From positions 4,346,775 to 4,410,774 of the forward strand of contig CM075104.1 of assembly GCA_037576195.1 (NCBI GenBank): DNA of 64,000 nt. The letters are read 5' to 3'. Shown one piece after another: positions 1 to 64,000 of this stretch. The translations under genes were made by a program, and so were the position numbers. The notes under the pieces were generated by a model that saw nothing but the letters and a program-made list of their open reading frames with translations, searched no databases and was not told where the DNA came from. The DNA is from Phytoseiulus persimilis. Its lineage: Eukaryota; Arthropoda; Arachnida; Mesostigmata; Phytoseiidae. The stretch's first letter is position 1; each line of letters begins with the position of its first letter.

Positions 1-3000
1 TTTTATTACCACCAGACGCTCCGAGGGTGGAAGCAAACCGTGAGGAAACACATCGTTGGTGTCCGATCGCTGACGATATACTTCTCTCCTCAGAGTTTCC
101 TCGCGCCCCCCCCCCCCTCCTCCCGGCTCGTTCACTCCGGCTCTGTTGCCGGTAGCGTTTTCTGTCTCAGTCTCGTTGTTCTTCTTCAACCCGCTCATAA
201 CTCCGTGTGATCCGCCTCAAACGTTGCGAATACAGATACCGCGGTCAGAACACTCTTCGGGCAAATGCCGGAGCGAGCGAGGCCGAGCAGCCGGGAAACT
301 CGTCATCGTCTGGAGCTTACGATCTGCGGCTCGCTTCCCTCTCGTTCAACGGTCTCCAGAGAGACGCCATCGGGTTCACAGACGCAGCAAGTCCGGGAAA
401 TTCTCCAACTTCGCTCCCCTCGAGCTCGCTGCCAACCCCTCGAATGTGCGATTGTCAAAGAGCTTCGGAGACAATCGAAGCCATTCCGCGGGCGACGCCG
501 GGCGTTTGTCATGATCCTGCGAACACAAGTTTGTCGTGGTAGTCATCTTGTTTGATCACTGGAAGCTCTTCAGAGGCTTGGTGAGCACGTACTGAAGACA
601 CGAGAGGCTTCGAAGGTTCTCTCGATTCCTCCCGCATTCCTCCATAGTGCGGAGCTGCTGTTCGCTCCGATCCTCACGACGAACGCGCCTCACTCCTCCA
701 AACATAGCTCACCTCACGCCCTCAGCAGGCCGGACAGGCTTGTTGCTGGTGCAGTCGTCGGTTTTATTATTGCTGACATCCGAAGGACAGCACGTCCTCG
801 CCCTCTTCATTATCTCACACCAAGGACGAGCTCATACTCATTCTATTGTCTGATGTCACCTGACTCTAATTCGTTTATCACATAGCCTCTCCCGTCCTGA
901 CCGCCAAGCGCCCGTCGTTTGCGGACCCGCGATGAGCGGAGCTTGATGCGTAGGCCGATTTTCGTCCTGACCCGAGGAGCCTTAGGCTCATACAGCGTCG
1001 GCGAACGTGGTGCCATGGACGTCCCATGATTCATTGGGGGCGGTGAAACAGAGCGAGGCGATCTGTCTTCCCGACGAGCAAGCGAATCTCAGAGAGCTTA
1101 GAAATTATTTGGCCGGGTGCCTCGAGAACGGACGAAAGTCGCGGGCATTGATCGTGGAGGGTTTTAATTATAGAGTCTCGCGGTACCCCATCTAATCTTC
1201 CCGACCGTGATCGATCAGTTCCTTATCGGTTCGGTCAAATCAGTTCCACCGATGTGACCCAGGTCGTGAAGAACTTTCGTTATTGCAAAGGCTATGAGAT
1301 TCGAAATAGCTCTGGCAAATGTTCCGAACGTGATGAGCAGGCTCCCGCAGTGTGCTCGACTCAGTCCACATTACCCGAGGCGCGACGGAAACCTCGACTC
1401 AAAACCGCCCATCGACTCACCTGTCTTCCCACCTGAGAAATCGTCCACCTGGGAACACAACGAAGACTACCGCACTGGTTCCGATTCCATCTTTGCGGAG
1501 CACTACGCCGCCAACGACTCCACCTCCCGCTGGGTATCAGAAGGAGAGAGCGCGTTTTCCGCATTGAGAAAAGCGACGTGACCGAAGGGTCATGTATCAC
1601 GACCCACGGAAAACTAACGAAGCTCGCAAGCAAATGCTACGCTGTTGAAATTCCTGATTCGAGTCCGGTGATCTCGAAAGAAGGCTCATTCCGCGACTGC
1701 ATGAGGCTCCGAGCTAAGGAAGTTCGTGCACCGGGAAAGAAAGCATCCCACCCCGATGGGAACGCCTATTTGGAAAACTTCGAAGGAGAAAGAAGATCAC
1801 TCAATCTCCTGCCTACGAGTGAATTGTGGTGACATTCTCCCGGCAACTCGAGAACTCATCCACCGCCATCGGAGAAGTCCGAACTGACGCAAACGGCAGT
1901 CCGGGACCTGGAGACGACCGGGTCCGACGGAACGGGTAGCGTAGTCAACAGATCGGTATTCGTCTTGATTCTCGTCGTTTCCATCTTGATGTGTGAGCGA
2001 GCGAGCGAGCTCGAACTGGGACAGCGACTTCGATTCAAACTCCATCCGGTCGAGCAGGAACTCCAGGATCCGGATCCAGGCTCGCATGACCGAATTCATG
2101 ATTTCCGCCAGTGTTGGAACGCAACTTTTCGTTTGACTGTTGCAGGGCAGATATGGCACCTCTGCGCGGAGCTGGAGATGCGATTCTTCCTTTCCGACGA
2201 CGGACCGGAATATTCCTCCCGGCGATTTGTTCGAGTCCCGACGTCGAATATCGTTCCCTCATCCGTTCTTCATTTTGAGATAGTTTTCCAGAGCTCAGCA
2301 GCGATTGTCTATGTGAGCATACGCGGCTGAAACTGAATTTTCCAGAGAGCGACGCGGTCAAGGTTTCTGCAGGAAGAAATAGAGGCGATCGGACTCGGAG
2401 AGGATTATTTCTACAACACTCGTTTCGACGACGAGAGAGCGGCTCGGCTGGCAAACACAGGAAGTTGCGGAATCGGTCAAGCTCAGCGTCGAGAAGAATG
2501 ATCAGACTAGAAGCCTCCAGATTAGGTCGGCTCCGCTCAAGCGCGAGCGTCTGTGTAAGCATCTTGTTGCCAGATAAAACTTGTAGAGGGAGGGCGACGC
2601 CGTCCGAACTGGTAATATTTTCTTCTGCTTCGATGACGTTCGACCAGTTGAGAAAAAACTTCCGGACGGAAATCAGAATACAGCCTACGGACGACGAGAA
2701 ACATTCTCCACCGAATCATCGACGGCTCCTTTCCACCTCAGGTCGCATTTGGCCGCTCTGTGCGACGCGGCGGTTGATCCACCGCAAGCCGCTCCGAAAC
2801 AGAAACATCAACTCTGTGGAACTCCAGACTACGGCTCCGACAATCGTCGTTTGGATCACTCCTGAAAAGCGCCATTAGGAGTCGAATTCCCGGAATGAGA
2901 ACGCGCTCCTACAGTGCAGAAATCTTCTCGTTTTTCTGTGAACGACATCCTTCATATCTGGTTGGTTATCGGATTGCTCATGTCTGCTCCATGTCGACCG

Positions 3001-6000
3001 ATGAGATTGATCTTTCCGTTGACCGAACCGAATCATTTATCGTCCGTCCTCCCTTCTGGCAACGCGGACACTCACTGAACTTAATTTGGAGAAAAGCTTT
3101 TGATGAAGTCCTGTCTGTTGACCGGTGGCGGCTGAGTGTACCACCGACCTGGAGCCTGTGGAAGTGATCGTTTCAAACGTGAGCTCGCAAGTCGGTGCGA
3201 TTCGAAATCGTTTCCTCGGAGGTCGAATCGGTCAGACGACGGAGCGGCTATCTCACCTCGCTCCGTCTAAAGGGCGCAGCCTCCGGCTATTCCAGCCCGA
3301 GAGAAATAATTCGCTGACACCGTTCGATTCAAGCCACGTACGGTTGCACTCGATGGAATCCTGCAAAATGGCTGTAGAATTATGTCGGCAGCTTCTCGTG
3401 AACTTCGGCACGCAAGAAAATGAGAACCCAGTCGTCGCTCGTGTCCCGGTTCCCGCCGTGGATGCCAACGGAATCTCTCGGCTGGAACCGAGGGCTTGAC
3501 CACGGTTCTTCGAAGCTGTCTTCACGGAGTAATAGCTCCGTGAGTTAGTGACTTGTCGTTGAGTGAGGTTGGTCTGATTACGAACCAATCTTGGCGGAAT
3601 TCTCAAGAGAAGGGATCGCCTTGATCCTGCAAGCCCTCGCGGCTAAACGCAACAGAGCAGATTTCCTCGCACACCGAAGCGCGAACGCATGGAGTCGGGT
3701 GTCAGCACATCCTACACGCTCATCGGGCGAGGCGAACGTTCAGTTGTAGATACCGAGAAAAGCGAGTCTATCCGCTGATGAATACCCTGTCTTCCGATTT
3801 TGCCGAGGCCACGATAGTTTCGGGCGTGATCACAGCCCACGGAACCGCGGAAACCGATTCTCGCGAGCAAATCTCCAGTTCGCTGTGGGCCAAGAGAGTA
3901 TCTGTGTGGGGCGCGGGTAGGCTGCGAAACGCATGCGGTGGCTTTTCTGGCCAGGGCTCAAGGGGAAGGGTTCTTCAAGAGACGGCGCAGTGCATAGAAG
4001 CTTCCCTCCCTCGGAGCGACTTCTGAATCCTTCGGCGGTAATGGGTTTCCGCGGGAATGAGTGCACACGTTGTCGTCTCAATAGGAGAGCCAAAGTCGCG
4101 ATAGAGTTCTATAGGGCGCAGGTCCTCCCGCACTGAACCGGTTCCCGGATGGAAACCAGTCAGAGGAAAGAAGCTTCATGGAAACCACCCGGCAGCGCGT
4201 CAGTTGACTCGTCAGCTGGCTGCCAGTCGGCGATGGCTTCGGATGTTTCGGAACAACATCGACCAGCTTCTCGTCGATGCAAGACGACTGAGAGCCCTGA
4301 GAGTTTTCTTCACCCACAAACCGAATCCATGATTCACAGCGAGTCAAGCTCTCACGTCCGCTTGCTTCCTCGTCGATCCCACCCGAGGAAAGGTTTTGTG
4401 AGTGTCTCTGGACTCCAACTCTCGTGGCGTTTGAGGACCTGGTTCGAGTCGTCGCCGTCAAAGTCGTTTTCCTCATTGTTGCCGCCTTTCCCCACGGAAA
4501 TGCGTCCCTCAGCTATGTCTGCAAACGATAACCTGGAGGGACGGGTTTGTCCTGTTTGCCGAGAATATGTTCAGTGTTTGCAGTGCGACCAAGAGAACGA
4601 AGAGCGAGAAGCAAACGAAAAAATCGAAGTCAGTCAGAGGAGAAGAGTGCGAGGAGCACGCGGTGAAAAAATCACTTGGCAAACGAACACAATCGTTCTT
4701 CCCCTGCCCCAACAAGTTCTTGTTACTGTCAGCAACTTGCCTTCCCATCTTTTTGCGCAAGAAATCCACCTCGGTGTGCGAGCTCTCCACTGAGGATTGC
4801 TGAGAGCGACAGCGTCGGAACAAGGTTCGCTCTCGTCAGTGGGCTCATCCAGCCGACTCCGCATGTTTCGCAGAGATCGGACGAGTCCATCGGTCGTTCC
4901 GGGCGGGGGACATTCTGGTGTGAGTCCCGATTGAGCTTTTGTGGTGAATCTGAACAATCGGGATTCAATCGCGGTCAACTTCGACAATAATGATCTCAGA
5001 TTTTAGGCGGGCCGCAAGTGGAATTTCTGGATGAATTTCGCCCCTCAGCGGCCAACGGGGTGGCTCCCGTGCAGGATGAATGCAGCGTAGTGTTCAAAGC
5101 GAGACGTATTTCTCGCCGCTCTTCGACAGGGCTCCAAAAAGAAATTAAGGACGGAATATTCGCTCAACTTGTTTTTTTTTTCGCTGCAATACTTCCCAGA
5201 TAGATTTCCATAGATTCCATAAATTAGTTTCCAGAGAGCCACTGGACAAGTTTGAAGTGCAACGAGCCTGTCTTTGAAACTGTTCCCTAATCGTGGTTAC
5301 TCTCAACAAGAACCAGCCGCGACTCATAATTTCTCTCAATTTCTGGAATCATTCATTTCCTGTTACCCAGCATCCTCAATGCACGAGCCAACGCTTCTTC
5401 ATCGGATATATTTTGATTCGAACTCAAGAAGATTACTTGATTATCGCCAAACCAAGTCGTTCCAGCGTCGACTGGCATCGAGTATTTCGGCATCTGTCGT
5501 CCCGGCTGCAAGTCGTTAGCTTGATTCGCGTTTCTTTGTGCAGCCTCCGCGCACTGAAAATCTGTTCAAAAACCGTCTCCTTCAACTTCGCCTCTCTCCC
5601 GCTCTCGGGGCTCCCCTGATCGCGCAGGCGAGTGAAGAATAGCCGTTGATCTACATCGGCACCGGGCGAAGTCTGCGGAGATGACTGAGAGTTCTGGCGA
5701 AAGCGCGCCAGCCCCGCATTTACACCACATTCAGTCAGGGGAGATTACTTGTCGATGTCTGCGTGTATCAGCAGGATATTCATTCGCGTCGTTGATGATT
5801 CTCTCTTCCAACCATCCCCGTTAGCGTATCCCACACTGAATCCGCCGACTTGCTAGCACTAGAGTCATTGCTCTAGCATGACGAACTCGCACGACCGCCG
5901 GCATCCTCACGCATTTCCAATCTTTGCGCATCGTTCCATCCAGCATTGGAAATTATATCGGTGGTGACAGACCACATCCAACATTCGATTCGGCGACGTC

Positions 6001-7131
6001 GGGCGAACATGAGTCGGACCTCTCTCGAGATACCGTTGTTTCGAGTTTACGACGGTATCCGCTCTCGGAACGCGGGAACTGCTTCGGATTTTGGCTTTGT
6101 TGCATTTCTGAGATGATGGCACACGAGACAAGCGTTTCCCGGATCACATCCTCTCTCAATTACCCTCGAGTCCGGACCTGTCGGTCAACAGCTCGGGGCC
6201 GCGACCGCTCGCGGATGCCGGAGTCGCAAACCGAGTCCGGGACCAACGGTCTGCCTCCGTGCCCTCGCCGGTCAATGTTCCAGAGCACATTACGGCCGCG
6301 AGAGGGGGAATTTCAAGCACAAGCAATGTTTCCCTTCGCAGCGCGAAATGCTTCGACGGCCCTGGATCCGGCGTTGCCCAGGAACGAAGTCATTAATGTC
6401 GGAATAACTCCCGTGCGTTACTTCGCTCGGGAAAAAGTGCTTTTCCGCCGTTTGACCGTAGGCGGAGGCAAGTCGTTCCTGCACATAGTAGTCAGCCAAG
6501 CTCTCTCAGAAGCAGTCGACGGCGTTATCGCCTCCCTCCTCGCTACGACGGTTTTTCATAGAGCCAGACAGGTTGAGATGGAAGCAAGAGTCATGGAGTT
6601 CGAGTGAATGCAGCTGGTGAGATAGGCTGGAGGCGAGGAGAAAATTGTCGAGGAAATGAAGAAAGCTGGAGGAAAGTTCCTCTCTGGCCGTTGGCTGCTG
6701 CTGCAGCGCGATGTATCAGTTCCTCTGACCAAATCTCCAAATGGCCAATGCCGCAAATGACGGCGGTTCACCGGGACACATCCAGGCGAAAGAAAAGCAA
6801 TGATGCAGACTAACCCCGAGTAGCCCAGCAGCACCTGTGCGACGTTTGACGGTCTCGTTGATCTGTCTTGGCAGACCGCCTCGAACCGCGTCAATGGCTG
6901 CGAAGGAATTGCGGCAGCTAGATCTCTCGGGTGATCTCTTTGTTGCCGACCAGGCTACTCGGCCCCCGCGGACTCCGAAACGAGGGAAGAGTATCGGCAG
7001 ATCATCGTCAGGTCCCTAGGCGTGCTTTTCCGACTTTCTCGCCGACGGAGATGAGGATGGACGGTCTGATGGAATCTCGTGTGTTGACGGCTTGGACTCG
7101 CCGACTGAGTTTGTTTTTTCTTGCTTTGCAG
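1..7131. other. Region upstream of the receptor; no gene proven
   Basis: No conserved domain is recognisable in any frame. A C12 homopolymer lies at 106-117. A Ser/Pro-rich open frame runs 207-542 (+) after possible acceptors near 236 and 249; it could be the last exon of a gene starting outside the window, but it may be noise. Open frames of 175-227 codons at 2035-2562 (-), 4149-4793 (+) and 5924-6607 (+) overlap other open frames and show no family motif. Since the first receptor exon seen (7132) begins inside a codon, at least one coding exon with the start codon must lie here or further left. Confidence 0.4.
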
Positions 7132-10100
7132 CGTCAACGTACGATGCCGTCGTGAACAACTGCTCGGTAGGACCGCCCGATGCTGACAAACCAATGCTGT
7201 TCATCATGTGTGTCATGTACGCTCTGATAACGACCTTCGCGCTGGTGGGCAACGGTATGGTGTGTTACGTCGTTTTAGCTTACCCCAGGATGCGTACTGT
7301 CACCAACGTGTTCATAGTGAACCTCGCTGTCGGCGACATCCTCATGTCGGTGTTCTGCGTTCCATTCACATTCGTGACGACTTTCTTCACTCAATACTGG
7401 GTATTTGGCTATCCGATGTGCGTAATTGTGGGATACTGCCAAGCTATAACGGTGAGTAAGAAATTCATCGATCGTTACCATCCGTCGAGCTTCAGGCAAT
7501 CATCATGGCGAGCGAGTTTGGGGGAGTTTACGGAGGAAACGACGCAGCGAGTAGGATCCGAAGAATCGTTCGTTAACTGAGCAGCGTGGCGAGAGGTGTC
7601 AGCTCATCCATTGAATTCATACTCACCCGATATCCATCCCGCGTGTGAGCGTTATCTCTGAAAGAGGGGGTTCTTTTCATGATCTCGGTCGGCTCCTCAT
7701 CCCCCCGGCGTCGTTTCTGCGTCCGTCGCACGGACAATCTCCACCAGCGCTGGAGCGGGAATTGAGCTTCTCGATCAACAGTTTATTTGCAGCCGCACTT
7801 GCGATGCGACCGTAGTCGACGGAGAGCGGCGCGGCGTCGGAAAGCTGCGGCGTGGCGTCCGAGCATAGCCGCCGCTCTGATTGCGTAAAGTGGAAAGTGC
7901 CTCTTCTTTGGGTACGGGGAGCAGTACCTCATCGAGATGGAGCAACTGCAGAATTCTTGGCGGACAAGACACACTCGCAACTCGTTTCTTTGGAGGTTTC
8001 TGCACTGACAGGAGGCCGCACATGGCTCCCTTAGCTCGCCAGCCTCACCAAAGAGAGAGAGAAGAGCTGAGGTTCAGGGTAGACATTGTTTCACAGACCT
8101 GCGAAGGTCAGCGGAAGAGACTGTTGGATTGATACTCTGTATCCCCTCGGGTAGAGACTCCGCTCCCAGCAATCTGTTGCGGGCGCTTTGCTTGGCTTGG
8201 AAGTCCAAATCCGACTTTATCTACCCGCTCCTGGAAGCCGGCTCACTATGCTTTGAGTGGGAGACTTCAACTTGCTGAAGGCCTGGGCTTGAGCTCACTC
8301 TTCTACGAATTACCCCATCCCCGAAGACGAGCCGCTCAGTGAAAGCTTGCGGAGGTTTCGACGAATCGACCAAGTGATCATGCGCTCGGTTATAGCAGCC
8401 GTAGGTGCGTCTGAAGTGTCGCTCCGCAACTTCGCAAAGCTCGTCCCGCTCGGGATTCAAGGTCGAGGAGAGACGACTTCGCTACATCGGCGGAGTTTGC
8501 TGCTCCTGGAAGACATTATCGATCATTTCCCCCGCTACTATCGTCCCCGGACGGTCTCCGGTATCAAACACCACGCACCGCGGCGAATTCTCGGGCAGAA
8601 ACCAGAAACCCTGTAGCAGTGGGCAGTGAGCAGACCGTTCATTCCGTTTCCATTATCAGAGCGAGCCGAATGAGGAAATGCTCTGGGGAGATGATTCCCA
8701 GGTCGAGGGTGTCGCGTCTTTCGAGCCGTCTGCCTCGTTTGGTCCATCGGTCGACTGACTCGACGGCAGGCCGGCTCGCACCCCCACCAGCATCAGCAGC
8801 AATTCCTCGCCGGGCTGGTATTGCTGACTGCAGGAAATCCTGGGGTCACTTCCTGGTTGGCTCAACTCGTCTGTTTGTTGCATGATGTGATTGCGTTTTT
8901 GGGAACGATGCCGCGCCGAACAAACTTCTCGCCAGCTCAAAAAACTAATTCAGACAGCTCGGGCCGGACAGAGACGGGCTTTCAGAAGTGAAATATCCGT
9001 TCTTGGGATCAGGTCGGCGCGTCCGGACGAGATCAGGCTTCCATTCGGAGTGGAAGTCTTCATGGTGAGCGAGGTCGAAGCCCCGCTCCGCGGCAGGACG
9101 ACTCTGTTCCGAGAAATGACAATAGAGCAGTTGTCCACATCCGCACACACAAAAAACTATGAATAAATTGAGGCTCCCTAATAGGGTCTGGGCGGGGACG
9201 GGAAAAAAAACTCTTGCAGAGAGGACAGACCTGTGGCAACTTTCGGGATAAATAGCTCTGAGCCGTGTACATAGGCACACGGAAGGAAAAACTTGAGCTC
9301 GTCATAGCCTGAAGAGCGTGCACGTACATTCTCGGGCAACAACAAACGAGAATATCGCAAGCATCCACCGGACGGAACTGTCTGCCTCTGGCGTTTAAGC
9401 AACTCACGTAGCGAAAAACGGTTGCTGGCAAACAGGATATGGGATCGAGACTCATAGGTTGATGACGGGAATAACGAGCGTTGACAAAATCGACCTCGTT
9501 TGCATGGATAGGTCGCGGTCCGAGGAATATCTGGCCGCGCTCCCGCCCAGGTGGAGGTCGCCGTCGACGAGGCCGTTCCGAGCAGGAGTCGTTCCGCCGT
9601 TCCCACACACGACCGGACGCCGCTCCCAATCGGCGATCGCTGTTCTTGCCCCGCCGAAAGCTAACAATGTGTGCTTCATTCCAGGTGATGGTGAGCGCGT
9701 ACACGCTGATCGCGATATCTATGGATCGTTACATGGCCATAATGTATCCGTTCAAACCACGCCTGACCGGCTTACAGGCCAGAGTGATTATAGTTATCGT
9801 GTGGGGAGTTGCGCTGGTAACCCCGATGCCATCAGCTTTTAAGCTCACGCTCTTACCCCACCCGGATTGTCCCTCGGTGCAGTACTGCAACGAGGACTGG
9901 AGGTCGATGGCGGACCTGGAGGCTTACTACGCGTTCGGGATCCTCAGTCTTCAGTACATCTTGCCGCTGCTCGTTCTCATCGTCACCTACAGTAGGATTG
10001 CGGTCACCGTCTGGGGTAAAGAAATTCCCGGCGAGGCGGAAGATCAGCGGGACCGCAAAATGGCGCAGTCAAAGCGAAAGGTGGGTCCGCGAGTTTCACA

Positions 10101-12134
10101 ACGTCCGGCGTGTTTTGCTCCCTCGCGATACCAGCGACGGGAGCGGCAAACGGTAACAGGGCGGAAGGCGCCGGGAGACCGCGGGAAAATTAATGCGAAG
10201 GAGGAGTTGGAGAAATGCGGGAAAGCGTGGATGGAGGCTGACGCAACCGGGCGAGGTGTATTCGAACGGCGGTTGCGGAACCTCGTTTCGAGGAAACACT
10301 GGGCTGCATTCCGGTGGCGCTCTCGAAAACTTCGGCTTGAAATCCAGATTCTAATTTCGGAACTGCTGGGAAAGGTGATTGGGACTCGGGTCGATGCTTG
10401 ACGTGCACGTCGGGAACAACGCGGCGCGTTACCAGATGAGGGCAGACTCAGACGAACGCGGAGAGAGCAGCCAAGGGATGCGACCCGATGCGGGAAATCT
10501 TGGAAAGACCGCGTGCTCTCTTCGCTCCGAACGCGTTCGCTCGGGAATGATTCTAACGGCCATACTTGAGGCTGTGGTGTTTTTTGAGAGATAAACACTG
10601 CAAAAAGCCTCAGCGGGAAGGGTGCGAGCGGAACGGACAGCCAGGAGACTGGAAGAACGACACGGATCATGGATGAAGGATACCCACCGTTCTTCCTCAG
10701 ACAAGCATAATGACCGGCTAGGACATTCCCCCGCGGGGGACATGGGGGGGGGGGGGAGATGGATGGTGCTCCGACTTCGTCGTACGTGGTTCGACACTGG
10801 GCTCCTCAGCCCATCGGGGAAGGCTCCAGGGTAATTTCCAGGGTTTCCCTCGTGGAATCGAGGCGAGCTGGATGCACTCGGTCCTGGGAGATCTCTCCTT
10901 TCGTGCAAAGGGCTCGCCGCTCCCCTCGACCTCCGCCGTCTTCCCAGTTAGAAGTAGATAGACACATCGACGAGCCCCACATCAACTTCATCAATCAAGC
11001 AGGACAGACAGATAGAAGATCCTTCATGATGTTGATTCTGATCTCGCATACCTGTCGGAGAAACCCGGTCAGTCAGCTGTCGCTCAGCTAACGCCCGGTG
11101 CAGCCGACCGCACATTTCCGCTCTGAGTATATCTAGTCCATTGAGCGTAACAGCGCTCGATTCCAAAGACGATGCGGTCCCTTTGGAAAGAACCATTTGA
11201 CGTCGTGAGAGGCGACGTCCACATCGCTGGGATTTGTGGAATTTTATCGTACACGAATAAAAATAAAGCGAAGTCTCCGCTTCGGTTTGTCTAAAGTCTC
11301 TTCAGCTGCGTGTCACCGCAGCTGCGGAGACGAGATTCTTTTCAGTCAGTCCGCGAGAGCGGAAGCCATTCACAAGGCTGCTTACACCCCGTGCAATGGT
11401 CGAATAGGCACGCACGCTCCTAGAGGCGAGGTCGACTCCGCACGCATTGTTACAACGGTTTCGGCATTCGATATATCCAGCTCGCATCGGGTCGCATTTC
11501 CGTGTCGAATGTTGGGATGAATAACGAACGGCGTGAAACCTTCGAAATACAGTCTACGGAATTCACGCCGGTGATGGGGATTCATCCGAAAAACCACATC
11601 GAGTTCCAGGAACGCGTCCTGACGAAATACTGAGGCTCTCCTCGGGTAGCGGAGATTTGATTTCGCTCTCGGAATTCGAGGATCCGATCACGAAATCCGG
11701 CGAACTGAAACTGAATGATCCCGTTTCCACTAACGAAAAAACGGATTTTTTGCTTTCAGATGATCAAAATGATGATCTGCGTCGTATTAGTGTACGCACT
11801 CTGCTGGATGCCGCTGAACGTGTACAACCTCATGACGCTTGTTTATCCGGAAGTGAACGAGATTCACTACACCAAATATATTTATTTCGGATCTCATTGG
11901 TTAGCCATGAGTCACACGTGCTACAACCCGATCATCTACTGCTGGTTGAACGCGAAATTTCGTCAAGGCTTCTATAGGTTATTCTGCAGCAGGAAATCTC
12001 GGAGCAGTCAACGTAGAAACACGTACACCTCATACGTTAGCTGCAATAATCATCATTTGAATACGAACCACGTCGCAAGGCACCAGAAGCAGCCGGTGGT
12101 CCATGAGCCGCTCATAGACAACACGGAGTTCTAA
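7132..12134 (+). CDS. RYa-R: Luqin/RYamide-type neuropeptide receptor (class A GPCR), three exons, 5' end missing
   Basis: This is a seven-transmembrane peptide receptor of the plasma membrane, coupling RYamide/luqin-like peptides to G proteins (role from family). Exons: 7132-7451, 9685-10080 and 11760-12134, with GT-AG borders; both junctions are phase 0. They give 362 residues. Numbering from the first residue of exon 7132: N-glycosylation NCS at 9-11; TM1 about 21-47 with GN; TM2 about 59-81 with NLAVGD; TM3 cysteine 96; DRY at 120-122; ECL2 cysteines; PGEAE..DRKMAQSKRK in loop 3; CWMP at 253-256; NPIIY at 294-298. The loop-3 PGEAE/SKRK-M(I/V)KMM pattern is what I recall from insect RYamide receptors (Drosophila CG5811). 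The exon before 7132 was not found: the frame is open to 7092 but has no ATG and crosses a good acceptor (ttgctttgcag). Other neuropeptide Y-like receptors are the main alternative. Confidence 0.85.
7452..9684 (+). other. Receptor intron (2.2 kb)
   Basis: The intron runs from gtgagt at 7452 to ccag at 9681-9684. No embedded gene, RNA or transposon was recognised. The 214-codon minus-strand frame at 9060-9704 overlaps the next exon antisense and shows no domain. Confidence 0.8.
10081..11759 (+). other. Receptor intron (1.7 kb)
   Basis: The intron runs from gtgggt at 10081 to tttcag ending at 11759. It contains a G13 homopolymer at 10744-10756. A 208-codon minus frame at 10044-10670 has low-complexity Arg/Ser content and no domain. 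Confidence 0.8.
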
Positions 12135-13078
12135 TCAGGTGCTCTTCGACGCCGGTGATTCTACTTTGAAACGCGTTCGGTTTTATTCCGAGGCTTTCTG
12201 AGCTCGCCCATGCTCAGTCGAGGGGCTCCACCGAGAAAGACGAACAGCAGCGTCCAAGCCTCCACGAATTTCATCATCGACGAGAAGAAATGGGGAAAGT
12301 CTCGTAAGAGTTCGCCATCAACGAGTCCGTTCCAACACACACGAAAATGTTCATGTACACTGTATAGTAAATCTCGAACGAGGAGCACGTACGGGCGGAA
12401 AGCTCGTTGACAGCTGACGGAAAAAGAAGGGTATTCCAAAGTGATATGAAATCTATGATACACACTCTGAATTTGTATTCGAACTTTTGTACATATTCCA
12501 TGTCCATACTGTAAGTAAATAGCAGATAAGAATTTGTTTTGTGAATGTTTCTCCGCGTGTGTTTTTCATGGATGCGCCTGGGCCAGTCAGATTATCTGTA
12601 CACTACGGACGAAACGAACGGCTCCCAGAGGAATGGGGGAGGGCTCTCGAAACTCCACTCATCTATCATTCAACTCGATGCGATAGCGAGATTCGGAGAA
12701 AGGATCTCAGGCACGGAGAAATTCTTCCCCAAGGATTCGTTCTAGAGGCTTTCGCTAGCGATGTTGTCGGGTCCTGCGATTAGGGTCGTGATCGACAGGA
12801 CAGGCCTCCGGAACTCGCGACCGCAGACCGGCGCCCAACTTCAAACTCAGATCTCCTCAATCGCTCATAATGAGTCTCACTCTTAGCCCGTAATACTGCT
12901 AGGTCCTGGACGATGAGTATTCTAGGCAACGACGCCAATCTCCTCCATGTCCACAACCACGAATTCGATGAGTTCCGCGAGATCGATGCACAATTTTAAG
13001 GAATTGATTCCAGGCGACGTACGAGGGGTTTGAACCGGTCTAGTTATTCTGATTCGTTCGTTGGGAGCCGTCACAGTG

Positions 13079-13084
13079 AATAAA
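13079..13084 (+). terminator. Candidate poly(A) signal of the receptor gene
   Basis: An AATAAA hexamer lies 945 bp after the receptor stop codon, followed by a T/G-rich stretch (tgttgttac...ctttgttttg) that fits a downstream element. The implied 3' UTR is about 1 kb. No transcript evidence is available. Confidence 0.45.
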
Positions 13085-16000
13085 TGTTGTTACTAAGACC
13101 TGGTCTTTGTTTTGATTGCCGAACACTGGAATCATTCGAGCCATTCATAGAGCGCTCCAAAAGTTAGAACGACAGATCGAAAGTTCGCAGTCGTATTCGA
13201 GGAGGGGGCTCGAGCACTGTGAGAGTGGGATCGCAGTCCACATTTCGACAATCGCGTCGGCCGCGCCGGCGAGCGTATCGGGATCGATGGACCTCGATGA
13301 CCTCCGTCGGCCGGTGAATGTGGTGAAGCTTTCCAACCCTGTACATGTTTTCCCCGGCAACGGCGCTTTTGAGAAGAAAAAAGCATTCATTCGTCCTCGA
13401 GGTGACGTGCTCCATCGGAGCGACTGCGCAATCCGCTGCGACACATGCGCAAGACCGTCCTTGCTCGATGGAGATTTCGAAAAGCCCCCCTCGTTCCGCA
13501 TTGTAGCGAACTTGGGAATGGCGATCGATCTGGAATGGCCTGAGACAGTATGGGCAGCATACACAGGAAGAGGGTATCTCTAAAACAAGACGTCGAACCG
13601 ACTGCAAAACAATTTTCCTCCAGGCCACCGAACGGCCCATCCTTACTCTGGACTCGACTCGAAAACGCTCCTATAGCTGAAATTGAGATGAAGCGTTTCT
13701 GTCGGCCAAATAGGCCTGCGCGAATGCCCTCTGTTCAATCTGGGAACTCATCCAATTTGGGATTAGGCAACTCCTGAGTCCTGCGATGGACCAGGTCCAA
13801 CACTCTGAAAACCTAGGACCGGAGGAAGCTCCGTGTATCTCCCGAGAGATCCGTGTTGCTCTCTTCTTCCCCATCTCTGAGGCCTGCGGAGCATTGGGCT
13901 GAACCCCCCTCGCTCTCAGGCATAATAACAACGAGCGTGCGGTTTTCAGCATAATGCCACTCCGACATGAGCCAGGGTGGTAGATTCGAGCTCTCACTCA
14001 CTGACAAGTGCAGTGTCGATTCGGAGGAGCGGCTTTGATATGAACCCGTGCAGCACTTCCATTTCAGCTCCTGCGACGAGTTCTTGCCGACGGCGTCGTT
14101 TAATTCCTCCCGTTCGGTTGAACCAGCGTCGGATGAAACTGACAATCGAGTTTCCTGAATGCAAATTCCCTCCAAAGTGACTCGACGTACCTTTTGTGCG
14201 GAGAATCCAGTCAATCGTTCGCGACAGGAGTTCCGCAGTCCGAGGAGATGACAAAGAGCACCACGAAATGAACTGGACAACAAAACTGGGTAAAAAGCTC
14301 GGTTTCCCGCTCGGCGCGGCTCTCTCCCCGCGCCTCTCCCGGTTCGTTGGAGCATCCGATGTCTGAACATCACGGCTGCTCGCCCAAGTTCTCGCAACGG
14401 CTCAGAACTCACCGTGTCTGGTTTTCCACTGGAACGTCTCGAATGTCATGACAGACACGTACGGAAGAAAATCGAGCGCCGACCCTCCCACAGCCGATTG
14501 AGCGTCCGACCGAGACTGTCGGCTGGAGCGACAAACGTTTCTGCGAATGTCTGGCGTTGCGAGCATGTTGGGGCACGAAACGGTCTTTCTGGTTCTCCAT
14601 CGTCAACGAAGGAAGCGAACCGCTGCGGTACAAAGTCATAAAATACCGCATGCCCTGCTTTGTTGGATCCTCGGAGGAACCTGCTGGAGCTGGGATAATT
14701 AGCTGGGAAGACGAGAATCGTGATTCGAGCTGTTCCGCAATAGAGAGTCTTGGCGGGGAGATCTCTTGAGAGAAACTCCTCAAAAACTCGATGGATGTGT
14801 GCGGAACAAAAACTTTCTGGAACGGATATTCAGCAGGGACGACACATCAGCTGTCCGTATTCGATTTCCCGGAGGTCGCTCTGATTTGCTAGGCTGTTCC
14901 AGCCCTTCACATCCCCTCGATGCTCGAACTCGCTCAGAGTGGCCCGCGGCCGAAGTCATGACACTGGTGCTTCTACTTTTATGCCGACGCTGGGGTGTCG
15001 AGAGAAGAGGAGCCAAGACCGAAGGAATCAGCAAGGCTTGACGCCGGATCCGTCTCCATTCCTGAAACTTTGAGGGGTCCTACCAGACCTGTTGTTGGCA
15101 GCGAATTAAGGAGCAGGGCGTCTTCGCAACACCTCTCAAACGTCTCGAGGGTCTCTGCTGAGAACAGGAAATCGTAGAACGAGGATATTGAACGACCGAT
15201 AGCGAAACCAGCCAGCTTTCCCGCCCGCCCGCCAACAACACAGAGAGCTGCACAGAAAATATCTCTCAGAGACCGCGCGTTCATCCGTTTCCCTGAACAG
15301 CGGTGCCTCCTCTACGAACAGTTCGCGACTCTGCGAACAGTTCACAGGGTTTCAACTTGTGCTCATGAAAGAGATGCTGAGTCACCACACGCAACTTCCA
15401 CTCATTTGAAGTCGGCGCAGTTTCCAGTTTCATTCAACGTCGCTCTCAACTCAGCCGCCGGAGAGTTTCCCTTCGCACTGCCTCGATGTTCGTTCACAGC
15501 TCTCTAGTTCCAGACGCGGAATGATCTGTCAGTCTGGGACAGGAGGAGCGTCTCCTTCATCCGACCGGAAACAATTCGGACACAGCCGTCCTGATCCGTT
15601 TCTGAGTTCCTGGTGATCCGATGGAACGCCCACGAAAGCCGTCCCAAGGAGCACGCACATCGTCGACTTTTTTTTCCTGAATTCATTATTCCAGAGCGTT
15701 GCACCCGACAGGCTTTGCGTCACGCGTGTTCAGAACGAGGGAGACTCAACGTCGGGTCCGGAGGTTTGAGAATATAAGATGTTCTCGAGATACGCCGAAA
15801 CGCGATCGCAGCGCGATGATTCCACGCGAGCTTCGCGATAATTTTCCTCTCCGCAGCGCGAGAACGTCTGGCTTGGAGCTGTGGTGAGCGACTGTGGCAC
15901 TCGCAGCTCCGGAGTCGACATCGTCGTCTCTCGCTGTCACCACCCGGGACATAGAGAGATGGATGGAATTCGGTTCATTAGGTGACTGGCTTCGCGGCAT

Positions 16001-19000
16001 TCCAGCCACGAGGGTTCATTGTTCGACTCGGAAAGCAAGTTTCAAATCGTTGCCCAACTCGAATTTTAAATAGGACTCCTCTCTCAGTACTTCACTCTCC
16101 CCCGAGATGCCTCCGAAGAGCTTCCTCCGATCGGAAGTCGGGGGCGTTCATTTCGCTATGAAGCTATAGATCGGGCGAGCAAGAAAACGAACAGATTCTC
16201 GAGAACAGATTCCCTCTTTGCCCCCCCCCCCCTCCCTGGGCACGCGCGTGTTGCGTCCATGCAGACCATCCTTCGAGATTGTTTCGTCGATGCTTCAATG
16301 GACTTGAAGTGAACAGAACGGCGGCTGTCATCGGGTCGACTTGCTGAGGTTTCCGATGTGAATCTTCGTCCACCTATCACTTCAACCAGTCATCGACTCG
16401 TTTCTCATGAGCTCTTGCAATCGAGCGGAAGAAGGCACTCGACCAGGAAACGTCGAGCGCCTTTCCCTGACCGAAGCTCCGGTACCCTCCAGAACGGGAT
16501 CACGTGGAGTTCCGACGTTCTTGAGTCGGGAATATGCTCCGTTAAAAAAGAGTTCCAAGGCTCTAGGGGCGAAGGAGGAAGGCTTGGGCATTATCCATGT
16601 CTATTCGTGCTGAACAACTCCGCAACTCTCGTGGTCGATCATGCTGAGCAAGTGAGAGTCGACTCGCGGGACTCTGTGCGCTCACTCAGAGCGAGCGTTT
16701 TGTTCCGTTATCATCTTTGCTTCTCCAATGCTCAAGCGACAGCAAGACTCCAGATAGGCAGGAATAGACGCCCACGTGTTCGTCGTTTCCGATACAAACT
16801 CGGGGAAATCGGCCTGTCAAGGGCGATTACCTCTATCCGAATTGTGCACATGATAATAGCCAGACGAAATGATAAATCCTCCGACGTAGATCCGCGACTG
16901 TCGAAGAAGATATGCTGCTATGACGTCGTTTAGCATAGGATCATTCCGATGGCGCCAGTCTGCCCCGCTCCAGCCTCGGCAGCTCCAGGTTGGCCACTCG
17001 GTTTCTACGAGAAACGCTGAGGTAGCTTCTGAGAAGTTTTCTGTTCAGCTCCCCCTCAGGGAATCGAGTACGCCCCCCGCCGACTGTTTGTCAGATGGCT
17101 TTCAATTCGGCCGAGCTCGGCCAGAGAACGATGTATTGGAAACAAGACAACCTCTTTCGGTGAGCCCCCCCCCCCCCCAGCAAGCGGAATGCCGATTTGT
17201 CAACGGAAGTTTTGCATTGTCGGACAGCAACACGGGAAGATCGTGAATCTTCTTTGCTGGATAACCGCCAACAGGACGCCGCCCGGGCAATCTCGTTTAC
17301 CGACATCACATGAGAACGCACATTATGGATCGCCACATCTCCTGCTCGACGAGGCAATCAGGCTCTAAGTATGACACCAAGAGTAGACAACTTAGAGTCG
17401 TGGGTAAGCTTGTGTGCTGTTCTGATGGCTACTATCGATCTGATGCCAAACCCGTACTCTGTGAATCTCCTGGTCGCGACCCGTTGATACCTGAACCCCA
17501 CGCCGCAAGCTCAGCTTGATCGGCTTCCCAGAGACGTTCGCTTATCTTCCGATTGAAAAACGGTCACCTCAGAGCGACAGAGAAAGTACCTGGACGTGCT
17601 CGGACTTTTTGGTTTCGTGCGAGCGGCATTCACTCCGATGATTTATCGAATCCGGAAAACACAAGGATAGCATGACATGTCAGCATCATTGAGGTTCGTT
17701 CCCTGACTCCAGGAACTCGGGACGACGACCCGGAGTTAGGGAACGCAAAGTGAGCATCCGAGTGTCTGTCTCAGCAGCGAATCTCACGATTGCACGCATC
17801 AGTGGTGCCCAAATAATCCAGCCCGCTGATCCTCCCCGTCCGATGAGAGCGATTTACAGAAGTTCTATATCGGCCGATTGAGGATAGTTCCGTAACCCGT
17901 GCTCTGAGAAGTGGTAGCACTCATGAGAAAAGCTCATTGGCTCTGATATTGAAATTCGGGCATGAATATGACGAAGTACTGAAATCATAAAGAGTTTCAT
18001 TCCGCTCGCTCCTCATTACATGTATTTGGAGTCATCGGAGGGAGCGAACTTCGAACAGCTGCCAGAATCAACGCTTGCATTTATTTGCGTTCCAGATTCT
18101 CGTATCAATAGCTCAAATAATACAGGCTCGGCAGAGTTGTCCAGATCATTGTCGTCCCCGTTGTGATTGTTGTTGATAGAGCGATGAGCGAGAGAATCCG
18201 AATTTCTAGAACTTGAAGATCGTTTTCGACGTTTTTTCGTCGGAGTATCTTGGGGGAATATAATATCTATGATCATATATTTTCGATATGAAGCGAATTC
18301 GACCGACAACATCCTGACCGAATTCTGGTGAGGTCTCTTCATCACAGGGTGAACTGAGTGCGCCGAAGAGGAGGAGAAAAATATATCGCAGGGAGAAGAG
18401 GGGAATCTTTGAGCGCAACTTTCGATCTGTACTTTTCAATTCTGATGTCGTGTGAGGTTAGATAATGACCGTTCGGGGTCTCTTGCGGGTGTTCCCGCCG
18501 CACTTCTGAAGACGGGTGTATCATTTTGGAGTTGTGGTCAGGGCGGCCAACTGCTCACATGTGAAACCGAGCCCCCGATGAATCCGAGATTGCTCCCCGG
18601 TATACTCCATTCGAAAGCTCTTCGCAGCAAAGGAGCAGAAAGGTTTCAACCCTTGCACGGACTCACACGGTGATGCTCTGAAAGAGGTTTCAATGATGGA
18701 AAATACGCATGGACTCACTAAGCCATGGCATGAGACCCTTCAAGCGCATGGCGTCTACTGGCCAAAGTCGCATCAACTGTAATGAGTTTTTTTTCGGGGG
18801 CTAGCTGGAAGTGGGACCGATTCGGAAACCTACTTTCGTATCTGGAACGTATCGAGGTCACTCCGTGGTGATACTTTCTCTTTCTTCACCTTCTGAAGGC
18901 GATAACTCAACCTGATCCGATAAGAATCTCGGGGAGGTTTCCCAGGTTGAAAGCCGAGATCAATGGGCGGAAGTTTCCCCAGAATCGGACGAGCAGAGTT

Positions 19001-19215
19001 TGAGACCAATACTTTTTTTCGTGGAACAACTCACAAAGGGTCCACCCCCCTTTAATCCACAAAAGGAACTGTGGGTGCGAAAAAAAGGGAAAATGACAAT
19101 GGGAGAGAATGGAAGAGCCACAGAAAAAAATGCATTTACACACGACCCGGAAGAATGGAAAATTCAGCTGGAGTGCGCGACTCATACAGATAATACCCAC
19201 TGAAAAAACCGAAGG
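13085..19215. other. No gene recognised
   Basis: C12 at 16221-16232 and C14 at 17165-17178 are the only clear sequence features. Overlapping open frames on both strands at 13116-13640, 13813-14412 and 16358-16933 come from stop-poor TCG/CGA-rich DNA and carry no domain. Confidence 0.4.
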
Positions 19216-19600
19216 CTAGTAATCTGAGAGATGCGAGAGGATAGGAGTTCGAAATGTTTGGAATCGTAGCTTGAAGGGAAGGCTTGAGAGAAAAGAGTCG
19301 AACTGAGCAGAAATATCGGTGAATAATTGGACAGAATAGGGGTGTTGATTTGCACTACGTCTAGTTACACGCAAGGAGACCGAAAGGAGAGGAACCAAGG
19401 AATAGATTCCAGCTGAACATCTCCCATGGAAGTATCGGTAGAATAGATAAAGGTCGGGGACCTGGCGTCGGCAGGACAAGGGCAGAGGAGGACAGGGTCT
19501 CGTCATCACTGAGACGAAGAGTGCGCTTTTGTATAGAATCCAGTATGGGAATGCAAAGCGTGCTCAACAGAGGGACAAATTGGGGTTTTATAAAGCACTA
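19216..19600 (-). mobile_element. Non-LTR retrotransposon 3' fragment (Jockey/CR1-like)
   Basis: The minus strand encodes the post-RT tail common in arthropod LINE ORF2 proteins: LDSIQKRTLRL, then in another frame DLYLFYRYFHGRCS (about 19414-19455) and TRRSANQHPYSVQ. These match the consensus ...LQKRALR...LFYRYYHG.CS...TR.S...HPY.V that I know from such elements. The frame change and the absence of the polymerase core make it a short, dead, 5'-truncated copy. The exact clade cannot be set from this tail. Confidence 0.6.
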
Positions 19601-19618
19601 GCCGGCCTTCGGCCGACT
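19599..19618. repeat. GC-rich hairpin
   Basis: Sequence TAGCCGGCCTTCGGCCGACT A folds into a stem of CGGCC/GGCCG plus TAG/CTA around a TTC loop with one C.A mismatch. It sits between the two LINE fragments and may be the end of a further element; function unknown. Confidence 0.5.
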
Positions 19619-19859
19619 ACGCTGGCTGGCCCGTCCCTTGCTTCGGGGGTCTACTGCTGACAGTCACACATTACCTTACATGTACAGGGTGGCTTTTTTT
19701 AAGTCGGGAATTCCCGCGCCAGATCTTGTTTCGGCCATAACTTTCTCAGTTCTTGAAATATTTCCGGAAATCGACAAGTGATCGATGGCGAATATCGGTC
19801 ATTTTGATCTGAGATTCAAATGGATATGATGAAAACTGCGGTCAGGAAATGGTTTTGAA

Positions 19860-20527
19860 GATGACCAAATTTTTACTGAGGTCTTCCTGAAAGTCATAGT
19901 GAAAACGTTAGAATTCATCCGATCGGACTCGTAGGGGTCGCGTTGGACGCGCGAAAGGTAGCCAGTCATTCGACCGAGAACCGATCGAACGCAGCGGCGG
20001 GTCAAAGCTCCGGGGTTCGGTGGGTGGACTTCGTCCCATCTTTCCTGCCATGCCGCGATCGCGGCCTTCTTGTCGAAGGGGAGCCCTTCTCTTATGGGGA
20101 TGCCGTCCATGTCGCTGGTCTCTCGAGACTCGAGTATTCTCGCTCGGAGGTCGTAGGGGATCTGCCCCGCCAGGACCTGTATTCCAAGCGTTGATGCCGT
20201 GCGGTTCGCCCGTGAAATGCCGATGCAGAGTGGTCGCTGAGTTCTGTCGAGAAGTCTCCTAGCGACCGGAGTCGAAGCTCGAAGGGCCCAGAGTGGCGCG
20301 GCATACATCATGACGCTGTCGGCAGCTGAGGCCAGTACTCGTCTCCTGAAGTCGTTTGCTCCACTGACTCTGGGAAAGAGTCTTGAGAGTGCCTGGGTTG
20401 CCTTGGTCGTCTTCGCCATCGCGTATGCCAAGTGGGCTTTCCCTGTCAGCCCGGTATCCAGAATGACGCCCAGGTACTTGACCGTGCTGGTCACCGCAAT
20501 TTGAGACTCGACGGGGTACCACCTGTT
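19860..20527 (-). mobile_element. Non-LTR retrotransposon ORF2 C-terminal fragment (R1/LOA-like)
   Basis: One open minus-strand frame begins WYPVESQIAVTSTVKYLGVILD and continues through the thumb/post-RT region, ending near WQERWDEV (about 20025-20050). YLGV.LD and WQERWD are signatures of R1/I-group LINE reverse transcriptases. The catalytic palm (motifs A-C) is missing, so this is a truncated copy. Its 5' side stops abruptly at the 45-bp tandem array that starts at 20528. The frame is open for more than 200 codons, so this copy is younger than the fragment at 19216-19600. Confidence 0.75.
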
Positions 20528-20755
20528 TAGGCTCCCATAAGTATGGTAAGATCGACCTCGGAATCACCTCCCTAGACTCCGAGAAGTCAGGTTAGATCGA
20601 TCCCGGAATCCACTCTTCAGGCTCCGGAAAGTATGGTCGGATCGACCTCGAAATTGAATCCACAGACTCCGAGAAGTGTGCCAAGATGGAAACCGGCACC
20701 ACCGCTCTAGACTCCCAAAAGTATGGCCAGATCAACCGCGGAATCTCCCCCCTCC
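20528..20755. repeat. 45-bp tandem repeat array, copy 1 (about 5 units)
   Basis: Units close to TCGACCTCGGAATCACCTCC followed by (g/t)TAGACTCCGAGAAGTATGGTMAGA repeat with an exact 45-bp period four times plus partial ends. The same unit forms the array at 53036-53215. On the minus strand the period equals 15 codons (PRSIRPYF.E...VI), interrupted by one stop. Confidence 0.8.
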
Positions 20756-23700
20756 CCCCTCCCAGATGTCTGAGGGTATGGTCAACCGAAAGCACCTTCA
20801 TTGTGCCTTGTCAAAGTCTTTGTCCATCCTTGTGAGCCACTCCACAACATGCCGCCAGCTCCGTGCCCTGTGGAGAATCATCCAATGGAGCCCCATTCTC
20901 GAAAAGGTTAACGCGTTGGAGGGCAGGCCTCGGAAACGAACACGAGAGAAAATTCAAGTTCCGAGTTGGAACTCGCTAGATTTTCTGAGGATTCCCAGGG
21001 ATTCTTCTCTTCGGTTCGCAGCTGAGATCGCGGTCCATTCACAACCAAGTTGGGTCGGGACAAACAAGTTGACCCATTGAGAAAGCACCCCGGACTCCAG
21101 TGAGTTCGCTTTGTGAGCGAATTCCTCTGAAGTGTTGTCGTTCCTGAGAGCCGATGCCAGCGATTCAAAACAAATATATTTTCGAATATCGGATACGACC
21201 AGGCGATTGCGGAGCAGATTCAATAGGGCGGAGAGCCATGATTCTTGGATTAAGCCCGACGCAACTCTCAGGACGGTGGTACGATCCTCAGGAACATTCC
21301 ACCGAAACGTGAATAGCCCTGGAAATCGGGGCCGATCTGGCTGACTTACTGCCTCCAGGAACCGGGAGAGTCTCACCGTGGAGTTATCAACCTGTTCAGA
21401 GCTGAGCCTCATCTAGCTCCCAAACAGCCATGCCACAAGAAAAAAAAAGCTGATCAAAGTTTATCCACCCCGCGGCTCGAAAACGGCTAGTTTGTGGCCC
21501 CATGAATGAGTCTTTTGTGAAACGTTCCCATCACCAGAACATTTACCCAAACCTGACCGATTGAACCCGGGCAAGGATCACCACTTTTTCCCGAAGAATT
21601 TCTCGAGAAGCATTATGACATAGCACCCATTGATTCGTCGGGAATTCATGGGCCAGAGCGTTGCTATGAGCAGAGTATTTCGTCGATGTCTTTCAGTCAC
21701 AGAATGCATGGAATCGACGGAATCCACCCTTTATCATGCGCCCCATAGCTAGAGTCTGGCGGCAGCCTCATCGGCCAGGCGACTCGTATTGATCTAGGGC
21801 GAGGAACGGCCACCGATCGTGTATCGGTACGCAAGGCAGCAGCTCGATTCGGCCTCGATCGAGTCTCGCGCAGGGCGAGACAATCCGGATTGTGGCCGGA
21901 GGAATGACATCAACTTTGGAAATACTGACGGGTGAATCGCGCGGACTGATGTGGAGAGCGGAAGCTCAGGCAGAGGCTCCATTCAGACTCAGACCCGGAG
22001 GAAAGTGCGCGGACCGGATGAATGATAGTCTCGCTTTCTCCTCGTTGTCGGACGTCAATCGGAGGAGGATTGAATCTCAATGGATTCTCTTCGGGATTTA
22101 CATAAGCTCGGAGAACGATTCGCGGAAAAACATCGGGTGACAAAGTGTAGCAGGGAATCCGAATCTCTCAGGAATTCCGTTCCGGCACGGCACGAACCCG
22201 GAAACGATAATCGAGCAGCTGAGATACCGGGACTCGATCCCCCCGCACAAAACTTCATATTGGTTTGTGATAGGATTATTGAAACCTCAATCGGATCAGT
22301 CAGCGTCTATCTGTCCCAGAAGCTATGAAGTCCGTAACGGTCAGATTCGGGGAAACAACTTGCGAATTCATGGATCGTCCCAACTCGAATTTGAGCATCA
22401 GCTGACCTGTCGTCACTTGAGGGGCGTTTCCCTTGGATCAGTTCTCATACCGAGCCCGTTTTCATCCACATGCACTGCTCGTGGAGCTCAGATTCACCCA
22501 GTGGATGAAAAAATAATAGTTATCGAGACGGAGGAGTCTCCAGAAGTCGGAATCTTCAGAAACCTGACGGACCCCTTATGTCATCGGAGATTTCATTTTC
22601 GTCAACCGAAGAACTATGATCAGGTGGTTGGGAAATGTATGCAGGCCGTTTGTCCCGAGATTCCGAGTTCGAGATCTTCGAAAGCGAGAAAGCTGACATT
22701 CGAGGACCGAATATGATTCAGAGGCCCCGCTTTCCCGGAAGTAAAAGACTGACTCCGACTCAGCCGCCCAAAAGGCCAATTTTCGTGCGTTTGAATCCGG
22801 GACGCAAACACTACCTGTGGGCGAAACTGCAAGACTGGTGGAATGTTCCGTTCGCCCGAAGTCTGAGCGAGCCGATCACGGGTTCTACGACTTGGGATAT
22901 TGTGGCGGAGTATCAATATCGTCGATCCTCAAAGCTCAGTAACTTTTGGTTACAAAATTACTGTCTCGAGCAATATTTCCGCGAACTGCCAGGAGACGTG
23001 TTGTGGTGGAGAGGCAAAATATTCCTCGCGGTATTGAAGAACGAACGCGAATGACTTTCAAAGTGTTCCGTACGGTTCGGCTCAATTCGAATATCCGAAT
23101 TCTGGCTGATGATGACGCTCGGCTTATTCTTATATACATAGAAATCTAGCCGAGACTCCGACAAGAACCTCAAGCGGACAATTGCCGACGAACTCAGTCT
23201 GACTTCCACTGGAATGATTTGAAGGATTCCTGACATCCTGCAGACGACGATTCCTCTCACAGCGAATCGGGAGCGCGGCTCACGGTTGAAGTGGCTGCCC
23301 CACATCTCGACTCAGTCCTTCGATGCGACATTCGCAGGAAATCGTCATACATGTGACGAATGCAGTGAATGAAGGTAATCCGAAAGGAAGAAGCAGCACT
23401 CCCAGGGCAGATTTTGACGTGAAAGCCCGCCCAACCGCTTCTCCGACCATGTGGGGAAACCAGGACGGAAGTTTCCGCTCGCTGACGACATCAAGTTGCC
23501 TGAACGATCGGGAGCTATTTCCGAACGACAGGACTTTCCATTGAAACTCAAATAGCCGGACAGCCGTGAGGAATTGACACGTATCGATACAACAAACTTG
23601 AAATGAGTTTTCTCGAAGACGCGTCACGGTTGTCGTCCTCCAGTGCGGCACGGCCACCATGCCAGCAGCTCTCGCGATGCGGCGGGCTCGCTCGAACCGA

Positions 23701-26700
23701 ATTTCGCTTCGACAGCGAACCGAAACTGCTCCCCAGCTCCATGAATCGAAAATGTTAGGGCTACAAGAGAAAATCACTTGTTTGACTTCTGACGTCTTCT
23801 GTTTCCACAAGATTTCTGTCTCAGGATTTCGACAGCTAGTCAGATTGAGAATTCCAGGTGCCTCGTGGAAGTTTGTTCAACTCTCCTATATCGAAAGCCT
23901 GCCTTTCCTCCCGTGGTGAACCGAACAGGATTATGGTTATGGTTTTATTGAACCAGATTCGCATCTGTTTTCATATATACATGGGTAATCAGCCTTTCGT
24001 ATCAGGCGCGAGTGGTTCAGCAGATCTAATTTGGTTTTTGTCCCGGTCCTCCAGGATATTTTACGTCCTCCTTGCTTCGGTCGCGTTACTCGCTCTCTCG
24101 TGGAGTGCGAGACGGCACAGAAGTTCATCTCCGCTAGAATAGACGTGCTTCAATTCGAAGACAACGTGTTCTGTCGTTCCCGGGTTCATTCACACCACGG
24201 GTGGTTTTCCCCGTGCTGTACGCTTGTAAACTGGACTTATGGAACATGTTTTCTTCCCAAAGTCTCTCTTGGGTTTCCTGTATTCTCTTCCTGATGAGTT
24301 TGCCGAAAAGCTCGAGAAACGGGGTTTGAAGACCGCCCATCTTGAAGGTGTCTTGAAAAGTGAGCGAGTTATTCGGTAAGCTGGACTGCGGAACTTCATC
24401 CCCGTCACGAGGAGACTGATGGGAAGTTTACTGGCAGGAACCACGGAGCGAGATTCCTTGATGAGCCTACGTTTCCACGATCGCCCGCGTGCTCTGGAGA
24501 TCCGCTCCCTCGTACAAGGGGAGCCTGCTCGCGGCGGGTCGACCTACTGTGTCCCGAAATCAGCTGTCAGCTACTTGACGCTGCGGGAATATTCCTGAGT
24601 TCCCCGAGTCGGGGATGCCCACTGTTCGCGCCCTCAGCCACAAGATAGCGCAATCTCACGAGTACCCTCCCAAGAACGGCATATTTCACGTACGGATTTA
24701 GGCCTTTTCCAGCTGTTGCCCGCTGATGTAAACTGGGGCGCAAACGAGCGTTTCGTATCTCCCGGACACGACGAATTCCAACACGAGCTCGTTCGTACTC
24801 GGGATCGGCTAAATCACGCTCGGTTTCAATTCAGCTATGAGCCGAATCGAAGAGTCTTGAAGCCACACACTCCGTTCGCTGTCGGAGTGTTCTTGTTCGA
24901 TCTCCATTAAATCAGGTGTATACTCGGCGGATCGCCCGATGTGACAATAAGGATGCGGGGAATATGTATCAGGAAATCAGGACACTAAATCTCTTGCTTC
25001 ACTCCGAATATCAGGGAGGGGGGACGAATCGGGACGAATGAATCTCTCCAGACCTGATTTCCCGGCTATGGGTGCTGAATTTACCTGCGATGGTCTGATG
25101 ACCCACTCCTCGGCACTCTTTTGGCACTCGGAGTCCGTTGTCCTCCCAACCGGGCTTGTCTCATGAGATCGATGGAAAGACTGGCGATGTTCAACATGAT
25201 GATTTTCATCACGGAGACCAGATCGCTCAGAACTCAGAGCTCAAGCGCAATGCTCATTCTCGAGTCCAAAACCCCTGTTCATCTACCTCGAATGAGGGAG
25301 TGGAAATGAAACCAACGTTGTGATCCACTGTGGAATTCCCCGGCATGATTTCCATGCTATGCGCTAAACCGAATAACCTCATGGGTACTGTATGGCATTT
25401 TCCCCCTAACGGCACTCACAATGAGGGACGAACGAAGTGTTCCCTAACTCCATGGGTCTGGAACCTGAGCTCTGCGGCTAGATGAGTCTAGTTACAGAGC
25501 GGCTTCTGTGAGTCTGGCGCGGCAGTTGTTGTTCTCCCCGTCTTATGCCACAATCAGTTTATTGTTCTCGTCCCAGGAGCCTGTACTCCGGATAAGTCAG
25601 CTAGCCTGGCTGAATACAGAGACACATGGGACCGGCATCAGAAGTAGTTCGGCTCCCTTGAGCTACATTGTGTGCTTCCACAATGTTAGGGGGAAGCCAT
25701 GGGGTTCCAGCTATCAGGCCTAAAATAAAACACAGTTCGGCCGGTTGAGGCCTTGATTGGTCATCGGCCGTGTCTTGAAGGAATTACAACGCTACAATCC
25801 GCTCTGATGGTGCTCATGTTCAATGCTGCTGATCCTGCGATCGCCCTAGTAAATCGGTAATGAGCTTGATGGGGGGGGGGGGGGGGAACCAAACCCTGAA
25901 CTATTTCTGTAACTATATCCCAATCGAATATATCCACGGATTGCCACCTTACTCATTTCTGGGGGGAAAAAATCCACGAGGGATGAGTTGGGACAACGGA
26001 ACTGTCTGCGGTTGAATTTGGTTCGTTTCGTTTGTTGAGATCATCTCATCGTAGCTGTTGCTCTGGATGCCTCCTCTGCCAGCGCCGCAACCATCAATAC
26101 AACGGATCCGACTGTGGCTGTTCCCCCCCGCTGACATGCTCTGATCCCTCCGCTCGCTGCAAGAGCCGCAGCGTTAACCTCAATCATTTGCTTGTACACA
26201 CATTGGAGAACATCAACAACATCAGCGGCAGCGAGAACAGCCACATCATGATCACGTCAGTCCCACATCGGTTGTCGTAGGCACAGCGCTGAAATATGAA
26301 GCTACGGCATCCACTCCAGCATCAAACATCTGCGGTTTTTCCCATAATACTTATGATCATCTCGTATGTGATAGCTAAATATCTGGGTTCGTCAAGCACC
26401 CCGAGCTCTCTCACACATCTGGTCCGGGCGGTGACACAGTGCCCCCTCCAAACATTCTTTCAGACTTGTGCCGAGGGCTCGTGGGCAGGTTTTCGACTCG
26501 GAAATATGTCAGAAAGAACAAAAACGAACTTTGAAAGCTCGATGGGAATCCTCCCTGAATATTTTCCCGAACCATGGCCAGGAGTTGTAGTGGGGAACTA
26601 CCGTTACATCTTAGAGCATGACGGAAACTTGTTGGAACCAGACTGATGATTCTTGTTGTAATATTTCGCTCACGAGAAAGCCATCGGTAAAGCGCCTGTT

Positions 26701-29700
26701 CCATAGCCACCACATAACAGAACAGCGGTGTAACTAAGCAGTGAATCGCGCGGCGTATGGGTTTAGGCTGCTCCCTCGCAATCATGCAGAGTTCTGGCTC
26801 CGCGCGTGTCATTCCGGAGATGGATCAATCTTCTGAGATTTCCAAGTGGTGGCATCCCTAAAATAGTTGATACTCAAGAACAACGAGCCGAACCAGCGTT
26901 TGAAGCTGGTAGAGTCCGCTTCCCTGCAGTGGGGAATCGAGATACATCGAGGAATATCAAATCCCCACATGAAAAGTGCGCCGAGTTCCGCGGTTGGGCG
27001 GGATCGAAGGAAGTACAATATGTCCATCAAGTCGCTGATAGTAGTTGAGGTTCTGAGCGCCTGGGATTTACCAAATGACACGGATGGGAGCGGCGAGGTC
27101 TGCTCGACTCAACCCGGAGGGGTCCGAAATTAAACTTCGGCAAGCACAGCCTTTGCCTGATATTGTCCAAGCAATATCCAGGGCCGACGACGATATATAC
27201 GACCCTCGGGCGGTCGCGGTTTCCCTGATCGTGCGGTAGGAGATGGCAAGCTATTGAGGGGTATCGGTGTATTTCCCGCAGACAGACGGCAAGGGGTCGG
27301 AATTTGAGGAACACTCCACAGTCAAACGCTCTCGGATCGGAGCGACCTTTGGGACTGGTTCAATCAGATGAGCTCGTCGACCGAGACCGCCGGATACACT
27401 CTTGCCATGTTAACTCTAGCTCTCTCATACTCCTGCTTTCGTTTGCGATCGTTATTACATGCTGCCACAGTTCTCGACTCCTAGGGGTGGGTATGGCGTT
27501 TCGCGAGCGATTTTATAATTATTCGTCACCTTCGGAGCTCAAGTCGAGTCAGGTTTTCCGCATTTCGATCAGCGGCAGGAGTACTATCAAGTTCTCCGCA
27601 CCAATTAAGCGCCAGTGGAATGACTTCCAGAGTAGCATTGAACGCAATGCGTTTTCTGAATATCGAATGACGAAATTCCCACCATCAACGGTTTCTCATT
27701 GCAAATCACTGCGAACTCAATCCTCATCAACCGCAATGACAGCCATTGTCTGCCGATGAGTTTTGAATCGCAGTTCTTGGGAGTATCGCAGGCATCCGAT
27801 AACCAGCGGCTTCGTTCCGCCCTATTTTTCTGTTTGCGAGAATGATGCTTCACCTGTCGGGTTATGATCTTCTGATCCGCAGATTCATCCTTGGACTCAC
27901 CCCTGTGAAACGGAAACAGAGAGATGAGTCGACGCGACACTTTGCTCCCTTGCGTTCAAATTCCGCCAGCTGTCTGCTCGAGTGGGAATCCTCCGCCTGG
28001 TTTCGGTCTGGTGTATTTGCGGGTTTTTCGAAGCGACGGATCCCCGCAGCCTGCGACGCAGCAGGGTGCACATCCAAACCGTTTCTGCTTTTCCAGAAGC
28101 ATCCCTTTGAAGACCACTGAGTGTGAGTTTTTAGACAGGTCTTGGACATCGTTCGTTTCAGTCAACCAGAGTTGGCGCTGGATGTTTCCACCATCCCGCT
28201 ATCCATCATTCGAAACGCCCCCGTCGACGCCCTGTGGACGTTTGTAATCCCGAATTTCATTTTCCACAGCGAGCTCCGGCAGTGAAATGCTCGCAAAGAG
28301 TGGCCCTGGGACGCACAATGAGCTGTCCCGAACGAAGCCTTTTGCGGATACCCGCGTCTAGAATATCAACAAGGATCAAGGAATAGTGGTAAGCGGGCTT
28401 TTTAGGAATGTCGGGAACCCTTCAATTAGGACCATTCGAGGCGTCGGGATCGATTCCAACCCTTGTTCGCCAAACGTTCATCTCAGGATTCCCAACTTTT
28501 CCGAGTTCTTCCTAATCGAGGGTTCTACAAAAGAATCGCTCAGACCGACGATTTTCTGCGAGACATGTCCGCGCTTCCGAACGGTCATCTTCTCTAAACC
28601 ATTCGTGCGCGAAGCAAGACTATTTCTCTCGATTTATAACTCAGCCATCGAGCAAGTGGCAGGGGTTCAATCGTAACTTTGCGACGGCGTCGCCAAGATC
28701 TTGATCAAGTTCAGCTCCGTCGCTGCTCAATGTTCGTTAACGAGGGGCAGGAGCAGCGACCAGCCTGGACAGAATCCGCCAAATCCTTCAAAAACTCTTT
28801 AGGGCCCGCTGAAACTTTCTCAGATCCCCCGTGGAGCGTGCTCCTCGACGTCCCCCAGAGACCATCCGTCAACAAACCCTGGGATGACTGTGGGAGAAGT
28901 CCGGCAAGAGAGTTTTTCGACCATCCCAGTCGCTCACCCAGTTCATCCCGCTTGGCGGAGCCAGATATTCATACCTCGCAATGAGATAACAGAGAAAGGA
29001 GTCTCTGCCTGTCAGCTTATTTTCCATGGTCTTACCAATGGGCGAGCAGAGAGCAGGAGGCAAATACTTTAATCGCTCCGTTGCTGTCAGCTGGCTGGTG
29101 GTCAACGAGCCCAGGTTTTCCGGGGTCTTATCGAACGCGACCGACGTATTTGAACGAGACTATACAAGAACAACGTTACGTGCCCTGATACCTCTCAGGG
29201 GGGAGAATCACGAATTTCCCGCTGCGCAGGTTATTCCCAAGCTGTGGAACATATCTCGAGTCACTCCGTGCCCTTGAAACAAATTCAATATTCATACTAT
29301 GCCGTCGTACATCTGCACGCTAGATGCTTTCGACGGCTTGTGGCGGCGTGTCGATATTGTATCCTAAATCGCGGAAAGCTTCTGATCATTCGTTCGGCTC
29401 AAAGGGCGACGCCGATTCCAGATTTACGTTGATCACGCGAGGTCGAACCTCTCAACGTGACAGCAAAAAGGAGCATGATCCTCTCCTGTAGATTTCAGGG
29501 TTAGATCGAATCAATCGCATTTCGTTGGATCGAATGAGATGGATGATTCTCCAGTCCGTGTTGCGGATGATTCTACTGATCTCAACACTGTGCCCGAATG
29601 ATCAGCAATCAGAGCCGAAAGCAACGCGATTCCGGAAATATCCCCTTGATCTAATTGTCAAAGAATTCGAAAACCATGCTTGGCAGCATTCAACACTCCG

Positions 29701-32202
29701 ACCTCGGGTTTCTCTTTTTTCAAAACACCTGCTCATAGAAGAGGATCAGCGACATATTCTAGCGGGAGTTTGCTGCTCTATATGAGAACTGTCTGCTAGG
29801 AGCTATGTTTGTACGAATTCAAAGTCGATTTTAGTACTCGTTCCGCCCCTTCAGAACTTTCGCCAATCCGCCAATAGCTTGTGAGAGCTCGGAGGGATTT
29901 TGATGCGAGAAATGGCCCGAAAATCTCATATGTCACAATTTCAACAGATAATAATGAACGTTCGTCCTGCCCAAAAACCCTGCTGGTCGGCTCTCAAATC
30001 GGTAGGAAACTTTCCGTGGGAACGCTCGCGTGAGGGAAGTCAGAAAGTGGTACTACCTTCCCAAAAGTTTCTAATGTACTGAGTCGACGATGTTAGGAAG
30101 CTTGCGATGAAGTTTCGTCACGTTTTCTCCCCTCAAATGGAAGTCGAACGATTCACGGTGGGCATGATTTCATATCGCGAGTCGAAGTGACTGCTCCGAG
30201 TCCAGTTTTGATTTGTACAGCGCTGACTGGGAGCACGGTTTTTCCCATGATGAATTATCGGGATTGAGCGGGGGTTCAGAGCTTGTCTCCGCTCACGATC
30301 GACGTAAATGATTCCAGGAACGCGAGAAACTTGGACATATGCGTGAAAACGAGCAGACTTCCAGTCCTAACGCAAATATTTTGAACAAGACTTCTGGATT
30401 ATCGGGTTCCCTCGAATCAACTCCCTCACGGCAGCGCATTGCTTCATCCAATGGATTGCCTGAGCTGTGACGAACTACAGCGTCTAGCTGTTCGTTCACG
30501 CATTCCTCCCGAGCGTTGGCAACGTGCTCTGGCTCAGGGCTGCAAGAAGTGTTGGTGATCTAGTATTGGTACTAATGGAGAGAGGAAGAACTCGTTCGTC
30601 TCCTTCAGTCATTGACTGCTCCAGCTTGATGGAGTCGAATTCTCTTGAGCGGAACTCCGCAGAGTGACTGCGAAACGCGGGGCACCGTAGACTTCAATGT
30701 GCCCACGAACAGGACGCGGGCTTGAAGTGAATTCCCTCGAGGGAGCTTAATACATATTCGGCGTGATGCGAGGGATGTAAAGAAGCTATCCCGTGAGCCG
30801 AGCTCGGCTGATTCAGATCCAAAAACGGATGATGAGCCCGTCCCTTACGTACTGAAGAGGAGTTCTCATGCCGAAAGTAGGCTAGTATCTGGGCGCAACA
30901 CACAGAAACCTGCCAGGAGCAGATCAATCGTTCTGGAGCAGACTCAGCATTTGCATCAGTGCTGTCAGTCATCAGAAATCTGCGATCACGAGGCAGCGAC
31001 TTATGCCACACTCCCCCATGCAACGAGGTTGCAACCGATCGTCACAGATATTCTCGACGTCGAGTCTCCTTGATATTTTCGAACAGTAACTCGGGAAAAT
31101 TTTTGGGCTCCAAATCATCTTCGGAATTGACGTATCAGGTATTTCCCATGCGGCAAGAATCCCAAAAGATCAGAAGTCCCCTGTCTCTGCCACGGACAAT
31201 ACCGCTAGGAATTAAGATGAGCCTCTCAAAGGAGTCGAAATCGTTGGCGTTTAAATCCACCGATGTACTGATCCCATTCAAGGCCAGTGATCAGATAAGA
31301 TGAGTGGAGCGGTTGCCGAGCGCCCTTCGTGCGCATCGGAAAACACATTAAGACATTGACAGCGCAAGCTTCGGAAACATCCATGGCTCCAAGGTTTCAA
31401 GCTCCGAGGAGAAAAGATTCCTGAAGTTCCAAAAAAGGATCAATGATTTCCATAATTCGGGGGAACTCCCAGGTGGCTCATCTAGAAGTAGCGGAACCGC
31501 GCGCGTCAAATTCACGGGTGAAAAAGAAGGAAAACGCTCCTCGAAGTTCGTTGATGCAGCCGATAGTCTGGTGCATATCTCAGCACGAAAAATCACCGAA
31601 CGAGATATCGGAAGGCGATGCCTCTTGATCGCCTACAGCCATCTTGGCAAAACACCGGATAACGGAATCGTTTCGGAATGAGCTGTCTGCCTGTTTTCGC
31701 CTGAATACCAGAATGGTTGGAACGGGACAATATGAGGGAACAATTAGAAAGGACGGATCCGGGGCTAGGAATATTTTTATTTTCGGCTTGCCCGATAGCT
31801 CCTTGAAACAGCAATCGGACAAAGCTTAATCATTTGAGAAGGTCCGGAACAGGAGGCGCCTCCTAGGAGTTGATCAGCTTTCTTCGAGCCGGAGCTTGAA
31901 ACTGCTGAGATGTTCTGGGCAGTTCCAGTATTTCCATGCCCATGCTAGAGTGAATCATATGTGCAATATGAGACGGTTCAACACCGTCGTAATGCTATGG
32001 TTCTTGACGAGGTTTGCGACTGTCGCGTCTTCCGAATCAGATCTCGTTGTCAAAAAGCTCGTTACATGTGCTGAACGTCACTGCAAAAACCGAATTGGTT
32101 TGAAATGGATGGACCAGGACTCGAATTTCAACGAGGTTTTCCAAGTTTGAATGAATGGCCCGCCGAATGACATTCGGTCTCGTCTTCCACGGCTATTGGA
32201 GC
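20756..32202. other. No gene recognised
   Basis: A G16 homopolymer lies at 25871-25886. Several open frames have protein-like residue content but match no family I can name: 22750-23054 (+), 23060-23250 (-), 24134-24340 (-), 26500-26646 (+), 26809-27081 (-) and 29525-29785 (+). Short-exon genes like the CRAL-TRIO gene next door could be hidden here, so absence of a call is not evidence of absence. Confidence 0.35.
25871..25886. repeat. G16 homopolymer
   Basis: Longest of five G/C runs of at least 12 bp in the window; the others are C12 at 106-117, G13 at 10744-10756, C12 at 16221-16232 and C14 at 17165-17178. Confidence 0.9.
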
Positions 32203-35200
32203 TCACTCATGGAGCTGCTGTTGCAAGTCCCACAGCAAACCAGGAGGAGAGGCACATCCGGCATCAAAATGATAAGCGTATCGACTCTGAAATTGATGTC
32301 AAAAGTAGCAAACTCAATGCAAGTTCATCCCAGGCACGAATAGGGGACCAGGTTTTCACGTCGATATGGGACTCAAAAACGCGGGACCTTTTTGATACTC
32401 ACCGTCCCACCCATACAGCTAGGCACATTGTCTTGGGAGATGTATTTAAGGATTGACTTTTTGTTAACCATCTTAGTTCGGTCCACTCCCTCGGACGGAA
32501 TCATTCTCCGAAGGGTCTTCCAGCAAGCTGGAAGAAAAACACCGGTTGTGATTTCAAGCTCGGTTAAATCCCTCTGAAGAGGCAATCAACCACCTGTTTT
32601 TTCGAGTGGTTCTCGGACGGGGGACGGTTCGCATAGTCAACGAACCGTTCAGGACGACCGGGAGGTCAAACACGAGAACGTAGTCCAAGACGTCTACGTA
32701 ATGTGTTTTGAAAGCATCGATCATTGTCCTAAGGTAAACCATATGCTGAAATGTTGGGAGATCAGAGATCCTTTAGATGTCAGAGAATGCCCTCAAAGCT
32801 AAGCGGGAAGGTACCAAAAGTCGGTGAATACGACTCCTAGGGAAGGATCCGAGAATCCTCCCAAAAAACGAGTTTGCTTACCAAGTTCTCAATTTTCGTT
32901 TTCTGGCAGTCCAACAAGACGGTGATGTTGCCACGAAGATTCACTGCGGCGTATTCGACGAAATATATGAAGTATTGTCGACAAGAGCTCTCTTCGATGG
33001 TGTTCTTCGGTTTCCGAATGAGTGATCCCCTTATCACCACTGAGGGAGAGAAAAGGAGAATGAGAGAGTCAGTAAACCGAGCAATTCGCTGTTATCGGCT
33101 GGATACGGCGGGCGCTGAGGTAATCGTCGAGCACACTGGACCCTGATGGCTGATCCGAATGAACTGCTGTCAGAGTCTCTAACCACCGTTCCTCCAGCCA
33201 ATTGATGACATGCACTTGTTCATCCGATATTTCACGCAGTGCTCCACGGGCTCTCGCAGTCGAAGCCCGTCCTAGGACGCAAGTGCCTTTTGACGTATTT
33301 CCTGGCCACTCGGGGCGAAGAACCTCAACCTGGGATTTTCTTCCGCTTTGATACTGCAAACGCACTTCCAGAAATCGCCGAAACTCGGCATTATGTCTTG
33401 AATCGCTGGCCGAGGGACTACGGAGAAGTGAACAGACCTCTCACTGTTCGATAGGAACCGATATCTCCGAACTCGACGACGAATGCCTCACATGGGATAC
33501 CGGGTCGCCTGCCGTTGAACCTCCTCAACTGACACCGCAATGAACTGTGGTCGAAACCTTACACGACCTCATTAAATATATTCGCTGAGCGGAGAACACG
33601 GGTAACTCTCGAAGCCCACACACCGGTGCCCCACCTATTCCTGCACAGGAAAGAATTCCGGCGAGAAAGTTCCAAAATTATAGCTTCGAGAGCTAGTAGT
33701 TTCGATTGCCTACCGACACCGACTCCGGAAAAATCGTGAAGGCTGCGAGGAAATCGGAATCGACGGAAAAGAGTTCTCGAAGTGCTATATCCGGCATTGC
33801 TAACGAATCCTGAAGCTCTTACACCCCCCTCCAGTCTTCTCAGTGACTCGATATGAATCTGATCTCATTTCCGTTTCTTGGTCCCTGGATAAATAGTTCC
33901 TGAGCATAGGATCTCCAGGCTATCCGGGAGTTGGGAACCTGTCCAACGTCCGGGCGCTTTCCCCTATTTCTCCCTTGCTCTTCTCCTCCAAGTATTGTAT
34001 TGTCTACGGCTGCAAGTCCAATCAGAAGTTTCCAAAGCGACACACCCGTTATGGTGATGCCTCTCCACACCAAATTTTTGCGTGAAGTTTCCTTCCCATC
34101 ATTGTGCCCTAGAAGTCATCAGCGAGGCATACGAGGAGAGAAATATCGTTCCCAGCACTAGCTTCGACGGATCAGGGAACATGGAACCGCATGTCTTTGT
34201 CCCTCAACGCGTCAATCGGTGGATCAGATAACGCAGATCGTGGGATTAAGCTCTGATTCCGCCATGAAGAAAAAACCTTATCAGTGACCTGTCTTTCTTA
34301 TAGACGACTCATCATCATCGCCCTCGTTGTGCCTGCATTATTTCATTGATTGCCTCGATCACGAGCTCCACCTTTCCAGGTCCGCGAGGGGAACAGAGTG
34401 ACTAAAAAGAATTCGAACGGATACACCAGCGGGTTCTCCTGGAACCCGAGCTGCGGCAGAGAATAGTGTCTCGACACAGCGCAGCCAGAGTCATGTCGGC
34501 GAGTCAGGATTTGCGCTTCTTGCTGCTACTCGAGTGCCACGTAACGTCCTCCAGGAAGACGTGGAGCTTTCTAGCTTCTCATCCAAGCTGTCTCACTCCA
34601 TCCCAATCCCACGGAATCCTTCAAATCAAATGGATCTCGATGAGGGAGCTAGCATGATGCGGAAAACTCATAGGGTCGTCGCCAGTTCCCGTCTGCATCA
34701 CTCTGCTCTCGTCAGCCTCATTTCAAGAACGTCCCCTCTTCTCCTCCCGTAAGATTGCCACCATCGCGGTCCCATACTTGGGGCGTTCGTTTCCGCAAAC
34801 AAACGGAAAAGTTCCGACAGTCCAATGGGAGTCCTCAGCTCGTGGCAGGCATGACATGAGTGATGCAGGGAACGACACATACCATAGTTGTAAACCGAGG
34901 TTTCCGGAAATAGCAGAAACATCTTCGCCATCATCTGCCGCTTATTTCCCTTCTCAGAGGGAGCGGAACGTGGTGCTCAAAAGCTCCCCGACGAAGCTGT
35001 CCATCTAGTCACACGTTGATAGAACCTATTTCGAACCTGACGAAACGTTGTGAAAGCGACCGGATTCGAGTATTCCCGCCAAACAGTTCGCGTGGAGGCT
35101 GTTTGCTGCAATTTCCGCTGCTTAACAAGGTTGCATGGATCGGATCAATTTTCCAACTCACTGACTGGAATCACTCTCCCTCGTCCCTCACTTATAATTC

Positions 35201-38200
35201 AAAGAGCTCGCCTCTATTCGAAGTACTCCTACCGTAAACATATCCCTTGAGCTCTCCCTATAAATGTTTGATTGGACTTGGAACCGATGACTGGAACGGC
35301 CACTTCGAGACATCGATGTTTTGGCGCTCCAACCAGTTTTTGAGGAGCTTCGATATTTTTTTTGGGTAATTATCCTGTAGCAAGGTCAAGTCCGAACCGG
35401 TCCCCTCGGCGGCAGATGACAGCAGATCGTTTCCCGATATATGTACCCGAAAGCGTCCACGAAGACGAGGGGAACGTCTGAGACCGAAGAAAAACGCCCT
35501 ATACCATGACGTCCGATCCGCCGTGATTCACGGTTGGTGAAACGTATTCGGGATTCGGTCTTTCCAATACACGCCGCCTGACTTATGCTTTGCCATATTT
35601 CCAGGAGAAATTGACTTTGGGGACGTCCGATGACGCCACTTTTTGTCATACGACTCACGTCCACGAGGCCTCAATCACGTAACTCGCCGGCGAGTCTACT
35701 CTCGGATCTCTTTGTTTTCTATAAGGCAATCTTCCTTATTCTGGTTTTCTGCGGCCTACCACACCTTGGAAGGTCTCGAATGGGTAACTCCGGCCTCTAC
35801 TTCTTCTGGAGATCATTCACAGCGGATTGATCCGTTCGTAGCAGAACTCTTCCCACTCTGTCTTATCTGTCCGCACCCAAATCGCAATGATCACTCAATG
35901 ATGTATAGAGGAAAGTTTACTCACGAATATGAGCTCCACCGCGTGACTTCCCGTGAAAGTACATAACGCCCAGGCGGAAGGCCTCCCCACATGTCACGAA
36001 CGGGTTGATGTCTACAAAATGAAAGAAAAGTTCCTTATCTATCAATTACATATCGTTTATCGCGGGCGCTGGGGAACCTCGGACCATTCAAACGATCGAT
36101 GATCCTTTCTGGGTCCCATGAATCCTGAATCGCATGTGAAGTGCTCATTTCGAGACCGCAAGGAGACAATCTCTTCATCTCGGATTCATCATGGAGCTTC
36201 GTTTCAACGTTTTCAGTGACGGTCCAGAACTAGCTGAGCGATAAAATTGACAGTGAGGCAAGTAGAGGCAGCTAGGGTGATGTGATCGGTGAAATCTGAC
36301 TCGTCGCGGCTGCAGATTGGACTCCTCATTCCCAGCAACGCGACTTCCGCTCCGGACAGGGAGTACGTTAAAATCTCGCAGCTTGCGGACCTTTTCTTTT
36401 TTATTTTCTTCCCAAGAAGACGCATCAGATGAGACCGCTATCTGCTGAGTTCGCTATCTGAGGAGCTCGCCCTCTGACGAGTTCGTTATCTGATAAGTTC
36501 GTCATCTGAAGCGTTTTTTTTAGAGGAAATAAAAAAGGAGGGTTCGTTATCTGCGGGATTTCCGAGTAATCCTCGTGGAGAGGAGCTTAAATCATGGGAG
36601 CAGCCTGAAGTCACGCACACGACAGCCTTCCCGATGCTCAGGAGTTCAGAACTCCCCCATCATGGGGTCCCCTGTAGGCTTCCTTCTTCTGACAGATGAG
36701 TAACATAGCTCGCGAGACTTCGAAGAATCGGGCTCTTGAAAAACATTCCGAGGCATCGGAATCCGCGGGTCTGGCAATGATCCGCGGGTCTGTATCCGGG
36801 AGCCAGACCATGGAACTTCCCAACTCCGGAGGGGTGATTCCGGGGTCAATCTGAGCATTGCGAAAAAAAAGCATTGCGTCGCGAAAAAACGTGAGGTAGA
36901 GCGTGAGGGTAAGGAGCCCGAGCATTGCGAGTCATCGCAGACGGTTGTTCCGCAGCGTTTCTGTTTATTTGCGATTCTCGGTCAGGATCGGCAAAATCTC
37001 GCTCATCTCCGTCAAATCGCTCAAGAGATGGCACGAACGGATGAACGGAAGAAGAGCCCCATGCACATGGCTCAGCGCAGGAGCGATGTTTCAGCTTTGC
37101 GCTTCTCGTTCCATGCGGTCGCCGGCAACTGGCGATTCGCGAAATTCGCTGATATTTGCTGGGGCTTCTCCCGATTCATTGCATTTTTACGATTGGAAGT
37201 TTCGACGCAGAACTGTCGCAGATCTTTCTCTACAGCGATGATATGGGATCTGAGATCCATTCTATTTTTTTTTCAAGTACATAATCGTGCCCCTCCCACC
37301 TTCCCAGCACGGCGGAGGAAGACCAGAGGTCGTTTTCCATCCTAAATGACCCACTCGCCCTAGTTCGCTGCGGAGGTGTTTCTCTTCCAGCACCCCGTGA
37401 CAAACGGCCCGTCGGAACACATGCCGCGGAGAGTGGTACTGAGGTGGAGATTTCCAATTATCTCGGTTGCCTTGCTCAGGGGATTGTTCGGATGTTTTCA
37501 AACCAACTTTTTTCGCCTTGGGAAGGAGATATATCCTTGATGCGTCTCCTGGAAAACGCTGTTCAAGGGAAAAAGCCGACTGAGAGGAGCATTTCTTCCG
37601 AACATTATCATATTTCCCCAGAGTTTTTCATCCTGGTTAACACTGCAGCGTGACCTGCCGCTCCTTAGCTTCTCTTGTGCGCAGATCCACTGGAAATGGG
37701 AGCCTACATGTGCAGTCAGGGCGTGGAAATCCAAGGAGAGTTCGCGCTTCAAGAGAACCTTCACCGACTGGCAACATCAACCACACCGAGCTCGAGTGCT
37801 GTGTCACCTATGGCTGCCTCCCGGACGCCCCGAGAAGTTACATCGGAGCTCACAAAGCTCTTCTTATTCCTGTCGTCAGCCAGGGTCCTGCCCCCCCTCG
37901 GGGGTTAAGGCGATCAATAGAATAGAATCGGAGTTTCCTCCAACCGTCCATGGATGAACGGAGAAAATTTAAGAAAGTTCTTCCTCCTCGGATCTTGCAT
38001 CGGAAAGCTCTCTGCTCGCTCCATAAGATGACTTCCAGCGCGAGAACGTTTACAGCGGCGGTCATTATTGGGACGAAATTAGAGGCCTCATGCCGCCGTC
38101 AAACTTTGTTCCTGATGAGCTTAGAGCGTTTTGGCGTTTCTTGGAACGATTCGAGTGTTGTTCTGGTGAGACCAAGATAGTGGACAGCAATCATCGTCTC

Positions 38201-40989
38201 CCCTCGAGAATCTCGGGAATCTGCATAAACAGCAGAGTTATTCGGTTCCGGACCCCTTTGCCAGCATCGGCTCCTCGGGAGAATGGCGCTCGTTATGAGC
38301 CTTCCCCGGAACTATGTTCAATCCTCATTCGGATCATTCGATTCGTTGAGTTGTTCCGTGCAAACTGGCGCGATCGCACCCTGAGCTCTACAGTAATTTC
38401 AGATCCAGTCAATGATGGAAACGCGCAACAGCTCAGGATTCGGACAAGAATGCTGGACTTGCGATCGCCTTGGGTTCATTGGAGATTTATATTGCCATGA
38501 GTTCGTGAGTAGTGGATCTCGTGATGTATCGAATTCGCTGAATTTGAGTGGCCTCGAGCGAACATCGTGATATCGAGATCGACTTGTCTGAATCCGACGA
38601 CCTGGTTTGCCTGGAATCCATTTGATTGACGAATTTAGTTTTCGAGTGTGAAGGGAGCACTGAATCTCGAATGGATCACCGCTTGGCGACGGAGGACGAT
38701 GGGTGTCGAGGGCGAAGGTTGCTCACGGCGTCACCACTTGTTCTGCGACCGCTCGGTCTGGTCAGATTCGGAATCAAATGTATCGGGGCCGGAGTATATC
38801 AGTTCGCCGCCTACCGGATTCGCCCTTCAGTTCGCACCGACAAATATCAGTGGTCAAATGACCGTCTGCCGGCTGGCTCGCAGATGGGGTCAACTGCGGA
38901 GGAGCTTCGCCTTATCGGCTGGTTCTGTTCTGACTCCGAAGAACCGGTCTTCCTCCGGTCGAAGCCTTCCATTGTTGTCGTTGTGATCTCATCATAATCA
39001 TCGAGTGTGTCTCGTGTGAGTGGGGAGCTTGGGCGATAAGAACGAAGTCCAAACATGGCTGACTCCAGTATCGCCGCCATCAGCCCGCGAAAGAGCCCCT
39101 GGAGGTGTAGTCTGACATTTGCGTGCAAAAAGCGCTAACTCGATCGGACACCTGCCGCGGCGCTTCAACCATGGGCCGATATCGTGCCGATAGATCGCCC
39201 GGACATTTCATTGGTCCAAACATATGTCAGAGTTGAATTGCACAGCCGGAGACATTCGATCCGGAGCCATATTTCCCCCAGGAGAAACAGTCCTGCGGAT
39301 CAGTGTTTCAGAGAACGGTCTGTTCAAAATGTTGCGCGCCTCTTCTGGACTGTCGAGAGGGTCTCTTGGGAGCAGGAGTGTCCCACAGAAATCCCGCCTG
39401 AGTACACGATGAACAATTGCCCTTCCGACAGTGTTGATCGAGACTTCTACCTCGTTATGGCGATCGGCGTGCCCACGGGAATTCCAGCAGTCAAGCAAGG
39501 GGCGGAACGTCTCCTGAGAACCGGACTTTTCCCGGATTCCCATAAAAATCGAAAAGACCGGACGCTCATGGAGATACACGGTGAAGTTGGACCTCTGATG
39601 AATTTCAAACGCGTGGAATGAGAGACGGGTCGCGGATGATCAGAACAGGGGTCCTGTGGAGTGGCGCAGAGCCGTTTCCTCCTCATGGAGGAGAAGAAAA
39701 GGGGTGCACGTCAACTTGGTCACATTCTCAAGCGAGCCATGGCGTCATCTAGGCGACAGGGGCGATAGGGACTGACCTAACCCCACTAGATCCCCCGCGC
39801 TGCTTAGAGTGGGCTTACTGCCGATCCGCTCGACAGGTGACATTGTGGCCCGAATGACGCGCTCCACCAAAACCGTCCATCGAGTCAATGCATTCGACTC
39901 GAAGACGCGCAAAGCCGCGACTGGAAGGATCTGTCGGAAACTTGCCGCTGTGACTCGGAATTGCTTCAGGCCAAGACTTCTCGAGTTTCGGTACAACCTG
40001 ACGGTACAATCTGGTTGAGCTCCTCAGCAAGGCGGTGAAAAACTCCAAGAAGCAGGCTCTCGCCTTAATCTAGCTCCACAGGCAAAAACGCCCGGTCTAC
40101 CGACCGCAGGGGGGAAACCTCTCAAGAAATGAACGTTCTCCACCGTTGGGCGCCCTCCACTTAGAAGAATCCTTCGAGAAGTCCGATATTTGAGAAATCA
40201 TGCGTTGTATTTGAATTTCCATTGAGCTGGATCCACGCGCGGCTGCAGATGTCTTCTCCGGAATATGGAAATGGTTGCGCTTGGGTGAGTCGAGTCGAGC
40301 CAGTCGAATTAGGGATCCAATCATTCCTCGGGATTTCTTCATTCCAAGGCCTCCACGGCATCGGGAGAGCATGTTTCACATGATTGTTGATCTCTCGGGA
40401 TTCAGGGGGGAGCGCCCCGTGAATTGGAGCCTCAGCCCAAGCTGGTTGCGTTGAAAATCTAAGCTTCCAGTTCAACTTATGCTGAGCATTCTCATAGATG
40501 GTATAACCGGAAATTCAACGGCGTTTTCAGTGGCAGCATCCCTCGCGGGTCGCAAAGATGATGCGCAATATTTCAGAACATTCTTCCGATTTTCCACAAA
40601 CCTCTTGGATTGAAGCTTTTCCTCCATTTCGCGATCTCAATGACCGTTCTCAATGCTTCGCTGGGATCTTTGGCGCGTCGCAGAATTCTCACCAGATAGA
40701 AGTCTTCTGAGACCGGGATCAAGTCTTGAGCAGTGACGGCACCTGGAACGATCCATGTCAAACGCTCAACAGCTCACCTGATTCCCAGATTTTCCGTCAC
40801 CAATGGTTTCAAGAAACAGAATGCTCTTCCCTTTGAAAGTGGAGTGCATTTTCGGGAGGGAATTATGGACTCACCGTCACCTCCGGATGTCGAATCGAGA
40901 TAACTCCGGAGTGTACCTCTGAAATCTTCCAAGAGCTCCTTTGGCACTACCGGACGTGAAATCGTTCTGATTTTCTTGTGGCCATCCAT
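32203..40989 (-). CDS. CRAL-TRIO (Sec14-like) lipid-binding protein, MOSPD2-like, seven exons
   Basis: The protein is predicted to bind or transfer a hydrophobic ligand in the cytosol or at membranes. Exons (minus strand, in order): 40875-40989, 40602-40742, 33137-33301, 32882-33039, 32646-32745, 32403-32527, 32203-32286. Phases match at every junction and the total is 888 bp, 295 residues. Exon 1 starts MDGHKKIR; exon 2 is CRAL_TRIO_N (EDFYLVRILRRAKDPSEALR, KWRKSF); exons 4-6 give the lipid-binding fold: YFIYFVEYAAVNL, NITVLLDC, MIDAFKTHYVDVLDYVLVFD, LPVVLNACWKTLRRMIP, ILKYISQDNVPSCMGGT. The order and spacing fit the CRAL-TRIO part of MOSPD2; no MSP domain was found. Strong splice sites: exon 1 donor, exon 4-7 acceptors, exon 4 and 6 donors. 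Weak: exon 2 donor (gtttgt), exon 3 ends, exon 5 donor. The link of exons 1-2 to exon 3 over 7.3 kb and the last exon are least certain; exons 1-2 could be a separate paralogue. Confidence 0.65.
35259..35640 (-). mobile_element. Tc1/mariner transposase fragment
   Basis: The minus strand encodes LQDNYPKKISKLLKNWLERQ followed by NIDVSKWPFQSSVPSPIKHL, matching Tc1 QQDNDPKHTSK..K.WL....I.VL.WPSQSPDLNPIEHLW. Upstream bits resemble PTVKHGGGSVMVWG. The second catalytic Asp is kept (QDN); the LNPIE segment has become PSPIK, so the last acidic residue is lost, and the upstream part is split among frames. It is a dead copy of the C-terminal half, on the same strand as the host gene. No terminal inverted repeats were found. 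Confidence 0.75.
36436..36513. repeat. 16-bp tandem repeat array (about 5 units)
   Basis: Unit close to CGCTATCTGAGGAGTT, repeated with a 16-bp period at 36436, 36452, 36468, 36484 and 36500; one more half unit lies near 36543. The core ATCTGA also occurs in the 15-bp repeat at 61628-62468. Confidence 0.8.
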
Positions 40990-43900
40990 GTCGAGCGAAC
41001 AGCGCTTACTTCAGTCGAATCGTCAGAAGCGTCTGAGCGAGTCGTCGTGGAAAGACTCACTGAGCGAAACCATATCCACTTCGACGATCACCGCCGTTAG
41101 CTGGTTCGAACGCTAGTCCCCGCGAATCCGAATAAACTGAAGTCCGGGGCTACATATTCTCTGTGGGGCATGAGTTCTGACATGAATTGCCGGCTCCGCG
41201 AACAAATTTCACTTCCATGAAAGTGTAATCCATGACGCATGGGGAGGCGAAGACCGGGGTTTGGAAGTTGCGGAATCCTCCGAGTTCTCCCCTCCCTCCT
41301 CGAGATCATTCGATGTCCTCATTCAATGCAGGACTATGGCTGTCTCTCACGATCTCAACAGCACTCCCTCGCTTCCAGCTGAGCGATGCCCGGAATGAGA
41401 ACGGAATCACAAACAGATCGTTGCAATAAGAATCCATGAGCTTCCGGATTCCGGGTTCGAATCTGGAGCTTCTTTCCGCGTTCATTAAGCCATGCGCTCC
41501 ACTGATCCAAGTCCCACCATCGATGGGAACACAAACCGCCTCCAAGCGGGCTGAGTCCGCCTGGTTACGAATAAGAATCGATACGAACAACATATGGCTG
41601 CAGCATTGCGTCTGAAGAGGACCATGTATCACCTGGGGAAAGATGTCTGCACCAATTCTAGAGGAGACCAGCCCGACACATTTCGCGTCGTTCTGTATAC
41701 ACTACAGTGCGCTCCTCATCTTTTGGAGGCGTAATGCCTGTGGACCCTAGGTGGGCGCAGCATGGGAGGCGATCGACTCCGCCACCGACTCCATCGAGAA
41801 CTCAGTTCTGATATCCGAGGTCGGTCCCGGACTTCCGATCTATTTACTCTTCGCGAACTAAGTTTCACCATACAATATTTTCTTGGCAGAAACGCAGAGG
41901 CATCCGCGGCTCGTGCCATCAAATCTCTTAGATTTCGGCGGGGAATCGATCGATGAGACACGTCTCGATTCAAGAAGCCAGCCTCGTTTCTGCAAAAGCC
42001 GTCTCAGAGAGTTGAGCGTTCCTCGACGACGCGCAACAGAGCCATGCCTTTCCTTGGTACTTCCCAGCACGAATCAAGAAATTCAGCATGAAAAACTGGG
42101 CATGCATTCAGCACAAAGTCGACCCTGATCGCAGACTCGCAACTCGTTTCCGAGGGTCGATATTTGGCTGGAAAGGCTGATTCTCAACTCAGTTCTCATT
42201 CGAAGAACTTCATCCTTCTGTTCGAGGTCACGAGGGTCGCATTTAAATGAGAGTCCAATCACTCTCACCAATCAATATTCTTCCGACAGAAGAGACTTGC
42301 GGGAGGGTTTGATAAATTGTGCAAAAAAATTGTTCTGCTGTACGGGAACCCTAACTAAATCTCAAGAGGACTCCGAATCGCCCTGAACTACGCCCGGAAT
42401 CGCTGATCGTTCCGCTATCCCAGGGAAAGATTCCTCACACTACAAACTCATGACCCACCTGTTTCATTTAATAAGTAATAATCATCGACTCGAATGGATG
42501 ATCGGAGAGATTCTTTTGACCTTTGTGGCTCCAAGACAAGGCTTGATGCAGATTTTATCACTGGATATCATCGGGGTCGAGTCCTGTTTGCCCGTCGTCT
42601 CGAGTCGTGAGGAAATTCACAACGCGGAAGGATTGGATCCCGGTCGACTTTGAAACTCTTCGGAAGCTCGAATTCTGCGCCACAAAGAATGTCCCGTATC
42701 GATAACAACCGACGCTGGTGGAGGGCGATGGGGACATTTTCTGTTGCGGAAAGAGTGGAGACCGACCGTATCATGGAATCGTTCAACTCGAATCGAATCT
42801 CTCCCTGAGTCCCATTGAAGATTGTTCATTTGGCCGGGTTCTCGCGAAGAGATCCTCAGTGGCTCTGTCGTGCTCGAAGTTTGTTCCCTCTCAAGCGGCA
42901 GACGCAGCTTCTTGCGTCGATGAAACTTCGATACATTTTTTCCTCAAGATCTGCCAGAGGCTTGGGAGCGCGAAGAACGGTCGGAACGCTCAACTGGGAA
43001 TCTGGTCCTCGGCACGAAGTTCGAACGCAGAATGTCTGTGTCGTTTTGAGCCGCTTCTCGGATTTCCGGGATGTTACGCCGAGCGCTCCACATTTGCTGG
43101 CAACGAAATAAACATCCATGAACGTGGAGTTGAATAGAATACTCGAACGCTTTCTTTCCCTCGAATGCCCTCCGGAGCCATCGCGCTGATTGTATATTTA
43201 GTCGGAGCCTGTGACCGACAGCCGCCCGCTCCGGGACAGCGGAATCCGGTGAACTTCGCATGATGAATATCGCCTGAGGACCGATGCTTGCTGTCGCGCT
43301 CGGTTGCGTTGCCTATCCACCTGTCTCAGACAGACATTGGGAACAGGTGTAGTCGGAGCCATCAGCACTCAATGAGACACGAGTGAACTTCTGGGTCCTC
43401 CAACCGTCTAATGCGGCGGACTGAGACTGAAAATGATAACCCATGACGTTGCCCGGAACGACGTCCGAATGGGTGAGCTGACCAAATCGAAGCAACCCGC
43501 TGACATCTTCCGAGGTTTCCGAGTGGTGGATAGCTTTGACTGGTTCCACCGGGAGCGATCCGTTTTACTTATCGAGTCTTCATGTCAGAAGGCTATACGA
43601 TACGCTGACGGCAGCTCAGTCATACGAATTCTTGCTCGGATTCGTGAAATCTATTTTTCGAAAACGAGCGCTCTTGTTGAGCATTTGCGGAAGACTGGTC
43701 TATTGACTGTGTCGCAAGATTCCGGGATCTGACCCAGCGGCAGACCGATCGGAAAGAGCCCGGAGGGGTTCACTGACGGAGGTCTTGGGTCGAATGTGTC
43801 ACTCACTCTGCTGTACAAGTTCGTGGAGCGCTCATGGGAAATCCAGATTTGAGTACACAGAGGGGGCGCTGATCTGGAATCCAGGATACAGGTTGTGTTT

Positions 43901-46900
43901 CATCTCCGACAATGCTTCCGAATCGAATCGGAGCACTCAGTCTGACAGCATATGTGCCCCTGTTCGGCATTTGGGGAGTCCCGGAGGACAGAACCGAGTA
44001 TTCAACATTTTAGATAGACGAATCCGTCAAGGTCGGATTATGTCATCTACCGAAATATGTCAGGTGCTTCGGAGAGGGCATTTCAACCTGGAGCGGAAGC
44101 GCCTCTCTCAAACTGGAAGTTGAATTCTTAGAAACGTGGAGTTTTCCGCTCTTCCGTTGGGTTTCGGACTCTGCAGCGAGAAATCCAACAATTCCCTAAC
44201 CGAGCTCCAGCGATCCGCAAATCCCGGAGTCGCGACAAGACTCACAAAAAGCTGATTGATCGAGTGACTGACAGAACCTCAAGAATGAAGTGAGCCATGT
44301 TGGTGAGCTGAGCCGTTGGCCAAGCGGTCAAAACTTGAGACTATTTTCGCTCTGATCTTGAACTTGCTAATGAGCCCCACGGAGAACTGTGTCTCAAATA
44401 TGCACGATCCATCCTACGAAGGACGATTGAAAACCGGAAACATGGCATTCCATGAGGAATGGAATCAATAATATCCAAGCCAAGGCGTAGTGCGACGCGT
44501 TTGCTGAAGCCCACGTTCCATTGAAAACTTTCGGACTCCGAAGCGGCCGCAACCACCGCGACCGACTCCCGGCCAAAGCTATGAGCATTCACGGATGGGA
44601 TCGTTCTTCCGAAGGGCGTTGAAGTCATGGTTGATTGCCATTGATTTCGCTTCCAAATCAGACAATTCAGACCCATTCGTTTGGTTCAGTCACTCTGCAG
44701 ACTTTTGCGAGCATTCGAAGCAGATTGTGGTTCGGCGCTCAGTCTTGAGAGTTGTTCTCAACCAACGATGCTCGTTTGACCGCGAACATGTCTGAGATCT
44801 CAGCGCGGCTCCGGATGCCACACTTGCGCATGCGTTCTTTCTTGGAATCGCGCACGAGCATCTTTGAATCTCATCGATAACGGACCCGAGGAGGTTCAAA
44901 ATAAGATGCTGGTTGAAACGCGATGGGAAACAGCAGCTCCACGTACAATTGTCGCTTGAGCTTCTGCCATGTGGTAACTTTGGCCTTAAATAGCCAGGGC
45001 GATCTAGCTAGTTGATATCTTTGGGTGAGATGAGTTTGAATTTTTCGAGCTCTTGAAATCGATATTGTTGCCAGTGATTTTCGTTTGTGTCTTCCACAGG
45101 CTGAGCAGCTGGGTGGAAAGAGCAGAGTTGCCGGTCTCGGTGTTGCACATACACCAGCCCTCTAGCAAGGTGGACTCCAGAATACTTCGAGAGAACCCGA
45201 CATCGACTTGCAATGTTATCGCTTCGCTGTCGCGGCCTTGTTGTTGGCCCGATATCTCTTGCGAACCGAGTAACGAACGAGATGTCGCGCAGTTCTTTGT
45301 CTGCGATCTCCAAGCCAACTCCTTCTCCATTGGATTCCGATAAAGGAATAAGAGCGTCCGCTCTTCAGGAACGAGGACGGCAAGGTGCGATTGTCAGCGA
45401 AGCTTATTTCGGCCTTTCGACCCTCCAGGCCAATATACTCCGTCTGTCGCTATCAACACGGCAACCATACGAACATTTTGTAAGAGAGAGTCAATGACAT
45501 GTATAGAAATGGAATGAAATGTCATCGGAAAAAGCTCGCCTACTTAGAAAGTCAACAGGGGGGTCTATCACCAATCGAGGGTCACAGACAACGATTGCTT
45601 CTGCTCCGGTGCTTCTCAAACTGTCAATCGACGATGCTTTCAAGGAGGACTCGGGTCGACTTCTCTATTTTGACCTACCTTGAATCTCCTACCCGGGCTC
45701 CTCCCAAGTACTTGCGTCGACATCTCATGATTCTACGGATGAATATTCATCACACATCGGGACTTGCATGCTAGCCGAACACACGAGTTCGGCGTTGGGG
45801 AAGCGCATTCCCGGGGTCCGGGAAGTTTTGAGGTTTGCGAATCTTTCGCTCCACTCGTCTCGCTGAGGTAAGAAGTATGTGGGAGTGATTCTTTGCCGGC
45901 CAAAGCAAACAACTAAGCGATAGCGTCGGAGATCTCTGCACACCTATACTACATGATTGTGTTCCTGGAACGTCGAACGCCATGCTGCATCAATGTGAAG
46001 AACTGCGGAGTCAACATATTGCCTCGAAGCCATATGTTGATCAGTTTCCGGTTTTCAAGATCAGGCCTGCGCAACGATTGGGACTAGATAATCTTATCAA
46101 CTCATTCTCAAAACTGGCGTGGGATCTCTCAGGTTTGGAATGTCTCCCTCTTTCCGTATCTCGGAGCAGCCCAAGCGCATGGGTCTGCCTGAGGATTCGC
46201 CCTAAGGTGAAGCAGGGATGATAGCATCTCATGTCGTGGCTGAGTAGTCGGTCGTATTGCTAGGGGATCGCACTTCTCTGTGCGGGAAGGAGGTGTCCTT
46301 TGAAATTTGCATCCATTATTGGTGTTTCACTTTCGATCGCTCTGAGTCATGACAGCGTCGCTCCTGGGAGCGCGATGACTTCGTTCTCATCTCGCTCAGC
46401 TGTTCCGCTATCAAGGGGAGTGCATAGTACAGGGGAGGGTGGCAATCGTTCGTCGGGAGCTTCCGAGCCCAGTTTTGTTTTGGCCGTAGCTCTGTGAATT
46501 CCTGGATCGATAGAGGAGTGACCTCGTTGGAGGGGATATGATGAAGATCGCAGCTAGGTGTCACCCAGAGAAATGGCAAACGTTAGTTTCAGGAATTTCT
46601 TCGGTGTTGGGCTTTCAGGGAGGAAAAATGATTGAGAGTAATATCCAGCGAGAATGAAAAGTCGTCAAATCGACCCGAGAACTCAGTATTCGGATAATTC
46701 GGCCATTTCCGAGTGATTCTGATCCGAGGAGATGTTTCCGATTCTCCCTCGTTGAGGAGTCACGATAAAACGCGAGGAAAACATGATTGCCCTGGTGGCA
46801 GGGCTCTGAGAAGATGGATGGATGTGATCGCTCGCCTTTTTTCGAGGTGGCAAGATAACTCCGATTTTTTCGCTCGTGATCGGCCGTATTCTGGGCGTCG

Positions 46901-47698
46901 AACGCGTCCCCGGCGAGTCCGATCCCATAAGATTCGACGTACCTGATTACCAGATAACTTTCATGAAGACCTCTGAGAAAGAATTGGATCATTCCCGAAA
47001 CATCCTGACCGCAATTATCATCATGCCTTCATCATTTCGTTTCAGAGAAAATTCCGAGAATTGACAAAGCTACGGCCGACGAAATTCCCGACTTAGAATG
47101 CAACCCTGTATTCGCTCGAGGTGGTCTCGAGACTAGAAACGATAGGGCGGCAACTATGGACTCAGGCTCCCCTTTACGATATGAGAGCTTCTAGAAATCC
47201 GGAATCGTCATGAAAGGCGAATCCTTCGTCTTTTTGGGAGGGCTCATACGCGAGAATCAAACGACGTCAACAGCTCCATACCTGACCGCCGGCTCTTGCT
47301 AAGCGCGACCTTGCCGAGATCCGTTCTGACCGCGGTTCTGACCCCATCATCGGAAATGTTGGACGGATCCCTACGAACAGTTTTCATGAGACATTCCCTC
47401 AATCGACCTGAATCATGCCCCAGCAGTTGAGACAGAATCCAAACTCGAGAGCAGCTCATGAGCTAGACTAACACCGTTAATTTCCAGGTATTAGATAGAT
47501 AGCTCCTTCTTGCGCGGGCCGCGGGAACGAAGCGCATTCAGTGATCAGGACACTCTTAGAAATGATAGCGTACCTGATCGGTAAAATGAGTTCCCCAGAA
47601 ACATTAGTCGAAGACGATCCAATCTAGCCGGACGAATGGTTCAGGACGGAAAGGAAAACAAGGAAGTCTTTCGATGGATAATCCTACTATTTTACACA
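40990..47698. other. No gene recognised between the CRAL-TRIO and PP2A genes
   Basis: The 5' UTR/promoter of the CRAL-TRIO gene should start just right of 40989, but no core motif stands out. Protein-like minus frames at 41340-41632, 42083-42271 and 45008-45313 were not identified. No transposon or RNA gene was recognised. Confidence 0.35.
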
Positions 47699-48918
47699 TT
47701 TATTCGTTACCATATTTGTCATCAGCGGCATCATTATTCTCGTCGATCTCTTTGTCGTCATCACCAAAAAGAATTTGTTGGTTGGTATATTTTTGTATAA
47801 ATAAAAGAAAAGGACAATTTCTGATTCCATTGATTTCCAGCCTGATTCATTCTTCTTTACACCATCGCTCCCGGCTACGCACGCTGACGATTTTGTCGTG
47901 ATTTCCACAAAAAGAACCTCTCGCCGCTTGTCCGGTTTCGTCAACGGACCAATCCGTAACCCTAGCAGGTCAGTTAACGAACTGAACGAAGGAGAACTGA
48001 CCTGCTGGGCGGTGAACCGGACAATCCATAGACGACTCCTGTCCTTTTCCGTCCTCTCCGATTATTCTCGCCTTCTTTCCAACTTCTTCAGTACTCGAGC
48101 CTTCGTTTCTCTTGTTTGGTATTGGACTCTCAGAAATCCTCCTCGTAGAGATGTATCTTGTGTTGATGCCATTGTTGTTGTGTAGCTGTGGTAGGTTCGA
48201 GGTACGCGGAGTCCCGACTGCAGGCACCGAGCAGCCGCCTTCGGACAGCGCTCCCAGTTTGGTCATCTCTAGCAACGAAATGAGAAACCCGACAATGCTG
48301 TGGTGACGACTTCCCCGTTTGCGCAGGACTTTACTCTTTGCTTGCATCTCCTTTTTTTTCTATATAACGACAAGACTTCACATATCTCGGTCTCATTTGA
48401 CGCTATATACATTACAATAGGATTGGTTGCAGGTTCAGAGTCCTGCACCGACACCAGCTCGCCTAGCAACACGAGAGCCTCCCCGATACGACCCTCCCGA
48501 ACCAGCTCACTTTCATATTCCCTCCCCCCCTTGTTCCACACCCGAACTTCCCTCAGCTTGCGAAAACCCTAGTTCGAAAAAGTCTCCTCTAAATTCTAGC
48601 TCGTATGACGATTCCGTGAGGTGTGTCTGTGATGATGTGGCAGGAAAAAAATTGTCATTTGCAGATGAACGGCAGACAGACAGACGGACAGACAGATGTG
48701 TAATCGATCTGCAAAACGCCACGGTGTGATGATATCCCTCATAAAGTTGTTTCTTCTTCTCTCTTCTCCGTTTCATCCTCTCCGCCATCTTTGTCCGCTG
48801 CTCGGCTTTTTGACTAAGTCTTCGCTGTTTTGTTTCTCCGTTTCATTTGTCGTTCAGCTTTTGGTGGAGTTGTTGTGAGAACGTAAAGGGCTTCAGAACA
48901 AGAGGCCGTCGAAACAAA
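47699..48918 (-). other. mts: Probable 3' UTR of PP2A-C
   Basis: Downstream of the PP2A stop the minus strand becomes richer in A/T and purine tracts. The first good AATAAA on the minus strand is TTTATT at 47699-47704, giving a 3' UTR of about 1.2 kb, in line with the long 3' UTRs of PP2A-C mRNAs. A CAGA-type simple repeat lies inside it. The end point is inferred. Confidence 0.4.
48672..48697. repeat. (CAGA)n simple repeat
   Basis: GCAGACAGACAGACGGACAG and following bases form about six imperfect CAGA units inside the probable PP2A 3' UTR. Confidence 0.85.
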
Positions 48919-51914
<2,996 letters not shown>

Positions 51915-51941
51915 CGCGACGAGCTTTCAGTTTCAGTAGGT

Positions 51942-51960
51942 TGGCTGGCTGGCTGGCAGG
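51942..51960. repeat. (TGGC)n simple repeat in the PP2A 5' leader
   Basis: Four to five TGGC units lie 28-46 bp upstream of the PP2A start codon, so they are probably in its 5' UTR (CCAG/GCCA on the mRNA strand). Confidence 0.75.
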
Positions 51961-52099
51961 CAGAAGACAACACCAAAGCAAGCTACACAATTTCCACCAC
52001 CGGAGAATGCAATGGCGGATGTGGTGCTACACCAACCCACGGAAGAGCCACACACCGACGCAGGGTACCACACTTCGATACCGCTAGCATCGATGGCAG

Positions 52100-53010
52100 A
52101 AGCTGAAGCTTGGGATTTCTAGCTACCGAGCTCCTTGGGGCGCGTTCCTGAGAGCGCAATAAACGGTGATTCAAGCACACGGTCCAAAAGCACGGGCGGA
52201 ACGGATCGTGTGAAAGAACTGCATGTTGGTCTAGGAGTGAAGCTGGCCGATGCTTGGCACGCGCCAGAGGGTAGAATTCAAGATGGCGCCCCGCTGACGA
52301 GTAGGAATAGGAGGTAAGAGACTCCAACTTAGATTCGACTACAGCGTAGCCCTACTTGATAGATTCCCTTTATTTTATGGACATGCGGCAATGGCGCTCA
52401 CGATCTAAGTGACTCATCCGAAGCTCGAGTCCGTCTGCTCATCCTGTCCCACCCAGATCACTACCACTTGACGTAGAAAACCGACAGATACGGATGGCAG
52501 CGACGTCGTTGATGATCTCTGCCGAGCGCGGATAAGGCGAAGGAGCGGGTCACAGGCACCACCGACGGGAAACTGACGCGGACCCCGATTTGGGCACTAC
52601 CACCAATCGCGGTACGATTTTTGATGGTCTGTGGCAAAATCGGTGTCTGCCCGGACCAATCACAGATGGAAACGAAGTATTCATTCATGTGTGCTTTGGC
52701 GTCAGCTCTCTCGCACGGAGTTGGTGCCAATTTTCTTCTTGAGTGGTGCTGAGGATTCGCCGGGTTATCCGCATGTTTGCTCATCTGCTCCGCAAGTCGG
52801 TCCCAAATTACTGAGATCTGTGCTCCGGTCGGCATCTTTTGACCAGTGTTGGGCTCGAGGCGAAGGGCGTCGAGGGCTCACGTTTCTCGCTTATCAGATC
52901 GGCGCAGGTTCTCGCATCGAATCTTGAGCGGCAACCATCACCTGCTCTGGTCTTTTCTCGCTTCGCGGCAAAATGGACGGGCATAGTGAAACTTTTGACT
53001 CGAATTAGAG
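52100..53010. other. Intergenic region between PP2A and the hAT-like end
   Basis: The PP2A transcription start should lie near its left side. I see no TATA box and no coding exon; open frames at 52461-52927 on both strands match nothing. Confidence 0.4.
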
Positions 53011-53035
53011 CAGTGGTTCTCAAGCTTCCCTAACG
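53011..53035. mobile_element. hAT-like terminal sequence
   Basis: CAGTGGTTCTCAAGCTT closely matches the terminal inverted repeat of Charlie-type hAT transposons (CAGTGGTTCTCAA...) and leads straight into ...GCATCGACCCCC, also usual in such elements. The matching inverted end was not found within 1 kb, so it is a solo or truncated end. It adjoins the 45-bp array. Confidence 0.5.
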
Positions 53036-53215
53036 CATCGACCCCCAGAGCGTCGGCTGTCGACCCCGGAATCACCTCCGTGGCCCCCAAAATAATGATG
53101 AGATCGACCCCGCAATCACCTGCGTAGCCCCGTAAATCATGGTCAGATCGACCTCGGGATCAACTCCGTGGGTCCTGAACAGTTAGGTCAGATCGGCCCC
53201 GGAAGCACTTCGGGA
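53036..53215. repeat. 45-bp tandem repeat array, copy 2 (about 4 units)
   Basis: Units beginning TCGACCCCGGAATCACCTCC, spaced 44-45 bp and ending in ATGGTCAGA, repeat three to four times. The unit is the same as in the array at 20528-20755, though more diverged. It follows a hAT-like terminus at 53011, suggesting the repeat travels inside a transposon. Confidence 0.75.
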
Positions 53216-54427
53216 ATCACTGGTGTAGAGGTTGTTGTTCGAACTTCGACGGTCACGAATTCTGAACAGAAATCGAGCTCGCCCCTGGAACAGGACCCTC
53301 GAGCTGTGAGCTCTCATATTGATCTTCGCTCGACCTCCCATGTTGGGCCGTGCATAGATCTGATAACACTTTTCTTTGGGAGATAAGAGAATACCTGGAA
53401 TATTTGACATGGACGGAATTGGCACTTCTGGATGGAATTGCCGTTGATTCATCGACGGAGCAGAAGGGTTCTGAACCAAGGACAGAGGCCACAACTGATA
53501 GCGAGGAGGAGCAAGACCTGCTCTCCGCGCAACACATCCCCGGAACAACGGACACGCGAGAATGAATATATTTGAATGATCGGCCTTTGATTATTATCGA
53601 TGATATCCTGGTTAGTTCACACCTGGCCGACTTGATGACTGAGGCTCCATAAGACTCGAGACTTCGTTGCCAAAAACCTATATGAAACGCGCTGCAAGCG
53701 ATTGTGTTGGTAAGGTATCCGAAGGGCTTCAAGACTGCCACATTCTTCGATGCGGGATCAGCGTGCTGACTGGATGTGGGGCTATACTTTCCAGACGATT
53801 GAGGAAGCAGTTACGTACTTCGTTGGAGAACAGATCGTCTTCGCTGGGCGCGACCAATTCCAGCTCGTATCAGCCGTACAGGGATACGCTGCTGCAGCGT
53901 GCTAGTGACTCCGCGCAATCCGTCTATCCAAAGCTCGAGCTAATCGGCGATCTTAGGGGTTCTTGCCTCAATTTTCATAAGAAATAGTTATCGGATACCA
54001 AGCTTCCCTACCAGTATCGAATCAGTCTGCCGCTAGCCGTCGCATATATTACATGAGGTGAAGCGTCTACCGCCTTCTTCCACAACAGCAGTTTTGCTTT
54101 TCGCCTTCTCCACCTGACGTCCTTCGCGGAAGACTTCTACGAGCGCGCATGATGTAAATCTGGATCACATAGTTCATGAAATGAAATGTGAGTCTTCAGC
54201 GTCCCCCCTCGCTTCCGATATATCCAGCAGGTGTTCTCCGTGGAAGCAGTGTTCTCGTAGCCCCATACCAACGAATCCAGATTGTCTGTATTACTTCAGT
54301 GGGGCTGAGATGTGTGAGACTTTCGATGTGTATTCGCACGGAGAAGTGTATTCGGAACAAGGCCGGCGCTGGTCGTGGACAGGAGTGGAAATCGCACGGA
54401 ATCGGGGTCTGAGAACTCGCACCCACT
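53216..54427. other. Intergenic, no gene recognised
   Basis: Open frames at 53253-53741 (-), 53667-53987 (+) and 54181-54432 (+) have no recognisable domain. Confidence 0.4.
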
Positions 54428-54828
54428 CATAGAATAATCCAGGCGTCTTGCGCCGAGTCACGTTCACCATCCACGATCATGACATGATCCTCTGTGAGCT
54501 CCATGCCGGCCGCGCTCGGACCGTGTGGTGACTTTGTGATGGTCTTGTCGATGAAACGCGACCGCTAACAAGAGATCTTCCCGCCCTGTGGGCCTTGAAT
54601 CATTGAATTCCAAGTATTCACCGTCAATTCCTGTTTTGCTAACGAAAAGAACCAAGTCGAGTTCCATGGAGTAGCTGTATTGAAGAGTTTTATGAATCGG
54701 GCTCCTAATGTTTTTGTGGTACCCTTTCGAATTTTGGCGGGGCAGGGCTCATCGCTGTCGAGCGTCTGCTGCATTTCCGTGCCAACATCCTTTTCGGCGT
54801 CGATGTCGGGGCTGTAATATCGCCTCAT
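54428..54828 (-). pseudogene. Unidentified protein-like frame with one in-frame stop
   Basis: From ATG at 54828 the frame runs MRRYYSPDIDAEKDVGTEMQ..., through TWFFSLAKQELTVNTWNS and, after one TAG near 54566, to AAGMELTEDHVMIVDGERDS and QDAWIIL with a stop at 54428. Residue content (acidic/basic balance, few Arg/Ser runs) is more protein-like than the surrounding noise. I do not recognise the family. It ends only 59 bp from the RACK1 start on the other strand, so it overlaps the RACK1 promoter. It could be a decayed gene or retrocopy, or two exons split by an intron I cannot place. Confidence 0.3.
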
Positions 54829-54886
54829 TGTGCCGTGTTGAGAAATCTACGTAAATCCGTGCGATTTTTCACTGTTTAACAGCAAA

Positions 54887-57091
54887 ATGACGTCGCTCGT
54901 TCAAGAGCACCTCGTCTATCGAGGCATAATGCACGGTCATAACGGATGGGTCACTCAGATCGCCACCAACCCCAACTATCCCGAAGTGATCCTGTCTTCA
55001 TCTCGAGGTATGTTTCCCGTCTCGACTACCGCCGAAATCCCGGGTTGCTGACAGCGTGTGACAGACCGGAGAGCACAGATCGATCGCGACGACGACGTCC
55101 GCGAGGAAACTCGAGAAGGAGTGATTATAACGTCCGTTTAAAGGCCCCGTGTGTTGTTTTCGAATGTTGTGAGGGCTGCACACGTTGCCCCGCTCGCCAC
55201 GGAGCTCGGCCGCAGCTGCAACATCGCGGCTCCTGCCGCGGATTCGCCGGAGGCCGAGCTCGACCCGTGGCGCTTAACATATGGACGAGTCGTGATTGCC
55301 AAGGTGTCCAGTCCCAGTCCTGCAAGTCGTGAATGAGGATCGCCCATCCAAGCGGATAGGCTAACGGGAAATCATAGAAGCTGACGATATGACTGGAACT
55401 CGGAGCCGGGGGCGAAATCATTCTGACTGTGACCTCGATAATTCCAGACAAGACCCTGATACTCTGGGATTTGAAACGCGAAGAGGGATGCTACGGAGTT
55501 CCCAAGAGGCGTCTGCATGGCCACGGACACTTCGTTACCGATGTTGTCATGTCATCTGATGGACATTACGCACTCTCCTGCTCCTGGGATAAGCATCTCC
55601 GCCTGTGGGATCTGAACGCCGGCAAGAGCACTCGCCGTTTCGAAGACCATAAGAAAGACGTTCTCTCCGTTGCTTTCTCGGCCGACAACAGACAGATCGT
55701 TTCCGGGTCCCGCGACAAAACCATCAAGGTAATTCAGCTTTTATGTCGCTATTCCGCGGGGATTCACCCGACATGACATAAGGAGATCATCTCACATATT
55801 GATGAGTTTGCAAGGATTCGCCTCGTCATGAGATGGCTTCAACGAAACTGCTTGCGGACAGCACAGTTCCGGAAGCGCGGGCTGCGACGCCGATGAGCCT
55901 AGAGGCGTGGCATGATGATTTTTTCACAACTCCTAACGGTCTTCAGTGAACGACTGCGGAGAACAAACTTCACACAATGCATCTGATACTTATTGACCAT
56001 TGAGATCAGATGACACACTGTGGCAAGAGAACCCGGCTCCTGATCCTGAGTTTTCTTTTACAGCTGTGGAACACTCTCGCTCAGTGTAAGTACACCATCG
56101 TCGAAGATGGACACGAACATTGGGTGTCTTGCGTGCGATTCTCGCCCAACAACACCAACCCCGTCATCGTCTCCTGCGGCTGGGATCGTGTAGTTAAGGT
56201 CTGGAACCTCGCAAACTGCAAGCTCAAGACCAACCACCGTGGTCACAAGAGGTACCTGAACACCGTCACTGTCTCCCCCGATGGTTCTCTCTGTGCCTCT
56301 GGAGGCAAGGTCAGTACATCAATTGTTTCCTTTCGGACTCGAGTTGGCTCCAGACTCGCATTCCGTCACTTCGTCGAATCTTGAATTCACATGATGACTA
56401 ATTCACAACGCTGAAGCCCTCGGGTTCATGTGGTTTTTCCACAAATTTCTGATTCTTCTTCACGCTTCGGTTCTTGCGCGCCAAGTTCCGAATGAGCTCC
56501 TCCCTCACTGCTCAATTTCTTTTCCAGGATGGTCTCGCTATGCTCTGGGACTTGAACGAGGGCAAACACCTTTACACCCTCAACAACAAGAAGGAGTCCA
56601 GCAGCATCAACACACTCTGCTTCTCCCCCAACAGATACTGGCTTTGCGTTGCCAACGGAGGAGGCATCAATGTCTGGGTGAGCACTTCTTTTCCCCCAAT
56701 GTTTCCTGTCGCAACGATTGGTCGAGTGCGAATTTCCTCACCGACCGTTGAGGAAGCGCCGAATGATGAACGAAAAATACACATTCAACAGCTGATACCA
56801 TTGAAGATAAATTTTTCATCTGACAAGCCACTTCCTGAGGAAGTACTGCATATTGAAGGGTGAACTGCGAGGGAGCTGCGATAAACTCAAATTTTCCCTC
56901 CGCAGGACTTGGAGAACAAGCGTCTCGTGGATGAGCTGAAGCCTGAACTCGTCTGCAACAACAACACCAAGAATAAGAGCAGCGAATGTATCTCTCTAGC
57001 GTGGGCTCCCGATGGCCAAACCCTCTTTGCCGGTTACACGGATAACTCGATTCGTGTCTGGCAGGTCAGTGTGAAGCAGTCTACTGCCTAA
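54887..57091 (+). CDS. Rack1: RACK1 (receptor for activated C kinase 1), five exons, complete
   Basis: Seven-bladed WD40 propeller of the 40S ribosomal subunit head that also scaffolds PKC and other kinases. Exons: 54887-55007, 55448-55728, 56064-56309, 56528-56677 and 56906-57091; GT-AG throughout, phases 1,0,0,0; 327 residues (human 317). Motifs in order: [17 protein letters not shown] (the R-x-K ribosome contact, Arg40/Lys42), [131 protein letters not shown]. Blade 6-7 has a longer loop ([10 protein letters not shown]), explaining much of the extra length. A TTTAACAG acceptor-like site lies just before the start codon, so a 5' UTR intron is possible. Introns 2-4 contain snoRNA-like elements. 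Confidence 0.98.
55907..55991 (+). ncRNA. Candidate C/D box snoRNA in RACK1 intron 2
   Basis: Box C ATGATGA at 55912-55918 and box D CTGA at 55983-55986, 75 nt end to end; box D lies 77 nt before the 3' splice site (56063). A C'-like GTGAACG is near 55947. The bases after box C (TTTTTTCACAACTC) resemble those in the intron 3 candidate. The terminal stem is weak, which lowers confidence. Confidence 0.5.
56386..56457 (+). ncRNA. Candidate C/D box snoRNA in RACK1 intron 3
   Basis: Box C ATGATGA at 56391-56397, D' CTGA at 56411-56414 and box D CTGA at 56449-56452 (62 nt from C to D). Box D is 75 nt before the 3' splice site at 56527. The possible D' guide is CTAATTCACAACG. No strong terminal stem is apparent. 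Confidence 0.55.
56751..56836 (+). ncRNA. Candidate C/D box snoRNA in RACK1 intron 4
   Basis: Box C ATGATGA at 56763-56769, D' CTGA at 56792-56795, C'-like TTGAAGA at 56801, and box D CTGA at 56820-56823, 82 nt before the 3' splice site (56905). An external stem AGGAAG (56751-56756) / CTTCCT (56831-56836) can close the structure. Possible guides precede D' (ACACATTCAACAG) and D (AAATTTTTCAT); target rRNA sites are not assigned. Confidence 0.6.
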
Positions 57092-57130
57092 AAAATCGTG
57101 CCCTCAGATCGTGCGATTGACGTGCTGGAA

Positions 57131-57136
57131 AATAAA
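57131..57136 (+). terminator. Rack1: RACK1 poly(A) signal
   Basis: AATAAA lies 40 bp after the stop codon, giving the very short 3' UTR usual for RACK1 and other ribosomal-protein-class mRNAs. Confidence 0.8.
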
Positions 57137-57139
57137 ACA

Positions 57140-59149
57140 AAACTCCAGAAACTTGCGACGTCATTTCTCCAACTATTAGCGTAGCCTTCAATACCTGGAA
57201 TTATATACTCAAAGAGCTGCATCAGCCACTCTCAAGGTCGATCATGCTTCCGTGATGCGAATGCGAACGATTTGCCGCGTTGGATCGCGAGGTGGAATAT
57301 AGAAACCATCGAACACTGAGTAGGCTACATCGGTTTCAAACTTCCTGAGAAACTCGGTGTTGCCTTTGTGATTCCACCCAGACGTGCGAAGTCTTCCGCA
57401 AACTTTGCGAGGAACGCTAGACCGTTATTTTCTTGCAAGAGGCTGTTCGAGATCAGAGGAGCAGGATTGACAGATGACACGGTTTCCACAGGTTTGGTAG
57501 AGGAAACCTTTGCGGGGTTTTGATTAAGTGGCGCTTCCGTTGGATTCGAAACCCTCAGTTATTTCTACCGGTTCTAGAGACTAGATCGGCCATCTGGCGC
57601 CGGAGTACTCCGTCTGGTACCGGAGCGCTATTCTAGAAGAAGTATCAATATGTTATGTGATGAGCTCCCTCTACACCTGTCATCCCCTTAGGTGTCCCAA
57701 TGAGGCATAACATTGGAAAGGCTGTCAGCTCATATCGTATCTCGCTACACTCCGAATTATTGCGTTGAGGTACGTTTTTCTCCCTCTGAGAGCTGAAATC
57801 TATTGACGCTCTTCGATGGTCTACGAGAATACAACTGGAGGTTGTGGTTGTCTCATTGGGAAGGGAAGATGGTCATGGTGATGATTATGATGAGAAAAAT
57901 ACGGGGAAGGGATCATGACGTGTCTGTCATCTCGTACTGTCATGCTTGTTTCACGGACTTCAAACATGGATCGGTTTCAGAACGTGTTCATTTAGACCAC
58001 TAACCTTCGGTTCTCTCCCTATGCCACTGTCTGCATCGCTCTCACCGCAGAAGGACGGAGAAGGCTGCCCACTCGCAAGCTTGAGCACCGCAAACAACTG
58101 GATCCTGATTTTAGGGCTCCTCACAGGTCTCACGAAGCCAGACGCCCCTCTCAAAGTTTTTATCTCGAACTTGGTACACTAATGGTTGTCAAAAAGACTC
58201 TCGATCTCCCCTAACTCTCCGACGCTTCCGGTCAGGACGTGTGGTACGCGAGAGGCTCAGGCAAACCTCTTGGGGCCCTCTTTCGAGCGTGGGCCGGAAG
58301 CTCTCCTCTGCATCGATGACTGACAGACCGCATTAGGTTATGGCCCCCATCTTGTTGGCTCATACGGTCTCGATTCCGCTCCAAAATGCAGTGCGTTATC
58401 GAGGTTCGCCGCCGCGAGGCAAATTGAGCTGATCGCCGTCCCAACCTCTCCTCAAACTGACGCTGGGCAGGCGCTGACTTCTCCTGATTTCCCGTTCGGA
58501 GAGGAATAGCACACAGAGATTGACAGTCTGGCGCTGGTTTTTGATTGTGGCGCCTGAAGTCGCCGATGACCCGCAATCAACTCCTACGTCCGCGAGAAGC
58601 GTTTCGAGAGAACCATTCATGTTTTAGGCGGCTGTGTTGTACTTGTTCAATGGGTCGATGGTGAGGATATGTCGAGCGATATGATATCGGAGTGCTCGAG
58701 TCGAACGGAAACACAAATTCTCTCCGAATCCAGTTCCAGATGGAGGATATCGATCCTGGATGCCAGGGATAGGGTTCTGGATTAGTCCACAGTCATTTTC
58801 AGCCAATTAGAGAGCGAAAGGTCTCGGGATACACGTTGAAAGCTTCTCTCTTCGAGATCGAACTGCGAGACGGCGCCGGAGAATTCGGTTTATTCAAGAA
58901 ATATCGATCAGATGACTCATTCAGGGCAGGCGCCTACTATATTTGATCAATGCTGAAGCGCTTCGCGAATTCAGCGCAGCGATCAGCCCCACGGGCGTCA
59001 TCACAAGTTGAGAGGCATGGAAACAATAATCCAACGGGGGAGAATTCTCAATGCGATTCCTCGGACGGCCGATCGGCTCTGAACATCAGGGGCTCGGAAG
59101 AGAATCCTCGTAGGAAAATTCTGTGTGTACACGTACTAAAAGTTGAACA
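57140..59149. other. No gene recognised 3' of RACK1
   Basis: No domain or repeat array is recognisable. The minus frame at 58232-58576 is Arg-rich and overlaps another open frame. Confidence 0.4.
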
Positions 59150-59350
59150 TCGTGGACGGATGGGGATTTCCCGCGGAACATATGAATCATCATCTGACTG
59201 AAATCCGCGAACCAAATGTTGAAAACTACACAGTACAAATGTCATCTGATTCAGCAACGGGACACGACAAGATAACAGCAGCGGTCTTGGAACAACTCGG
59301 TGAAATCGAGGTAACCAGAATCTGCCCAGTATTAGGTGATACATTCGGAG
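59150..59350 (+). mobile_element. Short LINE reverse-transcriptase fragment
   Basis: The frame reads SDSATGHDKITAAVLEQLGE IEVTRICPVLGDTF, close to the early RT segment (.ATGPDgI....LK.l......i.pvL..iFN) of jockey/CR1-type LINEs. Nothing else of that element is visible; the larger RT relic starts right after it. Confidence 0.45.
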
Positions 59351-59379
59351 GCTGTTCTGTCGATCCCCCTCGATAGGGT

Positions 59380-61500
59380 TCGTGGCCGCTCACTCACGTC
59401 CCCTGTCCGCGAGAACCTCAGCCGCTTCCACAGAAAGAGGACTCCCCCAACACGGTCTGCCCCCCACGCCAGTCCTTCGGCTGCCGGCCGCTCGCGCGAG
59501 GGCTCAACGGCCAGGTTGGTCCAACTGAAGCTCTACCAAGGTGACGTATCGACGGCTGCTCGCACTCTACTTTCTACCGACGTCACAATTGCAGTTGGTA
59601 ACACATTGAGACGCCTTGCTGGGAAGGTCGCCTTTCGTAAATTCAAGGAGGCTATCCGTGATCTGGTCGCTCCCACCCAGCTGGGCTCCGGCGTCGAGGA
59701 GGACTGTGAGGCTGTGGTTCATGCTGCGGCCAGTTTCCTGAAGGTCAACAAGGACTGTGAGAAAAAAACTCGTCAAGTTGGACTTCGCTAATGCTTTCAA
59801 AACCCTTCGGCGGGACCTCATCCTCCGTTAGATTCAGGCGAACTTCCCAGCCCTTCATCCTATGATTCACCAGGCCTACAAGCTCGCGACCAAGCTCTCC
59901 TGGGAGAACCAGGCGACCCTCTCCAGGAACGGTGTACAACAGGGGGACCCTTGGCCCCCGCCCTCTTCTGCATCGCCCTCCAAAGTTTGTTATCATCCCT
60001 TGAGTCCGAGTTTGGACCTTGGTCCCTGGATGACGGCACGCTGGGGGGCTCTCTCGAGTCGGTCACATCGGACATCCGAAAAGTGAAGGACTTCTTCGGT
60101 GAGTCGGGGTTGGAGCTCAACGGCGCCAAGTGCGAGGTATTCGCGCTCTCTGATGCCCCTTACGTGCGGTTGACGACCTTCCAGAGTGTCCGCCAGCTGC
60201 TCGACGGAGCCCGCCTTCTGGCCGACTCGTAGTTGGAACTCCTCGGAGCAGCTCTGAGCGGCCGGTCGATGGAGGGAGTTCTTGGACGAAGAAACCGGCT
60301 CGCTCTACTTGTGGTGTTCGCGACTCCCGCTGCTGGAAGCTCATCCGGCCTTGTATCTTATCCGATGCTCACTCTCCGCCCTTCGCGTTATTTACGTGCT
60401 ACGGTGCGCCGACGCTGAAACCTCCCTGGACCTTCTTCAGCTGTTCGACGAGAAGCTACGGGCCTGTTTGACCACTGTCTCGAACCTCGACCTAACCAGC
60501 GCCGAATCGTGGAGACAGGCTCCTTTACCCGTTCCATCTGGGGGTCCGAGCAATCACCGATCTGGCGACCAACTTACGCTTGGGCTCCTTGTGTCAATCC
60601 AGAGAGCTGGCAGCGAGCTCCTCGCCACTTGAAGTCGCCGCCCACCTCGGGACAGGATCGAGGCTCTTTCTCGGAGATTTCTGACTCGATGGCATGTCAT
60701 CCCAGATGAGATCTCGCAGGCCATTCTGGACAGGGTCGTCGTCGCGTCCCGGCGCTCGGAGCTTACTGACGCCGTCTTCCATCCAAGCAGCGGAAAATGA
60801 TTCTATGCCCTTCCTTGGCCATCGATAGGCACAATGCTGGACAACAACACACTTCGCATCGCTGCTGGTCTCCGTCTGGGCGAGCCGATCTGTGCTCCCT
60901 ACCTCTGTGCCAGGTGTAGCTTCCCGGTCTCTGCTTTCGGGGACCATGGACTGAGTTGCTCACGCAGCAGTGGCCGACACTCCCGCCATAGGGCTTTAAA
61001 TTCGCTCATATGCCACGCGTTGCGCTCCGCGTCGATCGCAAACGAACTGGAGCCGTCGGGCTTGTCGCGAAACTCTGCGCTTCGTCCGGATGGCCTCACG
61101 CTCACCCCTTGGAGGGCGGGCAGATGCCTGGTGTGGGACTGTCTGGGACAGCCACCCTCCATCCTATAGACCTAGCGCGTCCCGCACGGCGGGAGCTGTG
61201 TTGAATTTGGCGGAGTCTGCGAAGTTGACGAAGTATCGTGAGCTTGAGTCCCGCTTCATCGTCCAGTTGGGAGTGCTTGGTCGTATTTCGGAGTCATTCC
61301 TTCAGGATTTGGGGAGACTCATCGAGGTCGTTTGTGGGGACAAGAGAGCGGGGGAGCACTTATTGCAGAGGATCTCAATCGAGGGGCAACGGGGTTGCAG
61401 TCAGGGCATCGCTACCTGCCGGGGACCTCCTTGCCGGAATAGGCTGAGACGGTGGCCTTCGTCAACGGGCTCGTTCTCATCGTTCCATTGAATAAAAGTG
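59380..61500 (+). mobile_element. Decayed non-LTR retrotransposon with C-terminal CCHC and endonuclease-like region
   Basis: Pieces in several frames follow one order: GDVSTAARTLLSTD (about 59540), TLRRLAGK (59605), RT motif A VKLDFANAF (59778), GVQQGDP (59930), LDDGTLGG (60028, active-site segment), GLELNGAKCEVF (60105), GSSSGL, then CARC...H....C zinc knuckle (about 60905-60960), RHRALN, RPDG...W (61085-61120) and KYRELESRFIVQ (61235). RT followed by CCHC and an RPD-type nuclease is the layout of R2-group (restriction-like endonuclease) LINEs. About 130 residues are missing between GDVSTAARTLLSTD and TLRRLAGK relative to related proteins, and the reading frame changes at least three times, so it is inactive. 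AATAAA at 61490 may mark its 3' end. Confidence 0.65.
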
Positions 61501-61627
61501 TATAATCTAAGCCCATGATTTAGTTCTTCTAGCCTCGAATTCTGAGGTTCATGACGCAGGGCCGAATTTACGAAGTCGCCACCCCTAGTCTGAAAGAAAT
61601 TGGCGCCCCCAGGCTGAGAGGGGCGTA

Positions 61628-62468
61628 GCCTCAGATGCCAGAAACTCAGATGCCAGACTCTCAGATGCCAGAAACTCAGATGCCAGAATAAAACACTCCC
61701 CCGACTGCGGATGGGTCCCCGCTGATTCAGCGGGTTATTGGAGGCCGCGAATGAAGTTAGGCAGAACCGGGGAGCTCGATGGGGAAAGCTACAGCTCCAA
61801 AGGTTCTAGCACAGGCTACCTCTGTTACCCTCCTTGGGCCAACAGGATCAGCTTGAGAACCACCCCGGACATGTGATTATTGTCGATCGACGTGGAAAAC
61901 TCAACGACGTCCTCATTGCGGGTCTCCGGACCCGCCTCAATCCTACACTCTCTCCGTCACTGGCAGTGATGATTCGCTAGCGACGAGTAGAAAGGAAGGT
62001 AGTTCCTCCCATAACTCCGTGCATTGAGTGAGGAATCGCCGAGCTAGCGGCCCAAAATCCAAGTTGAGGCCGAGCGAGCTTTCGGCGAAGGGGGCTGCGA
62101 CCGCTCGGAATGCGCGAAGGATCGCTTTTCTATTTCCCCGGAGCTCGAGTCCCCGAACGTCCACGCTGATCGAGATTGAAGACATGCATCGAATGTCCCA
62201 TCCATTCATCATGATTCATTCGTTGCCATCATCAGCAAACCATCAATAAATCACAGGGGGTGCGGTGCAGCGTGTACCATATGTACAAAGGGTCTGCCGC
62301 ATGACTCGCGCTCGTTGCAGACGTCGGAGACGCTTTGCTCCCAAATCCGCTTAATTAGCGGGGATCTATCCGGGATCGGGAGAGGGTTTCATTCTGGCAT
62401 CTGAGTTTCTGGCATCTGAGTTTCTGGCATCTGAGTTTCTGGCATCTGAGTTTCTGGCATCTGAGGCA
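61628..62468. repeat. Opposed arrays of a 15-bp repeat (foldback-like structure)
   Basis: Left array 61628-61689: four units of CTCAGATGCCAGAAA. Right array 62391-62467: five units of its reverse complement TTTCTGGCATCTGAG. The inversion extends inward about 50 bp (left GCTGATTCAGCGGG at 61721 against right CCGCTTAATTAGCGGGG at 62348), giving arms of roughly 110-125 bp. Between them is about 650 bp without a domain. Arms built from short tandem repeats are typical of foldback/Galileo-type DNA transposons. Exact ends are unclear because no clean target duplication is visible. Confidence 0.75.
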
Positions 62469-63114
62469 TAACCAATACAGACGGTTACCTCGTACTCTAT
62501 GCATCCACATCCAGACAGAGATAGTATTTAAACGTTCTGTGATAATGATTCAGGCGGGAGCGTAAGAATGTAACGCAGAAGCCGATGGTTGCAAACCATC
62601 CGCAAATATCGTTGAAGATCGAAGCTTCCAAAATTTTATTGTTGAATCGAACGACTCGCTTCCTTACTTCTCTTTGGGGCAGGACGGCGATAATCAAACC
62701 GTGATCGGAAAGTGCTCATTGGGCTTAACAACTCTGGACTCAGCATGGATAATTCTTCTTTCCGATGGGCTTCTGGATCGGGATATATTCAATCTGGTGG
62801 CAATTTCTCCCAGTTCAGGGGGCGGCAGTTCCTCTCAGGGTTATGCCTCAGATGTATTTGGGTAAATTGTGAGAATGCACTCGCGGAGTTTCCGTCAACA
62901 GTTTGGATTCCAATATTGCTGAGTCAGAGCTGAGTCGAGCGTCGTGCCGGCGTGAGGTTCAAAGTCTGAATCAGGTAACTGGTGTCAAACGCGAGAGAGG
63001 ACAAGGGGCAGCACTGCCAGCATCTCTGCTGAAATGGAGGCAATAAGTCTCTGCAGAGATATTGATTGACGGATGAAAATCAGTTTTATTGGTGGGAGTA
63101 TAGGAGCGCCTAAC

Positions 63115-63235
63115 GGTCCCGTTAAATTCATCGCCGCTGGAAAACTCGCCGCCACTGTAAAATTTGCCTGGATCAACTGATTCGCCGCTTTTGCAAAGCT
63201 TACCGCCGCTGAAAATTTTGCCGCCCTGAGCTATG
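63115..63235. repeat. Degenerate direct repeats (GCCGCTG-AAAA-TT-GCC)
   Basis: Four to five imperfect units resembling TCGCCGCTGGAAAACT, each about 20-25 bp, lie next to the right end of the hAT-like element. Subterminal repeats of this sort often bind hAT transposases; that role is inferred. Confidence 0.5.
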
Positions 63236-63268
63236 GCCCAGACGAGCCTAATGGTAAATCCGGCCCTG

Positions 63269-64000
63269 TCAGGAGCTGCAACTCGATGCTACCTCAAAGC
63301 TCCATAATGAAGCCCATTCAGGTTACAATCCGACGAGAGACGCGGAATTACCCTTGGGACTCGCTCAAGAGGGACCTGCCGCTTCGGAAAAGTTTACCAC
63401 GTACAAGGGGCTTCCCGGATAAATTTTTGCATGGAAGACCTTTCGTTTAAAGGACGTGTGGGGAACTCTGGCATAGATGATTCTGGGGTGCTAGCTTCGC
63501 CGCGCAATTCCGTTATGAGAGTGATTCATCGGACGAGTGAGAATTCGGATTTCATATTCGGACTCCCCGCGTAGAGCCACCCATCAAATTCACTCGCAGT
63601 ACATCGTCACCGCTGAGGATCACCCTCCAAGAATAACAACGACTCGACTTTGACACAATCATTGGGTTCGCCCATTATCATCAGCTAGGATTTTTGAAGC
63701 CAGAGTACCCTCCCGGATCTGGGCTCAGGCGAGAATTACAAACCATGTTTATGAGTAAGTAGTGGTTCCTAATGCCATGCGGTCTATGACCCCTTATACG
63801 GAAAGTCTTCTATACGAAAAGTCCCTCAAACGACAATTCCCTCTCACGCGGGGCATTGAGGGTCATCTCCGGAGAAGAGAATCAAACACCCCATCTCCGA
63901 TGAGAACAGGAAAGATGTATTCGGGAACACGAGCTGAGCACGAAAATTTCGAAATTCCACCAGCATCCGGTTATCTCTACGAGCATGGAACTGTCTTTGG
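63269..64000. other. Window end, no gene recognised
   Basis: Only a small direct repeat (TATACGGAAAGTC / TATACGAAAAGTC, 63794-63822) stands out. Confidence 0.4.

What the first reader, a model, noticed from the sequence alone, without database searches (positions are those of the whole stretch)
55729..56905. Three consecutive RACK1 introns each carry a C/D box snoRNA candidate
Introns 2, 3 and 4 are 335, 218 and 228 bp. Each holds an exact ATGATGA and a CTGA 61-75 nt later, and in all three the CTGA ends 75-82 nt before the 3' splice site. Intron-encoded C/D snoRNAs are known to sit about 70-80 nt upstream of the 3' splice site, and vertebrate RACK1 also hosts C/D snoRNAs (SNORD95, SNORD96). 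Three exact 7-mers in under 800 bp at the same relative position is very unlikely by chance. The guide regions do not look like human SNORD96, so these may be lineage-specific snoRNAs.
Basis: partly seen in the sequence, partly recalled or inferred. Interest (0 to 1): 0.72.

Follow-up and report, generated by a model that had tools for sequence, protein, structure and literature searches.

The report
Probable C/D snoRNAs in RACK1 introns
Three neighbouring introns of a ribosome-associated gene each carry the short signature motifs of C/D box small nucleolar RNAs at the expected place, which is unlikely to be chance, but no rRNA target, conservation or expression has been shown, so they are probable ordinary members of a known kind.

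Summary
The window encodes a 327-aa RACK1 with four introns. Introns 2, 3 and 4 (335, 218, 228 bp) each contain an exact ATGATGA and a CTGA that ends 77, 75 and 82 nt before the 3' splice site; intron 1 has no such C box. In the window, both strands, five ATGATGA boxes are followed by CTGA at 45-70 nt, and three of the five are these. Simulated chance for the three introns is 6e-7 to 3e-10. C/D box snoRNAs are the best reading: strongest for intron 4 (C, D', C'-like, D, possible external stem), weaker for intron 3, weakest for intron 2. Not proved: no Rfam match above threshold, no stem next to the boxes in any candidate, no guide that beats shuffles on conserved rRNA or snRNA, no other copy found in the genome, no relatives to compare. 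Intact rDNA was not found in the assembly, so real targets could not be tested; one lead against a degenerate 18S copy is marginal. Human RACK1 hosts C/D snoRNAs U95 and U96A, so this is a probable new member of a known kind.

The parts
54887..57091 (+). RACK1 coding region, five exons, four introns (host gene)
   Evidence: Joined exons translate to 327 aa without an inner stop; matches RACK1/GNB2L1 chains in the PDB, mostly over residues 7-322; AATAAA in the stretch after the stop codon
55729..56063 (+). Intron 2, 335 bp
   Evidence: GTAATTCA...TTTTACAG, phase 0
55912..55986 (+). C/D candidate 1 (weakest): C box 55912-55918, D box 55983-55986; no exact D' box
   Evidence: no adjacent or external stem above chance; the CTGA lies in the arm 55980-55987 of a perfect 8-bp inverted repeat with 56005-56012, inside a hairpin of z -4.81
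56310..56527 (+). Intron 3, 218 bp
   Evidence: GTCAGTAC...TTTTCCAG, phase 0
56391..56452 (+). C/D candidate 2: C box 56391-56397, D' 56411-56414, D box 56449-56452
   Evidence: only a 4-bp external match TGAA/TTCA, within chance
56678..56905 (+). Intron 4, 228 bp
   Evidence: GTGAGCAC...CTCCGCAG, phase 0
56763..56823 (+). C/D candidate 3 (best): C 56763-56769, D' 56792-56795, C'-like TTGAAGA 56801-56807, D 56820-56823; a further CTGA at 56835
   Evidence: four sub-threshold alignments to C/D families (E 4 to 9.2)
56751..56756 (+). 5' arm AGGAAG of a possible external stem
   Evidence: 6 bp with 56831-56836, 6 and 7 nt away from the boxes, P 0.05 against shuffled flanks; cofold of flanks -9.5 kcal/mol, 6.6% of 2000 random window positions as stable
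56831..56836 (+). 3' arm CTTCCT of the possible external stem
   Evidence: As above; this arm can also pair locally, 56830-56836 with 56838-56844

Best explanation
Introns 2-4 of this RACK1 gene each encode a box C/D snoRNA of about 60-85 nt. Proposed path: RACK1 is transcribed and spliced; while the intron is in the spliceosome, Snu13/15.5K binds the kink-turn made by boxes C and D, Nop56/58 and fibrillarin join, the lariat is debranched and exonucleases trim back to the bound RNP; the stretch upstream of D or D' then guides 2'-O-methylation. Shown: the boxes, their order, strand, spacing and position before the 3' splice site, and their rarity. Inferred from established snoRNA biology: transcription as small RNAs, RNP assembly, target and methylation. 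The confidence given is for at least two of the three being processed C/D RNAs; for all three I put it at about 0.5.
For: Three of the five C-D box pairs of the window, both strands, are these; simulated chance 5.8e-7 to 3.1e-10. The D boxes end 77, 75 and 82 nt before the 3' splice site, broadly in line with the reported preference of mammalian intronic C/D snoRNAs for a place some 40-50 nt upstream of the branch point (passages of PMC8162545, and PMC10234308); branch points were not mapped here. Exact D' in introns 3 and 4 and a C'-like box in intron 4 (read). All three pairs lie on the host's sense strand. Human RACK1 hosts U95 and U96A (passages of PMC3941584).
Against: No stem next to the boxes in any of three candidates (best helices within 2 nt are 3, 1 and 1 bp), while a stable terminal stem is reported for most expressed human C/D snoRNAs. 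No guide clearly beats shuffles on conserved rRNA/snRNA sequences (32, 26, 37, 6 and 12 of 40 shuffles as good). No Rfam hit at gathering threshold in the window; lower hits have E 1.4-9.2. No other copy found in the genome. The intron-2 D box lies in a strong hairpin, the intron-3 C box overlaps a 7-bp inverted repeat, and in intron 4 the two guide stretches are 76% complementary to each other over 17 nt. The same paper finds most expressed human intronic snoRNAs farther from the branch point than the supposed optimum, so the position rule is loose. No conservation or RNA evidence.
Confidence: 0.72

Rival explanations
1. Only the intron-4 element (and perhaps intron 3) is a C/D snoRNA; the intron-2 box pair is a chance match inside a structured intron.
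For: Intron 4 alone has C, D', C'-like and D plus a possible external stem. Intron 2 has no exact D', no stem above chance, and its CTGA lies in an 8-bp perfect inverted repeat; the whole intron folds better than 100 of 100 shuffles (z -3.35).
Against: The intron-2 D box sits at nearly the same distance (77 nt) from the 3' splice site as the others, and its configuration has a simulated chance of 0.0073 or less. Hairpins of that strength are not rare here: 78 of 4099 64-nt windows of similar G+C fold at -18 kcal/mol or better.
Confidence: 0.25
2. All three are chance: the reader picked the most striking of many possible coincidences in 64 kb.
For: No stem next to the boxes, no convincing guide, no Rfam match. 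The word RTGATGA is somewhat common in the window.
Confidence: 0.12
3. The introns carry another structured RNA, for example microRNA-like hairpins in intron 2.
For: Hairpin 55962-56025 has z -4.81 (0 of 200 shuffles) and its 3' arm begins TGAGATCA, which I recall as the start of the bantam microRNA; a second hairpin at 55780-55845 has z -2.79 (3 of 200 shuffles).
Against: The stem is short (about 19 bp) without an evident basal stem; windows as stable make up 78 of 4099 (1.9%) of those of similar G+C; Rfam gives no microRNA match in intron 2 at E up to 10. Does not account for introns 3 and 4.
Confidence: 0.04

Closest known systems
Human SNORD95 (U95) and SNORD96A (U96A) in RACK1/GNB2L1
   Same: C/D box candidates inside introns of the same host gene; U95 in intron 1 and U96A in intron 2 of human RACK1 (PMC3941584 passages)
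   Different: Here introns 2, 3 and 4 of a four-intron gene; neither family is among the Rfam matches listed. The U96A guide for 5.8S that I recall was not seen by eye in these introns; no separate test was computed. Intron homology between the two genes was not tested.
Intron-encoded box C/D snoRNAs lacking a 5',3'-terminal stem (Darzacq and Kiss 2000; only the title seen, in reference lists)
   Same: Boxes C and D not joined by an adjacent helix; intron 4 has a possible external stem 6-7 nt away
   Different: No processing evidence; introns 2 and 3 lack even an external stem above chance
Box C/D guide snoRNAs with D' and C' boxes in general
   Same: C, D', C'-like, D order in intron 4; C, D', D in intron 3
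   Different: No demonstrated guide-target duplex on conserved rRNA

Membership tests
Box C/D snoRNA | C box RUGAUGA and D box CUGA in order on the sense strand, at the spacing of a 60-100 nt RNA | tested here: met
   Exact in all three introns
Box C/D snoRNA | Terminal stem next to the C and D boxes (usual, but not in every accepted member) | tested here: not met
   Best helix within 2 nt of the boxes: 3, 1 and 1 bp. Cofold of 15-nt flanks -7.7, -1.8, -9.5 kcal/mol, with 16%, 91% and 6.6% of 2000 random positions as stable; the intron-2 value includes a hairpin within one flank. PMC3542256 says 60% of its predicted Entamoeba C/D RNAs had the stem and the rest lacked it or had an external or internal stem, so I do not treat it as strictly defining
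Box C/D snoRNA | D' and C' boxes | tested here: inconclusive
   Exact D' in introns 3 and 4, C'-like TTGAAGA in intron 4, neither clear in intron 2
Box C/D snoRNA | Guide of about 10 nt or more next to D or D' complementary to rRNA or snRNA | tested here: inconclusive
Intron-4 D' guide forms 12 contiguous pairs with a degenerate 18S copy of the same genome, 2 of 300 shuffles as good, but 10 of 300 control 18-mers do as well. Intact rDNA was not found in the assembly
   77, 75, 82 nt; the passages seen speak of 40-50 or about 50 nt upstream of the branch point, which was not mapped here
Box C/D snoRNA | Stable small RNA bound by fibrillarin, Nop56/58 and Snu13 | not testable with these tools
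   No RNA data available
SNORD95 / SNORD96 (Rfam) | Match to the family's covariance model | tested here: not met
   Not among matches at gathering threshold over the window, nor at E up to 10 over 55000-58100 or intron 2
MicroRNA precursor (intron-2 hairpin) | Stem of about 33 bp with a basal stem (recalled), or a known family | tested here: not met
   About 19 bp, no evident basal stem, no Rfam microRNA match

The most novel reading that the evidence does not exclude
RACK1 has been recruited as a C/D snoRNA host separately in this arthropod lineage and in vertebrates, with three consecutive introns carrying fast-evolving or orphan C/D RNAs that lack terminal stems and rely on splicing-coupled assembly at a fixed distance from the 3' splice site; at least one may guide methylation of a lineage-specific position in 18S.
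Probability: 0.25. Interest if true: 0.45.

Novelty: new member of a known kind. Interest (0 to 1): 0.3.

Why it matters
They would let one ask whether RACK1 is an ancient snoRNA host in animals or was recruited repeatedly. The similar distance to the 3' splice site in all three introns would also suggest that splicing-coupled assembly, described in mammals, operates here. As a discovery it is modest: intronic C/D snoRNAs in ribosome-related genes are an established arrangement.

Tried and rejected

Copies in the own genome: a search with the three candidates returned only the query places; its first look passed one candidate. A search with the whole stretch also returned itself only.

rRNA of the own genome: the LSU and SSU family searches gave no answer. 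The 5.8S family, patterns and a search with L017 found one degenerate rDNA copy on C2, an 18S piece on C82 and a 28S piece on C3. A eukaryotic rDNA contaminant in a bacterial MAG (L017) served as a real but distant rRNA. L017 gave a 14-position match with a break for the intron-2 guide; I left it aside because by my judgement it lies in a variable part of that rRNA.

Positive controls: an RPL7A-like gene (L033, so named by my reading) has no exact RTGATGA on either strand of its locus, so it could not serve. SNORD14 search: best hit 26.8 bits, under the 64-bit cut-off; not used as proof of anything.

MicroRNA-like hairpins in intron 2 were considered and set aside. An H/ACA reading of intron 2 was tried by eye: in the predicted fold the two upstream hairpins leave no unpaired hinge box, so rejected.

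Literature: nine searches, of which I saw listings and abstract starts, showed no title that reports snoRNAs in a RACK1 gene of a mite, tick or insect; the library holds open-licence papers only. Five papers were seen in passages, none in full.

Full report
What is there. The stretch lies in a RACK1 gene on the plus strand (coding 54887-57091). Its five exons join into 327 codons without an inner stop, and the protein matches RACK1/GNB2L1 chains in solved structures over nearly its whole length (34 distinct sequences at E up to 1e-100). There are four introns, at 55008-55447, 55729-56063, 56310-56527 and 56678-56905. That the organism is a mite was not tested; the window's own genome is held as 181 Mb in 127 contigs without a name.

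The boxes. Each of introns 2-4 holds one exact ATGATGA (55912, 56391, 56763) and a downstream exact CTGA (55983, 56449, 56820) whose end is 77, 75 and 82 nt before the 3' splice site. The gaps between the boxes are 64, 51 and 50 nt. Introns 3 and 4 also hold an exact internal CTGA (56411, 56792) placed as a D' box. Intron 4 has TTGAAGA at 56801-56807 placed as a C' box (read) and a further CTGA at 56835, 67 nt from the splice site. Intron 2 has two more CTGA close to its 3' end (56040, 56046), too near the splice site to fit. Intron 1 has no ATGATGA or GTGATGA.

Chance. RTGATGA as a word is only slightly over-represented in the window (37 seen, 26.1 expected, 2 of 100 shuffles as many). The configuration is rare. 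Over both strands five ATGATGA boxes are followed by CTGA at 45-70 nt, and three of the five are these three. Ten other loci of the same genome that I held, 89,874 bases counting both strands, gave 2 such pairs. Taking the two other boxes of the window as the background rate, about one per 64 kb of strand, my arithmetic gives about 6e-8 for one in each of the three introns. Markov simulations that also require the distance to the intron end give 5.8e-7 with a model trained on the introns themselves and 3.1e-10 with one trained on the window. The bounds were set after seeing the data, so these figures are optimistic, but a large correction still leaves a clear excess.

Stems and folds. C/D snoRNAs usually have a short helix next to the boxes. 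None of the three has one: the best helices within 2 nt of the boxes are 3, 1 and 1 bp. Allowing larger gaps, intron 4 has a 6-bp external stem AGGAAG/CTTCCT (P 0.05 against shuffled flanks); introns 3 and 2 have 4-bp matches within chance (P 0.28 and 0.57). Cofolding of the 15-nt flanks gives -7.7, -1.8 and -9.5 kcal/mol; 16%, 91% and 6.6% of 2000 random window positions are as stable, and the intron-2 value includes a hairpin within one flank. In human, most expressed C/D snoRNAs have a stable terminal stem (passages of PMC10234308), so this counts against. In Entamoeba, 60% of predicted C/D RNAs had it and the rest lacked it or had an external or internal stem (passage of PMC3542256), so it is not fatal. 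The candidates themselves fold no better than shuffles (z -0.10 to -1.42 with or without flanks). In intron 2 the CTGA lies in an 8-bp perfect inverted repeat within a hairpin of z -4.81, and the whole intron has z -3.35; but hairpins of that energy are not rare here, 78 of 4099 windows of similar G+C. The intron-3 C box overlaps a 7-bp inverted repeat, and the two guide stretches of intron 4 are 76% complementary to each other over 17 nt.

Guides. So no conserved target is evident. Intact rDNA was not found in the assembly: the 18S end is found once, in a degenerate copy on C2, a conserved 28S word not at all, and a search with a foreign rDNA gave only that copy and short pieces on C82 and C3. 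Against the degenerate copy six guides were tried (the five and the one before the second CTGA of intron 4). One stands out: the intron-4 D' guide forms 12 contiguous pairs (11 Watson-Crick, 1 G-U), starting next to the box, with CTGTTGGATGTG in the 18S part. 2 of 300 shuffles reach its score, but 10 of 300 arbitrary 18-mers taken upstream of CTGA in the window do so too, and the same guide also fits a second place in the 28S part of that copy nearly as well. With six guides tried this is a lead, not a result.

Families and copies. Rfam gives no match at gathering threshold in the window and only weak matches at E 1.4-9.2 in these introns; neither SNORD95 nor SNORD96 is among them. How sensitive Rfam is for this lineage is not known: the SNORD14 model gave at best 26.8 bits against a cut-off of 64. 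No other copy of the candidates was found in the genome.

Comparison. In human, U95 lies in intron 1 and U96A in intron 2 of RACK1 (passages of PMC3941584). Mammalian C/D snoRNAs are said to assemble best about 50 nt upstream of the branch point (passages of PMC8162545, and of PMC10234308), though the latter paper finds that expressed human intronic snoRNAs mainly lie farther away than that. The original position study (Hirose and Steitz 2001) is not held and is known to me only through those passages and recall. The present elements fit this arrangement without matching a known family.

Verdict. The motif cluster is real and a poor candidate for chance. The simplest mechanism is that these introns encode C/D snoRNAs, most likely in intron 4, probably in intron 3, less surely in intron 2. 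Expression, RNP assembly, target and conservation remain inferred.

Noticed in passing
window 55962-56025 and 55780-55845: Two strong hairpins in RACK1 intron 2 (z -4.81 and -2.79). The 3' arm of the first begins TGAGATCA, which I recall as the start of bantam; hairpins of this energy are not rare in the window.
   Followed up: partly
L003/L004 (G000:C2, about 44.365-44.370 Mb), L006 (G000:C82, about 81 kb), L025 (G000:C3, about 363 kb): A degenerate rDNA copy (18S, 5.8S and part of 28S recognisable but heavily mutated) and pieces of 18S and 28S elsewhere; no intact rDNA unit was found in the assembly.
   Followed up: partly
L041 1501-1590 (G000:C1:22900468-22900557): A SNORD14-like stretch (26.8 bits, below the cut-off of 64) whose ACATTCGCGGTTTCCA resembles the U14 guide for 18S as I recall it; the matching 18S word was not found in L004 or L017. 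A tRNA-like stretch with GGTTCGAACCCC lies just upstream (ARAGORN calls no tRNA) and a TTTT follows.
   Followed up: partly
L017: A contig of a Flavobacteriales MAG (JAESRW010000139.1) carries eukaryotic rDNA, evidently contamination.
   Followed up: no
window 19826-19890 (+): Another ATGATGA...CTGA pair; its surroundings look, by eye, like a stretch also seen in L042, so it may lie in a dispersed repeat.
   Followed up: no
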